Part shown: one piece after another, positions 1 to 64,000 of the stretch
Layout: each line of letters begins with the position of its first letter
How positions within the stretch are numbered: position 1 is the stretch's first letter
Assembly (NCBI GenBank): GCA_951812505.1
Contig: CATOSI010000001.1
Location: forward strand, 496,001 to 560,000
Direction: 5' to 3'
Origin: an uncultured Dehalococcoidia bacterium
Lineage (GTDB): Bacteria > Chloroflexota > Dehalococcoidia > Lucifugimonadales > UBA1123
Length of the DNA: 64,000 nt
Notes under the pieces: model-generated
The model's input: only the letters and a program-made list of their open reading frames with translations
What the model was told of the DNA's origin: nothing
Databases searched by the model: none
Translations under genes and position numbers: made by a program

Positions 1-2
1 TG

Positions 3-1436
3 GACCCGGAGACCGAAATTCTGCTCCCCGATGCAAGGCAGATAAGCGGGAGTGTCGCGCTAGGCGATGTAATTTCGACCAGCAGCATTCCTCACAGCGC
101 CGGACGCATCGCCGCCCAGACTGCAAAACAGGTCGTTATGCAACGACTCAGGGAAGCGGAACGGGATCTCGTTTACCAGGAGTTTATTGAGAGGGTAGGG
201 GAAGTTTTCCCCGTAACCGTACAGAGAGTTGAAGCCCGCCATGTTGTCGTGGACATGGCCCGGGGCGAGGCAATCCTGCCGCACTCCGAGCAGATGTCTT
301 CTGAGCGTTATCGCCAGGGACAGAAATTCAAGGTTCTCCTGAGATCGGTAGAGCGCACTCCCCGCGGGACAGAGTTGATAGTTTCACGCGCGGACAGGGA
401 CTTGCTTAGACGCCTATTCGAAATGGAAGTTCCTGAAATTTACAATGGCGCGGTTGAAATGGTCGCTATTGCCCGCGAGGCCGGTTCCAGAAGCAAAGTT
501 GCCGTCCGTGCTCGTCAAGATGGCGTTGACCCGGTGGGATCATGTGTCGGGCTTCGCGGAGTTCGTATCCAGAACATAGTCAATGAACTCCAGGGAGAGA
601 AAATAGACATCCTGGAATGGAACAAGGACGTCGCGAGGTTCATAGCCAATGCCCTGAATCCTGCCCAGGTGATGCGAGTGGAACTCGACCCGGCTACGGA
701 TACAGCGATTGCTGTGGTACCCGACAGGCAGCTTTCGCTGGCAATCGGCAAGGAGGGTCAAAACGCTCGACTGGCTGCTAAGTTGACGGGGTGGAGCGTA
801 GATATAATGAACTCCACCGATGCTGAAGCGGCAGCGCTCGAACGCGCCAAGATTGCCGCAGAGGCAGCCGCCGAAAAGGCGCGTCTGGAAGCTGAAGAGC
901 GCGCTGCGACAGAGGACGGTTCACAAGACGAACAGGAACGCTTCGAAGAGGAGATTGCGGTTGCTGTCGCGGAGACTCCCGAAGTCGTTCAAGAACCCGG
1001 CGAAGAGCCTCCACTGGAACCTGAGATTCTGGGAGTCGTGGCGGAAGTTGAAGCCGAACCAGAGCGCACTGCTGAAGAAATCGCCGCTGAAGAGGCTGCG
1101 ATATTGGCCGAGCTTGAGCGTGAAGAAGAGGAGCTTCGCGCCGCTCTCGAAGCTGAGGAGCGTGAGAGGGAGGCGGCTGAAGCAGCGGCTGCTGCGGAGG
1201 CGACTTCGCTTAGGAATCTGCCCGAAGACATCTGGACGATTCCCACTGTGCCAGGTCAGGCCGAACCTAGTGGAATAAGGTTCGCCGAAGACATTGATGG
1301 GCTCAGGGGAGGGGTTACTGCGCGAAGAACCCGCAGGAACTCTCCGGGGACAACCGAAGGTCAGTCCCCCGCCGGCGCCGCTAGAGGAGGCCGCGGCAGG
1401 CGTGGCCGCGGTAGAACCAGCAGACGGCGGCGTTAA
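3..1436 (+). CDS. nusA: Transcription termination/antitermination factor NusA (5' truncated by window edge)
   Basis: Frame 3 is open from the window edge (DPETEILLPDARQISGSVALGDVIS...) into the listed ORF; S1/KH-like core (SVGLRGVRIQNIVNELQGEKIDI, LAIGKEGQNARLAAKLTGW). Confidence 0.93.
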   Translation, partial: DPETEILLPDARQISGSVALGDVISTSSIPHSAGRIAAQTAKQVVMQRLREAERDLVYQEFIERVGEVFPVTVQRVEARHVVVDMARGEAILPHSEQMSSERYRQGQKFKVLLRSVERTPRGTELIVSRADRDLLRRLFEMEVPEIYNGAVEMVAIAREAGSRSKVAVRARQDGVDPVGSCVGLRGVRIQNIVNELQGEKIDILEWNKDVARFIANALNPAQVMRVELDPATDTAIAVVPDRQLSLAIGKEGQNARLAAKLTGWSVDIMNSTDAEAAALERAKIAAEAAAEKARLEAEERAATEDGSQDEQERFEEEIAVAVAETPEVVQEPGEEPPLEPEILGVVAEVEAEPERTAEEIAAEEAAILAELEREEEELRAALEAEEREREAAEAAAAAEATSLRNLPEDIWTIPTVPGQAEPSGIRFAEDIDGLRGGVTARRTRRNSPGTTEGQSPAGAARGGRGRRGRGRTSRRRR

Positions 1437-1460
1437 CTCTGACAATGTGAGGAGTGCTTC

Positions 1461-1727
1461 ATGTCCGTGCTTAGGCGAGTTCCGCAAAGAACCTGCGTAT
1501 CGTGCGGCGTGAAGACTGATAAACGTGAGCTCCTGCGGTTAGTTTCGGTGCCGGGCGACGGTGTAGTCGCTGACTTGACCGGCAAGAAGAACGGTCGAGG
1601 TGCCTATCTATGCATGTTGTGCCGCAGTGCTTCGAAATGCCTGCGGCGCGATAGGCTAGAGTACGCGTTACGGATCAAGATTGACGAAGACAATTGGCAA
1701 GCCTTGGTTGGGGCGATGACTTCTTGA
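1461..1727 (+). CDS. ylxR: YlxR/DUF448 RNA-binding protein
   Basis: VPQRTCVSCGVKTDKRELLRLV and GRGAYLC motifs; sits between nusA and infB. Confidence 0.9.
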   Translation: MSVLRRVPQRTCVSCGVKTDKRELLRLVSVPGDGVVADLTGKKNGRGAYLCMLCRSASKCLRRDRLEYALRIKIDEDNWQALVGAMTS

Positions 1728-1787
1728 CGCTAAGCCGTCGAGACATTCTGTACCTGACTTCGTGAAAGAGGAGGTGTATGTGTAGGT

Positions 1788-3638
1788 ATGACAACGAGCA
1801 ACATATCCCAACCCACACAATCAACGACAACGTCACTCGAGCATAGTATCGAAGAGATCTCGACTGCTATCAGGCTTCAGGGGCTCGAACCTCTGAGCAT
1901 ACCGGCGGCGGTTACGGTGGCGGACTTCGCCGCTGCAATGGACGTGGGACCAGTTGAAGTAATCAAGGCCCTCATGCGCACTGGCTATATGTTCACTATC
2001 AATGATGTTATCGAACACAGTGTCGCGTCTGTGGTTTCGCCCGCTTTCGGGTATGGCCTTCTGCCACTTGAAGCCGAGTCGAGTTCAGAAACAGGTTCAA
2101 CGTCAATAGTATTCTCTCCAGATGAGGAAGAGGATCAGGAGGCCCTTGAGCAGCGTCCGCCAGTTATTACTATTCTCGGTCACGTGGATCATGGCAAGAC
2201 TACGCTGTTGGACACAATTCGAAATGCCAACGTAGTGGAAGGCGAAGCAGGTGGAATTACCCAGCACATGGGCGCATATCAGATCGAGCGGGAGGGCACG
2301 CTCATCACTTTTCTGGACACCCCAGGCCATGAGGCTTTCACGGCGATGAGGGCGAGAGGCGCACAGGTCACCGATATAGCGGTTCTGATAGTCGCTGCGG
2401 ACGATGGCATTATGCCTCAAACAGTCGAGGCGATAAATCACGCTCGAGCCGCGGAGGTGCCTATAGTTATCGCCATCAATAAAATTGATCTTCCCAGTGC
2501 CGACCAGGAAAGGGTGAAGCGCCAGCTTGCCGAGCAAAACCTCCTCATCGAAGAATGGGGCGGTGAAATTATTGCTGTCCCTGTGTCTGCGATCAATGGT
2601 GACGGTGTAGATGACCTATTAGAAAACCTGATCGTGCTGTCCGAAGTCAGCGAACTTCGAGCTAATCCTGACAGATACGCCCTCGGCGTGGTCGTAGAGG
2701 CCAGACGAGATAGAAGCCGTGGAACTGTCGCCACGCTGATTGTCCAGACTGGGACACTTGAAATTGGAGACAACATTGTGATCGGTGGTATCCGTGGCAA
2801 GATTAGAGCGATGTTCGACGACGAGGGAAATAGAATTGATTCCGCGGGCCCTTCAACCCCTGTGGAAATTCTTGGACTCAGTGGTCTTCCGGAAGCGGGC
2901 GAACTTTTCGAGGTGGCTGCTGACGAGCGCGAAGCTCGGGAGTGGGTCCAAGACTATGAAATCGAGCAACGAAGAGAACGGCAAAGCGGTCCGACACTTG
3001 AGGATGTTCACACCCGGATTCAACTTGGTGAGATTGTCGCGCTCAATTTGATTGTAAAGACGGATGTACAGGGAACTCTCGAGCCAGTGCGAGCCGCACT
3101 CGAACGCCTGAACTCAGACAGCGCGCGAGTCAACATAGTTCATATCGCAAGCGGAGGAATAACGGAAAGCGACATTCTTCTCGCCGTTGCCTCTAAGGCC
3201 GTAATCATTGGATTCAATAGCCCTCCTGAACAGGGTGCGCAGACACTCGCAAATCAGGAAGGTGTTGAGATCCGGAATTACGATGTGATCTACCACATGA
3301 CTGAGGATGTCGAACGTGCGCTGACGGGTATGCTTCAGCCTGTCTATGAAGATGTTTTCGAGGGAAGAGCGACAGTTCGTGCGGTCTTCAATCTTGGTAG
3401 GCGCGCCAGAGTCGCGGGCATCTACGTCAACGATGGGCGCATTGCGCGAGGTAATACGCTCCGTGTAATGCGTAACGGTAACGTCGTAACGACCGGTGTT
3501 CCCGCCAGCCTCAAACGCTTCCAGGACGATGTGCGAGAGATAGCGAACGGCTTCGAGGGTGGCGTTACCATCGAAGGATTCAGCGATTGGCGGGAAGAAG
3601 ACGTCATCGAGTCCTATCGCTCAGTACAGGTCAGATAG
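1788..3638 (+). CDS. infB: Translation initiation factor IF-2
   Basis: [26 protein letters not shown] GTPase motifs; IF-2 C-terminal domains. Confidence 0.97.
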
Positions 3639-3761
3639 GACGCAATTCTCACGAGGCCATAGGTAGTTCAATTCGGAAGCCGCTATCGTCGTGCGGTGCT
3701 GTTGAATCCTGAGACTCTGTGATCGCTTCATTAGTACAGGTATCTGCTCGGAGGTTCTGTT

Positions 3762-4130
3762 TTGTCGAGAAGAATCGAGCGTCTCAATTCCATGATCCGC
3801 CGTGACGTGAGCGAACTGTTACGCTATGAAGTGAAGGACCCAAGGGTGTCGGGCGTTGTGAGTGTGACTCGCGTAAACACCTCCAACGATGTTCAGCACG
3901 CAAGAGTGTATGTAAGCATATACGGGACGCTGCGAGAAAAAGAAGACACAATTGCCGCTCTGCAGTCAGCCGCTGGATTCATCAGGCGCCAACTTCGGGG
4001 CAGACTGGAGACTCGCCACGTTCCCGTCCTCAAGTTTGTCCTTGACGACACGCTGACTGAGGGGAATCAGATGCTCGAATTGCTCGATAGCCTTGCGGAC
4101 GAAATACCGGACTCAACGACTGCTTCATGA
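3762..4130 (+). CDS. rbfA: Ribosome-binding factor A (TTG start)
   Basis: RIERLNSMIRRDVSELLRYEVKDPRV...VTRVNTSNDVQHARVYVSIYG; synteny. Confidence 0.93.
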   Translation: MSRRIERLNSMIRRDVSELLRYEVKDPRVSGVVSVTRVNTSNDVQHARVYVSIYGTLREKEDTIAALQSAAGFIRRQLRGRLETRHVPVLKFVLDDTLTEGNQMLELLDSLADEIPDSTTAS

Positions 4131-5065
4131 CTATTGGTACCGTGGACGGTATTCTCATTCTGGACAAACCCGGAGGCATCTCATCCATGGATGCCGTTCG
4201 CAACGTAAAGCGCGCCAGCGGAATCAAGCGGGTAGGACATGGCGGAACGCTGGACCCAATGGCCACGGGTGTGATTCCGATTTTGCTAGGTCGGGCCACT
4301 CGTCTTATGGAATACATGCTCGACAGTTCCAAAGAGTATGTGGGTGACGTTTGTCTGGGTGTGTCCACCGACACATATGACGCTGATGGCAATGTAACCC
4401 TTCGGAGCGACACTTCCGGCGTAACGCAAGAGCAAGTAGAAGATATTCTGAAGTGTTTCCAGGGTAGAATAGAGCAGACTCCACCTATGTTCAGCGCTCT
4501 AAAGAGGCAGGGAAAGCGCTTATATCAACTTGCCAGGCAGGGAATCGAAGTTCAGCGGGAACCACGTACCATGATGGTTCATTCTATCCGGCTCGCGGAC
4601 TGGCGCCCACCCATCGCTACTGTACAAATCGAATGTAGCCGTGGATTCTATATGCGCTCCCTCGCGCATGACATTGGAACAGAGCTGGAATGTGGAGCGC
4701 ATCTCCAGTCTCTGACTCGTCTGAGGACTGGGCGACTTAAAATCGCAGACGCGGTGTCTATCGAGACCGTTCAACGCAGCTTCCAGGAAGGTTGGTGGTG
4801 GGAGTTGTTAATCAGCCCGGACAGCGTACTAGGAGACCTCAGGGCATTGGTTGTAGGTGAGCGAGGGCAGAATGACATTCAGAATGGCAGGCGGATCTAT
4901 CCTGCTCAAGAAGACTGCACGTTGCAGAAAGGCGAGCGCTTCCGGGCCTACGGCGAAGAAGGCGACTTCCTTGCATTACTTCGCTTCGATGACTCAGAAA
5001 AGTGCTTCAAGCCCGACAAGGTGTTCAAAACTCCTAACGATCAGCCGTCCACTGATTCGGGTTGA
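4127..5065 (+). CDS. truB: tRNA pseudouridine(55) synthase
   Basis: GILILDKPGGISSMDAV, GHGGTLDPMATGVIPI motifs; overlaps rbfA stop. Confidence 0.96.
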   Translation: MTIGTVDGILILDKPGGISSMDAVRNVKRASGIKRVGHGGTLDPMATGVIPILLGRATRLMEYMLDSSKEYVGDVCLGVSTDTYDADGNVTLRSDTSGVTQEQVEDILKCFQGRIEQTPPMFSALKRQGKRLYQLARQGIEVQREPRTMMVHSIRLADWRPPIATVQIECSRGFYMRSLAHDIGTELECGAHLQSLTRLRTGRLKIADAVSIETVQRSFQEGWWWELLISPDSVLGDLRALVVGERGQNDIQNGRRIYPAQEDCTLQKGERFRAYGEEGDFLALLRFDDSEKCFKPDKVFKTPNDQPSTDSG

Positions 5066-5117
5066 CTGTCTCCGTCCTGTATCACTAAAATGAGTCGTTG
5101 CCTGAGAGGTATGTGAA

Positions 5118-5444
5118 TTGGCAGAATATGCAGTAATCCAAACTGGCGGAAAACAGTACAGGGTCGCCACCGGAGACACTATTCGAGTGGAAGTAATCCC
5201 CGGTGATATTGGCGATACGGTCGAACTGACCGATGTGCGAATGGTTTCGAACGATGGTGGAGTAACCCTTGGTACGCCGACCGTTGAAGGAGCCAAAGTC
5301 GTGACCGAAATATCGGAGAGCGGCAAGGGAAAGAAGATCGTTGTCTTCAAGTACAAATCCAAGGTGCGCTATCGGCGTAAGAAGGGCCACCGTCAGCAGT
5401 ACACCGATCTGACCGTTACCGACATACTGATGGACCAGGACTAA
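5118..5444 (+). CDS. rplU: 50S ribosomal protein L21
   Basis: YAVIQTGGKQYRVATGDTIRVE...YRRKKGHRQQYTDLTVTDI. Confidence 0.97.
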   Translation: MAEYAVIQTGGKQYRVATGDTIRVEVIPGDIGDTVELTDVRMVSNDGGVTLGTPTVEGAKVVTEISESGKGKKIVVFKYKSKVRYRRKKGHRQQYTDLTVTDILMDQD

Positions 5445-5468
5445 CGTCCAGAAACCGGAGATACGATC

Positions 5469-5738
5469 ATGGCACATAAGAAGGGCGGCGGCAGCACACG
5501 CAACGGTCGAGATAGTAACGCCAAGCGGCTTGGCGTAAAGCGGTATGACAGCGAACTGGTCAGAGCTGGTACGATTATCGTCCGGCAGCGCGGCACTCGT
5601 ATCCATCCGGGGACCAATGTCGGGCTAGGCAAGGACCATACTCTGTTCTCTCTGATAGATGGTTCTGTCAAGTTCGAGCATGGACGCCTTGGACGCAAGC
5701 TGGCCAGCGTGTATCCGGCAGGGAGCCTCGCCGAATGA
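5469..5738 (+). CDS. rpmA: 50S ribosomal protein L27
   Basis: [31 protein letters not shown]...[10 protein letters not shown]. Confidence 0.98.
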
Positions 5739-5941
5739 AGACAGGAATACACCCCACCTATTACGACGAAGCCCGTGTGATTTGCAGCTGTGGGAACAGC
5801 TACGTCACCGGCGCGACGAAACCTGAGCTTCGTGTCGAGATATGCTCCCAGTGTCATCCGTTTTTCACGGGTGAACAGCGAATCGTGGACACCGAAGGTC
5901 GTGTTGAGCGTCTTATGAGAAGGTTCGGACTCCAGCAATAG
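5735..5941 (+). CDS. rpmE: 50S ribosomal protein L31
   Basis: [46 protein letters not shown]. Confidence 0.97.
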
Positions 5942-5966
5942 CGGACCGACGATGAATTGCCAAGAG

Positions 5967-5999
5967 AGGGGTGGGAGCAAGTCTCACCCCTTTCCTTTT
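5967..5999 (+). terminator. Rho-independent terminator after rpmE
   Basis: Stem GGGGTGGGA-gcaag-TCTCACCCC followed by TTTCCTTTT. Confidence 0.85.
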
Positions 6000-6064
6000 G
6001 CAGATTTAACTAAGACCCATCTAGTACCAAACCCATGTGAATATGACATACTCAAGCGCCCAAT

Positions 6065-6105
6065 CGTCATTCCCGCGAAAGCGGGAATCCAGGGGTGTGG
6101 GGTTG
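6065..6105 (+). repeat. REP-like dispersed palindromic repeat (family A)
   Basis: cgTCATTCCCGCgaaaGCGGGAATccaggggtgtgggg; near-identical core at 9868, 36210 and 57336. Confidence 0.8.
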
Positions 6106-6171
6106 GTTGCTATATGCCAGAAGCATTTTGAACTGGTACTAGTGTGGATAAGTTGTTTCGGAGTATGAAAA

Positions 6172-6594
6172 GTGGACTTTGATGATGTGCGTCCGTTCTT
6201 GGAGACTCACCACAGAGGTGTGATCGCCACACGCCGACCAGATGGCGCGACCCACTCCAGTATCGTCGTGTGCGGCGCATACGACGGGAATGCCGCCTTC
6301 GTGTCCGTCTATCCCAGATCCCAGAAGATACGCAATCTCCGGCGTGATCCCAATTGTACTGTACTGGCAGTGACCGACGACTGGCGACAGTATGCCGTCA
6401 TCGAGGGCCAGGCCAAGCTCTTCGACTACTCCAACATGGATGCCGAAGAGGTACGAGTGATGCTGCGAGAGGTATATATGGCCTGCAGCGACACCGAGCA
6501 TCCCGACTGGGAGGAATACGACCAGGCGATGATTGACCAGAAGGCCGTCATCGTACTTGTCGAACCCGGGCGTGTCTATGGTCTTCTGCGCTGA
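6172..6594 (+). CDS. Pyridoxamine 5'-phosphate oxidase-fold protein (PPOX class, possibly F420/flavin-dependent)
   Basis: HHRGVIATRRPDGATHSSIVV...RDPNCTVLAVTDDWRQYAVIEGQAKL. Confidence 0.75.
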   Translation: MDFDDVRPFLETHHRGVIATRRPDGATHSSIVVCGAYDGNAAFVSVYPRSQKIRNLRRDPNCTVLAVTDDWRQYAVIEGQAKLFDYSNMDAEEVRVMLREVYMACSDTEHPDWEEYDQAMIDQKAVIVLVEPGRVYGLLR

Positions 6595-6605
6595 GGCTTG
6601 AGTAG

Positions 6606-7565
6606 ATGGCCGCTTCACAGAGACCCACTTATGGCGGGCAAGCTGTTCTGGAAGGCGTAATGATACGCGGCCAGAATCACATGGCCGTCGCCGTCCGGAG
6701 GCCCAACGGTGCAATTGCGATAGATGAGAGACCGCTATCCACTCTCTATACGGGTGTTGTGAGACGGATCCCACTGCTCCGGGGAGTCATCGTACTCGTC
6801 GAGACGCTGAGTCTCGGGATGCGCGCACTCAGCTATTCTGCCAACGTGAACATGGAGGACCCGGAGGCTGACCCAAACTCGGAGGTCGAGTCGGAAGAGC
6901 TGGGCAAGGGCGCGATTGCTTCAATGCTGCTCCTGTCATTCGGATTCGCCATAGCTCTGTTCTTCCTGCTGCCTCTGTTCGCTAGTAGGCCACTTGAGGG
7001 AATGTTCGGCAACGACATTGTGTCGAACATAGCGGAGGGAGCCATCAGACTGGTAGTGTTCGTGGCGTACATCTGGGTCATAGGGCGAATGCCGGACATA
7101 CGGCGCGTGTTCATGTACCACGGGGCCGAACACATGACGGTTCACGCGCAGGAGAGGGGAGACCCTCTCGTAATTGAGGCGATCAGGAAGTATTCACCGG
7201 CGCACCCCAGGTGCGGGACCGCGTTTCTGCTCACCGTGATGGTTGTTGCAATTGTGGTGTTCGTAATTGTGCCACGAGAGCCGCTGTGGTGGCTCATCCT
7301 GTCAAGGATCATCTTCATACCGGTGATAGCCGCGCTGGCCTACGAGGTCATCCGGTGGAGCGGTCGGTACGAGGACAATCCTATAGTGAGCCTGATAACC
7401 GCGCCGAACTTGCTTCTACAAAAGCTCACGACGCGCCAGCCCGAGGACGACCAGATTGAAGTCGCGGTGGCGGCCATGAATGCCGCACTGGTTGCGGACC
7501 GAGGCGGGTTAGAGATTGATCCAGGCACCGACGAACTCACCCTGACGGACGCGCCGCCAGGCTGA
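6606..7565 (+). CDS. DUF1385 family membrane protein
   Basis: YGGQAVLEGVMIRG, YHGAEHMTVHA, HPRCGTAFLL motifs. Confidence 0.9.
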   Translation: MAASQRPTYGGQAVLEGVMIRGQNHMAVAVRRPNGAIAIDERPLSTLYTGVVRRIPLLRGVIVLVETLSLGMRALSYSANVNMEDPEADPNSEVESEELGKGAIASMLLLSFGFAIALFFLLPLFASRPLEGMFGNDIVSNIAEGAIRLVVFVAYIWVIGRMPDIRRVFMYHGAEHMTVHAQERGDPLVIEAIRKYSPAHPRCGTAFLLTVMVVAIVVFVIVPREPLWWLILSRIIFIPVIAALAYEVIRWSGRYEDNPIVSLITAPNLLLQKLTTRQPEDDQIEVAVAAMNAALVADRGGLEIDPGTDELTLTDAPPG

Positions 7566-7608
7566 GTCAATTGGCCTCGAGTATATGAATGCGCTCGATC
7601 GGTAGTTG

Positions 7609-8229
7609 CTAACTCCTGCGTTCTCTCAGGGACGACCACACGTCTTCGGGGCGGACACCTGTGGCGGACATGAGGACCAAGGAGTGGTAGAAAAGGTCGG
7701 CAAGTTCATCGGCAAGATGCTCACTATCCTTCTTCACGCCGGCTATCGCGGCCTCGCCAGCTTCCTCGATCACCTTCTGGGCTACGCGCTCGGGACCGCC
7801 TTGCAATAGCGTGGCAGTGTAACTGCCTTCGGGCATTGATTCCTTGCGGTCCTGGATGACCGAGAACAGCTCTTCCAGGATGCCGGGTCCCTTTTCAGGA
7901 GACTCGAAGTCGGGGAGTTCGTCGAAAGGCGTGAAGAAGCAGGTGGGGTTTCCTGTGTGACAGATGGGGCCGTCCGGGACGACCTTGAGTAGGATCACGT
8001 CACCATCGCAGTCAACGGACGCCGAGCGGATCCTCATGTAGTTTCCCGAAACCTCCCCCTTGTGCCAGAGATCGGAGCGGCTTCGGCTGTAGAACCAGAC
8101 CTCTCCGCCTTCGAGTGTTCGTTTGAGAGCGCCCGGGTTTACGTATCCCAGCATGAGAACATCTCCTGTCTCGATGTTCTGACATATCGCGGGGGCGAGT
8201 CCTTTTTCATCCAGCAGAACGGTTGCCAT
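7609..8229 (-). CDS. hisIE: Bifunctional phosphoribosyl-AMP cyclohydrolase/phosphoribosyl-ATP pyrophosphatase
   Basis: VLMLGYVNPGALKRTLEGGEVWFYSRSRSDLWHKGE; C-terminal HisE EEAGEAAIAGVK...LADELADLFYH. Confidence 0.95.
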   Translation of the reverse strand: MATVLLDEKGLAPAICQNIETGDVLMLGYVNPGALKRTLEGGEVWFYSRSRSDLWHKGEVSGNYMRIRSASVDCDGDVILLKVVPDGPICHTGNPTCFFTPFDELPDFESPEKGPGILEELFSVIQDRKESMPEGSYTATLLQGGPERVAQKVIEEAGEAAIAGVKKDSEHLADELADLFYHSLVLMSATGVRPEDVWSSLRERRS

Positions 8230-8254
8230 TTTTCTCTCCGGGTTTAGGATTCAG

Positions 8255-9094
8255 TTATTGGTCGTTGGTGGAGGGTGATTCGTCAATTGGGCGGATGGGC
8301 ATCCGGTTTTGGTTAAGGTATTCCTTGATGTCTTTGACGCGGTAGGTCCCGAAGTGGAACACGCTGGCTGCGAGAACCGCATCGGCCATTCCGTAGTCCA
8401 GGGCTTCCAGGAAGTGGTTCGGGGAACCCGCGCCTCCGCTGGCTATGACGGGGATGGTCACTCTTTCGGAGATCTGTTTGATCATATCCAGGTCGTAGCC
8501 GGTCTGGTGACCGTCGGTGTCCATGCTCGTGACAAGCAGCTCGCCCGCGCCGAGCTCGTTGGCGCGAATGGCCCACTTGAGCGCGTCAATCCCAGTGGGA
8601 GTCCTGCCGCCGTGTATATACACTTCCCAGCGCGAGCGCTCATCCAGTGCCAGCGTCATATCATCGCAGGTTACGCGAGCGTCGCCGGGTCTAACGGCGG
8701 TGGCGTCTATGGCGACGACTATGCACTGCGCCCCGAAGTGTTCCGACGCCTCGCTCACCAGGTCGGGATTCTGCACAGCTGCCGTGTTCAGCGAGACCTT
8801 GTCCGCGCCAGCCTCCAGCATATGCCGAACGTCACCCACACTCCTCATGCCGCCGCCCACCGTAAACGGGATGAACAGCCTCTCCGCCACCTCCCGCACC
8901 ACATTGACCATGATCTCGCGCGAGTCGGAGCTTGCGGTAATGTCGAGCAGCACGAGTTCGTCCGCGCCTTCGGCGTCGTAGTAAGTCGCTAGCTGGACGG
9001 GATCGCCCGCGTCCCGTATCTCGATAAAGCTGATGCCCTTGACGACGCGTCCGGCGTCAACGTCGAGGCAGGGAATTATGCGTTTGGTCAGCAT
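8255..9094 (-). CDS. hisF: Imidazole glycerol phosphate synthase subunit HisF
   Basis: [34 protein letters not shown] motifs. Confidence 0.96.
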
Positions 9095-9097
9095 AGT

Positions 9098-9862
9098 TTA
9101 ATCGTGACCTCCGACCGAGTGGATCGCCTCTACCAAGTCTATGTCCCCGGTGTAGAGGGCTTTGCCTACGACGACGGCGCCGACTCCATTTTTGGCGAGG
9201 CGGTGAAGGTGTTCCATGGATGCTATTCCCCCCGCCGCGATCACTCCCTCACCCGCGACTTCCACCAGGTCTTGCATCAGGGTGTAGTTGGGGCCTGAGA
9301 GGGTGCCGTCTCTGGATATGTCTGTGCAGAGGAAGGTCTGGACTCCGACTTCCATCATGCTGGCTACAAGGTCTGTGGCCTGGATTTCGCTGGCGGATGT
9401 CCAGCCCGAGACGGCTACTTTGCCGTCCTTTGAATCTACGGCGACCACTACGGCTTCGCTTCCGAACTCGGCGGAGGCGGAGCGCACGATGTCGGGATTT
9501 CGGACGGCGACGGTGCCGAGCATGACTCGCTGGACGCCTGCTTCGATGATGCGGCGGGCGCTGTCGAGGCTGCGGACTCCGCCGCCCATCTGGGTGGGGA
9601 CTTGTACCGCACTGACTATGCGCTCCACAACTTTGAGATTATCGGGATTGCCGGAGCGGGCGCCGTCGAGGTCCACGATGTGTATGCGGCTCGCTCCGAG
9701 GCTCTCCCAGCGGAGGGCGACTTCGACGGGGTCATCGGCGTACACGGTCTCCTGAGAGTAGTCTCCCTGGTACAGGCGGACGCACTTGCCGTCAATTAGG
9801 TCTATGGCGGGGATCAGTTCCATGGAGGTCATCCGGGTTGAATTACCCGATGGTTCGACCAC
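9098..9862 (-). CDS. hisA: ProFAR isomerase HisA (start may be an internal Met before ELIPAIDL)
   Basis: ELIPAIDLIDGKCVRLYQGDYSQETVY; QMGGGVRSLDSARRIIEAG. Confidence 0.95.
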   Translation of the reverse strand: MVEPSGNSTRMTSMELIPAIDLIDGKCVRLYQGDYSQETVYADDPVEVALRWESLGASRIHIVDLDGARSGNPDNLKVVERIVSAVQVPTQMGGGVRSLDSARRIIEAGVQRVMLGTVAVRNPDIVRSASAEFGSEAVVVAVDSKDGKVAVSGWTSASEIQATDLVASMMEVGVQTFLCTDISRDGTLSGPNYTLMQDLVEVAGEGVIAAGGIASMEHLHRLAKNGVGAVVVGKALYTGDIDLVEAIHSVGGHD

Positions 9863-9867
9863 GAAGG

Positions 9868-9904
9868 CCCCAGCCCCTGGATTCCCGCTTTCGCGGGAAT
9901 GACG
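9868..9904 (-). repeat. REP-like dispersed palindromic repeat (family A, inverted)
   Basis: cccctggATTCCCGCtttcGCGGGAATgacg, reverse complement of the 6065 copy. Confidence 0.8.
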
Positions 9905-9995
9905 GTAGCTGTACGAAAGTCCGACTTAGCGGGAGTGGCGAGTTGAGCGCACCAGAATGCTGGTCGGTCGGTTCGGTTCAACGTAATGTTCATGG

Positions 9996-10622
9996 TTATG
10001 ACTCGCGGGTGTAGCGGACGAAGTTTTCGTATATCTTCAGTCCGACTGTGCCGCTTTTTTCGGGGTGGAACTGCACTGCCACAACCGAATCCCAGGCGGC
10101 GGCGCTGCAGAATTCGACGCCGTACTCGGTTGTTCCGGCTATCAGCGATGTGTCTTCAGGGTCGGCGTAGTAGCTGTGGACGAAGTAGAAGTGAGAGTTG
10201 TCCCGCACGCCGTCGAATACAGGATGCTCTTTTTTCAGGGAAACCTGGTTCCAGCCCATGTGCGGAATCTTGCGGCCTTCGGGCAGACGACGGCATGTGC
10301 CGGACACGATTCCGAGGCAGGGTTCTTCACCTTCTTCGGAGCTGTCAAGCAGGAGTTGAAGCCCGAGGCAGACACCCAGAAATGGTTTGCCGCCCTGTAT
10401 GAAGTCACGGATCGGCTCTACGAGTCCGCCGGAATGGAGGTGGCGCATAGAGGAATCGCAGGCTCCCTGGCCCGGGACTACGAGCGCGTCGGCGTTGGCG
10501 ATGCATTCGGGTGACGAGGTTATCTGGGCGCGGGCGTCGAATCTTTCGAGCGCCTTCTGGACGCTGCGTATGTTGCCGGCGTTGTAGTCCGCTATGGCGA
10601 TGGTGGGCGTGGGCATGGTCAT
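9996..10622 (-). CDS. hisH: Imidazole glycerol phosphate synthase subunit HisH
   Basis: DYNAGNIRSVQKAL, VPGQGA, GVCLGLQLL, VQFHPEKSG. Confidence 0.96.
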   Translation of the reverse strand: MTMPTPTIAIADYNAGNIRSVQKALERFDARAQITSSPECIANADALVVPGQGACDSSMRHLHSGGLVEPIRDFIQGGKPFLGVCLGLQLLLDSSEEGEEPCLGIVSGTCRRLPEGRKIPHMGWNQVSLKKEHPVFDGVRDNSHFYFVHSYYADPEDTSLIAGTTEYGVEFCSAAAWDSVVAVQFHPEKSGTVGLKIYENFVRYTRES

Positions 10623-11188
10623 TCAGCCTTCTCGGGGGGCTGCCCAGTGACGATTTCCATTGGCAGGCGGCGGTCTTCGTATCTGGCGAGCATGAAGAGC
10701 AGGTCGGAGAGCCTGTTGAGGTAGATCATGATCTGCGTGTTGGGAAGCATTCCCTCGTTTCGCAGCTCAATCACTCTGCGCTCCGCGGTGCGGGTCTGGG
10801 TCCGGGCGACGTCTATGGCGGCGGAACCCGGAGATGCGCCAGGTATAATGAAGTTGGGAGGCAGTTCGACAGCCTCGTTGAGTTCATCTATGAGCGCTTC
10901 GAGCTTGGCTACGTGGTCTTCGGAGATTATCTGGAAGCGCTCCAGCAGGTGATGGCGATTGGTTGTGTCGGTGGCTAGTTCGGCGCCAATCATGAACATC
11001 TCGCGCTGGACTTCGAGAAGGATTTCTTTCACATGGTCGTCTTCGGATAGCGCGCGGGCCAGTCCGATTGCGGAGACGGCGTGGTCGGTGGAGCCGTATG
11101 CCTCGGTGCGGATGTGCGCCTTGGACACGCGACCGCCGAACAGCAGGCCTGTTTCGCCTTCGTCTCCAGACTTGGTATATATCTTCAA
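10619..11188 (-). CDS. Cob(I)alamin adenosyltransferase, PduO type
   Basis: MKIYTKSGDEGETGLLFGGRVSK, R-rich core TRTAERRVIEL; overlaps hisH start. Confidence 0.93.
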   Translation of the reverse strand: MKIYTKSGDEGETGLLFGGRVSKAHIRTEAYGSTDHAVSAIGLARALSEDDHVKEILLEVQREMFMIGAELATDTTNRHHLLERFQIISEDHVAKLEALIDELNEAVELPPNFIIPGASPGSAAIDVARTQTRTAERRVIELRNEGMLPNTQIMIYLNRLSDLLFMLARYEDRRLPMEIVTGQPPEKAE

Positions 11189-11285
11189 TTGGGGATGCCT
11201 CCGGCGGTCATTATAGCAAGTGGTCGGTAGGAAGTCAGAGTCAGTTGGTGTATGGATGCTGTATCAGTTTGGTCGGTATAAGGAA

Positions 11286-11326
11286 TCACCCTTACCCTAG
11301 CACTCTCCCTGATGGAGAGGGGATTT
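11286..11326. repeat. Diverged dispersed repeat (family B) with internal CTCTCC/GGAGAG hairpin
   Basis: tcacccttaccctagcaCTCTCCctgatGGAGAGgggatttt resembles the reverse complement of 56711-56750. Confidence 0.4.
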
Positions 11327-11420
11327 TCGAGCCACAGGCAGCGCCGACTAACTTGATACAGGTTCTCGTGTCTGGCAGGGTGTTAGCGAAATTGGCGCTG
11401 AATGAATCCTGCCGGATGTC

Positions 11421-11560
11421 GGACGGATTCGCTGAGTCATATACCTCGATTTATAAAGCCACAGGTGGCGACAGGTGCGTTGACTGGTGACCAACAGGTG
11501 ATTAGAACACCAGAGATTCACCTGAGATCGCCTGAGTTTAGCTACATAAAAAATTTTTCA
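11421..11560 (+). repeat. Novel ~140 bp intergenic element with helically phased CAGGTG/CCTGAG arrays (copy 1)
   Basis: Inverted homologous copy at 55331-55470; identical repeat spacing in both copies. Confidence 0.85.
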
Positions 11561-11761
11561 TGAGACCGAAGTTCCGGTTGTATAATTTCGTATTTATGTA
11601 TGTGGACATTCAAAGTCATCGGCAGTCGGCGCTCCATCGTTAGTTTGTATGTTCGTATTATAGCGTAGATGGGATACTCATGTGTAGTTTTATGTGAAAC
11701 CGGAGTGAACTTTCCAAAGGCGCCAGATATGTGGATGTGGTTGGCAGCTGACGCTCGACGA

Positions 11762-11795
11762 TAGAAAAGAAATGGGCGGGTCCTGAGACCCGCCC
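11762..11795 (-). terminator. Rho-independent terminator downstream of hsp20
   Basis: Minus strand GGGCGGGTC-tcag-GACCCGCCC followed by ATTTCTTTTC. Confidence 0.85.
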
Positions 11796-11835
11796 TGGCT
11801 GGGTGTGATCACGCCCGACTGGGGGCGTAATATGT

Positions 11836-12243
11836 TCAGACGCTCTTTACTTCGAGCCGACGGGTGTTGCCGGACTCCTGGCGTGGGATGGTTACGGTCA
11901 GGACGCCGTTCTCGTAGGTGGGTTCGGCCTTGTCGGCGTCAACGGAGTTGGGCAGGCGCAGGGAGCGGCTGAACCTACCGACTCGCCGCTCCCGGAGCAG
12001 ATAGTCGCCCTTCTCGATCTCGCTGTCGGCGGCGGTCTCGCCCTGGATGGTGAGCAATCGGTCCTCCAGCGTTACGCTGATGTCCTCGGGTTTGAGTCCG
12101 GGGAGGGAGGCTCGGATGACGACATCCTCTCCCTCGCTGACTACGTCAATGGGGATGGGCCAGAGTCCGCTCTCGAATGTTCCGAACCGGGATCGGTTGA
12201 ATGGTCTTACGTCTATGAATGGGTTCCATCTCTGAATTGCCAT
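11836..12243 (-). CDS. Hsp20/alpha-crystallin small heat shock protein
   Basis: RASLPGLKPEDISVTLEDRLLTIQGE...NGVLTVTIPR. Confidence 0.95.
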   Translation of the reverse strand: MAIQRWNPFIDVRPFNRSRFGTFESGLWPIPIDVVSEGEDVVIRASLPGLKPEDISVTLEDRLLTIQGETAADSEIEKGDYLLRERRVGRFSRSLRLPNSVDADKAEPTYENGVLTVTIPRQESGNTRRLEVKSV

Positions 12244-12297
12244 GTTATTCTCCTTTGGCGTATCTTGCTAAACTGGGGTCGTCTGACCTTGTATTGA

Positions 12298-12327
12298 ATT
12301 GTAGGGGAGAGAGTGTGTTTTTGTCAA
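12298..12327 (-). promoter_or_regulatory. Sigma70-type promoter for hsp20
   Basis: Minus strand TTGACA-N18-TACAAT. Confidence 0.65.
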
Positions 12328-12333
12328 TAAATA

Positions 12334-12369
12334 TGATATAAAACATATCAGATATAATTAATGATATGT
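12334..12369. promoter_or_regulatory. Inverted-repeat operator candidate between hsp20 and dnaJ
   Basis: TGATAT-aaaac-ATATCA overlapping ACATATCA-N11-TGATATGT. Confidence 0.5.
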
Positions 12370-12415
12370 AGCATATGTTATAATACCGATACTGTAAGCA
12401 TGGACGGCGTGAGCT

Positions 12416-13297
12416 ATGGCGGATTACTACGACACACTCGGCATTCAGCGCGACGCGGACGAGAAGGACGTGCGTCGCGCCTTCAGGCGTCTTGCGCGGA
12501 AGTATCACCCGGACCTGAACAAGGACGACAAGGACGCGGAGGCCAGGTTCAAGGAGGTCAACGAGGCGTACGAGGTACTGTCGAACGCGGACAGCCGCAA
12601 GAAGTACGACACCTACGGCGACCAGTGGAAGGACGCGGACCGAATCGAGGAGCAACGTCGAGCCTCACGGTCGCCGTTCGACTTCACGGCGCACGGCTAC
12701 TACGATAACAGCGACCTGTTTTCCGGCTTTGAGGATTTATTCGGAGCAGGCGGCGGATTTCGAGATTTCGAGACGAGGCGCGCTCCGAGGAATGTGCGGA
12801 CCGAGACGACGGCCACGGTGTCGCTGGAGGAGGCTTACAGCGGTACGACGATCAACGCGAATCTGACGACAGGGGGCAGGGCACGGAGGTTCGAGGTCGA
12901 GATACCACCCGGAGTGGATAACGGGAGTTCCGTAAGGGTGACTCCGGAGAGCGGGACTGAGTTAATTTTCAGGGTGGCGGTTACTCCACACCCGCGGTTC
13001 AGACGACTGGGCGACGATCTCTACACGGACGTTCCGGTGGCGTTCGAGGACGCGATGCTGGGTGGGGAAGCGGAGGTTAGCACTCCCTCCGGTCGCCGGA
13101 TAGTAGTCACCATCCCGGAGAACAGCCAGAACGGACAGAACATCCGGCTGCGCGGTCTGGGGATGCCGACGCTGGGCTCACCGGAAAAGAAGGGAGACCT
13201 GTACGCGACGGTAAGGCCCGTGATGCCGAAGAGTCTGAGTGAGGAGCAGCGGGATCTGATAAGGCGGTTCCGGGAGTTGCGGTCTTCTACTCTATGA
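12416..13297 (+). CDS. DnaJ/CbpA-type co-chaperone lacking the zinc-finger domain
   Basis: [34 protein letters not shown]-domain with HPD; C-terminal DnaJ domain; no CxxCxGxG repeats. Confidence 0.93.
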
Positions 13298-14462
13298 CGA
13301 TTTCGCCCTCCCTGTACTTGGCCAGTCCGTCCCAGTCGTATTCGACGCCGAGACCGGGGCCCTGGGGGACCGAGACGCAGCCGTCGGAGTCTATGGCATC
13401 GAGGCCGTCGGCGTATCCGTCTATGTACACCGGAAGCCTGGACACCGAGCCAAGTTTTGGATGGACGAGGCCCATTTCGTAGAAGTTGGAGTTCCGCATT
13501 GCGGCCATGCAGTGGCGCTGGGCGGGGCCCGCGATGTGGAGTTCGACGTCCATGCCGAATCCCTCTGCGGCGTGGGCAATCTTCATCACGCCTGTAATGC
13601 CTCCATCGTACTCAGGATCGGCTCTCCAGAAGTCGGTGGCTTCGGCTACGGCCATGTCAACGTGTCCCTCCACCATGTGAACGTGCTCGCCCTGCAGCAG
13701 AGGCGTCTTCAGAGACTGTCGCAGCCTGCGATGTGCCTGGAGTGAGACGCCGCCGTCATTTAGAGGGTCTTCGTACCAGAAGAATTCGTTGTCGTCGCAG
13801 GCGAGCCCGACACGAAGGGCGTCGCCGTAGGTATCATAGACGCAGCAGGGGTCGGTCATCAGGGCCATCTTGCCGCCGACACGCCTGCCAACCGCGTTGA
13901 CGGTCTCGATCTCGCGCTCTATTGGGGCATCGGCCCATGAGTGTATCTTGAAGCCCTTGTATCCGAGTTCGAGGCACTGCTCGGCGAAGTCGGCGTAGGC
14001 TTCGGGGGAGCTGAGGCCGTCGGGGGCGCGGTCGGCGTGGTAAGTGCTGGCGTAGCAGGGGAACTTCTCCCTGTAGCCTCCGAGCAGACGGTATATGGGC
14101 GCATCGAAGAGCTTTCCTGCGAGGTCCCAGAGGGTGATGTCTATGGGGCCGATGCCCATGCGGTCGTGCTTTCGCAGAATCATCTTGGCCTGGCGGTAGA
14201 ACAGCTCGCGGTCGAGGGCGTTCCTGCCTATCAGGAACGGGGCCCACATCTGTATCTGCTCGCTGGTGGCGGGAGTTCCGCAAATGTATTCGCCGGTAAC
14301 GCCCGCGTCGGTGTAAATCTGGATGGCGAGAACTGTGCGATAGGACCTGGCGCCGGGCTGATAGAAGGGGCCCGCAGCGAATGCGAGATCGGTTGCGATG
14401 TTCTCAAGCGGGAATCGGTAGGACGTGAGACTAATCCGGGTGATGATCGGTGACTTGGACAA
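13287..14462 (-). CDS. Enolase-superfamily enzyme (mandelate racemase/muconate lactonizing-like)
   Basis: [47 protein letters not shown]. Confidence 0.9.
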
Positions 14463-14481
14463 AATGTTCTCCTAAATCCGG

Positions 14482-14964
14482 TTACTCCAGCTCCACGATT
14501 GGAGCGCCGGCCATTACCTGCTGTCCGACGGTCACCATGACGGTCTTTACGACGCCGGACCAGTCCGCGCGGAGCATCTGCTGCATCTTCATGGCTTCGA
14601 GGACGCAGATGGCATCGCCGGTGACGACCTGGTCGCCGGGGTTGACCTCGATGGACAGGATTGTGCCGGGCATCGGCGCTCTGAATAGTTTGGCCGCTCC
14701 GGGGGATTCTTCGACTACCACGCCCGTCGGTCTGGCGACCGGCGGCGGCGCTGCGAACGCCGGTCTCGGGGTCGCGCGAGTAGGGGTGAATCTGGGCGTG
14801 GGGGCACGTCGGGGACGTCGCTGAACGACCTGAGGCGCCGGATCCTGGACCTCAACCTCGATGGTGTGTCCATCCACGACGGCGGTCACCGGTCTCTGGG
14901 TGAGGTCGCCCACCTCGACGGTGTACCACTTTCCTTCGACTTTTACTCTGACGGTTTCTGACAT
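14482..14964 (-). CDS. Biotin carboxyl carrier protein / biotinylated decarboxylase subunit
   Basis: Biotinyl motif CVLEAMKMQQML, Pro/Ala-rich linker. Confidence 0.9.
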   Translation of the reverse strand: MSETVRVKVEGKWYTVEVGDLTQRPVTAVVDGHTIEVEVQDPAPQVVQRRPRRAPTPRFTPTRATPRPAFAAPPPVARPTGVVVEESPGAAKLFRAPMPGTILSIEVNPGDQVVTGDAICVLEAMKMQQMLRADWSGVVKTVMVTVGQQVMAGAPIVELE

Positions 14965-14997
14965 AGCTCGCCTTTTGGGTTGTGCGCTCCCGTTCTC

Positions 14998-16158
14998 CTA
15001 GTTGATGAGCGATATAAAGACGCCCGCTACAACAGCGGAACCAATTACGCCGGCCACATTCGGGCCCATGGCGTGGGGAAGAAGGAACGTGCGTGGGTTG
15101 GACTCCTGACCTATGTGGTGGGAGATGCGCGCGGCCATGGGGACGGCGGACACTCCTGCGGATCCGATAAGCGGGTTGATCTTCTCTTTGAGGAACAGGT
15201 TCATGAACTTAGCGAAGAGCAGCCCGCCCATGGTGCCGCAGGCAAAAGCCACGAGTCCCAGACCCAGGATTATTAGCGTATCGAGTTGGAATACGCGCTC
15301 GGCGGACAGCTGCGTCCCGACGGTCAGCATAAGGAAGACGGTCGCGATGTTAAGTATCTCGTTGGAGGCCGCGGATGTGAGACGAGGAACGGCTCCGCTC
15401 TCGCGGAACAGGTTGCCTATCATGAACATGGCTATGAGCGGGGCGGCCTTTGGCACGATCAGGATGATCCCGATCATGGCAATAGTGGGGAACAGCAGCT
15501 TTTCGAGACGCGAGACTCTCCTTGGTGGAGGCATCTCGATCTCACGTTCGCTCTTTGTGGTGAGCAGCTTCATGAGCGGCGGCTGTATGAATGCGACAGC
15601 CGCCATGTACGAATAGGCTATGACAGCAGTTATGCCGAGTATTTCGGGGGCCAGGCGCGCGGAAAGAAAGATTGTCGTAGGACCGTCAGCGCCGCCGATT
15701 ATGCCAATTGAGGCGGCTTCCGAAAGGCCGAAATCCGAAAGGCCGAATGCCCCGGTCGCAAGCGCGCCCCAGAAGGCGACGAATATGCCGACCTGCGCTG
15801 CCGCTCCGAGCAGCAGGGTCTTGGGGTTGGAGATTACTGGGCCGAAGTCAGTCAGCGCGCCAAGTCCGAGGAATATGATCGGCGGCAGGATGTTCCAGAA
15901 AGAGAGGCCGTAGTGGAATATGATTCCAAACAGCCCAGACTCCTGGAATCCCGCGCCCACTTCCGGCAGCGTAAGCAGTCCTGTCAGTGGAAGGTTGGCG
16001 ATGAGGACTCCCAGTCCGATTGGCAGAAGCTCGTAGGGCTCCATGTCCCTGGCGACGGCAAGGTAGATGAAGAGAAGTCCGACGGCGATCATCACGGCTT
16101 CGCCCGGTCCCAACTCGCTGAAGCCGGTAGATCTAAGGAAGTTCAGTAACTCGTCCAA
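14998..16158 (-). CDS. oadB: Na+-transporting oxaloacetate/methylmalonyl-CoA decarboxylase beta subunit
   Basis: IIGGADGPTTIFLSARLAPEILG; PPIIFLGLGALTDFGP; polytopic membrane protein. Confidence 0.92.
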   Translation of the reverse strand: MDELLNFLRSTGFSELGPGEAVMIAVGLLFIYLAVARDMEPYELLPIGLGVLIANLPLTGLLTLPEVGAGFQESGLFGIIFHYGLSFWNILPPIIFLGLGALTDFGPVISNPKTLLLGAAAQVGIFVAFWGALATGAFGLSDFGLSEAASIGIIGGADGPTTIFLSARLAPEILGITAVIAYSYMAAVAFIQPPLMKLLTTKSEREIEMPPPRRVSRLEKLLFPTIAMIGIILIVPKAAPLIAMFMIGNLFRESGAVPRLTSAASNEILNIATVFLMLTVGTQLSAERVFQLDTLIILGLGLVAFACGTMGGLLFAKFMNLFLKEKINPLIGSAGVSAVPMAARISHHIGQESNPRTFLLPHAMGPNVAGVIGSAVVAGVFISLIN

Positions 16159-16178
16159 ATACGATTCGTCCTGGCTGT

Positions 16179-16448
16179 TTATTCGTTAGGTTTCCTAGTT
16201 GGTTGACTTCGGAGGTAGGGTCTGGATTCCAGGAGAGCGGTTACCGCGATTGCGGCCGCGGTAGCGCGGTTCCTTGTCTCCGGATCTTCAATCGAGGCTT
16301 CTTCCTGTAGAGCGGATTCGTCCTCGTCGTCGTTAAGCAGCCGCGCTGCCAGCCGAATGAGCAGGACTGAGACCAGAAGCAGGACGAGCACGCTGAATGA
16401 CGTTCCGATCCCAATGCCGGTCAGTATTAGCGCGTCGGGCTGATCCAA
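16179..16448 (-). CDS. OadG-like small membrane (gamma) subunit
   Basis: Single N-terminal TM plus acidic linker (GIGTSFSVLVLLLVSVLLIRLAARLLNDDEDE); immediately upstream of oadB. Confidence 0.65.
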   Translation of the reverse strand: MDQPDALILTGIGIGTSFSVLVLLLVSVLLIRLAARLLNDDEDESALQEEASIEDPETRNRATAAAIAVTALLESRPYLRSQPTRKPNE

Positions 16449-16589
16449 AAGACTCTCCTTGTCAGACTATCCCGCAGATTCTACACCAGAGACGGTCGAA
16501 TAGTGAATTTGCAATTGGATTTTGGGCTGCGAGACTCGTCGCTTGAAGCAGTGTCTCGGACGGGGATAGAATCGTAGTCAGCAGCAGAT

Positions 16590-17150
16590 ATGGGGGAGAA
16601 TATGCTCAGGCTGGCATTCCGGGCGATGATGTTCGACGGAAGCGTCTATGAGGAGATAAGAGACAGGCAAGAGACCGCCTTCAGCGCGCTGGGAGTCGTT
16701 CTTGTCGCCGGGATAGCATTCGGAATGGGAGTCTGGGGACTTATCCGAAATCCCGCTCAACAAGGACTAGACCTTGACCAGAATCTCTATCTGATTCTGG
16801 CTGTTTCGTCTATATTCACCAGTTGGGTCGTCTGGACAGTGTTCGTATGGTTACTGGGCCGAGTTCTCTTTTCCGGCAGAGAGGGGTATCGCGCGAGCCT
16901 GAGGTCTCTGGGTGTGTGTTACCTTCCGCTGGCGCTGTGGCTGCTGATTGGAGTGCCCGCCGTTGGTGCCGCACTGTTCATGATGGGAGCGATATGGACG
17001 TTGGCGGCGGGCGTCGTGTCAGTGAAGAACATTCATGACATCTCCTGGTGGAAGGCCGGAATAGCGGCTGGAGTCGGGTGGTTCTGGGCTATTATCGCGG
17101 CGCCTCTGTTTCTCGTAATCCTGCCACTGACGACAGGCACCTCCGCCTGA
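16590..17150 (+). CDS. Yip1-like integral membrane protein
   Basis: Multiple TM helices; architecture like the YIP1 family (MLRLAFRAMMFDGSVYEEIRDRQE). Confidence 0.55.
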   Translation: MGENMLRLAFRAMMFDGSVYEEIRDRQETAFSALGVVLVAGIAFGMGVWGLIRNPAQQGLDLDQNLYLILAVSSIFTSWVVWTVFVWLLGRVLFSGREGYRASLRSLGVCYLPLALWLLIGVPAVGAALFMMGAIWTLAAGVVSVKNIHDISWWKAGIAAGVGWFWAIIAAPLFLVILPLTTGTSA

Positions 17151-17245
17151 CCGCCACCCACTGGGATTCGCTCCACTGCCGCTAAACTAATGCAGGTTGT
17201 CGGTAGTCTTGCATTGGGTTTTCTTGTAATATCTATGTTGCAAGT

Positions 17246-18727
17246 TTGAAACTTAGCGAAAACTTGGAGCCAGAAAACATGCCCCAGCGGCCCAAGACTA
17301 AAATTGTCTGTACACTCGGCCCTGCTACCAAGTCCTATGACATGATATGCAAGTTGATCGAGTCCGGCTTGACTGTCGCGCGACTCAATCTGTCTCACGG
17401 CACTTCCGCCGAGCACCAAGAACTGTTTCGTACCGTGCGGAAGGCTTCAGCCGACCTAGACATTCCCGTCGGGATAATGGTGGATATTCCAGGTCCCAAG
17501 TACAGGACGGGACCGCAGTCGCCTGGCGATTTTGACTTGAGTTCAGGCGATACACTGACTTTGACAAGCCGGGACATTACCGGAAATCCGAAGATGCTCG
17601 GGGTGTATCCTTCGGGAATACACAATGATGCGGTGGAAGGCGGTCGGGTGCTGGTGGACGATGGCGCGATCACGCTGGAAGTGATCTCCGTCTCCGGCCA
17701 GGAGGTGGAGTGCAGAGTCATGGACGGCGGCAGGATAACTGAGGGTCGGGGAGTAACGACCCCGGGAAGAGCGCCGACTCTTCCTCTGCTGGACTATCGC
17801 GCTATGCACGGTCTGAGTTTCGCGGCCAGCGCGGGCGCCGATTTTGTTGCGCTCTCGAACATCACCAAGTCCGAAGACATATATACCGCGCGCCAATTGC
17901 TTCATATGAGGGGCAGCGCTCCATTCATCATTTCTAAGATCGAGACCGCCGAGGCGATCAAGGCGTTCGACGGTATCCTTGCCGCCAGCGACGGCGTAAT
18001 GGTTGCCAGAGGCGATATGGGCGTTGAGATCAAGATGGAAGCTGTTCCCGCTGAACAGAAGCGCATCATCTCCAAGTGCAACACTGCCGGTAAGCCGGTT
18101 ATCACAGCCACCCAGATGCTCGAATCCATGGTCACTTCTTCGCAACCCACGAGGGCTGAAGTTACGGATGTCGCCAATGCGGTGTACGACGGGACCGACG
18201 CGATAATGCTTTCCGGCGAAACCTCAATCGGAAAATACCCGGACCGCGCCGTGGACGTGATGCGGAAGGTGGCGCTGGAGACCGAAACCGATCTCGACCA
18301 CGACCGCATCCTGGTGGAGAAGGCGCAGACCTCAGAGCAGCAGACCGACGACGCTATAAGCTATGCCGCCGCCAATATAGCCAACCAGATGAGCGCAGTA
18401 GCGATAGTGGCGTTTACCGAGTCAGGCAGCACGGCGCGTCGGATGTCGAGATACAGGCCGCGTCCGCCGATCCTGGCGCTGACGCCGCATGAATCGGTTC
18501 AGCGTGAACTGACGTTGAGCTGGGGCGTTAACCCCATCATCGGTCCGACGTTGACAAACCTGGAGAACTTGCTCGACGAAGCTGAGGATCATGCGGTTTC
18601 GCAGGTTTCGCTCACCAGTGGGGACAAGCTGGTGCTAACAGCGGGAACCCCATTAGGGGTCCCAGGCAGCACGAACTTCCTGTACGTAATGGATATATCC
18701 AAGGACGGGGAGAACCCCTCAAGTTGA
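17246..18727 (+). CDS. pyk: Pyruvate kinase
   Basis: KTKIVCTLGPATKS, GDMGVEI, GKPVITATQMLESM, MLSGETSIGKYP. Confidence 0.96.
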   Translation: MKLSENLEPENMPQRPKTKIVCTLGPATKSYDMICKLIESGLTVARLNLSHGTSAEHQELFRTVRKASADLDIPVGIMVDIPGPKYRTGPQSPGDFDLSSGDTLTLTSRDITGNPKMLGVYPSGIHNDAVEGGRVLVDDGAITLEVISVSGQEVECRVMDGGRITEGRGVTTPGRAPTLPLLDYRAMHGLSFAASAGADFVALSNITKSEDIYTARQLLHMRGSAPFIISKIETAEAIKAFDGILAASDGVMVARGDMGVEIKMEAVPAEQKRIISKCNTAGKPVITATQMLESMVTSSQPTRAEVTDVANAVYDGTDAIMLSGETSIGKYPDRAVDVMRKVALETETDLDHDRILVEKAQTSEQQTDDAISYAAANIANQMSAVAIVAFTESGSTARRMSRYRPRPPILALTPHESVQRELTLSWGVNPIIGPTLTNLENLLDEAEDHAVSQVSLTSGDKLVLTAGTPLGVPGSTNFLYVMDISKDGENPSS

Positions 18728-18820
18728 GGTGGCGGAAAAAGATTCGTTCGTGAGATAGACTTGATTCAATAGTAAGTGGTCGCAACTGGGCCTCAAATGG
18801 CGCAAGGGGAGCCGTGGAAG

Positions 18821-21004
18821 ATGCTGAATATATATAACACTCTCACAAAGGAGATTGACGAGGTTTCCCCACTGGAAGACGGTGTAGTCAGGATGTACAC
18901 CTGTGGGCCTACTGTTTACCGGGACGCGCATATCGGCAATCTGCGTTCCTACCTGATGGCAGACTGGATCAGACGCATTTTGTCTGCACAGGGTTTGGAC
19001 GTCGTCCATATCAAGAATATCACCGACGTCGGGCATATGCGCCAGGAGATGTTGGAGCGTGGCGAGGACAAGATAATTGCAGCAGCGCTGGAAGAGGGAA
19101 AGACGCCTGCCGAGATAGCCCAGTTCTATACTGACCGATTTCTCGCGGACGAGCAAAAGCTGAGGATACAGCCCGCGCACGAGTTTCCGAAGGCCACCGA
19201 TCATATTCAAGAGATGATCGAAATCGTCGAGCGACTTGTAGAGACAGGATACGCATACGAAGCGGACGGCAACGTGTATTTCGCAGTTTCGCAGTTTCCG
19301 GAATACGGCAAATTGTCGGGCAACATTCATGAAGCCGAACTGCTGGAAGCGGTTAGAGTAGAGGCCGATCCTCTGAAGCGAGACCCACGCGACTTCACGC
19401 TCTGGAAAGCAGCTGAGCCTGGCCGCATGGTCAAGTGGCCCAGCCCCTGGGGAGAGGGATTCCCGGGCTGGCACATCGAGTGTTCCGCGATGTCATTCAA
19501 GTATCTCGGTGAGAAGTTCGATATTCACACCGGAGGCGTGGACAACATCTTCCCGCACCACGAAGGAGAAATAGCGCAGAGCGAGGGATTCACGGGGGAG
19601 CCGGTTGTCAGCTCCTGGGTGCATGGCCAGCATCTGCTTGCGGACGGCGTCAAGATGGCGAAGTCGGCGGGTAATTCCTTCATCATGTCGGACATAGAGG
19701 CTCAGGGGATAGACTCGATGGCCTTCCGATACCTGTGCATGACCGCCCGATACAATACGAGGCTCAACTTCACGTTCACATCGCTGAGAGCCGCTCAGCG
19801 CGGTCTGCAACGTCTCAAGAACCGTATCTGGCAGTGGACTATGGACGCGGACGGCGACGTTGCGAACGGCGCTGACGTCGAGGAATGGACGGGCAAATTC
19901 TTCGATACGGTGAACTCAAATCTGGATATGCCCGGAGCGCTGGCTCTGACATGGGAAATGGCCAGGTCAGACCTTTCGGCTGCCACCAAGCTCACGCTGG
20001 TGGAGAAGTTCGACCACGTGCTTGGCCTGGAACTCGTCAATGTAGTCGAGGAATATGAATCTGAGCCCGAAGCGCTTGAGCAACTTGTCAGAAGGTCGAG
20101 TCATCGAGAGGCCGGTGAATACGCGGACGCGGACCGAATCAGGGCAGGCCTGGAGGACGCCGGATACGTCGTCGAGGACGATGCGACAGCATCCCGGATT
20201 AGGCCGAAAGCCGAGTGGGAGAAGCTGACCGAAGACCGCGATATTATCTCTTCGGCAGCCGAGGTGCCATCGCTTGTTGACGAGATGGACTCACGCGAAG
20301 TGACCATCGGAATCGTGGCTTGCAACTATGTGGAAGATGTTAAGCGCGCGGTCAACAGCGCATTCACCTGGGCAAACGGCCGCGATATGGAAGCGGTTAT
20401 TCTGGACAATGGATCGACGGATGGCACTTCCGAATGGCTGGAGGAGTTGGCGTCGCGAGATGCTCGGGTCAGAGTGATTCATGCCGACCACAAGCTCGGC
20501 GAAGGAGCGGCGAAGAACATTGTCCTGAAACAGAGCCTTGGGCGTACGGTAGTGCTGCTTGACACCAGCGCCGAGATATGCGCCGACATTTACGGTCGCA
20601 TCGAGCAGATGCTCGACCAGAAGGATGTCGGCATAGCCGGACCGTTCGGCCTGCGAACCGACAATCTTCACCACTTCCACGATGGTGAAGGCGAATCCGG
20701 AGAGATGGATGCGATGCAGGCGTACTGTTTCGCCTTCAGACGCAGCGCCCTCAAGGAAGTCGGCTTGATGCGAGAGAGTTTCCGGTTCTACCGCAATCTG
20801 GATATTGACTACAGCTTCCACTTCAAGGAGGCGGGCAAGAGGATACTTGCCGATGCTTCGCTGGGGGTCGTTCAGCACGAACACAGAGTCTGGAGCGAAC
20901 TGGCGGAGGGAGAGCGCGACGAGTTGAGTCTGAAGAACTACCGCCGCTTCCTGGAGAAGTGGGGCGACCGAGCCGATCTTCTTGTAAGCAGCGGGCGGGG
21001 ATAG
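18821..21004 (+). CDS. cysS: Cysteinyl-tRNA synthetase with C-terminal GT2 glycosyltransferase domain (track start 18776; ATG at 18821 more likely)
   Basis: [46 protein letters not shown], then a GT2 domain ([10 protein letters not shown]...[14 protein letters not shown]...[17 protein letters not shown]) without an intervening stop. Confidence 0.92.
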
Positions 21005-21035
21005 GTACAATTAGCGCGCCTTGGTGTTGTCGAAT

Positions 21036-21063
21036 GGCCCCCGGATACGCAGGGGGCCTTTTC
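21036..21063 (+). terminator. Rho-independent terminator after cysS
   Basis: GGCCCCC-ggatacgca-GGGGGCC-TTTTC. Confidence 0.85.
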
Positions 21064-21082
21064 TTGTGTTACAGGAGATGTC

Positions 21083-22099
21083 GTGGAGCTCACTCTGCTC
21101 TGGCTACAGTTAGCCGCCGCCGCCGGGATAATTCTGGTTACGGCGCACTTTATGGCTGGATCGGCAGACGTAATTGCAGAGAAGACGGGATTGGGAAGGT
21201 CTTTCGTCGGAGTGGTTATGCTCGCCACCGCTACATCTCTTCCCGAACTTGGCACGGGCGTCAGTTCAATCGTACTCGTTGGCGAAGTGGACCTCGCCGC
21301 GGGAGACGCTTTCGGCAGCAACCTGTTCAATCTGTTGATTATCGGACTTCTGGACATTTACTGGAGGCGCGGCCCGATTCTCAGTAGCGTAACGCCCACG
21401 TCGGCGCTCGTAGGGATACTCGGAATTCTGGTAATTTCGATGGCACTCACCGCGATGATTGTGCACGGCTTGACAGAGAGTGCGTCGAGCTGGTTTATAA
21501 GCCCAATGTCCCTGATATTGTTCGGGGTGTTCCTGGTCGCTATGTTCCTGATCTACCGCGCGGAGAATGTAGAAAGGGAGGTCGCGAGACCATCAGATGA
21601 GGCCGAAAATTACGCCGAAAAAAGTCTGCCTTGGGCATTCATCACTTATCTAGTTACAGCCGCAGTTGTCGTCGCATCCGCCGTTTGGCTCGCTAATATC
21701 GGCGAGGATCTCGCCCATGCTATGGGCTGGGAAGCGAGTTTCGTTGGTACACAGTTCCTCGCGCTTAGCACTTCGCTGCCCGAGATTGCGGCGTCATTCG
21801 CCGCGCTGAGGCTCGGCGCGCCGGAATTGGCGATCACCAACGTTCTTGGAAGCAATCTCTTCAACATGGGATTCGTTCTCTTCCTGGACGATGTGGCGTT
21901 CACTGAGGGCGCTCTCTGGAACGGCATATCCCAGATACACCAGCTTACGGCAATTGTGGCGATCATAATGTCCGCGATTGTAGTGGCGGGAATAATGACA
22001 AGGGGGTGGCGAAGACCACGGTGGCCCGTAAGTCCCGAAGGCGCTTCAATGATAGTCCTCTACGTAATCGTGAGCGTCTTAGTGTTTGCCCTCGCTTGA
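21083..22099 (+). CDS. Sodium/calcium exchanger family (CaCA) protein
   Basis: Two inverted repeats: ATATSLPELGTGVSS...GDAFGSNLFNLLI and LSTSLPEIAASFAA...TNVLGSNLFNMGF. Confidence 0.92.
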   Translation: MELTLLWLQLAAAAGIILVTAHFMAGSADVIAEKTGLGRSFVGVVMLATATSLPELGTGVSSIVLVGEVDLAAGDAFGSNLFNLLIIGLLDIYWRRGPILSSVTPTSALVGILGILVISMALTAMIVHGLTESASSWFISPMSLILFGVFLVAMFLIYRAENVEREVARPSDEAENYAEKSLPWAFITYLVTAAVVVASAVWLANIGEDLAHAMGWEASFVGTQFLALSTSLPEIAASFAALRLGAPELAITNVLGSNLFNMGFVLFLDDVAFTEGALWNGISQIHQLTAIVAIIMSAIVVAGIMTRGWRRPRWPVSPEGASMIVLYVIVSVLVFALA

Positions 22100-22161
22100 C
22101 ACATCGCCTCTTCGCTCATAAAGTTGTCGCACAAGTAACATACGTGTACAGGAGATAAGAG

Positions 22162-22482
22162 ATGTTCTTTGAGCTCAGAGAGTACAGGACAATGCCCGGT
22201 CAGCGAGAAAACTGGGTGAAGTTTATGGAAGAGGAGATTATTCCCTTCCAGGTGTCGAAAGGTATGACGATCCTGGGAAGTTTCGTGGGCGAGGAAGAAG
22301 ACGATCTGTATATCTGGGTGCGCCGCTTCGATAGCGAGGAGCAGCGTGAGAAGCTCTATGAAGCCGTCTATGAGAGTGATTACTGGGTGAATGAAGTCGC
22401 TCCCAGGATACCCGGAATGATGGACCGGTCGAAGATCGTCGTTCGGCGCATCGAAGCCACCCCGCGCTCGGTGATTCAGTAG
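22162..22482 (+). CDS. NIPSNAP family protein
   Basis: MFFELREYRTMPGQRENWVKFMEEEIIPFQ...YIWVRRFDSEEQRE. Confidence 0.88.
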   Translation: MFFELREYRTMPGQRENWVKFMEEEIIPFQVSKGMTILGSFVGEEEDDLYIWVRRFDSEEQREKLYEAVYESDYWVNEVAPRIPGMMDRSKIVVRRIEATPRSVIQ

Positions 22483-22522
22483 CCGGGATTCACTTACCTG
22501 TGCGCAAAACCGCGTTCACCAC

Positions 22523-24073
22523 GTGACTTTCAGTGGACCGCCGGATCTTTTTCTGACCAACGCCCGCGTATTGACTATGGACGAGCAGCGTCCTAGAGCG
22601 GGTGCGGTTGCGGTCAAGGACGGCCGGATCCTTTGGGTCGGCTCATCCACGGATTTGACCACGAGCAGTTCGTGGAATGTCAGGAATCTCGATTGTGCAG
22701 GCGGTTCTTTACTGCCGGGTTTCCACGACGCTCATATTCACCTGTTATCTTACGCATCTACGGCGTTGGCGGTTGACTGTCGGCCCACATCCGTTTCGTC
22801 CATTCAGGACATCAAGCGCGAGATTGGTGAGAGAGCATCGCACACTCCACCAGGGGAGTGGATCAGGGCCTGGGGGTATGACGAAACTTCGCTGGAAGAG
22901 CGCCGACATCCGACTCGCAGGGACCTGGATGATGCAACTAGACAGCACCCTGTTCGACTCGATCACAGGTCTGGACATGCCTGTGTATTGAACTCGCCGG
23001 CGCTGGAACGTGTTGGCATCGGCGACTCGTTCCCCGAGCCGCCCGGAGCGACCGTCGAGCGGGAACTCGATACCGGAAGGCCCAACGGTGTGCTTCTGGA
23101 GATGCAGAATTTCCTTGACGGAAAGACAGACAGCCACACCAATGATGAGTTGGAATCCTCCATCAAGGCGGTAGCAAGCAGCCTGCTGGCCCAGGGTGTC
23201 ACTTCAGTACAGGACGCTACGCAGTACAACTCGGTTTCCCGGTGGGACTACTTCGCGCACGCTCGTGAGCGGGTCGGAGCCATGCCGAGAATTTCTCTCA
23301 TGCCGGGATATCGGAACGTTGCCGAGTTTGTGGAGCGAGGTCTGACATTCGGGTCCGGGAATCTGCTACAGAGAGTAGGACATGCCAAGATCATGGTCAC
23401 AGCGTCCTCCAGACACCTGACGCCTGATAGGAGGGAGTTGTCGCACATGGTACGCGAGTCTGCGGAAGCCGGCTTCCCAGTCGCGATTCACGCGGTGGAG
23501 GCGGAGGCCGTCAGGAGCGCGGCTGAAGCAATATCGTCGGTCTCCGGTCTGACTGGGATCCTCGGACCTCACCGTATCGAACATTGCTCGGAATGTCCTC
23601 CTGAAGCGCTGAGAGCTGTGGCGCAGTCCTCGGCATTAGTCGCGACACAACCAGGCTTTATTCTCCAGAATGGCGACCGCTACCTGTCCTCAGTGGATCA
23701 GGCGATGCTGCCATACCTGTATCGAATCCGCGCACTTACTGAAAATGGAATCTCCGTCGCCTTTGGCTCCGATGCGCCCGTCGGGAATCCCAATCCGATG
23801 CTTGGTGTTTCTTCGGCCGTGACGCGTAGGACCAGAACTGGGACAGTCCTCTCCGAAGGGGAGGGAATATGCACTCTTGAAGCAATTAGAGCGTACACGT
23901 CGGTATCGGCCAGGGCGACGGGTCTGGAGCTCCAAGTTGGAAAAATCAAGCCGGGAATGTTGGCCGATATGGTCCTATTCGACGAAGACATAACTCAATG
24001 CCCGCCCGAGAGTATCGGCACAGTTCGTCCGGTCATGACGTTGCTGGGTGGTGCAGTAGTCTCGGAGAGCTAA
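22523..24073 (+). CDS. Amidohydrolase family protein (YtcJ-like)
   Basis: LLPGFHDAHIHLLSY, AIHAVEAEAV, HRIEHCSECPPE, FGSDAPVGNPNP. Confidence 0.9.
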   Translation: MTFSGPPDLFLTNARVLTMDEQRPRAGAVAVKDGRILWVGSSTDLTTSSSWNVRNLDCAGGSLLPGFHDAHIHLLSYASTALAVDCRPTSVSSIQDIKREIGERASHTPPGEWIRAWGYDETSLEERRHPTRRDLDDATRQHPVRLDHRSGHACVLNSPALERVGIGDSFPEPPGATVERELDTGRPNGVLLEMQNFLDGKTDSHTNDELESSIKAVASSLLAQGVTSVQDATQYNSVSRWDYFAHARERVGAMPRISLMPGYRNVAEFVERGLTFGSGNLLQRVGHAKIMVTASSRHLTPDRRELSHMVRESAEAGFPVAIHAVEAEAVRSAAEAISSVSGLTGILGPHRIEHCSECPPEALRAVAQSSALVATQPGFILQNGDRYLSSVDQAMLPYLYRIRALTENGISVAFGSDAPVGNPNPMLGVSSAVTRRTRTGTVLSEGEGICTLEAIRAYTSVSARATGLELQVGKIKPGMLADMVLFDEDITQCPPESIGTVRPVMTLLGGAVVSES

Positions 24074-24107
24074 TTCGGACAGAATCCGGCAGCGACTGTC
24101 GGACAAT

Positions 24108-25094
24108 CTACCTTCTACGCCTCACAACGTAATCGAGGAGAAGTTCAAGAGAGCGGCGACCTTCCGATTCGGGCAAGAGTTGGAGGGCGTCGCGCGCGAC
24201 ATCGCACCGCCTGGATGCTTCGGAGTATGCCTCGGCCATGATTTCGGGCTGCCTGATCATATCAACGGCTTCCTCGAGCAGACTGCCGTTGTTCCTGTCT
24301 TCGAAATATGCCTTCACGGGATTAGTCCCGTTATGTCTGTCGAGTGCTATAAAAGTTGGCAGAGTCATGACGCCGTGGGCGAGGTCGCTTCCCACAGGCT
24401 TCCCAAACTCTTCCTGAGTGCCCTCAAAATCCAGGATGTCGTCAACAATCTGAAAGGCCATTCCGAGTTCGTAGGCGTATTCTCGCAGCGCGGAAATATG
24501 TTTGTCGGGGGCTCCGCTGATTGTGGCCGCGGACTCACCGGATACAGCAAATAGCGAAGCGGTCTTGCTGAAGATTCTTGAGTAGTAGTCGTCAAGAGTC
24601 TGCTCAGGGTCGTAGATGCCGACCCTCTCACGCAACTCGCCATTGGATAGGTCCATGATAGTTTCAGAGAATCTTCTTATGACGCCTATATGCCCTATAT
24701 CACAAACCAGAGTCGCAGAGGACGCAAATACGTAGTCTCCCACTAATACGGCGATGTCTTTACCGAACATACTTGATATTGTTGTTCTTCCGCGCCTGAA
24801 GTCCGACTCGTCCACAGTGTCGTCATGAATCAACGTGGCGATATGAAGGAGTTCAATCGCGGTTGCCATGATTTCGGACTTCTGTTCGTCGTGTGGGTGA
24901 AATCCTGACGCGAGGAGGGCTATCGCGGGCCTTACTCTCTTGCCAGAAGAGCAATAGACGTGGGAGAGCACATCGGATAGAAAGGGGAAGTCAACATTGG
25001 CCATGTTGCCGAGCCGGTCCTCGACTCTGGACAAACGCTCTCTTATGGGAGCGTAGATTAGATCTATGGTTTCTCTGTCCGAGCTAACTTCCAA
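24108..25094 (-). CDS. Polyprenyl synthetase (trans-prenyltransferase)
   Basis: GKRVRPAIALLA, LIHDDTVDESDFRRGR, FQIVDDILDF. Confidence 0.93.
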   Translation of the reverse strand: MEVSSDRETIDLIYAPIRERLSRVEDRLGNMANVDFPFLSDVLSHVYCSSGKRVRPAIALLASGFHPHDEQKSEIMATAIELLHIATLIHDDTVDESDFRRGRTTISSMFGKDIAVLVGDYVFASSATLVCDIGHIGVIRRFSETIMDLSNGELRERVGIYDPEQTLDDYYSRIFSKTASLFAVSGESAATISGAPDKHISALREYAYELGMAFQIVDDILDFEGTQEEFGKPVGSDLAHGVMTLPTFIALDRHNGTNPVKAYFEDRNNGSLLEEAVDMIRQPEIMAEAYSEASRRCDVARDALQLLPESEGRRSLELLLDYVVRRRR

Positions 25095-26751
25095 GACGCG
25101 CTGTCTCTTCCTCTATGAGGGACTCATCGAACTTGCGGAACAGAGGCTTTGGGCGCGGCAAGGGGATACCGGGCTTCAGGTCGTTAGGTTCCCAGTTCCA
25201 GCCCCTTGTCTCTACGGTGCCGTCCAGCCCCAGCATGGTGTGCAGCTTTTCGGAACTGGTAGGCATGTAGGGATAAAGCGCAACCTTCAGGCAATTGATG
25301 GCCGTCAAGCTCGTCCATATCGTCCTTGCGGCGTCAGCCCTGTCAGTCTTTACCGCCTGCCAGGGTGCCTTTGCGTCGAGGTAGCGATTTGTTGACTGGG
25401 CGAGCCGCATAGCCGATTGAAGCCCGTTTCTGAATCTGCAATCTGAGATATTTCGCCCCGTCTCATTCAGCGCCTCTCGGGCGAAGTCCAGCAGGGCGAC
25501 AGATTCGTCGTCAAGGGAACCGGGGTCGGGAACGGCTCTGTCGAAGTTGCGCCCGGCCATAGTCAGAGTTCTGTGAATCAGGTTCCCATACGTTGCAACC
25601 AATTCATCGTTGTTGCGGCGGACATATTCTGTCCACGAGAAGTCGGAGTCGCTCGACTCGGGCATCATCGCAGAAATGACGTAGCGAAGCGGGTCGGGTT
25701 CATACCTGTCCAGATAGTCGGGCATCCACACGGCCCAATTCCTGCTTGTGGACAGTTTTCTATCTTCGAGGTTCATGTATTCGTTGGCCGGTACATTGTA
25801 CGGCAGGTTCAAGTCGCCGTAGCCAAGCAGCATGGCGGGCCAGATGACGGTATGAAATGGAATGTTGTCCTTGCCCATAAAGTAGTAGGAGCGCGATTCA
25901 TCCTGCCAGAATTCCTTCCACTTGTCCGGCTTTCCGCTGCGCTCGGCCCACTCTTTGGTTGCGGAGAGATAGCCTATCACTGCCTCGAACCAAACGTAAA
26001 TGCGCTTACTTTCGTATCCTTCAACCGGAACGGGGACTCCCCACTCCAGGTCTCGCGTGATCGCCCGGTCGCGCAACCCTCCTTCTAGATATCCAATAGT
26101 GAAATTCCTTACGCTCGGGCGCAGGTGGTCCTGCTCTCTGATCCAATCCAGAAGCTGGTCTTCGAAGGCGGTGAGTCGTAGGAAGAAGTGCTCCGTTTCC
26201 CTTATCTCCGGCGTGGACCCGCAGGTACGACACCGGATTCCAATGAGATCTTCGGGGTCGAGCGTGCGTCCGCAATTGTCGCATTGATCCCCGCGAGCGC
26301 CATCGCTTTCACAGTGAGGACATGTGCCTTCCACATACCTGTCCGGGAGGAACCGCTCGTCACTGATGCAATAGGGCTGACTCATAGTGTCGGTGTAGAG
26401 GTAGCCCTTCTCCAGCAGACGCAGAAATATGTCCTGAGTAACTTCCGCATGATTCTGTGTATGAGTGGTGGTAAATAGGTCGAAGCTGATGTTGAAGCGT
26501 TCCCAGGTATCCAGAAATTCAGCCTGGAATTTGGAATAAATATCCTCCGGAGTAACGCCCTGCTGGTCGGCCGCTATTGTGACGGGTGTTCCGTGGGCAT
26601 CGCTGCCGGACACCATTGCTACTTCGTTGCCTATCATCCTGTGATAACGCGCGAAAATGTCTGCAGGCAGATAGGCCCCCGCAGTGTGGCCGAGGTGGAT
26701 GGAGCCGTTGGCGTAAGGCCAAGCCACGGCTACGAGTATGCGTTCGGACAT
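25084..26751 (-). CDS. metG: Methionyl-tRNA synthetase
   Basis: VAVAWPYANGSIHLGHTAG, Zn-binding CPHC/CDNC/CRTC, WVWF-like YVWFEAVIGYLSA, KLSTSRNW. Confidence 0.96.
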   Translation of the reverse strand: MSERILVAVAWPYANGSIHLGHTAGAYLPADIFARYHRMIGNEVAMVSGSDAHGTPVTIAADQQGVTPEDIYSKFQAEFLDTWERFNISFDLFTTTHTQNHAEVTQDIFLRLLEKGYLYTDTMSQPYCISDERFLPDRYVEGTCPHCESDGARGDQCDNCGRTLDPEDLIGIRCRTCGSTPEIRETEHFFLRLTAFEDQLLDWIREQDHLRPSVRNFTIGYLEGGLRDRAITRDLEWGVPVPVEGYESKRIYVWFEAVIGYLSATKEWAERSGKPDKWKEFWQDESRSYYFMGKDNIPFHTVIWPAMLLGYGDLNLPYNVPANEYMNLEDRKLSTSRNWAVWMPDYLDRYEPDPLRYVISAMMPESSDSDFSWTEYVRRNNDELVATYGNLIHRTLTMAGRNFDRAVPDPGSLDDESVALLDFAREALNETGRNISDCRFRNGLQSAMRLAQSTNRYLDAKAPWQAVKTDRADAARTIWTSLTAINCLKVALYPYMPTSSEKLHTMLGLDGTVETRGWNWEPNDLKPGIPLPRPKPLFRKFDESLIEEETARLGS

Positions 26752-27012
26752 AGGTCGTTCACTAACCTTAAGGAGTCTGTCCGTGATGCGAACATGGCAC
26801 TATGGTAGCACGCCGAATTTGCAATTGGAAATAGAGAACGGGGTAGGGTGCAGGACGACGTTTTCGTTCAGTCTCTACACTTATTCGGGCAGCTTCTTTA
26901 ATGTCCGTTTAACTGATTCGGTGTCCACCGGCGGACTGTTCATGGATGCTAGGCAGTGTTATAATCCGCGCTGACAGCAGTTGCATCTCTTCCATACCGT
27001 TTGGGGGGTATT

Positions 27013-28230
27013 ATGAACTCTGGAGATACCGCGTGGATTCTGACTTCCACGGTCTTCGTGTTGTTCATGACGTTGCCGGGAATCGCTATGTTCTACGGCG
27101 GTCTCATGCATTCTAGATCGGTACTTTCGGTAATGATGCAATGCTTCGCTATCACTTCTATCTCGACTTTGTTGTGGCTCTATATCGGCTACGCTCTGGC
27201 ATTCGGGGACAGCGTTGGGGGAGTGATCGGAAGCGTGGAGAATGTCTTCTTTATCGGGCTGGCCGATAGTGTCTCGGCCGGGAACGTGCCCGATTTAGCT
27301 TGGGCGATGTTCCATCTGACATTCGCCATTCTGACTCCCGCACTAATTGTTGGGAGCTATACAGAGAGGATAAAATTTCCGGCTGTGCTGGTGTTCAGTG
27401 CGCTGTGGTCCACATTCGTGTATGCGCCGATCTGTCATTGGGTGTGGGGAGGCGGCTGGCTCAGTCAGATGGGCATCATGGATTCCGCCGGGGGCACGAC
27501 TCTTCACACCAGCGTTGGAATTGCAGGACTGGTTGCAGCTCTGGTCATCGGCAAACGTTTAGCATTTCCTAACGAACTTCCAGAGCCGCACAATCCGGGG
27601 ATGGCGGCAGCCGGCGTAGGAATGCTTTGGATTGGATGGCTCGCGCTGAACGGCGGAATGCAGGTGTTCGCGGGTCGGGAGCCTGGTATTTCTATAGTAG
27701 TGACACACGTGGCCGCCGCTGCCGCGGTGATAACCTGGATGACCACACAGTGGATTGTGGAACGGAGGCCTACACTCGTTGGGACCGCAATAGGCGCAGT
27801 CGCGGGACTGGCTATAGCTACTCCTGCCTCGGCATTCATTAGTCCGCTTTCTGCACTGGCACTGGGAGCGGCCGCAGGCCCGATTTGCTATTTCGCGGTC
27901 GGTGTAGTAAAGAATAGGCTTAATATTGACGACTCCATGGATGTATTTGCCATCCATGGGGTGGGCGGCATACTTGGCACGCTGCTGACGGCTGTCCTGG
28001 CCCTGGAGGTGCTTGGCGGCAGCGGATTCGTAGAAGACGGGCGACAGTTCTTCGAACAACTTGGGGTTCAGGCTCTTGGGCTGGTGGCCGTGGCCGCCTG
28101 GAGCGGGGTCATTACATACATCTTGCTCAAGATCACAGGCGCCCTGGTAAATGGCCCGAGAGTTGATGAAATGGACGAGATCGTAGGTCTCGACATCGCA
28201 ACTCAGGGAGAGAGAGGTTACGACTTCTGA
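27013..28230 (+). CDS. amt: Ammonium transporter
   Basis: GDTAWILTSTVFVLFMTLPGIAMFYGGL; VDDSMDVFAIHGVGGILGT-type core (track start 27001). Confidence 0.95.
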   Translation: MNSGDTAWILTSTVFVLFMTLPGIAMFYGGLMHSRSVLSVMMQCFAITSISTLLWLYIGYALAFGDSVGGVIGSVENVFFIGLADSVSAGNVPDLAWAMFHLTFAILTPALIVGSYTERIKFPAVLVFSALWSTFVYAPICHWVWGGGWLSQMGIMDSAGGTTLHTSVGIAGLVAALVIGKRLAFPNELPEPHNPGMAAAGVGMLWIGWLALNGGMQVFAGREPGISIVVTHVAAAAAVITWMTTQWIVERRPTLVGTAIGAVAGLAIATPASAFISPLSALALGAAAGPICYFAVGVVKNRLNIDDSMDVFAIHGVGGILGTLLTAVLALEVLGGSGFVEDGRQFFEQLGVQALGLVAVAAWSGVITYILLKITGALVNGPRVDEMDEIVGLDIATQGERGYDF

Positions 28231-28350
28231 ATTGCTTCAAAGCGGACATCCATGCCGCCATGTGTGGTAAAATTGGCGTCCGCGAACCAATGCTCCGGGG
28301 AAGCCCTCAGCATCACGACGATTAGCAATATAAATTAGGGAGGCTTACAT

Positions 28351-28689
28351 ATGAACGTGGATACCCTTAAGCAGGGGGACAGTCTGATCTTGTTAACCGA
28401 AGGTCGCGTGGACGGGACGAATGCGGTTGACTTCCAGAACGCGTTGGAAGACGCCATAACAGGGAATGACCAACCGGTTATTCTGGATTTCGCGAATCTC
28501 TCGTACATCAGCAGCGCCGGGTTGCGCGCCATCCTTGTCGTGGCCAAGGCCCTGCAAAGGCAGAATGTGAATTTCGCGGTCTGCTCTTTGATTGACCCTG
28601 TCAAGGAAGTGTTTGTAATCAGCGGCTTCGACAGAATAATTCCCATTCACGATTCTCAGGAGTCGGCTATCGGTTCCTTCAATAGCTGA
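28351..28689 (+). CDS. STAS-domain anti-sigma factor antagonist
   Basis: VILDFANLSYISSAGLRAILVVAK with conserved Ser. Confidence 0.93.
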   Translation: MNVDTLKQGDSLILLTEGRVDGTNAVDFQNALEDAITGNDQPVILDFANLSYISSAGLRAILVVAKALQRQNVNFAVCSLIDPVKEVFVISGFDRIIPIHDSQESAIGSFNS

Positions 28690-28709
28690 TCGCGAAGGAG
28701 GCGGTACCG

Positions 28710-29876
28710 ATGGCAGAGTCGTACAAGATTCTTGTCGTGGACGATGAGCCGGATCTTGAGCCTCTTATGCTGCAACGCATGAGGCGCCACATCAGGGCAG
28801 GACGTTATAACTTCGTTTTTGCCCACAACGGTGTGGAGGCACTGGAGGTGCTGCACCAGGACGACGAAATAGATATGGTGGTTTCGGACATCAATATGCC
28901 CCAGATGGATGGGCTAACCCTGCTGGAGCAAATTCCGAAAGTTGACCCCAATATTCGTTCGATAATAATCTCGGCCTACGGCGACATGAAGAACATCAGG
29001 ACCGCCATGAATCGGGGGGCTTTTGACTTCGTAACCAAACCGCTGGACTTCAACGACCTTCGGATTACGATTGATAGAACTCTCGTGCATCTCACCGAAT
29101 GGCGAGAGGCTCTGGCGTCCAGGGACCAGCTCGTCGCGCTTCAGAACGAGTTAAACGTCGCAAGCGGTATGCAGCAGTCAATCCTGCCGACTGTTTTCCC
29201 CCGGGGTAACGACTTCAAGTCTTTTGCGAGTATGGAGCCCGCTCGCAATGTAGGAGGGGATTTCTACGATTTCATGAGTCTTGAAGGTGGGAGAGTTGGG
29301 CTCGCCATTGCCGACGTGTCGGACAAAGGCGTGCCCGCGGCGCTGTTCATGATGTCGAGCCGCACCCTGCTGAAGGGTGCCGCGATTGGATATGAGGCCC
29401 CGGGCGACACTTTGAGGGAGGTCAACAACCTGCTTTGCGACGATAACGAAGCTCTTATGTTCGTGACTCTCTTCTACGCAGTGTATGATCCCACGACTGG
29501 AAATCTGTCTTTTGCGAACGGAGGGCACAACAGTCCGGTGGTTGTCCACGCCGACGGCACATCTACTGTGCTCCCGATGACGGAAGGAATCGCCCTTGGT
29601 GTAATGCCGGGCTTTGAATTTTCCCAGAGTTCCATAACGTTGAATCCTGGAGACACATTGGTGCTCTATACAGACGGCGTTACAGAGGCAATGAATGAAA
29701 CGGGCGAAGAATACGGAATGGATAGGTTGATTGAAGTTCTTTCCTCCGCTTCTTCGAGGGAGGCGGAGGAAGTCTCCAAGGTTATATTCGAGAGCATACG
29801 CGAATTTGCGGGCGAGGCCCCGCAGTCGGACGATATCACTTGTCTGACCCTTCACCGCAGCGAGGTTGACGCATGA
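28710..29876 (+). CDS. Response regulator with PP2C/SpoIIE (RsbU-like) phosphatase output
   Basis: Receiver (ILVVDDEPD, VVSDINMPQMDG, KPLDF) plus GGDFYDF, IADVSDKGVPAALFM, GGHNSPVV, SDDITCL. Confidence 0.95.
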   Translation: MAESYKILVVDDEPDLEPLMLQRMRRHIRAGRYNFVFAHNGVEALEVLHQDDEIDMVVSDINMPQMDGLTLLEQIPKVDPNIRSIIISAYGDMKNIRTAMNRGAFDFVTKPLDFNDLRITIDRTLVHLTEWREALASRDQLVALQNELNVASGMQQSILPTVFPRGNDFKSFASMEPARNVGGDFYDFMSLEGGRVGLAIADVSDKGVPAALFMMSSRTLLKGAAIGYEAPGDTLREVNNLLCDDNEALMFVTLFYAVYDPTTGNLSFANGGHNSPVVVHADGTSTVLPMTEGIALGVMPGFEFSQSSITLNPGDTLVLYTDGVTEAMNETGEEYGMDRLIEVLSSASSREAEEVSKVIFESIREFAGEAPQSDDITCLTLHRSEVDA

Positions 29877-30295
29877 GCACGAAACTCAGCCTGAGAGTTG
29901 AGAACAAGATTGAAGAGTTGGGGCGTATTTCCGCCGCCGTGGATGAATTAGCGGAGAGCGAAGACTGGTCTCCAGCGCTTACTTTCCGCGTAAATCTGGT
30001 ATTAGAAGAGTTTGGCATCAACGTTATCAATTATGCTCACGAGGAGGGGGGCGTCCACGACTTTGAGATTACCCTCTTGTCCGAGCCGGAGACCCTTATA
30101 ATAGAGATAACGGATGATGGCGTCCCATTCAATCCACTGGAGGACAAGCCGACACCCGATACGTCGGCCCCCATGGACGAGCGACCCATCGGCGGACTGG
30201 GCTTGCACCTGGTCCGCACCATGACTGAAGAGATGCGTTACGAACGTCAGAATTCTAGGAACCACTCCACACTGGTCATGCGAAAGGCTGAATGA
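29873..30295 (+). CDS. HATPase_c serine kinase-type anti-sigma regulatory protein
   Basis: NLVLEEFGINVINYAHEE, ITDDGVPFNPLE, GGLGLHLVRTMTEEMRYER; ATGA overlap with preceding gene. Confidence 0.92.
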   Translation: MSTKLSLRVENKIEELGRISAAVDELAESEDWSPALTFRVNLVLEEFGINVINYAHEEGGVHDFEITLLSEPETLIIEITDDGVPFNPLEDKPTPDTSAPMDERPIGGLGLHLVRTMTEEMRYERQNSRNHSTLVMRKAE

Positions 30296-31593
30296 AGCAA
30301 AAACATCGCCTAGTGGCGGCTCTGCTGTCGGCGGTGGCCCTCGGAGGAGTCGCTGTTATTGTAGCCATCAGCGTGGGCGGGTTGTCTTGGTTCAATAGTA
30401 CTGAAGCCGAAGTCCCCACGAATCAGGACAACGCGCCAGGTGTAGCTGCGTCCGCTGTTGGGGAGAACAGTGAAGCCGAATCTGTTCCGCTTGGTGAGCC
30501 CGGTGTCTTTGACGATTACATTCTCTTCGGTCAGTCTGCCGCTTTTAGCGGTCTGGCGAGTGAACTCGGTATTAATATGCGCCGTGGAATCGAGTCCGCG
30601 TTCCAGGAAGTCAATGCAAAGGGTGGGGTAAACGGGCGTCGCCTCGAGCTCAAGTTCATGGATGATGCATATGAGCCTGAAGCGGCGATCTCCAACACCA
30701 AGAAGTTAATCGAAGAGAGAGTATTCGCATTGATTGGCGCGGTGGGAACGCCGACGTCGCGCTCTGCCACGCCGGTTGCGGCCGCCGAAGGCATTCCTTA
30801 TGTCGCTCCGTTCACAGGCGCCGCATTCCTGCGAGATCCGGAGTGGAAGAACATCGTCAATCTTCGTGCCTCGTATAATCAGGAAACTGAAGAAATGGTT
30901 GAGCGCCTGACCAAGGACCTTGGTGTTGAGCGAGTCGCTGTAATGTACCAGGATGATTCATATGGGCGTGCCGGCTACCAGGGTGCGAAGAGCGCACTCG
31001 CAAGAAGGGGCATGGAACCTGTATCGGTCGGACTCTACCCCCGAAATACGCTGGCGGTAAAGACCGGCTTACTGGACCTGCGGCGAGGGGACCCTGAGGC
31101 GGTCATCATCATTGGCGCTTACCAGCCCGTAGCTGCGTTGATTTCATGGGCTCGCTTCACCGGACTTGACCCGGTCTTCATGACTGTGTCGTTCGTTGGC
31201 AGCAACGCGCTGGCCGAAGAGTTAGGTCCATCCGGAGAAGGGGTATTCGTTACCCAAGTAGTGCCGTTTCCCACTGACAGCGGTTTGCCGATCGTTCAGT
31301 CATACCACGGCGCCCTTCTGGACTACGCCCCATTTGCGGTGCCGGGTTTTGTTTCTTTCGAAGGATACCTCGCGGGCAGACTCGCCATTGCCGCACTCGA
31401 ACGTTGTGGAAGGGAAGTTACGAGACAATGCTTTATTGACAGCATAAACCAGGGAGAAGTGATTGATATTGATGGATTCAAACTTGATTTTGGTCCCAGC
31501 GACAATCAAGGCTCCGACGAAGTATTCCTGACGGTAATTGGCAGTGATGGCGCGTATCACCCGATCACTACACTTCTGGAAGCGACCCAATGA
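30292..31593 (+). CDS. Branched-chain amino acid-type (LivJ-like) periplasmic substrate-binding protein
   Basis: ILFGQSAAFSGLASELGINMRRGIESAFQEVNAKGGVNGRRLELKFMDDAYEP; N-terminal TM/signal. Confidence 0.93.
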   Translation: MKQKHRLVAALLSAVALGGVAVIVAISVGGLSWFNSTEAEVPTNQDNAPGVAASAVGENSEAESVPLGEPGVFDDYILFGQSAAFSGLASELGINMRRGIESAFQEVNAKGGVNGRRLELKFMDDAYEPEAAISNTKKLIEERVFALIGAVGTPTSRSATPVAAAEGIPYVAPFTGAAFLRDPEWKNIVNLRASYNQETEEMVERLTKDLGVERVAVMYQDDSYGRAGYQGAKSALARRGMEPVSVGLYPRNTLAVKTGLLDLRRGDPEAVIIIGAYQPVAALISWARFTGLDPVFMTVSFVGSNALAEELGPSGEGVFVTQVVPFPTDSGLPIVQSYHGALLDYAPFAVPGFVSFEGYLAGRLAIAALERCGREVTRQCFIDSINQGEVIDIDGFKLDFGPSDNQGSDEVFLTVIGSDGAYHPITTLLEATQ

Positions 31594-33752
31594 TTGAGCG
31601 ATTCAAGAGAATCTCGCAAAACAGGTTACGTCTTTCCACGCAACTGTACTCCGGTATCGGAGGCGCGGTGCTATTGACCGTGGCAGCTAGTCTCGTCGGC
31701 TGGTTCTCGTTCGACCGTGTCGGAAATGCGCAGAGCCAGGTTAACGACAGCAGTATCCCGGAAATGGCTGCGGCGTTTGAAGTCGCCGAATACAGCAGCG
31801 CCTTGGTGGCCGCTGCGCCCAGATTGACCTCAGCTAACACGCGAAAGGACCTGGAATCCGTATATGACAGCATTTCGGACGCGAATGATGCCCTGGAAGT
31901 TCAATTGGAAGTTCTTGAGCAGACAACCTCAGGAGACCAGCGCCTGGCAAGAATACGAGATCATTCCCAAACGCTTATCTCCAATGTAGAAGCGATCAGA
32001 TCTCAGAGAACGGAGCTGTTCAGACTCGTAACCGAGCGCGAAAGCATCAGTAATGAACTGGCAGATCTGAGGAGCCAACTTGACGATACGGTAGTTCCCG
32101 CAATTGACGACCAACTCTTCTATATCATTACCGGGTATCGTGTGCTCGGAGAGCCTGCCGCCGAATTGGAGGAACATTTCTCAGAGGAGGAATTCAATAG
32201 GTATCGGCATCTTTCTGAACTTCAATCAGACGCGAACATAGCGACTGAACTGTTGGCGAACGCATTCACACTATCCGAAGCCGCTGCTATAGAGCCGTTG
32301 CGAGAACGTTTTGAAGCGGTTGACAGCCGAATACAGCGCAATCTAACCGCTCTGGAGGACTCGGACGCATACGTGAATATTGCTCCTGTATTTGCGAGAA
32401 TTTCCGAAATGGGAATGGGCGAACAGAACGGGTTCGCCCTCTTGGAGAGAGAGCTTAGGCTCAACGAGAGTCAGCGCCTGTTGCTGGCGCAGAACCAGGA
32501 TGAGGCAGTGGCGCTGGTTGCGGAAGTTGACGGGCTCGTAGTAGCGGCCCGCGATAGCGCTGGGGAAGCGACGACCGCCTCGACTCAGGCAATCCTGACC
32601 GGTCGGACGCTTCTGCTCGTAATCAGCGCGCTGAGCGTGGCAGGCGCGCTCCTTATCGCGTGGCTGTTTGTGGGGCGGGTTCTCCTACGGAGAATTCAAA
32701 TCCTGTCGGACTGGATGCGTCGGATGGCGGCCGGAGACCTGCAAGCCAGAGTCGAAATCGGTGGAAATGACGAAGTTACTGATATGGCCGCAGCCCTTGA
32801 GGTGTTTCGCCAGCACGCCCTGGAGGTCCAGCGCCTCAATCTGGTCGAGTTGCTGGCCGCCGACCTCCAGGAGAGAAACGACGAACTACAGAGTGTGCTG
32901 GAGGAACTTCGTCTCGCGCAGGACAAGATTATCACACAGCAGAAGCTGGCCGAGATGGGAGAACTGACGGCCGGCGTGGCGCACGAGATAAGAAACCCGC
33001 TCAATTTCGTCAAGAATTTCTCCGAAGTTTCGGAAGAACTGATCGAAGAATTGAAAGAAGTGCTTGACGAGTTCTCCGACGATCTGACGGACGAACAGCG
33101 CGACTACATCGAGGAGATTTCACAGGACCTTTCCGGCAATCTCGAGCGCATACGTCATCATGGAGCCCGTGCTAATCGAATTGTCGAGGATATGCTGCAA
33201 CTGGGACGCGGCGGTGGTGAAGTACGTCCAGTGATAATTAATGACCTCCTCAACGAACACGCATTGCTCGCGTATCACAGCGCACGGGCGTTAGATCCCG
33301 ATTTCCAGCTGGACCTGAAGTCGGAATTCGATCCTGACGCCGGTGAGTGGCCTGTGATCCCCGAAGACATGGGCCGCGTGTTTCTCAACATGGTCAGCAA
33401 CGCTTGCCACGCCACTGATGAAAAGAGACGCGCCATCGTCGAGAAGGGCGAGTCGGGTTCATACATGCCTACTCTTTGGCTAAAGACAAAGCGAACCGAT
33501 GACGCTTTGGAGATTCGCATACGGGACAATGGCGACGGAATACCCGACGATGTCATTGATAAGATATTCAACCCTTTCTTTACCACCAAGCCTACCGACA
33601 AAGGCACCGGGCTCGGATTGGCCTTGTCAAACGATATAGTCAGGGAGCATGGCGGCACAATCAGCCCCGTCTCGGTTCCCGGAGAATATACGGAGATGGT
33701 AGTCGTGCTGCCCGTGAACGGGATCCGAGAAGAGGAGGAAGCGGCCGTCTGA
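31590..33752 (+). CDS. Membrane sensor histidine kinase (TorS-like sensor region, HAMP, HisKA, HATPase_c)
   Basis: AEMGELTAGVAHEIRNPLNFVKNFSEVSEELIEEL; NMVSNACHAT; DNGDGIPDDV; GTGLGLALS. Confidence 0.93.
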   Translation: MIERFKRISQNRLRLSTQLYSGIGGAVLLTVAASLVGWFSFDRVGNAQSQVNDSSIPEMAAAFEVAEYSSALVAAAPRLTSANTRKDLESVYDSISDANDALEVQLEVLEQTTSGDQRLARIRDHSQTLISNVEAIRSQRTELFRLVTERESISNELADLRSQLDDTVVPAIDDQLFYIITGYRVLGEPAAELEEHFSEEEFNRYRHLSELQSDANIATELLANAFTLSEAAAIEPLRERFEAVDSRIQRNLTALEDSDAYVNIAPVFARISEMGMGEQNGFALLERELRLNESQRLLLAQNQDEAVALVAEVDGLVVAARDSAGEATTASTQAILTGRTLLLVISALSVAGALLIAWLFVGRVLLRRIQILSDWMRRMAAGDLQARVEIGGNDEVTDMAAALEVFRQHALEVQRLNLVELLAADLQERNDELQSVLEELRLAQDKIITQQKLAEMGELTAGVAHEIRNPLNFVKNFSEVSEELIEELKEVLDEFSDDLTDEQRDYIEEISQDLSGNLERIRHHGARANRIVEDMLQLGRGGGEVRPVIINDLLNEHALLAYHSARALDPDFQLDLKSEFDPDAGEWPVIPEDMGRVFLNMVSNACHATDEKRRAIVEKGESGSYMPTLWLKTKRTDDALEIRIRDNGDGIPDDVIDKIFNPFFTTKPTDKGTGLGLALSNDIVREHGGTISPVSVPGEYTEMVVVLPVNGIREEEEAAV

Positions 33753-33769
33753 CCTCCGCCGCGAGCATT

Positions 33770-35203
33770 ATGGATTTTGGCGCATACGACCTCGATACCG
33801 GCATCTACGACGAGATGTTCTTGTCGGACGGGACGCCGCGTGATCATTCGAAGTCCCTTTACGAGACCCTGTCCAGAATCACTCCCCAGAACATCTCCAG
33901 CATCCAGGAGTGGGTGACTCGCTCCTTTCTTCAAGAAGGCATATCCTTCATGGTTTACGGGGACGATGAGGCAGAGGAACGAATAATCCCGGTGGACTGC
34001 GTTCCGCGAATATTGTCTGCCTCCGTATGGGACATGCTCGAATCCGGTCTGACTCAACGTCTGCGTGCGCTGAATCTCTTCATCGAAGATGTTTACAACG
34101 GCGCCCGGATAATCGAGGACGGGGTGATCCCTAGGGATATAGTGCTGGAATGTCCGCAGTATCGTCCGGAGATGGAGGGATACTCCGCGCCGAACAGTAC
34201 ATGGGTCACGATCTGCGGAACCGACCTCGTCCGTACTCACGATGGGTTCTTCGTGCTCGAAGACAATCTTCGCTCCCCTTCAGGCGTGTCATACATGATA
34301 GCGACCCGCAGGGCTGCCAAAGCGAGTTTCCGGCGGCTGTACAGAGCCTCCCGAGTGCGCGACGTGGAACACTACGGACAGCTTCTCCTGACTACACTCC
34401 AGGAAATGGCCCCGGATGGAAGTTCAGAGCCGACTATTGCGCTTCTGACACCCGGGGTTTACAACGCCGCCTACTATGAGCATATGTTCCTCGCACGTGA
34501 AATCGGCGCAGAGCTGACTGAGGGAAGAGATCTGCTGACGCGCGACGGATACGTATATATGCGCACGACCGAAGGTGTCCGGCGGGTTGATGTGATCTAC
34601 CGTCGCGTGGACGACCTATTCCTGGATCCTGCCGCGTTTCGTCCCGATTCGCTCCTCGGGGTACCGGGCCTGCTCGACGCGTGCAAGCGAGGCAACGTGA
34701 CCCTGGTCAACGCTCCGGGCGTAGGTATTGCCGACGACAAGAGCGTTTACGCTTTCGTTCCCGACATGGTCCGCTACTATCTCGGCGAGGATCCGATCCT
34801 CTCGAATGTAGAGACTTACCTCTGCCGCAACCCTGAAGGTCTTGAGTACACTCTCGACAATCTGGAGAGTCTGGTAGTGAAGAGAGTTGGTGAGTCGGGC
34901 GGATATGGAATGCTGGTGGGCCCACACTCTACTCCCGAAGAAAGAGACGAATACGCTAAGCAAGTGAGGGCTGACCCCGCGGATTTCATATCCCAGCCGA
35001 CTCTGTCGTTATCTCGCGCACCCTGTATGGTAGATGGTCGCATAGAGGCGCGTCATGTTGACCTGAGGCCCTACGTGCTTCAGGGGAGGGATTCCAGACT
35101 CGTACCCGGCGCCTTTTGCCGTGTTGCGCTGCGGAAAGGAAGCCTGGTCGTGAATTCCAGCCAGGGCGGTGGCTGCAAAGACCTCTGGGTACTGGAAGAT
35201 TAG
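33770..35203 (+). CDS. Circularly permuted ATP-grasp protein (DUF404/DUF407)
   Basis: YNGARIIEDGVIPRDIVLECPQYRPEM; VLEDNLRSPSGVSYM; VVKRVGESGGYGMLVG. Confidence 0.93.
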   Translation: MDFGAYDLDTGIYDEMFLSDGTPRDHSKSLYETLSRITPQNISSIQEWVTRSFLQEGISFMVYGDDEAEERIIPVDCVPRILSASVWDMLESGLTQRLRALNLFIEDVYNGARIIEDGVIPRDIVLECPQYRPEMEGYSAPNSTWVTICGTDLVRTHDGFFVLEDNLRSPSGVSYMIATRRAAKASFRRLYRASRVRDVEHYGQLLLTTLQEMAPDGSSEPTIALLTPGVYNAAYYEHMFLAREIGAELTEGRDLLTRDGYVYMRTTEGVRRVDVIYRRVDDLFLDPAAFRPDSLLGVPGLLDACKRGNVTLVNAPGVGIADDKSVYAFVPDMVRYYLGEDPILSNVETYLCRNPEGLEYTLDNLESLVVKRVGESGGYGMLVGPHSTPEERDEYAKQVRADPADFISQPTLSLSRAPCMVDGRIEARHVDLRPYVLQGRDSRLVPGAFCRVALRKGSLVVNSSQGGGCKDLWVLED

Positions 35204-36170
35204 GCAGATGCTATCCCGGAACGCGCAAGGACTATACTGGATGAGCCGCTACCTCGAGCGGACTGAACTTCTCTGTCGTCTGCTGAGACTCCAAACCGAG
35301 TCCCTCGTTGACCGGCCCGTGCGCGACATCCATGCGGGCTGGCGACGCCTGTATATGTCCCTGCATCGCCTGCCGCCCGGCGGTAGCCTCAGCATCGGAG
35401 AGAGTGATGAATACACCCTGGCCGATTCCTACACTCTCGCCGGCGATCTCACGTTCGACCGTATCAATCCGGATTCAGTATGGAACTGTTTCGCCCAGGG
35501 TAGGGAGAACGCGCGCCAGATGCGGCATCGCATCAGCTCCGAGATGTGGCAGCGTCTGAACCTGGTGTACCTGCGCATACGTGGCCTGGATATTCAGGAT
35601 ATATGGGCGTCGTCGCCTGAGGCCTTCTACGCGGAGATGGGCGCCGATATTGATGCCTTTGTGGGCGCGGCTGAAAGCACTATGTACAGAGACGAAGGCT
35701 GGAGCTTCCTCCGAATCGGAAGGTTCATAGAAAGGGCACAGCTTTCCACCGAACTTCTCATACAGCAGATAGAAATTGATTTGGAAGCGGGGGAGTATCG
35801 GGAAGGGGACTGGCTGGACCTGCTGCGGGTTTCCAATGCGCTCGAGCAGTATAACCGGCGCTACGGCATCTCGGTCTATCCGCGCGACGTCATGGATCTG
35901 CTTGTGACCGACCCGATCCTTCCGAGTTCACTTAGCCGCTCGTTCAGGGTGATAGAGTCTGAACTAGACTCGATTGGTGTCGGCCCCAGCTCCGATACAT
36001 TCGGGGCAGTTCGACGGATGTCCGGACGCCTGAGCGGACTGGTGCAGTATGAGTGGCCCGATAACTTTGACCGCGAGGACCTGCTCAACCGGGCGCTCGA
36101 GCAGTCGCGCGAACTGCACTCCCTGATCAACGCGGCCTACTTCGACTATCCCGTTGCCCGCGCTACATAG
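35169..36170 (+). CDS. Alpha-E domain protein (DUF403); start likely at internal Met near 35208
   Basis: MLSRNAQGLYWMSRYLERTELLCRLL; IGRFIERAQLSTELL. Confidence 0.93.
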   Translation: MAAKTSGYWKIRQMLSRNAQGLYWMSRYLERTELLCRLLRLQTESLVDRPVRDIHAGWRRLYMSLHRLPPGGSLSIGESDEYTLADSYTLAGDLTFDRINPDSVWNCFAQGRENARQMRHRISSEMWQRLNLVYLRIRGLDIQDIWASSPEAFYAEMGADIDAFVGAAESTMYRDEGWSFLRIGRFIERAQLSTELLIQQIEIDLEAGEYREGDWLDLLRVSNALEQYNRRYGISVYPRDVMDLLVTDPILPSSLSRSFRVIESELDSIGVGPSSDTFGAVRRMSGRLSGLVQYEWPDNFDREDLLNRALEQSRELHSLINAAYFDYPVARAT

Positions 36171-36209
36171 TCCTCGCGCCTCGCGCCAACGTCATTCCTG
36201 CCCACCTCT

Positions 36210-36238
36210 CGTCATTCCCGCGAAAGCGGGAATCCAGG
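36210..36238 (+). repeat. REP-like dispersed palindromic repeat (family A)
   Basis: cgTCATTCCCGCgaaaGCGGGAATccagg. Confidence 0.8.
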
Positions 36239-37459
36239 CCGTCCCCGACGTGCTGGCTTCTGCGGAGGCCGCGCCATGAATACCAGCGCCATTGACAACA
36301 GCGCCGCTACCGAGAAACCCAAGAAGGCGTTCGTATAGCTGCCCGTGGTATCGAATATGTACCCGCTGATAATAGGCCCTGCTATTATTCCCAGCATCTG
36401 TATGCTCGACCTGAACCCCTGAATCGTAGCGTATGCCCGCCTTCCGAAGTAATCGGCAATCAGCGACTGGGGAATGACGGATATGCCCCCCTGCGACGCG
36501 GAGAACACGATCAGAACGGGTATGACCGCCGTTACGTTCTCAGCGCGGGCCATGAACACGATGGACACCGACATCACGGCGAGCGACGCCGCCATTACGT
36601 AACGCTTATTCACGTAGTCTCCCAGCGCGCTCAGACCGAAGCGCCCGGGTATGCTCATCAGCCCCACCGAACCCGCGAGCGCGGCCGCAGTCACGTTCGA
36701 CGCCCCCAAGTCAACGAAGAACGGCACCAGGTGCAGCCCGATGCCCCCGCTCACCAGCGACCGCGCCATGATCGAAAGCGTCAGGTACCAGAAGCTGGAC
36801 GTTCTCAATGCCTCGCGCGCCGTGAAGTCATTGGACAGGTCAGCCCTTATCGGCCTCGTCCGACCCTGCGAGTCGCGTGCACCTTCCGGCTCGATGCCGT
36901 CCGGGTAGTAACCGTACTGCTCCGGCCTGTGGCGCATCACCGACGCCACCGGCGGCCCTATTACCGTGATGAAAACACCTATGACAAGCGCCGCCGTCCG
37001 CCAGCCGTAAGTCTCCACCAGCCAGCCCACCGCCGGGACGAACAGCCCGCCCAGTCCCACACCCGACCACATGATCCCGAACGCCAGCCCACGCCGCCGG
37101 TTGAACCAGTTCGCCGCCGCCGCCGTGATTGGAGTGCTCATCCCCAGGCTGTTGCCCAAGGCAATCATGAACACATACACGAAGAAGAACGCCAGCAGCC
37201 CGTTGATGAAGCTCAGCCCGATATACCCCAGCCCCATCAGCGGAATCCCCACCAGAATCAGCCGTCGCGGGCCGAACTTGTCAACTGCCCATCCCTCAAT
37301 AGGCCCCAGCAGTCCCGACTCCAGCCGCGCCGCGCTGAATATCACCGAGATAGTCGTGCGGCTCCACCCGAACTCCCGCCCAAGAGGAATGATGAAATTC
37401 CCAAACCCGTGGAAGTTGATGCCAGACGCGATGGACATAACAAGCCCACCGGCAAGCAC
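36212..37459 (-). CDS. Major facilitator superfamily transporter; N-terminus uncertain
   Basis: Polytopic protein; GWAVDKFGPRRLI motif A-like; TM1 coding begins upstream of the GTG (QPFFFGWWIVLAGGL). Confidence 0.88.
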   Translation of the reverse strand: MLAGGLVMSIASGINFHGFGNFIIPLGREFGWSRTTISVIFSAARLESGLLGPIEGWAVDKFGPRRLILVGIPLMGLGYIGLSFINGLLAFFFVYVFMIALGNSLGMSTPITAAAANWFNRRRGLAFGIMWSGVGLGGLFVPAVGWLVETYGWRTAALVIGVFITVIGPPVASVMRHRPEQYGYYPDGIEPEGARDSQGRTRPIRADLSNDFTAREALRTSSFWYLTLSIMARSLVSGGIGLHLVPFFVDLGASNVTAAALAGSVGLMSIPGRFGLSALGDYVNKRYVMAASLAVMSVSIVFMARAENVTAVIPVLIVFSASQGGISVIPQSLIADYFGRRAYATIQGFRSSIQMLGIIAGPIISGYIFDTTGSYTNAFLGFSVAALLSMALVFMARPPQKPARRGRPGFPLSRE

Positions 37460-37520
37460 AATCCACCAGCCGAAGAAAAAGGGTTGTTTATTGGAGTCGT
37501 CAGTTTTCAGCGATTAGTTC

Positions 37521-38762
37521 TTAGTCGTTAGTTTGGCGGCCAAGGGCCATGACGCCGTCGTGAGTCCAGCCTTCGGGACACCCTAGTAATTTCTGAGCTA
37601 CAGCACGGTCATTCTTTCGTTGAGTGTCTGTTCTGCGGTCTTTGTCTGACCCGATAAACTGGTAAAGGCCTCTTTCGACATCCACGGCTCTGAGGGAAGT
37701 GGAGGACTTATCGTTGACTAAGTAAGCGATTCCTCTACACCATACAGCCCAATTCTCGTAACATTGTTCATTCCTCCTACCTTGATCGGTAAGTTCTCCT
37801 GTAAGCTGACCGTATTGTCTACGAAGGTTCAGTGGAATAGTAGTGGCTTTTGAAGGGTTTGTTCTGTTGAATGACAGGTCTTGTAAAGGTGTGAAACCTT
37901 CTGACCAAGCAAACTTGGCAATGTTCAGGTCTAGCACAGGGTATTTGCTGGGGCATAGGAACATCATCGTTTTGCTTATGAACGGGACACCACTGAATTC
38001 TGGAAGTCTTATACTTCTAATGTCCCTCAGTCTGAGTCCCCGTAGGTCTTTCACTAGCTGTATGAATCTATCAATGCCTCTGTCGTCCGCTTCCAGGAAC
38101 TTAGGTATTCTATCTTTCTGTCTGCCTGTCAACGGAATATAGCCGTCGCACGGACCATTACCTTCACGACGCTGGCTTGCATACCCCCAATAGAGGACGT
38201 TTGACAGTCCATCTTTTACCTCTTCTGGATTCGGGCTGAACAACTGCGCTTGTATCTTTTCCTCTACTTGACGCATATTCTTGTGGCAGACTTCCTTACC
38301 ATTCTGAAAGTCGTATGTGACCGCAGGATAGTCGTATGCCTTGACTGCATCACACAGTACCTTAGCGTATTTCTCCATCGAGTATTGCTGTAGAGTCATG
38401 TTGCTATCCTCCCTGAATCGACTCTCCGTCGCGGGACGCATTTCGTGGATGGTTACCGGAAGGCCGGCCCGCTTGGCCTTTAGCCATCGCTTGAACGACC
38501 TTCCACTTTCACCCGACCTTTGACCCGTCAGCAACATTTCCACACTGAGGTCCTCGTCGAGGTCGGGCCAGTGCAGGTGCTGGCCTCCCGCATGTATCTC
38601 CCAATTGTCACGCTCCTCCTGGGTAGCGTGGGCCAATCTGGGATACCACGCCAACGGCGCGGAAATTGTCCGTCCATCGGACAGATGGGCGGTTAGTGTG
38701 TCGTCGGTAACCGCAATTGCTACTGCATCGGGTATATCCACGCTAACGGCTGAAATAGCCAT
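37521..38762 (-). CDS. DUF2442 domain in frame with an uncharacterised ~290 aa region (possibly two cistrons; second ATG at 38399)
   Basis: N-term DGRTISAPLAWYPRLAHATQEERDNWEIHAGGQHLHWPDLDEDLSVEMLL is DUF2442-like; internal ATG with GGAGG at 38408-38412. Confidence 0.75.
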   Translation of the reverse strand: MAISAVSVDIPDAVAIAVTDDTLTAHLSDGRTISAPLAWYPRLAHATQEERDNWEIHAGGQHLHWPDLDEDLSVEMLLTGQRSGESGRSFKRWLKAKRAGLPVTIHEMRPATESRFREDSNMTLQQYSMEKYAKVLCDAVKAYDYPAVTYDFQNGKEVCHKNMRQVEEKIQAQLFSPNPEEVKDGLSNVLYWGYASQRREGNGPCDGYIPLTGRQKDRIPKFLEADDRGIDRFIQLVKDLRGLRLRDIRSIRLPEFSGVPFISKTMMFLCPSKYPVLDLNIAKFAWSEGFTPLQDLSFNRTNPSKATTIPLNLRRQYGQLTGELTDQGRRNEQCYENWAVWCRGIAYLVNDKSSTSLRAVDVERGLYQFIGSDKDRRTDTQRKNDRAVAQKLLGCPEGWTHDGVMALGRQTND

Positions 38763-38979
38763 GCCAAGCCCCCAGAAGTTCCGCCCGATTCCGCTCGACG
38801 ATTCTTTGAATGCGTCGGATCTCCGAGCGTCGAAAGTTGCCGCTATCCTGCAATGCTACCGGGTCTAGCCAGAACTTGGCGTAACCCACATCGCGCCGCA
38901 CGTGAATGTGCGGTGGCTCCATCCTGTCTGCTGAGACAACATAAAATCTATAAGGGCCTTGTCTCAGGAATACAGGCAT
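38743..38979 (-). CDS. DUF4160 family protein
   Basis: FLRQGPYRFYVVSADRMEPPHIHVRRDVGYAKFWLDPVALQDSGNF...IVERNRAELLGAWHGYF. Confidence 0.9.
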   Translation of the reverse strand: MPVFLRQGPYRFYVVSADRMEPPHIHVRRDVGYAKFWLDPVALQDSGNFRRSEIRRIQRIVERNRAELLGAWHGYFSR

Positions 38980-39011
38980 CGCCAGACTGTCATCCTACCA
39001 TTGAAAATTCA

Positions 39012-40652
39012 CTACCACCCAATCGCCACCCCATCCCTCCGAGGGTCCGCCCCACCCTGAAAAGTCCCCGATTCGTGGTCAACCATGATCCCCTGCGCGC
39101 CGCCTACCGTCATCGAAAACGGCGCGGTCACCTCTATGTCGTGGCCTTTGGCGGAGAGCACGGCGCGGACGTGGTAGGGGAAGCGCTCTTCCATGACTAC
39201 CCGACGTTCCTCGAAGACGCGCAGGCGCGGCGCCTCGATAGCCTCCTGCACGTTCATGCCGAAGTCCAGCGCGTTCATCACGAACTGCGGAGTCGTCTGG
39301 AGTATCCCCCAGCTTCCGGGCGTGCCCAGGCTTACGTGGAAGCGTCCGTCCTTGAACGTCTGGGTGGGCGCGAGACAGAAGTCAACGCGCTTGCCTCCCT
39401 CGAGACGGTTCGGTGCGCCCTCCTCCAGGTCGAACCAGTGCGCCATGTTGTTGAGGAACAGGCCGGTGTCGCCCGGAGCGACCGCCGACCCGAATCCGCC
39501 TCCAAGCGTCTGCGTCACCGAGACGACATTGCCGTCGGAGTCCGCGACCGCGAAGTGGGTGGTCATGCCGCCGTCGAACTCGTCAGGGCTGCCCGCTTTG
39601 AGGGATCCGGACGGTATCATGCGACTGAACTCTTCGCCCGAAACTACCGCCGCATTATCGCGGTCAATCCGGCTGCGCTGCTGCTCGGCGTAACCGGAGG
39701 AAAGCAGCCCGTTCAGTGGAGCCTTCACGTGGTCGGGGTCTCCGCCCCACTTGATGCGGTCCGTAACCGCCAGTTTGACCGCCTCTATATAAGAGTGGAC
39801 GGTCTCAGGATGCTGGAAGATCAGGTCCGGGCCGTCGAAGCCCTCCATTATCTTGAGGGTTTCTAATAGCTGGAATCCCGTTGAGTTGGGCGGTACGGAG
39901 AATATCTCGTAATCCCGGTAGTTTATGCCGATTGGTTCGCACCACTCGGCTTCATACGTGGCAAAGTCTTCTTCTGTGAACTGACCGCCGAGTTCCCGGG
40001 CGCCCTTCACGAGCCTTGCGGCGAGTTCGCCTCGATAGAATTCATCCTTTCCACCGCGAGCTATCGTGCGCAGCGATTCAGCCAATTGGGGCTGCTTGAC
40101 CCTCTGGCCCGGTCCGGGACCCTTGCCGTTCTTGACGAAGATGCCTTTAGACGGAAATCTAGCAAGACGTGGGACGGAATTCCCGATGGACCTGGCGTTG
40201 AAGTGTGTAATCGCCGTACCGTTCTGGGCATAGCCAATCGCGGGCTCGAACAACTGCTCCCTGTCCAGTCTTCCGTATGTCTCATGCAGGGTTAGCCAAC
40301 CCGCGACGTTCCCCGGAACGAGCGCCGACTTGATGCCGATGTCCTTGTCCGACGCTTCGTATTCCTCCGGGTCGGCGGCGGCGGGCATACGTCCCGAGAA
40401 GTTCAGAGCGCGAACGCGGTCCTCGGATGCCACGTATGCCAACGCCAGCCCGACCCCGCCCGCGCCGGACATGAATGGCTCGCAAACGTTTAGAGTCGAT
40501 GCGACGGCGACGGCGGCGTCGAAAGCGTTGCCGCCCGCGACCATCATCCGAATTCCGGCAAGTGATGCGAGAGGGTGAGCGGATGTCGCCATCCCGTTGA
40601 CACCCACCGCGGCGGGCCTGTTCGCTTGAGGAATCACTGACAAACCGGACAT
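39012..40652 (-). CDS. Gamma-glutamyltransferase family protein (Ntn-hydrolase)
   Basis: GMATSAHPLASLAGIRMMVAGGNAFDAAVA; nucleophile region GGMTTHFAVADSDGNVVSVTQTLG. Confidence 0.93.
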   Translation of the reverse strand: MSGLSVIPQANRPAAVGVNGMATSAHPLASLAGIRMMVAGGNAFDAAVAVASTLNVCEPFMSGAGGVGLALAYVASEDRVRALNFSGRMPAAADPEEYEASDKDIGIKSALVPGNVAGWLTLHETYGRLDREQLFEPAIGYAQNGTAITHFNARSIGNSVPRLARFPSKGIFVKNGKGPGPGQRVKQPQLAESLRTIARGGKDEFYRGELAARLVKGARELGGQFTEEDFATYEAEWCEPIGINYRDYEIFSVPPNSTGFQLLETLKIMEGFDGPDLIFQHPETVHSYIEAVKLAVTDRIKWGGDPDHVKAPLNGLLSSGYAEQQRSRIDRDNAAVVSGEEFSRMIPSGSLKAGSPDEFDGGMTTHFAVADSDGNVVSVTQTLGGGFGSAVAPGDTGLFLNNMAHWFDLEEGAPNRLEGGKRVDFCLAPTQTFKDGRFHVSLGTPGSWGILQTTPQFVMNALDFGMNVQEAIEAPRLRVFEERRVVMEERFPYHVRAVLSAKGHDIEVTAPFSMTVGGAQGIMVDHESGTFQGGADPRRDGVAIGW

Positions 40653-40730
40653 GATGTACTCTCCTGAACTCTGGCTTTCGATGCCAGTATATCAGGGATT
40701 CTTACCCGAATCAGGATTCGCGAACCTCTC

Positions 40731-40760
40731 TTGACCGCCGCAACCCCGACGACCTAGAAT
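40731..40760 (+). promoter_or_regulatory. Sigma70-type promoter candidate for thrS
   Basis: TTGACC-N18-TAGAAT. Confidence 0.55.
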
Positions 40761-40804
40761 TGACGCAGACTCACAGTTACCAGCAGTACAGGATCAGATG
40801 AATT

Positions 40805-40891
40805 GGGAACCGCGTAGTTCTCTTCAGACGAATAACATTCTCGACTATGTAGCCTCTCGCGGGTTGCCCATCAATTGCGCGAGGGGCTTTT
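40805..40891 (+). promoter_or_regulatory. Candidate attenuator/T-box-like leader of thrS
   Basis: GGGAACCGCG (40805-40814) followed by an 11 bp hairpin AGCCTCTCGCG/CGCGAGGGGCT plus TTTT; the 5' arm can instead pair with the GGGAACCGCG box. Confidence 0.45.
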
Positions 40892-40992
40892 GCGTGTTTC
40901 AACTCACGCTAGAATTTGACCCCCAAAGAATGATGTTCATGGTCGGGTGTGTGCCTGAGTGACCACCTGCCAACATTAGGAGAGAAACAGAA

Positions 40993-42732
40993 ATGACGCT
41001 GCAAGTTGACTCCGAACTGATAGAGTTGCGGACGCGCATAAGGCACTCCGCCGCCCATGTGATGGCGGACGTGGTCAAGACGCTCTTTCCCGACGCCAAG
41101 ATAGGCATTGGCCCGCCCACCGACGACGGCTTCTACTACGATTTCATGGTGGAGACGCCGTTTACGCCTGACGATATTCAACGAATAGAGAACCGGATGC
41201 GTCGCGTGATCAAGCGCAATCACGCCTTCGAGTACAGGGAGTATTCAAGGGATGAGATTAACGAACTCAACGCCGAAGAGCCGCTCAAGCTGGAAGTAAT
41301 CGCCGAGATACCCGAAGGCGAAGCTATTTCGACTTATACTCATGGCGGATTCGAGGACCTGTGCGCCGGGCCTCACGTCGAGTCCACGGGCAAGATTCCG
41401 GCATTCAAGCTGCTTAACGTGGCCGGCGCCTATTGGCGCGGCGATGAAAACCGCCCGATGCTCCAGCGCATTTATGGGACAGCATTCGAGTCGCGGGAAG
41501 CGCTGGACGAGCACCTGGAAAGACTCGAGGAGGCGCGCAGGCGCGACCACAGAGTCGTCGGGCGCGACCTCGACCTGTTCTCGGTGCACGATGAGACCGG
41601 CCCCGGGTTGATTATATGGCACCCTAAGGGCGCGCGAATTCGCGGTCTCGTGGAGGACCTGTGGAAACGCGAGCATTACAGGTGGGGATACGACCTCGTC
41701 TATACGCCCCACATCGGCCGCTCCACTCTCTGGGAGACGAGCGGGCACCTTGAGAACTTCAAGGAGAACATGTTCGCCGCCATGGACATGGAGGGCCAGG
41801 ACTACTATCTGAAGCCGATGAACTGCCCGTTCCACATCATGTACTACCGCAACGGCCTGAGGAGCTATCGCGACCTGCCGATGCGAATAGGCGAACTGGG
41901 TTCGGTGTATCGCTACGAGAGGGGAGGGACGCTCCACGGGATGCTGCGCGTCCGGGGAATGACGCAGGACGACGCGCACATATTCTGCCGCCCCGACCAG
42001 ATCGGGGAAGAAGTGAACGGAGTTCTCGATCTCACCTTCCATCTGCTGAACAAGTTCGGATTCAAGGACTATTCGGTGATGCTTTCAACCAGGCCGGACA
42101 AGGCTGTCGGCTCTGAAGAAGAGTGGGAGGTCGCCACGAATTCGCTGCGTGCCACGCTGGAGGGACGGGGAATGAGTTACGAGGTCGAGGAAGGCGGAGG
42201 CGCGTTCTACGGACCCAAGATTGATATTCATATCGAGGATGCCATCGGAAGGCTCTGGCAGTGCACGACGGTCCAGTTCGACTTCAACCTGCCTCGCAGG
42301 TTCGGACTAACCTATATCGGCGCGGACGGGGCCGAGCACCAGCCTTACATGGTGCACAGGGCGCTCTTCGGCTCCATGGAGCGGTTCATGGGCGTTCTGG
42401 TCGAGCACTACGGAGGCGCCTTCCCAACATGGCTGGCTCCCGTACAGGCGACAATAATTCCGATTGCCGACCGCCACCACGAGTACGCAGGCAAAGTTCA
42501 ACGCAAACTGCAGCAGGCGGAAATAAGGGCTGGGTCCGATCTCCGCAACGAGCGAATGGGATTCAAGATAAGGGACGCCCAGATGCAGAAGACGCCGTAC
42601 ATGCTCATAGTCGGTGACCGTGAGATCGCCGCGAATGCGGTTGGCGTGCGGCTGCGGTCGGGTGAGGACCTGGGTGCCGTTGCAGTTGACGAACTCGTCC
42701 AAAGGATCGTGGCGGATGCTGCCGCCGGTTGA
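40993..42732 (+). CDS. thrS: Threonyl-tRNA synthetase
   Basis: RHSAAHVMADVVKTLFPDAKIGIGPPTDDGFYYDF; MNCPFHIMYY; anticodon-binding domain. Confidence 0.97.
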   Translation: MTLQVDSELIELRTRIRHSAAHVMADVVKTLFPDAKIGIGPPTDDGFYYDFMVETPFTPDDIQRIENRMRRVIKRNHAFEYREYSRDEINELNAEEPLKLEVIAEIPEGEAISTYTHGGFEDLCAGPHVESTGKIPAFKLLNVAGAYWRGDENRPMLQRIYGTAFESREALDEHLERLEEARRRDHRVVGRDLDLFSVHDETGPGLIIWHPKGARIRGLVEDLWKREHYRWGYDLVYTPHIGRSTLWETSGHLENFKENMFAAMDMEGQDYYLKPMNCPFHIMYYRNGLRSYRDLPMRIGELGSVYRYERGGTLHGMLRVRGMTQDDAHIFCRPDQIGEEVNGVLDLTFHLLNKFGFKDYSVMLSTRPDKAVGSEEEWEVATNSLRATLEGRGMSYEVEEGGGAFYGPKIDIHIEDAIGRLWQCTTVQFDFNLPRRFGLTYIGADGAEHQPYMVHRALFGSMERFMGVLVEHYGGAFPTWLAPVQATIIPIADRHHEYAGKVQRKLQQAEIRAGSDLRNERMGFKIRDAQMQKTPYMLIVGDREIAANAVGVRLRSGEDLGAVAVDELVQRIVADAAAG

Positions 42733-42759
42733 CGTATTGGGAATACCTCCGTAACGGTG

Positions 42760-42788
42760 TTGTAACGTAATTTGGTCTGTGATATATT
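42760..42788 (+). promoter_or_regulatory. Sigma70-type promoter upstream of infC
   Basis: TTGTAA-N17-TATATT. Confidence 0.55.
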
Positions 42789-42809
42789 CATTAGAACTCA
42801 AGTATCGGC

Positions 42810-43427
42810 TTGGGTGAAACCGCTTTGGCGAAAGAAAGAGGTGCCAGGATACCACCCAGGGATTATCGCGCTAACGAGAGAATAAGAGTTCCCCAGGTCC
42901 GAGTTGTGGACGAAGAGGGAAAGCAGTTGGGTGTACTTCCCACGAGACAGGCGCTGGAGATAGCAGACGAAAGGGGCTATGACCTGGTGGAGGTTGCCCC
43001 CGGGGCCGATCCCCCGGTCTGTCGCCTTATGGACTTTGGAAAGTTCAAATATGAGGCGACGCGCAAAGAACGCGAGGCGCGAAGAGCGCGAAGGGCACGC
43101 CCTACGAATGAGTTGCGCGAGGTCAGGATGAAGACCCGGATAGGTGAACACGACCGCCTCGCCAAGACCAGGCTTGCCAAGCGTCTGCTCGGACAGGGCG
43201 CGAAGGTCAAGGTGTCGGTCATGTTCAGGGGACGTGAAAACGAACATCCTGAAATCGGCATGAATCTTCTCAGGCTGGTAGCCGAAGCGCTTGTGGACGA
43301 CGCCGCGCTCGAAAGCCCACCCAACTTCGAGAGCAGGAGAATGCTTTCGATGATACTGGCGCCGGTAAGCGGTCCAAACGCAAGGGATCAGAAATCGAAT
43401 CAAAGGCGGGAGAAAGTACGTGCCTAA
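42810..43427 (+). CDS. infC: Translation initiation factor IF-3
   Basis: RANERIRVPQVRVVDEEGKQLGVLPTRQALEIADERGYDLVEVAPGADPPVCRLMDFGKFKYE (exact start uncertain: GTG 42810 or TTG 42825). Confidence 0.96.
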   Translation: MGETALAKERGARIPPRDYRANERIRVPQVRVVDEEGKQLGVLPTRQALEIADERGYDLVEVAPGADPPVCRLMDFGKFKYEATRKEREARRARRARPTNELREVRMKTRIGEHDRLAKTRLAKRLLGQGAKVKVSVMFRGRENEHPEIGMNLLRLVAEALVDDAALESPPNFESRRMLSMILAPVSGPNARDQKSNQRREKVRA

Positions 43428-43623
43428 GCTGAAGACACATAAGGGAGCCAAGCGCCGATTCCGTATAACCGGAACCGGTAAGTTGGTCCGAATGAAGGGG
43501 CACAGGTCCCACCTCAGACGAAAGAAATCCAATAAGGCCAAGCGCCTTTTCGCCAAGAAGTTGGAGGTCAGCCCCTCCGACGTGAAGATGCTCAAGCGCG
43601 CGCTTCCATACGGCTTGGATTAA
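43420..43623 (+). CDS. rpmI: 50S ribosomal protein L35
   Basis: MPKLKTHKGAKRRFRITGTGKLVRMKGHRSHL. Confidence 0.97.
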   Translation: MPKLKTHKGAKRRFRITGTGKLVRMKGHRSHLRRKKSNKAKRLFAKKLEVSPSDVKMLKRALPYGLD

Positions 43624-43714
43624 CTGCTACAATTCCTTCAGTATAGTCTCAGTTTCAACTGCCCCAGCTTAACCGCGAGGGGCGGTTGTATGTTTGAATA
43701 GTGAGGTAGTCCAA

Positions 43715-44080
43715 TTGACCCGGATCAAGCGTGGTGTAACAAAGCGGAAACGCCATAAGAAGATTCTCAAGATGACCAAGGGCCATCAGGGAGGACGCCA
43801 CACGCTGTTCAGGCAGGCAAACGAGTCCATGCTTCACGCCTACTCCTACGCCTTCGCTCACCGGCGCGAGCGCAAGGGCGATATGCGAAAGCTCTGGAAC
43901 GTCAAGATAAACGCCGCCGCCCGTGCCAATGGCATCACGTACAGTAAGCTGATTCATGGCCTCAAACTCGCCGGCGTCGAGGTCAACCGCAAGATGCTCG
44001 CGGACATTGCCATGCGCGACCCTGGCGCGTTCGCCCAGATCGCCGAGACCGCCAAGCGGGAACTCGAACCGGCCGCCTAG
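43715..44080 (+). CDS. rplT: 50S ribosomal protein L20 (TTG start likely; track start 43694)
   Basis: TRIKRGVTKRKRHKKILKMTKGHQGGRHTLFRQANES. Confidence 0.95.
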   Translation: MTRIKRGVTKRKRHKKILKMTKGHQGGRHTLFRQANESMLHAYSYAFAHRRERKGDMRKLWNVKINAAARANGITYSKLIHGLKLAGVEVNRKMLADIAMRDPGAFAQIAETAKRELEPAA

Positions 44081-44760
44081 CTGCTGTCCAGAAGTTTCCT
44101 TACGTCCTGCGCCACTTCCTCCGGCTCCAGTGGGGGAGTGAAGACCACGCGGCGCTTTCCCTGCCGGTCTATCAGAAAGACTGGCGTCGAGTGAACTACA
44201 AGGTAGCGTTCCGTTATCTCCGCGCTCAGTGAATCAATTGCGCCTCTCGATTCGGGAGTTGGGTTAGCCTGAGCCGATTCCAAAGGGTCGTGATTGCTGA
44301 CGGCCGGATCTACGTAATAGTCCTTCCACACTTCCTCCAGTAAGGTCTCTTCCCCGACCAGGTAATCCCAGTTGTTCTCTGAGAGTCCCCACTTGTCCAG
44401 GTACTCTCGGGCCGCCTCTACACTGTCGCGCTCTGGATCAACGCTGACGGCGACGAACTGTACTTCCGCGCCGTCTTCGCCCAGAGTCTCTTGGACTTCA
44501 CGTAGTCTTGAAGTCGCGATAGGGCAGACGTCCGGGCAATTTGTGTAGAGAAAGGTAAGTACGACGACGCTGTCTCTGAAGTCGTCGAGGTCAACGGTTT
44601 GGCCGAACTGATTGGTCAACGCGATACCGGGAGCAGTTTCAGCATCCTTCAGAACAGTCCCGTGGAACGCGACTTCGGATTCTGAGGAGCCGCAGGCCGC
44701 CATGAACAGGACAGCCGAGAGCGTTAGCAGCCACTTACAGGAAAGGCTCTTGTGAAACAT
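44077..44760 (-). CDS. SCO1/SenC family copper chaperone
   Basis: VVLTFLYTNCPDVCPIATSRLREVQ CxxxC motif; lipoprotein-like N-terminus; conserved His (VVHSTPVFLID). Confidence 0.93.
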   Translation of the reverse strand: MFHKSLSCKWLLTLSAVLFMAACGSSESEVAFHGTVLKDAETAPGIALTNQFGQTVDLDDFRDSVVVLTFLYTNCPDVCPIATSRLREVQETLGEDGAEVQFVAVSVDPERDSVEAAREYLDKWGLSENNWDYLVGEETLLEEVWKDYYVDPAVSNHDPLESAQANPTPESRGAIDSLSAEITERYLVVHSTPVFLIDRQGKRRVVFTPPLEPEEVAQDVRKLLDSS

Positions 44761-44796
44761 GGACCGGATTGCCAGCGCGCGGCCCGAAAAGGAGGC

Positions 44797-45021
44797 CTAC
44801 TCCGTGGGTTCGTTTCTGGTTAGCAGATAGGCGACAATCGGCACACCGAACACCAAAGAACTGCCAAGCACTATGACAGCGATGGGAATTTGCTCGCCGA
44901 ATGCGTTCAACTTTATGGTGTTTAACAGGATGAATGTAACCCCAAGCGTACCACCATAGAGCATGATCAACAGGACTGCCAGAAACGGGAAGAGAATCGA
45001 GAATTTGAAATTGCTGCTCAC
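44797..45021 (-). CDS. Small two-TM membrane protein in cytochrome oxidase cluster
   Basis: 74 aa, two hydrophobic segments; located between ctaG and SCO1 on the same strand. Confidence 0.6.
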   Translation of the reverse strand: MSSNFKFSILFPFLAVLLIMLYGGTLGVTFILLNTIKLNAFGEQIPIAVIVLGSSLVFGVPIVAYLLTRNEPTE

Positions 45022-45863
45022 GTTGGTCTGTCCTCCAGGCTTGTCGGGTAATTTCTTTGTCGTCGGTTGGCTTTCCGAGTGCGTTCCTCTTCTCCATACC
45101 AGCGATAGAAGGTTACTATCAGCAATCCAAGGAACAGGAGGCCTCCGCCGACCTTCATTATAACAGCCCCGATCTGCTGATCGGTAAGGGCCGTCATAAA
45201 TGAGATTCGGGGTGCGTCCACATAGAATCCGTAAATCGGTTCACCTGCGAATGTGAGAGCGCCGAACACGATGAGTTGCGCCACAGACAGGCCGAACAGG
45301 TACATAATCCGCATCGGATAGGAGACCCGGGGAAGTTCCGGCATCGTGCTGGTCAGAGGCCACCACATAATTATGGCCGTGCTTATCATCATTATGTGCT
45401 CGGCTATATGTATGCCGTGATTGGTCAGAGAGGCATTGTATAGAGCCGGTATATGCCAGATTGAAAATACGATGTTGAACGCCAAGAACGCTCCAATTGG
45501 GTGGGTCAGAGCTCGCGCGACTCTGAATGACCAGTTCGGCCTGAGCACGGGACGTAGGAGCCAGTCCGGAATTCCTCGCACCATTAGAGGCGGCGCTACG
45601 AGTGTCAGAAGCACATGCTGGAGCATATGCACGCTGAAAAGGTAGTTTTCGCTGACTACGTGAATAGGCGATGCGAGAGCGATGAAGATGACGAGGACGC
45701 CAAGTGTGAAAGTCGCGATCTGCCTGGGGTCCACATCTTCGGCCCAGTTATTGCGCTGCCTCAAAGGTCCTACGCCCAGGAGATAGGCCGCCTGTATAGC
45801 AATAAGTAGGATGACGGACTCGAGGTCGGCCTGCCACGCCATCCACAACGACCCTGTTTCCAA
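45018..45863 (-). CDS. ctaG: Caa3-type oxidase assembly factor CtaG
   Basis: SVHMLQHVLLTLVAPPLMVRGIP; HIAEHIMMISTAIIMWWP. Confidence 0.92.
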   Translation of the reverse strand: METGSLWMAWQADLESVILLIAIQAAYLLGVGPLRQRNNWAEDVDPRQIATFTLGVLVIFIALASPIHVVSENYLFSVHMLQHVLLTLVAPPLMVRGIPDWLLRPVLRPNWSFRVARALTHPIGAFLAFNIVFSIWHIPALYNASLTNHGIHIAEHIMMISTAIIMWWPLTSTMPELPRVSYPMRIMYLFGLSVAQLIVFGALTFAGEPIYGFYVDAPRISFMTALTDQQIGAVIMKVGGGLLFLGLLIVTFYRWYGEEERTRKANRRQRNYPTSLEDRPT

Positions 45864-45944
45864 CTCCCCGATCCTCCTTCCGACGCCAAGCCGCGCCGTC
45901 CGCTTCAGGCCATCAGCTTACGATTTGTGGGCGTTCGGCTCGGA

Positions 45945-46277
45945 CTAGAGCAGGAACCAGCTGAACAGCGCCATAAGCGCAAATATAACACCTGTGGCCA
46001 CGAACATCCCGAAGAAGAACATCCCGGAGAATATCTTCGAGTCGAACTTCAGGTGCATATAGTACATGACCACGAGGGCGAACTTGCCGATTGAAAGAAT
46101 GGCCAGTACTGGGATGATTGCGTAACCGATCTGGGTCACATAAAAGATTCCGACCTCGACGGCCGTAAGAATGGCCAGCGCCATCGCAACCTTGAAATAT
46201 GTCGCAGGTGTAGGGTGTCCTGTATGAACGTTGTCAGCTGCGTGCTGATCTGCTACCTGGCTCTCTTCCTGGCTCAT
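45945..46277 (-). CDS. Cytochrome c oxidase subunit IV (prokaryotic)
   Basis: YFKVAMALAILTAVEVGIFY; FALVVMYYMHLKFDSKIF. Confidence 0.92.
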   Translation of the reverse strand: MSQEESQVADQHAADNVHTGHPTPATYFKVAMALAILTAVEVGIFYVTQIGYAIIPVLAILSIGKFALVVMYYMHLKFDSKIFSGMFFFGMFVATGVIFALMALFSWFLL

Positions 46278-46328
46278 TTGAACTCCCTGAGCAATAGCTT
46301 GAGGTTACTCCGTCTCTCGTAAAACGTA

Positions 46329-46997
46329 TCAATGCGGGGTAGAAGGCACCGTCCCCGGGAATCCCTCGAATACGCCGAACAGGTACACGACGGTGAAGAT
46401 GACGATCCACACAATGTCCACGAAGTGCCAGTAAAGCGCGGCGAGGTCCACGTCGAGGTTCTTTTCCGGCGTAACGCCACCCTTCCTGAAAGAGTGGAAG
46501 AGGATGGAGAGCAGCCAGACGACGCCAAGCGTTACGTGCGCGCCGTGGAATCCCGTAAGCGTGAAGAACGTTGTTCCAAACAGGTTGGTGCGCGGGGTCA
46601 AAGTATATTCCACACCGTCTATCACGACTTCATGGTTGGCGAATTCGTAGAACTCGTACACCTGGAAGGCCAGGAAAGTTGTACCCATGATGGCCGTAGA
46701 GGCGAGCCAAATCCTGAAAGCCTTCAGGTTGCCCCTCGTCAGCCATGCGTACGCCATCACCATGCTCATAGAGCTCATCAGCAGGACGAAGGTGCTTACT
46801 GACGTTACCGGTATGTCGAAGACGTCAATAGGCAGCGGGCCTTCGAGACTCTTGTTTTTGTACACCAGGTAAGTCGCGATCAGCGTACCGAAGAACATGC
46901 AGTCGGAGCCCAGAAAGGCCCACATCAGCAGTTTTCTGTGGTTCAGACCTGTTGTAGTCGGTTCGTGCTCGCCATGAATGGCGGGGGCGTGTGCCAC
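46329..46997 (-). CDS. ctaE: Cytochrome c oxidase subunit III
   Basis: FFTLTGFHGAHVTLGVVWLL; ALYWHFVDIVWIVIFTVVYL. Confidence 0.95.
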   Translation of the reverse strand: MAHAPAIHGEHEPTTTGLNHRKLLMWAFLGSDCMFFGTLIATYLVYKNKSLEGPLPIDVFDIPVTSVSTFVLLMSSMSMVMAYAWLTRGNLKAFRIWLASTAIMGTTFLAFQVYEFYEFANHEVVIDGVEYTLTPRTNLFGTTFFTLTGFHGAHVTLGVVWLLSILFHSFRKGGVTPEKNLDVDLAALYWHFVDIVWIVIFTVVYLFGVFEGFPGTVPSTPH

Positions 46998-47016
46998 TTA
47001 AAAAGCCTCCGTTCGG

Positions 47017-48927
47017 TTAATGAGCAGCGTGTCCGCCGTCGGGTTCGGGATCGTTCACCGGCTCGAACGACCAGGCATATACGGATACCATGCCTATGAT
47101 CACTCCGATGACTGTCGTCGTCAGCGCGACCCAGTTGAGCGTTCGTATTCCGGCCTCGCTCACGTTTATCAGATAAACGAGACCCATGCCGCCTATGAAA
47201 AGTCCGAGTGAGACGAAGAACGGCCAGTATGAAGGCTGCGGCAGGTGAATGTCGTGAGCGTCCTCGGGGTCCGAACCTCCGGCGACAACCGGAACCGGCG
47301 CGCCTGGCGCGAGTTCGCGCCTGCGCTGCTTCTCTTCCCACCAGTCGTCGCGGTCCTGGACGTTCGGTATCTCGGCAAAGTTGTACTCGGGAGGAGGGGA
47401 CGGTATGGACCATTCGAGTGTGCGTCCATCCCAGGGGTCCGCACCGGCTACCTCGCCCTTCTTCCAGCTTCTCGCCATGTTGTGAATGAAGATCAGGAAT
47501 CCGACTGCCAGCAGCAGAACTCCGAGTGAGGAGACCATATTCCAGAAGTCCCAGCCCATGCCGCCATAGTAAGTGTAGATGCGGCGCGGCATCCCGTTCA
47601 TGCCGGTGAAGTGCATTGGGAAGAATGTTATGTTCTGCCCTAAGAACATCAGCCAGAAGTGCCACTGTCCCATTCGTTCGTCGTACATTCTGCCGGTCAG
47701 CTTGGGGTACCAGTAGTACGTACCCGCCAGTATGGCGAATATGGCCCCTCCGAACAACACATAGTGAATGTGGGCGACGATGAAGTAGGTGTCCTGCTGC
47801 TGTGCGTCGGACGCGGCAACCGCGTGCATGACCCCACTGATACCGCCGATGACGAACATAGAGACGAAGGCGATGGCAAACAGCATTGGTGTCTTGAAGC
47901 TGATCGAGCCGCCCCACATGGTTCCCATCCAGTTGAACACCTTGATGCCGGTTGGCACAGCTATCAACATGGTTGTTATTGTGAACACCGAGTTGGCGAC
48001 CGGGCCAAGTCCGACTGTGAACATATGGTGGCTCCAGACCATCCATCCCATGAAGGCGATGATCACACCGGCTAGAACGACGGTTGCGTAGCCGAACAGC
48101 GGCTTCTTGGAGAACACGGGCAGTATCTCCGATACGATACCCATGGCGGGTAGAATCAGGATATATACCTCCGGGTGTCCGAAGACCCAGAACAAGTGCT
48201 GCCACAGCACCGGGTTTGCTCCAGCCACTACGTTGAAGAAATTCATGCCGAAAGAGCGGTCGAAGTAGAGTTCGATGAGAGCGACAGTGATGACCGGGAA
48301 AGCCAGTACCAGCAGTATGGCGGTAACCATGGTCATCCATGTGAAAAGCGGCAATCGCATCAGACCCATGCCCGGCGCGCGCATGTTCAATATAGTAACG
48401 ATGAAATTAAACGACGCCGCTAAGGAGGCAATGCCCAGCACCTGCAGGGAAATGATCCACACGTCGATGCCGTGTCCGAGGTTGTACGTGATACCCGTAA
48501 GAGGGGAGTAACCGAACCAGCCGCCGTTAGGGGCGGAATGGGTGAACCAGCTTATCTTGAGAAGAAGAGCGCCGCCCAGGAAGGTCCAGTAGCTGAAAGC
48601 GTTAAGGCGAGGGAACGCGACGTCTCTGGCGCCTATCTGAAGCGGTACGACAAAATTGAAGAAAGCAGCCGACAATGGCATGACGCCGAGGAAGATCATC
48701 GTCGTCGCGTGCATCGTGAACAGCTGGTTGAAAATCTCCGGCGTAATGAGGTTCTGCTCTGGACGGGCAAGCTGTACCCTTATCAGGAAAGCCTCGATGC
48801 CGCCTGAGAAAAACATCAGGAATGCGGTTACTCCGTAGAGTACGCCAATGCGCTTATGGTCTATGGTAGTGATCCACGACCAGATCCCCGTTGGGTGTAC
48901 AGGCCTCGGTATTGCCAGAGTAGTCAT
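47017..48927 (-). CDS. ctaD: Cytochrome c oxidase subunit I
   Basis: TIDHKRIGVLYG; WVFGHPEVYILILPAMGIVSEI; WSHHMFTVGLG; AHIHYVLFGGAIFAI. Confidence 0.97.
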   Translation of the reverse strand: MTTLAIPRPVHPTGIWSWITTIDHKRIGVLYGVTAFLMFFSGGIEAFLIRVQLARPEQNLITPEIFNQLFTMHATTMIFLGVMPLSAAFFNFVVPLQIGARDVAFPRLNAFSYWTFLGGALLLKISWFTHSAPNGGWFGYSPLTGITYNLGHGIDVWIISLQVLGIASLAASFNFIVTILNMRAPGMGLMRLPLFTWMTMVTAILLVLAFPVITVALIELYFDRSFGMNFFNVVAGANPVLWQHLFWVFGHPEVYILILPAMGIVSEILPVFSKKPLFGYATVVLAGVIIAFMGWMVWSHHMFTVGLGPVANSVFTITTMLIAVPTGIKVFNWMGTMWGGSISFKTPMLFAIAFVSMFVIGGISGVMHAVAASDAQQQDTYFIVAHIHYVLFGGAIFAILAGTYYWYPKLTGRMYDERMGQWHFWLMFLGQNITFFPMHFTGMNGMPRRIYTYYGGMGWDFWNMVSSLGVLLLAVGFLIFIHNMARSWKKGEVAGADPWDGRTLEWSIPSPPPEYNFAEIPNVQDRDDWWEEKQRRRELAPGAPVPVVAGGSDPEDAHDIHLPQPSYWPFFVSLGLFIGGMGLVYLINVSEAGIRTLNWVALTTTVIGVIIGMVSVYAWSFEPVNDPEPDGGHAAH

Positions 48928-48964
48928 CCCGTTTCTCCAAACACTAATGTCAACCGTCGGGCCG

Positions 48965-50095
48965 TCACTTCAGGCTCGACAGGTAGGCTACTATGGCGGA
49001 CAGTTCCGCTTCGTTGAGAGCGTTCTCCGGGTCTATGTACGGTGCACCCTCTGAGGCCATCGTATTGCCGGGCTTGACGCTCTCGGGATCTGAAATCCAG
49101 GTTCTCAGGTTTTGCTGCAGGATGGCAAGATTGACATTGCCGTCTTCCCCGCGATTGTCGAACATTCCGCCGGCGAGGTTGGTCCGACTGGCGACGTGCG
49201 CCAGGTTTGGACCTTCACGTCCGGGAACGCCGTCGTTGGCCACAGGATCTGTTGCGTGGCAGCCTGAGCAGCCGGCGCTGCGGAAGACTTTGCTGCCCTC
49301 GACAACAAGCGGGTCCTGGGATTCCGCAGGCGGCGTAGCCTGTGCCCTGAGCCAGGCATCGAAATCCTCGCGAGTCTGGACTTCGACCTTGAAGCGCATG
49401 TTGGCGTGCTGCACACCACAGAATTCCGCGCACTGGCCGTAGTACGTGCCGGTCTGGTTGCCCTGTATCCACATGGTGTTGTCGTTGTTTGGCACCATGT
49501 CCACTTTCCCGGCGATTTTGGGAATCCAGAAACTGTGAATGACGTCAACCGAATCGAGGTTAACGTTGACGACCTCGTTGATAGGAATGTGAAGGTCTCC
49601 GGCAAACACCACATCTTTAGTGGGGTCGTCCGGGTGGTCATATCTGAACTCGAACCACCACTGGTGGCCTATTACATCCACAGTGAGCGCACCCGGATCT
49701 GGCGAAACCTGATTGTCGAATATGGTGAATATGGTAGGTATAGCTACCAGAATAACGAGGGCGGTTGGGCCGGCAGTCCAAGCGAATTCGAGAGTGTGGT
49801 TGCCCTCGACCTGTTCGGGAATGTCGTCGTTGCTCTGCCTGCGGAATTTGATGAGCAGGTAAACAAGAGCGCCCTGGACCGCTACGAATACCACCGCGCC
49901 GGCTCCCAGTATGATCCAGAAGAGGTTGAGCTGCGATTGCGCGACGGGTCCGTCCGCGTCGAACGTGGACTGAGGATCGTTAGGCGTACACCCGAACATC
50001 AACGCCACCAGTGCCACCAGCATAAACACGCCGAGCAACACCCTGTGACGTCGGTATAGATTTAGCATATTCCCAAGTTCCCTCTTGCTTGTCAT
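48965..50095 (-). CDS. ctaC: Cytochrome c oxidase subunit II with fused cytochrome c domain
   Basis: CuA region YYGQCAEFCGVQHANMRF; C-terminal CSGCH heme motif. Confidence 0.96.
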   Translation of the reverse strand: MTSKRELGNMLNLYRRHRVLLGVFMLVALVALMFGCTPNDPQSTFDADGPVAQSQLNLFWIILGAGAVVFVAVQGALVYLLIKFRRQSNDDIPEQVEGNHTLEFAWTAGPTALVILVAIPTIFTIFDNQVSPDPGALTVDVIGHQWWFEFRYDHPDDPTKDVVFAGDLHIPINEVVNVNLDSVDVIHSFWIPKIAGKVDMVPNNDNTMWIQGNQTGTYYGQCAEFCGVQHANMRFKVEVQTREDFDAWLRAQATPPAESQDPLVVEGSKVFRSAGCSGCHATDPVANDGVPGREGPNLAHVASRTNLAGGMFDNRGEDGNVNLAILQQNLRTWISDPESVKPGNTMASEGAPYIDPENALNEAELSAIVAYLSSLK

Positions 50096-50211
50096 TATAA
50101 CTCAGAGACTGCTCCCGAAACCGACAAAGAATCTATCAAAGCGCCATGTCTCAGTCAAGGTGTTGAAGCACGTGCAAGCCTCCCCAACAGACGGTGCGCC
50201 CTTCTGCATAA

Positions 50212-51108
50212 CTACAATCTCACAACGCTGTCCACCATGATTACCAGGAATAGCAGGGCCAGGTACGCGAGGGAATATAGGTAGGCGGATTTGGCGCCTT
50301 CGATTCCATCCCTCCTCATCAGTCTCCAGGCGTAAGCCACAAATCCCATTCCCAGGGCCAGTGAACCCGCGAGATAGACCCATCCGACCGCCCTGGTGGT
50401 GAAGAACATAGTGGTCAGCGCGACTAGTAGGAGGGTGTACAGGAAGATATGGAGCTTGGTGTCCCTGATCCCTGCGACGACCGGCAGCATCGGAACTCCT
50501 GCCCTCTGGTAGTCGTCCTTGATCAGCAGAGCCAACGCCCAGAAGTGTGGAGGAGTCCAGAAAAAGACGATTGCGAACATGTAAAGCGCCGGGAGTCCGA
50601 GCCCGCCCGTTACGGCGACCCACCCAACCATTGGAGGGATGGCGCCCGCGGCTCCGCCGATCACGATGTTCTGGGGCGTACTCCTCTTCAGCGCCTTCGT
50701 GTAAACGAACACGTAGAATAGAGTCGCGGACAGCGTCAGAAGCGCGCTGAGAGGATTTACGAAGGCTCCGAGTATGATGAATGCGACAATATTCAGGGCG
50801 ATTCCAAACCACATCGCATGGAGAGGGGCTATGTTTCCACTCACAATCGGGCGTCCCGACGTGCGTCCCATCAGACCGTCGATGTCGCGGTCCAGATAGT
50901 GGTTCAGCGCGTTAGCTCCTCCGGCGGCCAGCGCTCCGCCGCCTAGCACCAGGATGACCAGCACCGGATCAGGAAGGCCTCGCGCGCCCAGGAACATACC
51001 GCCGAGAGCGGTAAACACCAGCAGGGAGATGATACGTGGCTTGGTAAGGGCTATGTATCCCCTGAGTGTTGAATTCGCGCGGCTGTGAGCCGCAGTTGAA
51101 GTAGCCAT
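50212..51108 (-). CDS. ctaB: Protoheme IX farnesyltransferase
   Basis: NALNHYLDRDIDGLMGRTSGRPIVSG. Confidence 0.96.
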   Translation of the reverse strand: MATSTAAHSRANSTLRGYIALTKPRIISLLVFTALGGMFLGARGLPDPVLVILVLGGGALAAGGANALNHYLDRDIDGLMGRTSGRPIVSGNIAPLHAMWFGIALNIVAFIILGAFVNPLSALLTLSATLFYVFVYTKALKRSTPQNIVIGGAAGAIPPMVGWVAVTGGLGLPALYMFAIVFFWTPPHFWALALLIKDDYQRAGVPMLPVVAGIRDTKLHIFLYTLLLVALTTMFFTTRAVGWVYLAGSLALGMGFVAYAWRLMRRDGIEGAKSAYLYSLAYLALLFLVIMVDSVVRL

Positions 51109-51118
51109 CCGACTCCCG

Positions 51119-52066
51119 CTAGGTCGCTTTTTGTCTCATAACCGCTCTGCCGAATTCAGTAGCGGGACGATAGGAGTATATCAGAGCGGAAAGAATTACC
51201 AAGACCACCCAGACCAGAGTTGCCAGACTGAGATGGGTTGCTTTCAGATCGGCCGCGAATCGACTCCATATTACAAACGCGCCGACCACGATCTGTACGA
51301 CAAATGCCGACGCCAGCAACACGGAGGCCGTTCTGAGCGGACTGTTCGCAGGAGCCGAAGCCCATGCCCTCCATGCCGTCCATGCGATTATCATACCTAC
51401 GATTGCGGCTATGTATCTGTGTCCCATGTGTACGATGTAAGCCCATCCTTCCGGGAGGATGCTGCCGCGGCACAGCGGCCAGGTGGCGCAGGATGTTCCG
51501 TATCCCTCTCCGACCATGTATGAGCCGGACAGTATGAGAACGAACGCGCCTACGATTGACGCGATTATCAGCGGTTTGAGCGAATCCGCCTGTTCGGAAT
51601 TGGCGGCGGTGGGCGTGGAGGAGTATGGGTTCCAGCCCGCAATGGCCGCTACTACCAGGCAGGCAATGAGTATCTCGGCTATGGCCAGGTGAAGCAGCCT
51701 GTACTGCCAGGCGAGCTCTGTCAGGACGGTGACTCCTCCAAGAATCCCGGCCACGATCACGAGAACGAGCGCGCTCACGCTCATATACCAGACCAACCTG
51801 TTGGCGCGGAAGCGCATCCAGGCTATGGTTGTGGTCGCTATGACCAGGAGACCGAGCACTGAACCGGAGAGGCGGTGGCTGTACTCGATAAGCGTTGCGG
51901 TGTCGAACGGGGGAATAACTTCGCCGTGACACAACGGCCAGTCGGGGCAGCCGAGTCCGGAATCTGTAACACGCACGACACCGCCGAGCGTTACCTGGAA
52001 GAATGCGGACAGGATAGCGGCGACAACCACGATGCGGAATATGGATTGTATTCTATCGCTCGGCAA
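51119..52066 (-). CDS. ctaA: Heme A synthase CtaA/Cox15 family
   Basis: GGVVRVTDSGLGCPDWPLCHGEVIPPF; EYSHRLSGSVLG; HMGHRYIAAIVG. Confidence 0.94.
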   Translation of the reverse strand: MPSDRIQSIFRIVVVAAILSAFFQVTLGGVVRVTDSGLGCPDWPLCHGEVIPPFDTATLIEYSHRLSGSVLGLLVIATTTIAWMRFRANRLVWYMSVSALVLVIVAGILGGVTVLTELAWQYRLLHLAIAEILIACLVVAAIAGWNPYSSTPTAANSEQADSLKPLIIASIVGAFVLILSGSYMVGEGYGTSCATWPLCRGSILPEGWAYIVHMGHRYIAAIVGMIIAWTAWRAWASAPANSPLRTASVLLASAFVVQIVVGAFVIWSRFAADLKATHLSLATLVWVVLVILSALIYSYRPATEFGRAVMRQKAT

Positions 52067-52382
52067 TATTTGTTAACCGCTCGTCTGCGTGAACTCAACC
52101 GTCCCTATGTGAATATGTGCATTATTTCACGAACTCAGATTATCACACACCCTGAATATGCGTCAATGAATGCAACCGTATGTCAATACCTATGTATGGG
52201 GGATGATTTCAGAAGGCCCCACTCCCTTGATGGCACAGGGCTGGGGTCAGAGTGAATTTCGCCGCCTTGACTCGAGAATGTGGGACATAGTAAGGACACT
52301 GGAGAGAATTCGACTGACCTTGACTGATCTCGTCAGCCGCAACTAGAATTATTCAGCAATTGTACAGGCCTCTTCCTGAAAC

Positions 52383-52456
<74 letters not shown>

Positions 52457-52490
52457 CTCCCCCCAGCGAATCCGCCTCCCTCGTGGTTTC

Positions 52491-54041
52491 CTAGCTTTCA
52501 TTCCTGATGAAATCGGCTATGCGCTCCCCAATCATCATGGTCGTTACATTAGTGTTGGCGCGCACGCAGTCCGGCATGATGGAGGCGTCGGCCACTCTCA
52601 GGCCCTCTATCCCATGTACCCTGCCGAACTGGTCAACAACGCTCGTAGGGTCCGACGCAGGCCCCATCCTGCATGTGCTTGTGAGGTGATTCCCAGTGAC
52701 GACTTCTCGCCGCAGCCACTCGTCCAGCGTGTCGTCCGACTCAAGTGCGGACTGCGGTGGCTCGGTAATCTCCTCGATAATTTCGTCGAAGTCAGAGTGC
52801 CTGGCCAGCTCTATTGCCTTGTGGACCCCCTCACGTGCCCTCTCCAGGTCGAATGGGTCTTCGAGCAGGTTCACATTAATGTCCGGTTCGTCATGCGGAT
52901 CGGCGGACCTGAGCCTTATCTCACCCTTGCTCATGGCCAGGTAGATCGCCGCGACGAAGCGGATGCCGATTGGCTCCATCCGGTCGCCGCCCCTGTCCAC
53001 GCGCGCACTGGCGAAATTCATAGGCCACAGCAGCATATCGTCCCTCAGGGGCGAACCCGACGACGTGTAGCGTAATCCAATCTGGAGCCTCGGGGAGAGT
53101 CCATCCAACGGAAAGCCCTCCTTGGTTCTGAACGTAATAAAGATCAATGGATGGTCGCTGAGGTTCCGGCCGACCCCCGGAAGGTCATGCACGACGGAGA
53201 TCCCATGCTCAGAAAGATGCGCTGCCGGACCGACCCCTGAAAGCATGAGAATCTGCGGATTGGCGACTGTGCCGCAACTCATCACAATCTCATTTGCCTC
53301 CACTACGAAAGTCTCGCCTCCACTCTCGACCTCCACGCCTGTCGCGCGCTTACCGTCGAAGACCAATCGCCGGACGTGACAGTCCGAGCGGATCGTCAGA
53401 TTGAGTCGGTGTCGCGCGGTCGGCAGGTATCCGAGAGCGGTGCTGATGCGAATACCGTTCGGGTTATTGAACGCCATTGGCACTACGCCGGAGGCGTCCG
53501 GGTTGTTTATGTCGTAGGTAGTGGGATTTCCTGCTTCCACACAGGCGTTGTAGAACGCGGTCTGGGGCGGAAGCCAGTCCTCCTGCTTGAACCTGTGGAC
53601 GACTATTGGCCCATCCGTCCCATGGAAGTCGTCGTGTACGTCGGTATCGGTCTCTATGGCGCGATAGAACGGCATTACCTTGTCGAAAGTCCACTCGTCG
53701 TTTCCCCACGACGCCCACCGCTCGAAGTCCTCCGGCAGCGCACGCATGAAGACCTGGCCGTTGATCGCGCTTGTACCTCCGGTCACCTTACCCCTCGCCA
53801 CGAGCATTGGCCCTGACACGTCATTGGCCCTGCCTGTGAACTGCCAGTTGTGTTCGTCGCTGACGGTCACATCAGTCGCGGTCGCGTAGCCGTACTTCAG
53901 CTCGTCGGGTAGGGTCTCGAAGTCGGGATAGTCGGGGCCGGCTTCGAGCAGGAGGACAGAGCGTTCGGGGTCTTCTGAAAGACGTGTCGCCGCCACGCCC
54001 CCGCCCGATCCCGCTCCAAGAACGATAACGTCGTACTTCAT
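52491..54041 (-). CDS. GMC-family FAD-dependent oxidoreductase (choline dehydrogenase-like); ATG at 54041 has a good SD
   Basis: KYDVIVLGAGSGGGVAATRLSEDPERSVLLLEAGPD; C-terminal GNHLTSTCRMG...NTNVTTMMIGERIAD. Confidence 0.94.
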   Translation of the reverse strand: MKYDVIVLGAGSGGGVAATRLSEDPERSVLLLEAGPDYPDFETLPDELKYGYATATDVTVSDEHNWQFTGRANDVSGPMLVARGKVTGGTSAINGQVFMRALPEDFERWASWGNDEWTFDKVMPFYRAIETDTDVHDDFHGTDGPIVVHRFKQEDWLPPQTAFYNACVEAGNPTTYDINNPDASGVVPMAFNNPNGIRISTALGYLPTARHRLNLTIRSDCHVRRLVFDGKRATGVEVESGGETFVVEANEIVMSCGTVANPQILMLSGVGPAAHLSEHGISVVHDLPGVGRNLSDHPLIFITFRTKEGFPLDGLSPRLQIGLRYTSSGSPLRDDMLLWPMNFASARVDRGGDRMEPIGIRFVAAIYLAMSKGEIRLRSADPHDEPDINVNLLEDPFDLERAREGVHKAIELARHSDFDEIIEEITEPPQSALESDDTLDEWLRREVVTGNHLTSTCRMGPASDPTSVVDQFGRVHGIEGLRVADASIMPDCVRANTNVTTMMIGERIADFIRNES

Positions 54042-54169
54042 GGGTATGCCTCCCCGCGAAACTATGTGACTGCGGGGATGATACGCCAAATGTGCTGCCC
54101 TGCCAATCATTGACCCCCGCCAATCCCGTTGCTACACTCGCGCCGACATTGGCCCCAGGAGGCACTGGC

Positions 54170-55096
54170 ATGGAATACGGATTCTCTCTTCCCAAATCAA
54201 CGGACGGCGACGCGCTGATAAAATTCGCGCAGGCCGTCGAAGGCCTAGGCTTCGAGTCCGTCTGGATGGGCGATCACATCGTCCTGCCCAGCGAGGAGAC
54301 CGACCAGTATCCCTACACTCCTGACGGTCGCTTCGTCTCCCGCCCTGACGATCCCCAGATGGAGACGCTGATCACCCTCAGCTACATTGCCTCCTCGACG
54401 AAGCGGGTAGCAATCGGCAGCACGGTCGTCATAGTCCCGTACCGCAACCCGATTCTCCAGGCGAAGATGTTTGCGACGCTCGACGTCCTGACTAAGGGTC
54501 GCGCGGTGTGCGGCGTAGGTGTAGGCTGGCTGGAGAAGGAGTTCGACGTTCTCGGCGCTTCATACAAGGAACGTGGCCCTGTGACTGACGAGTACCTCGA
54601 GATTTTCAAGACGCTCTGGAAGGACAAAGAGCCGGAATATCACGGCGAACACTACGACTTCGATGGCATCTACTTCGCGCCCAAGCCTGTCCGCGACGGC
54701 CACATCCCCATCTGGGTCGGCGGACACACAAGGCGCGCCGTCCGCAGGACCGTCAAGTACGGCGACGCCTGGCATCCGACCCGCCAGTCGCCGGAGTTCG
54801 TCGCCTCCCACCTTCCTTACCTGAGAGAATTCAGCAACGAGATGGAACGCGACCCCGACGAAATCACCATCTCCCTCAAGCGCACGCTCCACTTCACCGA
54901 TATAGGACTCGATGAGGGCCCATCCAATCCCTCCAACAGCGCGCTCATCGCCTCCACCGGAGAGGTCATCGAGGACGCAAAAGCCTGCGCCGAGATCGGC
55001 ATCCAGCAGCTCACCTTCGACTTCCGCACACCGGATATAGACGACTGCATCCGAACAATGGAGCATTTCGCCGAGTCGGTAGCGGGGAGAATCTGA
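54170..55096 (+). CDS. LLM-class luciferase-like flavin/F420 oxidoreductase (ATG at 54170 with SD)
   Basis: FESVWMGDHIVLPS; VGVGWLEKEFDVLGASYKERG; PIWVGGHTRRAVRRTVKYGDAWHP. Confidence 0.93.
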   Translation: MEYGFSLPKSTDGDALIKFAQAVEGLGFESVWMGDHIVLPSEETDQYPYTPDGRFVSRPDDPQMETLITLSYIASSTKRVAIGSTVVIVPYRNPILQAKMFATLDVLTKGRAVCGVGVGWLEKEFDVLGASYKERGPVTDEYLEIFKTLWKDKEPEYHGEHYDFDGIYFAPKPVRDGHIPIWVGGHTRRAVRRTVKYGDAWHPTRQSPEFVASHLPYLREFSNEMERDPDEITISLKRTLHFTDIGLDEGPSNPSNSALIASTGEVIEDAKACAEIGIQQLTFDFRTPDIDDCIRTMEHFAESVAGRI

Positions 55097-55136
55097 CGGC
55101 GCCGTCAATCGCGTCAGACCCGCTCCCACACTTTTT

Positions 55137-55178
55137 CTGTCATACTCGCGAAAGAGGGCATCCACAGGCTCGGGGCGT
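55137..55178 (+). repeat. Degenerate family A REP-like copy
   Basis: tgtcatactcgcgaaagagggcatccacaggctcgggg matches the family A layout with several substitutions. Confidence 0.5.
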
Positions 55179-55330
55179 AGTGCCCTCGCATTGCTGGCGT
55201 GTCCTATAAACGCCAACTCGTCTCTTTCTGTACTCTGGCCGACCAAGTGTGCTAAACTGTTCGCATGATGAACCCGTCTGGTACATACGAAACATAAGTC
55301 AGGACTTATCCATGAACCTCACGGGGCGGA

Positions 55331-55470
55331 AGAAAAATTTTTTATGTAGCTAAACTCAGGTCAACTCAGGTCAATCTCAGGTGTTCTAATCACCTGTTGC
55401 TCTCCTGTTGCCCTACCAGAAGCCACCTGTGCAATTATAAACCTGAATATATGAACTCCGCGAATCCGCC
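55331..55470 (-). repeat. Novel ~140 bp phased-repeat element (copy 2, inverted relative to copy 1)
   Basis: Reverse complement aligns with 11421-11560; CTCAGGTcaaCTCAGGTcaatCTCAGGTg...CACCTGTtg. Confidence 0.85.
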
Positions 55471-55494
55471 AATCAACTCAGAACGGAGCTGACC

Positions 55495-56646
55495 ATGAAG
55501 ATAACCGACATCAACGCGTTCGTCACCAAGCCCCCCGGCGCTTTCTCCAACTACGTCTTCGTCAAGGTCTCCACCGACGAGGGTATCGTAGGCTGGGGCG
55601 AATCGAGCATCGGAGCCACCTCCGTCGCCGCCGTCATAGAGGAGTTCGGCGCCGCGATCATCGGCAAGGATCCCTTCCGAATCGAAGAACACTGGCAGGA
55701 TATGTACCACCTCCACCACAACATCCGAGGAGGAGCGCTCCAGATGGCCGCCATATCCGGCATCGAGATAGCGCTCTGGGACATCAAGGGAAAGGCCCTG
55801 AACGTCCCCGTCTATGAACTTCTGGGCGGCGCGATGCGCGACAAGCTCTGGACCTACGGACGCTTTGACGGCGTTGATCCCGCCGCCGCCGTCGAGACCG
55901 CCATGTCCTTCGTCGAAGACGGCTACACCGCGCTCAAGGGAGACCCCTTCGGACACCAGGGCATCTTCACCTCCCCCGAGTCCGAACGCGATGCAATAGC
56001 CAAGGTCAAGGCCGTGCGCGAAGCCGTCGGCGACGACGTAGAACTCCTCGTCGAGGTTCACGGAAGGCTCACCCCCGCAGAGGCGATCAGGATAGGGGAG
56101 CAGCTAGAACCGTACCGCCCCTTCTTCTACGAGGAGCCTGTCCCACCGCAGAACATTGACGCAATGGTTCGCGTCGCGCAGGCAATCAACATCCCAATTG
56201 CCACCGGCGAGCGAATCTACACCAAGTGGGGATTCAAGGACCTGCTGGAAAAACAGGCGGTCGCGGTGGTGCAGCCCGACGTCTGCCATGCCGGGGGAAT
56301 CAGCGAACTCAAGAAGATAGCCGCCATGGCCGAGACTTACTACGTCGGTTTCGCGCCGCATAATCCCTACGGCCCGATCAACACAATGGCCGCCATTCAC
56401 GTTGATGCCTGCACCCCCAACTTCCTCATCCAGGAAGGCGGTCACGCACCCTGGTTCGACTCGATCATGACCGCCCCCTTCAAGCGCCAGACCGACGGCT
56501 ATTTCGACCTCCCGACCGAGCCCGGAATCGGTGTCGAAATAGACGAAGACGCCCTCATCGCCAACCCCCAGGGAATCCCCGAAACCGGAGGCGGATACAG
56601 AAGCCGCTTCACCATGCCCTCCCGACAGCAAAACCACTGGGTATAA
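55495..56646 (+). CDS. Enolase-superfamily enzyme (mandelate racemase/galactonate dehydratase-like)
   Basis: MKITDINAFVTKP; GIEIALWDIKGKALNVPVYELLGG; FYEEPVPPQN; QPDVCHAGGISELKKIAAMAE; FAPHNPYGP. Confidence 0.93.
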   Translation: MKITDINAFVTKPPGAFSNYVFVKVSTDEGIVGWGESSIGATSVAAVIEEFGAAIIGKDPFRIEEHWQDMYHLHHNIRGGALQMAAISGIEIALWDIKGKALNVPVYELLGGAMRDKLWTYGRFDGVDPAAAVETAMSFVEDGYTALKGDPFGHQGIFTSPESERDAIAKVKAVREAVGDDVELLVEVHGRLTPAEAIRIGEQLEPYRPFFYEEPVPPQNIDAMVRVAQAINIPIATGERIYTKWGFKDLLEKQAVAVVQPDVCHAGGISELKKIAAMAETYYVGFAPHNPYGPINTMAAIHVDACTPNFLIQEGGHAPWFDSIMTAPFKRQTDGYFDLPTEPGIGVEIDEDALIANPQGIPETGGGYRSRFTMPSRQQNHWV

Positions 56647-56710
56647 GCCGACCAGACGAACACAGTAGTGGGGTTCAGTGCTTGAAAGTACGGGAAGACG
56701 ATTGCAAAAG

Positions 56711-56750
56711 TCCCTTCCCCCTTGACGGGGAAGGTTAGGATGGGGGTGAC
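56711..56750. repeat. Dispersed repeat (family B) with CCTTCCCC/GGGGAAGG hairpin
   Basis: CCTTCCCCcttgacGGGGAAGGttaggatgggggtga; weakly similar element at 11286-11326. Confidence 0.5.
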
Positions 56751-56825
56751 CGGCTTCTATACTTGGTACTGCTGCGCTCTGGATCGAACAGTGATGAGAC
56801 TTATGCAAATTTCTCATTACGGGAA

Positions 56826-56996
56826 ATGAAGAGGATAGTCGAGCGGGACGGGTGGTATCATGTGAGAACGCGAGGCAGCCACCGTCAGTACAAGCATAGG
56901 CTTAAGCCAGGAACGGTTACGATTTCGGGTAGGGATAGTAAGGACTTACCCCGTTGGTTGGAGGTCAGCATTTTGAAGCAGGCAGGCTTGAGGTGA
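56826..56996 (+). CDS. hicA: HicA-like mRNA interferase toxin (track start 56763; ATG at 56826 fits the family)
   Basis: MKRIVERDGWYHVRTRGSHRQYKHRLKPGTVTISG...SILKQAGL; catalytic GSH motif. Confidence 0.85.
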   Translation: MKRIVERDGWYHVRTRGSHRQYKHRLKPGTVTISGRDSKDLPRWLEVSILKQAGLR

Positions 56997-57003
56997 ATGA
57001 CAA

Positions 57004-57318
57004 ATGGCTAAATATGCCGTCGTAATCGAAAAGACGGGTAACGGATACGCGGCTGGCCTCCCCGCTCTGCCAGGCTGCGTGGCGGCAGGCGACACGCTGG
57101 AAGAAACCAAAGCCTTGATTGTGGAGGCAGTCAGATTCCACTTCGAGGCGCTGACGGAAGATGGTTTGCCTATTCCCGAACCTCTCCCGCCCGAGTCCTG
57201 GGAAGAAGAATACGGGATGCCAATTCCCGAGTCTGTCGAACCAGGATTGTTCATCGAGATCTCTGTACCCCAGGACGTTCCCGCCTCGGCGCGCTCGAAT
57301 CTCAAAATAACCTACTAG
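57004..57318 (+). CDS. hicB: HicB-like antitoxin
   Basis: YAVVIEKTGNGYAAGLPALPGCVAAGDTLEETKALIVEAVRFHFEAL. Confidence 0.87.
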   Translation: MAKYAVVIEKTGNGYAAGLPALPGCVAAGDTLEETKALIVEAVRFHFEALTEDGLPIPEPLPPESWEEEYGMPIPESVEPGLFIEISVPQDVPASARSNLKITY

Positions 57319-57335
57319 GCCGTGTTGACATTTAC

Positions 57336-57375
57336 CGTCATTCCCGTGAAAACGGGAATCCAGGGGTGTGGGGGT
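57336..57375 (+). repeat. REP-like repeat (family A, with compensatory changes)
   Basis: cgTCATTCCCGTgaaaACGGGAATccaggggtgtggg. Confidence 0.8.
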
Positions 57376-57458
57376 GTGGCCTGATTAGTCGCGATTTAGC
57401 TTGTTTGGAACGTTCAATTTTCAAATGTCAACAGAACCTAGAAATAATGGGAGTCCAC

Positions 57459-58532
57459 ATGAAGATAACCGGATTCAAGACGAGTATCGTAGAACTTCCC
57501 AGAGACTCCGGACCGATGGGCGCGTCCGCGCTGTTCGTAACGCTCAAGATACGTACCGACGACGGCGTGGAGGGAATCGGTTACGCCGGTTTCACCTCCG
57601 CCCTCATGATGAAGGCGCTAAAGGAGACGCTGGACGCCTTGACTGCACAGGCTATTGGCTCCGACCCAATGATGATTGAAGCCATTGGCGCAAGGCTTCT
57701 CACACTCGGTGGAGGCGGCTCGCCCTCGGGTCTGGTGACAAGGGCAGTCTCCGCCATAGACGTCGCCCTCTGGGACATCCGCGGAAAGGCGCTCGGACAG
57801 CCGGTGTACAGGTTGCTCGGAGGTTTCGCAGACCGCGTACCCGCATACGCCAGCGGCCATCTCTGGCGCACCTACGACCTCGATATGCTCGCCAAAACGG
57901 GCCCCGAGATCGTGGAAAGCGGCTTCAGAGCCATGAAATTCAGGATGGGCGCCGAAGACAGCGACGCCAAGGAAATAGAGCGGATGCGTGTAATGCGCGA
58001 GGCCATCGGCGACAATATAGACCTCATGGTGGACATCAACCAGGGCTGGGACATCAACACCACACTCAGAATCGGTCGCCTCATGGCCGACTACAACCTG
58101 TACTGGCTCGAAGACCCTACGCACTACCAGGACTACGTCGGCTATGCCCGAATCGCGGACGCACTCGACACGCCCATCGCCACCGGCGAGTACCACTACG
58201 GCGCCGTCCCGTTCCGACACATGCTCGAAAACCGCTCACTGGACATCGTAATGGTTGACCTCCTGCGGGTAGGCGGTCTGACAGGCTTCATGAAAGTCGC
58301 GCACATGGCGGAGATTTACAATCTTCCCGTCGTCAGCCACCTCGCCACAGAGGTACTGGCCCATGCCATAGCCGCCGCTCCCAACGGAATCTACGTCGAG
58401 CACATGCCCTGGACATTCGACCTCTTCACCACCGAGCCTGTGATTGAGGACGGGATGATAGTCCTCCCCCAGTCTCCAGGCCTCGGCGTCGAGTTCGACG
58501 AGGACAAGCTGACCAGGTACGTGGTCGGCTAG
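57459..58532 (+). CDS. Enolase-superfamily enzyme (mandelate racemase-like); start 57459 likely
   Basis: MKITGFKTSIVELP; AIDVALWDIRGKALGQPVYRLLGG; YWLEDPTH; PGLGVEFDEDKL. Confidence 0.93.
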   Translation: MKITGFKTSIVELPRDSGPMGASALFVTLKIRTDDGVEGIGYAGFTSALMMKALKETLDALTAQAIGSDPMMIEAIGARLLTLGGGGSPSGLVTRAVSAIDVALWDIRGKALGQPVYRLLGGFADRVPAYASGHLWRTYDLDMLAKTGPEIVESGFRAMKFRMGAEDSDAKEIERMRVMREAIGDNIDLMVDINQGWDINTTLRIGRLMADYNLYWLEDPTHYQDYVGYARIADALDTPIATGEYHYGAVPFRHMLENRSLDIVMVDLLRVGGLTGFMKVAHMAEIYNLPVVSHLATEVLAHAIAAAPNGIYVEHMPWTFDLFTTEPVIEDGMIVLPQSPGLGVEFDEDKLTRYVVG

Positions 58533-59392
58533 TCCTGCCCTTGGAAAAGACTGTCCATCCGCTCGTATTCTGAATAGCGTATGAGTTCATATAACTCGGC
58601 CCGCGTCTGCATGTCGCCGACAAGATTCTTCTGAGTGCCGCGCGAAAGCGTCTCGGACATGGCTCGTTTCATGGCCTTGGCCGCCACCCTCAGCGAAGTG
58701 ACCGGGAAAATGACCAATTCGTAACCCAGAGCGTGGAATTGCTGGACTGTGAGATACGGTGTCTTTCCGAATTCGGTCATGTTTGCTAGCAGGGGAGCGT
58801 CAACCCGCTGCGCGTACTCGGCGAATTCCGACTCCGACTCCAGAGCCTCCGGGAAGATGATGTCCGCCCCCGCTTCCAGGTATTGATGCCCACGCCGGAC
58901 GGCCTCATCCATTCCGTACACCGCCTTGGAGTCCGTGCGCGCGATGATCAGAGACGAATTTCGTGATTCTGTCGCCGCCCTTATCTTGGCGACGAATTCC
59001 TCGGCCGGAACGATCTGCTTGCCTTCAAGGTGTCCGCACCGCTTGGGCATTACCTGGTCTTCGATCTGAATCGCCGCCGCGCCTGCGGCCTCGAGGTCGC
59101 TCACCATTCTGTAAACGTTTAGCGTCTCTCCGAACCCGGTATCTGCGTCCACAATCAGAGGCAAGCTCGTGGCCCTCGTTATCCATCGAACCGCCGTTGT
59201 AAGTTCGTCCAGCGTGAAGAGGCCGATGTCCGGTATCCCAAGACTCGCCGAAAATGCCGCACCTGAGAAATACAGCGCCCGGAATCCCACTTGCTCGGCT
59301 ATCAATGCGGAAAGCGGGTTGAACACACCCGCCACCGGCAGCGCGCCATCCTCGGAAATGATTTGGCGCACGTTTTCGGCCCTACGGTTCAT
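58529..59392 (-). CDS. Isocitrate lyase/PEP mutase family protein (methylisocitrate lyase-like)
   Basis: LPLIVDADTGFG, IQIEDQVMPKRCGHLEGKQIVP, ARTDSKAVYGMDEAVRRG. Confidence 0.92.
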   Translation of the reverse strand: MNRRAENVRQIISEDGALPVAGVFNPLSALIAEQVGFRALYFSGAAFSASLGIPDIGLFTLDELTTAVRWITRATSLPLIVDADTGFGETLNVYRMVSDLEAAGAAAIQIEDQVMPKRCGHLEGKQIVPAEEFVAKIRAATESRNSSLIIARTDSKAVYGMDEAVRRGHQYLEAGADIIFPEALESESEFAEYAQRVDAPLLANMTEFGKTPYLTVQQFHALGYELVIFPVTSLRVAAKAMKRAMSETLSRGTQKNLVGDMQTRAELYELIRYSEYERMDSLFQGQD

Positions 59393-59407
59393 CGGACACT
59401 CGCCCCA

Positions 59408-60208
59408 CTATCTGCCCATGAAGTCGGTTTTGCCCTCGATGGGCGTCCACTCCTCACCCGCGTTGTCTTCAGGACGGTAGCCTATGAGTCTCTCGCCGTC
59501 TGTTATGTCCCAAATGAGCAGGTCGTTGTTGGACATACCATGCACGATGGCGAATCCGACGGACGGGGCAGCCTCCACGGCCTTCTGAATCAGCTGGGCG
59601 GTGTCGCGGTGACTCATCCACAGTGAAAGCGCGGCTGGGTGAAAGGTCGGGTCGTCCGGCGTCATAACCCACCCGATGCGCAGGCAGATGACCGACAGCC
59701 CATATTCGTCATGGTAATAGCTCCCCAGAACCTCACCGAAAGCCTTGCTGACTCCGTAGAAACTGTCAGGCCGCATATCGCGATGATCGAGCATCCTGAA
59801 TGGACGTCTGACTTCGGTCAGCCTGCCATCGTATATAGCCTTGTAGGGGTCGTCCTTCAGCGGATAGAACCCTATGACATGGTTCGTGCTTGCCAGAATG
59901 ACGCGACTCGCGCCGGCCTCACGCGCAGCTTCGTAAACATTTCGTGTCCCTATGATGTTATTGTCTAGCGTGGACTCCCAGGATGCGAGCGGACTGGGAT
60001 CTGCGCCGAGATGAACGACCACTTCCACCCCATCGAATGCGGGCGTGATGGTGTCGAAGTCGGCGATGTCGCCTACATGCGAGTCTGGCCAGCCGCAGTC
60101 CACCCTGTCCAGTCCAACCAGGTCGTATCTATATCCGAGCTTGTCCTTTATGATCCCGCCTATCTGTCCGGCCGCGCCGGTTACTAGGACCCGTGTCTTG
60201 GTACTCAA
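59408..60208 (-). CDS. NAD-dependent epimerase/dehydratase, uronate dehydrogenase-like
   Basis: VLVTGAAGQIGGIIKDKL; ASTNHVIGFYP; YGVSKAFGEVLGSYY. Confidence 0.87.
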   Translation of the reverse strand: MSTKTRVLVTGAAGQIGGIIKDKLGYRYDLVGLDRVDCGWPDSHVGDIADFDTITPAFDGVEVVVHLGADPSPLASWESTLDNNIIGTRNVYEAAREAGASRVILASTNHVIGFYPLKDDPYKAIYDGRLTEVRRPFRMLDHRDMRPDSFYGVSKAFGEVLGSYYHDEYGLSVICLRIGWVMTPDDPTFHPAALSLWMSHRDTAQLIQKAVEAAPSVGFAIVHGMSNNDLLIWDITDGERLIGYRPEDNAGEEWTPIEGKTDFMGR

Positions 60209-60260
60209 TTCATGTCACTCGCTTTCATTCAATTCCGTCGGCGAACTGGTATAGAATATG

Positions 60261-60353
60261 TCAGGCGCCTCCCCTGAATGCCAGAATCAGGGTAATGGCA
60301 ACCAGCGGCACGACTATCATCCATAGTAGTCTTCTCGGGCTGAATTGGAACAT
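60261..60353 (-). CDS. Candidate 30-aa single-TM small protein
   Basis: Minus strand ATG...TGA encodes MFQFSPRRLLWMIVVPLVAITLILAFRGGA. Confidence 0.4.
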   Translation of the reverse strand: MFQFSPRRLLWMIVVPLVAITLILAFRGGA

Positions 60354-60431
60354 GGGACGCGTCCTGCGAAGTCTGTATATGTGGGCGCATGAATACTATC
60401 ACAAACGGAATCAGGCGGAGGGACGACCGAG

Positions 60432-61241
60432 TTGGCTTATAAACTAATAGCGCTCGACGTGGACGGAACCATCCGAAGCCACGACCGTCCTACCTCTGAG
60501 CGCACCAGGCGCACTATCGAGAGAGTCGAGTGCGCCGGCGCGATTGTCACTATTGCGACAGGGAGATCATACAAGAGCGGAGCGAGCGCGGCGTCAGACG
60601 TGAATCTGACCGCGCCCATAGTCACGTTCCAGGGAGCGCATGTCGCCGACCCTCGCACGGGCGAAGTCCTCTGGCACGTACCTCTCACTCACGACATGAC
60701 GGCGGCGGCGCTCGAAGCGCTCTCAGTTTGGGAGGATGTACAGGTAGCGGGCTATCTGGGGGACGAGATTTTCGTCACCGAAATGACTGACTGGGCGAAG
60801 GCATACGGGGAGAGAACCGGCGTCGGTGTCAGGGTCGTTGACTATGATGAATTCACCTCCAGGTCCATGTCTCGGATTGTGGTTCACGGCGCCGATGACG
60901 AAATCGAGCGTCTGGAACGCAATTTGAAAGACCGCTTCGATGGAGATATGTACATCACGAGGTCTCTGTCTTATTTCTGCGAGATTCTCAATCCCGGCGG
61001 CGGAAAGGACAAGGCTTTGGAGTGGCTGTGTGGATACCTGGGTGTCAGCCGCGATGACACCATAGCTTTCGGGAACGGATACAACGACGTTCATATGCTC
61101 GAATGGGCGCGGATGTCGGTCGCGGTAGGGGACGCGGTTGACGAAGTCTTGGAGATCGTGGACGTTGTCGCCCCTCCAATGGAGGAGGACGGCGTCGCCC
61201 AGGTCCTGGATGAAATGCTCGAAAAGGGACTCATAGGATGA
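60432..61241 (+). CDS. HAD-superfamily hydrolase, Cof/IIB subfamily (TTG start)
   Basis: LIALDVDGTIRSHDRPTSERTRRTI; DKALEWLCGYLGVSRDDTIAFGNGYNDVHML. Confidence 0.93.
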   Translation: MAYKLIALDVDGTIRSHDRPTSERTRRTIERVECAGAIVTIATGRSYKSGASAASDVNLTAPIVTFQGAHVADPRTGEVLWHVPLTHDMTAAALEALSVWEDVQVAGYLGDEIFVTEMTDWAKAYGERTGVGVRVVDYDEFTSRSMSRIVVHGADDEIERLERNLKDRFDGDMYITRSLSYFCEILNPGGGKDKALEWLCGYLGVSRDDTIAFGNGYNDVHMLEWARMSVAVGDAVDEVLEIVDVVAPPMEEDGVAQVLDEMLEKGLIG

Positions 61242-62170
61242 GCGCAACAAGGACACCCGTCATAGTGGTTCTGGGTGGAATCAATATGGATCTCGTCGGG
61301 ACCACCGAAAATATGCCCGCCCCCGGAGAAACCGTATTCGGCCAGTCCTTTCATACCGCGCCGGGGGGAAAGGGCGCGAACCAGGCTGTAGCGGCGGCAA
61401 GACTCGGCGCTGAAGTCAGGATGGTCGGACGAGTGGGAAGGGATGAATTCGGGCCGGCGTTGCTGGACGGGATGAGACGCGAGGGGATAGATGTGTCGGG
61501 CGTGGCTACCGACCCGGGCAACCCTTCGGGTATCGCTATGATCCTGCTGGACGGTCGGAAAGAAAACTACATCGTCGCAATCTATGGTGCGAACCTGGCG
61601 TGCGACGACGAGCAGATTAAAGCCGCCGAGGCTGCGCTTGATGGAGCCGACGTCCTCCTGATGCAGCTGGAGATGCCCCTCGAAGTGGCAACCGAGGCCG
61701 CGAGAATGGCGAAGGGCAGGGGAGTCCGGGTTGTTTGGGATCCGGCGCCCGCCCTGGAGATGGGACGCGACGCCTACGCGCTCTGCGACTTGCTGACCCC
61801 AAATCAGGTGGAAGCGGAATTCCTCTCCGGGATCTCGGTTGCCGACCTCGACTCGGCTAGAGACGCCGCCGGGAAACTCGTTGGCGAGGGCGTGTCGGCT
61901 TGTGTAGTTACCATGGCTGAGTCCGGTGCATACTTCGCTACTATGGATGATGACGGATTCGTCCCGGCATACGACGTAGAGACCACCGACACCGTGGCAG
62001 CCGGAGACGCCTTCACTGCCGCACTCGGAGTCGCGCTCGCGGAGGGCCGCTCACTTAACGAGGCCGTCAAGTATGCTTCGGCGGCCGGAGCTTTGGCGGT
62101 TACCAAGAGGGGCGCTCAGGAGGCGATGCCCTATCGCCGCGAAGTTGACGCGCTGTTCGGCGAAGGCTAA
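61238..62170 (+). CDS. PfkB-family carbohydrate kinase, ribokinase-like
   Basis: VVLGGINMDLVGTTENMPAPGETVFGQSFHTAPGGKGANQAVAAARLG; DTVAAGDAFTAALGVAL. Confidence 0.95.
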   Translation: MSATRTPVIVVLGGINMDLVGTTENMPAPGETVFGQSFHTAPGGKGANQAVAAARLGAEVRMVGRVGRDEFGPALLDGMRREGIDVSGVATDPGNPSGIAMILLDGRKENYIVAIYGANLACDDEQIKAAEAALDGADVLLMQLEMPLEVATEAARMAKGRGVRVVWDPAPALEMGRDAYALCDLLTPNQVEAEFLSGISVADLDSARDAAGKLVGEGVSACVVTMAESGAYFATMDDDGFVPAYDVETTDTVAAGDAFTAALGVALAEGRSLNEAVKYASAAGALAVTKRGAQEAMPYRREVDALFGEG

Positions 62171-62172
62171 GT

Positions 62173-64000
62173 GTGAACAGTTCGGACACTGACAACGCGG
62201 TGGTGGAGATTAACCGCGATCTGAGCAAGCGGGCGGCGCTATGGGGACTCGCGATTGTTTTGCTTCTTGCTCTCGCCCTGCGCCTGTACGGCCTCGACTG
62301 GGACGACGGGTTCGGATGGACCCCTCACCCGGACGAACGGGCGATACTCTTCAAAGTCGTGGACCTATCCTTCCCCGGCATATCAGACCTGTCACTGCTG
62401 CTGAACGCCGACGAAAGCCCATGGAATCCCCGATGGTTTCCATATGGCAGCCTCCCCATATACGTCCTCAAGGTAACTGGCGCGTTAAGCGGCTTTATCC
62501 CGGGTTTAGACCCCATTGATCTGAGGGTGCCCGGACGTGCTGTATCTGCGTTGGCGGATGTTGCCACTGTTGCCCTGGTATATGCGCTGGGCGTTATGGT
62601 GTGGTCCAGGAGAGTCGGTCTGCTGGCCTCCGCGCTGGTGGCTGTTGCTGTAATCCATATACAGCTCAGCCACTTCTTCGCCGTGGACACACTGATGGCA
62701 CTATTCTGCTTCGCGACTATGCTTTTTCTGGTTAGGGTCGCGCGCTCTGGCAGGTTAAGCGATTCGGTTCTGGCGGGTGTCTTCCTTGGACTCGGTCTCG
62801 CCACCAAGATCAGCGTCGCTCCAATTCTTGCAGCTTTTTTTGTCGCGCACTTCATTGCCGCATTCGGTCTGTCAGATTACGGCGAACGCCAGAATGTAAC
62901 GTTCACCGACCGTCTGTCCGATGTGGCTTGCAACGCCATTCTGGGAGCGCTTGCAATAGTTGCAGCCTTCCTGATTGCCCAGCCCTACGCGCTGCTGGAC
63001 TGGGACCGCTTCTCCGCGGACATCATCGAGCAATCGGAGATGGTGCGCCGGATCAGGGACTACCCCTATACACGCCAGTACATTGACACAACTCCGTACC
63101 TTTATCACATCCAGCAACTGTCGGTGTGGGGTCTGGGACTGCCGCTTGGAATCGTCGCCTGGGCAGGGACGGCTTATGTAGCGGTTAAGGGGCTGAGGTT
63201 CTGGTGGATATTGTCGTACATCCTGGTGGGCCTATGCTTGCCCGCGGCGATCCTGGCGCTGTCTAACGGACTGCTGAGTCTCGTCCTGGCTTCCGGGATC
63301 TCGGCCGGCGCGCTGGTATTGACTATCCCTTACCGCAGAGTGGAAACACGGATTACGGCACTTCTGCTCTGCTGGGTCGTGCCTTACTTCCTGATTACCG
63401 GCGCGTTCGACGTCAAGTTCATGCGTTATATGATTCCGATAACGCCGTTCCTACTGCTGTTCGCAGCTTCGATGCTGACCGATTTATGGCGCAGAGCCAC
63501 AAGTCTCCCGACCAAGACGAGCAGCCGTGTGCGGGTAATGCTGGGGGCAGCCGGAGCGCTGGCGTTCCTCGTTACGATTTTTTACGCAATCTCATACCTG
63601 GGGATATACAGCGAAACACACTCGGCGGTTCGCGCCGGAGAATGGATCCAGTCCAACGTGCCTCGTGATTCGCTGATCCTGAGAGAGCACTGGGACGAAG
63701 GAGTCCCCGGGCTCGGCGCATACGAGTGGCAAGACCTGGAACTCTATAATCACGACGGCCAGTCTAAGCTGTCCAGGATGAGCGACCAACTTGCTGAGGG
63801 CGACTACATCCTGATCTACAGCAACCGTCTTTACGGGACGATACCACGCCTGCCCGAGCGTTATCCGGTTACTCGGGCTTACTACGAACTTCTGTTCACG
63901 GGCGAACTCGGCTACGCCTTAGCCGCACACTTCGATTCGTACCCCAATCTCTTCGGCGTAGGCTTCGTTGACGATACATTCGGACGGCCCAACCTGCCCG
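62173..64000 (+). CDS. ArnT/PMT-like (GT39-type) integral membrane glycosyltransferase, truncated by window end; not in supplied ORF track
   Basis: GTG start, open to the window edge: VNSSDTDNAVVEINRDLSKRAALWGLAIVLLLALALRLYGLDWDDGFGWTPHPDERAILFKVV...; multiple TM helices. Confidence 0.85.
   Translation, partial: MNSSDTDNAVVEINRDLSKRAALWGLAIVLLLALALRLYGLDWDDGFGWTPHPDERAILFKVVDLSFPGISDLSLLLNADESPWNPRWFPYGSLPIYVLKVTGALSGFIPGLDPIDLRVPGRAVSALADVATVALVYALGVMVWSRRVGLLASALVAVAVIHIQLSHFFAVDTLMALFCFATMLFLVRVARSGRLSDSVLAGVFLGLGLATKISVAPILAAFFVAHFIAAFGLSDYGERQNVTFTDRLSDVACNAILGALAIVAAFLIAQPYALLDWDRFSADIIEQSEMVRRIRDYPYTRQYIDTTPYLYHIQQLSVWGLGLPLGIVAWAGTAYVAVKGLRFWWILSYILVGLCLPAAILALSNGLLSLVLASGISAGALVLTIPYRRVETRITALLLCWVVPYFLITGAFDVKFMRYMIPITPFLLLFAASMLTDLWRRATSLPTKTSSRVRVMLGAAGALAFLVTIFYAISYLGIYSETHSAVRAGEWIQSNVPRDSLILREHWDEGVPGLGAYEWQDLELYNHDGQSKLSRMSDQLAEGDYILIYSNRLYGTIPRLPERYPVTRAYYELLFTGELGYALAAHFDSYPNLFGVGFVDDTFGRPNLP

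Follow-up and report, generated by a model that had tools for sequence, protein, structure and literature searches.

The window examined here, a stretch of 64,000 nucleotides from an uncultured Dehalococcoidia bacterium, contains two copies of a dispersed element, each of which lies upstream of a gene and faces it (Table 1). Copy 1 precedes the gene for cobalamin adenosyltransferase, whose start codon is found 231 bp past the matched stretch of the copy. The - strand run downstream of copy 1 comprises cobO-hisH-hisA-hisF-hisI, and the copy is also adjoined by divergent genes, which encode an Hsp20-family protein (11836-12243, - strand) and a DnaJ-like protein (12416-13297, + strand). Copy 2 precedes the gene of a mandelate racemase/enolase-superfamily protein, and in the sister species the element is likewise present upstream of this gene (L016/L225, with proteins 96% identical). 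The sole Rfam match within the window is a tRNA gene (52383-52456, + strand).

On the + strand, copy 1 is composed of four CWGG cores (D4 to D1 in Table 1) followed by three CCWG cores (U3 to U1), spaced by 10, 12 and 11 bp and by 11 and 10 bp, exactly as in the original prediction, which had been made from the letters of the window and described seven phased, inverted half-sites. The inverted copy that it placed at 55331-55470 was found to have, on its own strand, the identical spacing (10, 12, 11 / 11, 10). After the CCWG cores of copy 1, positions 11537-11558 are occupied by the 22-base tail TTTAGCTACATAAAAAATTTTT, which has two matches in the window, both at the copies, and none in 100 shuffles; an arrangement of three phased CWGG cores followed by three phased CCWG cores is present at both copies and in 0 of 200 shuffled windows. 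The reading direction of the prediction had to be reversed, since the functional orientation, in which the element faces the downstream gene, is that of the opposite strand; this gene orientation is used for the element throughout.

Table 1. Positions of the element parts and of the downstream genes in the window
Feature	Position	Strand	Remark
Whole element, copy 1	11376..11726	-	limits approximate, from decayed TIRs: left relic 13/16, right 10/16 versus CAGGGCCTTTGCAAAGTC
Left TIR relic GCGCCTTTGGAAAGTT, copy 1	11708..11723	-	
-35-like hexamer TACACA, copy 1	11681..11686	-	18 bp before TATAAT
-10 hexamer TATAAT, copy 1	11657..11662	-	within GCTATAATA
AT box P1 (CATAAATACGAAATTATAC), copy 1	11580..11598	-	consensus of 40 copies
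A-tract GAAAAATTTTTT, copy 1	11548..11559	-	conserved column block in alignment A1
Unit U1, CAGG in gene orientation	11531..11534	-	CCWG core on the + strand
Unit U2, CAGG in gene orientation	11521..11524	-	CCWG core on the + strand
Unit U3, CTGG in gene orientation	11510..11513	-	CCWG core on the + strand
Unit D1, CCTG in gene orientation	11495..11498	-	CWGG core on the + strand
Unit D2, CCAG in gene orientation	11484..11487	-	CWGG core on the + strand
Unit D3, CCTG in gene orientation	11472..11475	-	CWGG core on the + strand
Unit D4, CCTG in gene orientation	11462..11465	-	CWGG core on the + strand
AT box P2 (TTTATAAATCGAGGTATATGAC), copy 1	11436..11457	-	P2 pattern ATAARYNNNNNTATATG
Right TIR relic, copy 1	11376..11393	-	decayed, 10/16 match
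Cobalamin adenosyltransferase gene, downstream of copy 1	10619..11188	-	Pfam Cob_adeno_trans 5.3e-52
Element core, copy 2 (A-tract, array, P2)	55331..55456	+	R1 match 104.7 bits
AT box P1, copy 2	55293..55311	+	
Array, copy 2	55357..55429	+	U (CWGG) cores 55357, 55367, 55378; D (CCWG) cores 55393, 55404, 55416, 55426
AT box P2, copy 2	55435..55456	+	start codon 41 nt after box
Mandelate racemase/enolase-superfamily gene, downstream of copy 2	55495..56646	+	383 aa

Copy number and architecture

The genome of the window (G000) is a 3.8-Mb draft of 6 contigs, in which a BLAST-type search with copy 1 identified 40 places. Further copies were found, as the original prediction had anticipated, when the genome and its relatives were searched with a sequence-only covariance model built from 48 copies (R1), which matches 96 places in G000 and 94 places in the sister species (G002). 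At E <= 0.01 the model matches neither G001 nor G003 (the latter a single contig), which represent two further species of the genus, nor any of four genomes of the family. The pattern of the AT box P2, ATAARYNNNNNTATATG, occurs 75 times in G000 and 71 times in G002, with 1 and 5 matches in the controls and none in six relatives, and finds copies that R1 misses; the copy number is a lower bound, at least ~100 in G000 and at least ~90 in G002. Among 250 genomes of the order, matches were confined to G000, G002 and one 1.1-kb contig in G079, which was probably misbinned from the G000/G002 lineage, and among 394 genomes of the class the element was matched only in its own genome. The lineage itself is presumably sponge-associated. 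A phage or plasmid origin was rejected, as phages, plasmids and viral contigs gave no match, and a match in Acidobacteria, which covers part of one arm only, was judged to be due to chance. The element is thus dispersed, as predicted, in at least ~100 copies, but the proposed length of ~140 bp corresponds only to the core of an element of ~320-350 bp.

Read toward the gene, the element has the order promoter, P1, A-tract, CWGG units, centre, inverted CCWG units and P2, followed by the gene, and the core typically begins 76 to 160 bp after the promoter motif GCTAYAATA. This motif is matched in at least 8 of 9 positions in 126 of 156 copies (versus 4% of shuffles), and TACACA is matched in 5-6 of 6 positions in 83 of the 156, mostly 18 bp before the -10 hexamer; the promoter predicted from these motifs would be sigma70-like. 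The AT boxes P1 (CATAAATnnnnATTTATG-like) and P2 (TATAAAY-N5-TATATGA) are alike, and have a 6-bp Xer-like centre reminiscent of attC/dif-like recombination sites. This identity was rejected, because the centres of P1 and P2 differ within one copy, so that recombination between them is not supported. A leader peptide was also rejected, since in a few copies compared by eye the stretch from P1 to the array has no conserved reading frame.

The CWGG arm usually contains 3 units of the form NNCWGGNN spaced by 10 and 11 bp, the centre is often a short palindrome, and the inverted arm usually contains 4 units 10-12 bp apart. The phasing is not random in the other copies either: in the 158 copies of the two genomes 280 of ~320 CWGG intervals measure 10 or 11 bp, and 425 of ~500 CCWG intervals measure 10-12 bp, while a shuffle control, run for the CWGG intervals only, gave about one interval at each of those distances. 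Seven is not a fixed number of units, however, as most copies have 2-4 units in one arm and 3-5 in the other, and units are gained or lost whole (e.g. L069 has two CWGG units, and extra CCWG units are present in L025, L030 and many G002 copies). The common scaffold is shared by several unit families, namely CAGGTG (to which the copies in the window belong), CAGGGC, CCACCTGG, AAACTGGT and CTGGG. In seven further copies (L214, L222, L232, L239, L242, L243 and L245) we observed another family, with AAACTGGT/ACCAGTTT units in a different order. The original prediction had described the phased array correctly, but had not recognized the promoter, the AT boxes P1 and P2, the terminal inverted repeats (TIRs), the orientation to the gene and the other unit families.

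Transposon ends and position relative to genes

The TIRs are ~18 bp long, and among 116 copies 23% of the left ends and 20% of the right ends match CAGGGCCTTTGCAAAGTC in at least 13 of 16 positions, as compared to 0% for shuffled patterns. In copy 2 no TIRs are recognizable, with scores equal to the background, whereas in copy 1 decayed relics remain, and the match of a similar copy (L006) to copy 1 ends near the same right limit. Exact duplications of 9 bp flank L203 (CGAAGTCAG) and L201 (GTGATAGCT), and near-exact ones, read from the TIR search output, flank L206, L193, L176, L191 and L061; the target-site duplications that the original prediction proposed to look for are thus found at other copies, but none was seen at the two copies in the window. 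We also found small MITEs (miniature inverted-repeat transposable elements) of 117-145 bp with the TIRs of the element and 9-bp repeats, exact at L258 (GAGGTCTCG). In these small forms (L257-L260) a palindrome, GTCATTCCCGCGAAGGCGGGAATCC, occupies the place where the array would be. The CAGGGC family has a uniform length of ~319 bp in G000, where it looks to be the youngest.

The element accordingly has the properties of a MITE: TIRs (decayed in most copies, those in the window included), a target duplication of fixed length (9 bp), and a short sequence without a transposase gene in at least 90 copies per genome. Of the outcomes that the original prediction had named as speaking against it, i.e. 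the lack of further copies, random spacing, or identity with a known transposon end or coding remnant, only a resemblance to a transposon was found, and no named element was matched. No autonomous partner or transposase was detected among the single-ended TIR matches inspected in the draft genome. Insertions of ~900 bp in two copies were considered as the full-length form and rejected, since they correspond to an IS5-type element with its own ends. This 885-bp insertion sequence, assigned to its family by eye, has ends GAGGGTGTCTGAGAAG and two ORFs. In L047 and L048 (G000 C1:435.5-436.4 kb and C1:607.0-607.9 kb) its insertion point in the array is identical to the base, so the array may be an insertion hot spot of this element.

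The relation to genes was analyzed with gene calls from a simple codon model and, for G000, with Pfam checks. None of the 158 catalogued cores overlaps a predicted gene, and the next gene downstream is co-directional in 148 of the 156 copies for which it was predicted, so that nearly all copies point at the start of a gene. Between tandem genes, where the orientation of the element is free, ~50 copies have the direction of the genes and 5 the opposite one. The 80 downstream genes of G000 represent 122 Pfam families with at most 3 genes per family; homologous promoter DNA hence precedes non-homologous genes, as expected of a mobile promoter. These genes include recA, lexA, uvrB, dinB, groES, nusA, rplI, hpf, pcm and pspA. 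P2 is at most 60 nt away from the start codon in 28 of 129 genes (10 nt in the case of dinB), so that there is hardly any space, or none, for a further promoter.

Conservation and turnover between the sister species

Among the downstream genes, 80 in G000 and 68 in G002, 27 are common to both species. In the orthologous upstream regions of five genomes, the element is present in G000 and G002 at recA, aroC, argC and an enoyl-CoA hydratase gene, and in G000 only at sucC and lysA, and no element was found in the regions read from G001, G003 and G005. The two species differ in unit family, with the young CAGGGC family in G000 and another one in G002, at nusA, pcm, an OsmC-like locus, a nucleoside hydrolase gene and an SDR gene; at the nucleoside hydrolase gene of G000 the CAGGGC copy has exact 9-bp duplications and orthologous flanks. 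Replacement and independent recruitment both fit these differences, which are small in number and are not pressed here.

For 19 genes preceded by copies of the same type in both species, the C/GG positions differ by 4.3%, the W position by 25%, the two bases adjacent to the core by 19%, and the spacers by 31.8%. The contrast between C/GG and spacers (odds ratio 0.095, p about 1e-29) is in part inflated, as the units were defined by their motif in G000 while the G002 copies were found by similarity, and in orthologous pairs the conservation of the entire array exceeds that of its surroundings only slightly. Spacers have nevertheless diverged while the phasing was kept, as the original prediction claimed, and the conserved core, helical spacing and free spacers agree with an operator array. 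Furthermore, of 108 copies with both ends at background level, 72 keep phased arrays in both arms.

These data bear directly on the main rival of the reading that we prefer (below), namely that the element is a selfish MITE, whose array would bind a transposase or accessory protein and thus serve transposition rather than the neighboring genes, and whose sense orientation would survive because an outward promoter directed back into genes is harmful. Such an element would have the TIRs and 9-bp duplications described above, would be restricted to intergenic regions, as every copy is, and would amplify its families separately in each species, as has happened here. Yet it would not be expected to preserve its arrays after its ends were lost, nor to show strong core constraint in the copies common to both species; moreover, gene pairs are often divergent, and the family at one and the same gene can differ from one species to the other. 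We consider this alternative rather improbable.

An action at the level of RNA, by a structured 5' leader, attenuator or regulatory RNA whose arms pair in a long hairpin, appears very unlikely to us. The arms are complementary, follow the promoter motif and have the orientation of the gene, but the consensus fold of 48 copies calculated with RNAalifold contains only 3 pairs (-0.49 kcal/mol), whole units are inserted or deleted in one arm only, and the element has no match in Rfam, in agreement with the earlier statement that it resembles no riboswitch. At the W position A and T are swapped without consistent covariation between the arms; among 12 arm-to-arm tests a single one, of U1 against D4, reached p = 0.006, on the basis of three cells. 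Thus, neither the conserved structure nor the covariation of a structured cis-regulatory RNA was found. In the minor groove of DNA, but not in RNA, A:T pairs resemble T:A pairs, so the interchange without matching of the arms is better explained by recognition of double-stranded DNA. A nucleoid-organizing or partition site, as initially proposed, or an enhancer-type one, that merely happens to be located in promoter regions is highly improbable: the phased array beside an A-tract and the many copies per genome would suit it, but the strict orientation to the next gene, the promoter motifs in each copy, the proximity of P2 to start codons and the absence from the congeners G001 and G003 argue against it, chromosome-organizing sites being usually conserved.

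A putative promoter/operator cassette

The best-supported reading of the array itself, judging from its conserved cores, free spacers, A/T interchange, changes by whole units and lack of conserved RNA structure, is the helically phased, cooperative binding array of the original prediction. A regulator operator and a non-autonomous mobile element, which had been offered as alternatives, both fit and appear to describe one object. We consider it probable that the element derives from a MITE and acts as a mobile promoter/operator cassette by which genes are wired to a putative DNA-binding protein. The ends, duplications, copy number, mobility, orientation bias, core constraint and promoter motifs come from the genomes themselves; from them we infer a course of events to which protein binding, transcription, regulation, the signal answered and the transposase are supplied by the model. 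A transposase that generates 9-bp duplications would have copied the non-autonomous element around the two sister genomes, each copy delivering an array placed between two AT-rich boxes, together with a predicted sigma70-like promoter directed toward the gene downstream. The CWGG half-sites lie on one face of the helix, inverted at the centre of the array, and an oligomerizing DNA-binding protein could fill the array from this dyad outward and so switch, i.e. block or help, transcription at the cassette promoter and/or at P2. Sense insertions that usefully placed a gene under this control would have been kept, and selection would have held the array while the TIRs decayed.

Short, regularly stepped sites in direct or inverted orientation, filled cooperatively, are known for ribbon-helix-helix and plasmid partition proteins (ParR, omega, MetJ). 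The array discussed here, known from its sequence, resembles these in the regular direct and inverted arrangement of short sites; it differs in that theirs are found at one or a few loci, whereas these arrays were spread by transposition. That transposable elements can rewire gene control has been amply documented in animals and plants, and to our knowledge such rewiring is known in bacteria mostly from single insertions or a few promoter-carrying MITEs.

Among such MITEs, the Correia elements of Neisseria carry TIRs and sigma70-like promoters, lie just upstream of genes and in some cases contain a site for the architectural protein IHF (PMC10969869). Our element is similarly short and non-autonomous, with TIRs and a predicted sigma70-like promoter upstream of genes, but its ends differ, its target duplication measures 9 bp, and its seven-unit phased inverted array comes in several unit families and remains conserved where the ends have decayed. 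BrickBuilt of Porphyromonas gingivalis is a strictly intergenic MITE with an internal tandem array and promoter activity, likened by its authors to mobile promoters (PMC4596501). Both elements are strictly intergenic and have arrays that change by whole units, with the promoter represented by motifs alone in our case; however, BrickBuilt has a 23-nt minisatellite without spacers, 19 copies and promoters in both directions (PMC4596501), while here ~4-bp cores one helical turn apart flank a dyad centre, in at least ~100 copies that point in one direction. The putative mobile promoters of Matus-Garcia et al. (2012), as cited in PMC4596501, are likewise related promoter DNA in front of unrelated genes of one genome; compared with that summary, the present element adds a visible mechanism of transposition (ends and 9-bp duplications) and a complex operator-like array. 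The open papers searched, a set that leaves out most subscription papers, contain no description of the element in this lineage.

What appears to be new is a conserved, helically phased and dyad-symmetric multi-unit array, present in several unit families at ~100 genes per genome and outlasting its transposon ends. A multi-site architecture of operator type has spread to ~100 genes, among them core genes for repair, translation and chaperones, which suggests that transposition brought a large part of both genomes under new control. With two close species that can be compared gene by gene, and two element-free congeners as the outgroup, the birth and turnover of a bacterial regulon become directly testable, and the several unit sequences on one fixed helical scaffold pose a new problem of DNA recognition by the putative binding protein. 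More speculatively, one MITE superfamily may have built, and may still be rebuilding, a global regulon by transposition, with each of the unit families (CAGGTG, CAGGGC, CCACCTGG, AAACTGGT and CTGGG) read by its own member of an array-filling protein family, and with genes such as recA, lexA, uvrB, dinB, nusA and groES movable between circuits through the turnover of cassettes from species to species; this extension we put forward only tentatively.

At some genes the cassette is accompanied by other control sequences. Native promoters are located between the element and recA and sucC, so the cassette promoter is not always needed. In L248 a CIRCE-like inverted repeat (TTAGCAGTC...GACTGCTAA) lies between the element and groES, where native heat-shock control may coexist with the cassette. 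Four genes of the SOS type (recA, lexA, uvrB and dinB) have the cassette. In the native recA promoter (L094, L095 and L097) a conserved box, GAACNNATGTATTTAC, is found just upstream of TGATATRCTC and is likely the LexA site of the genus.
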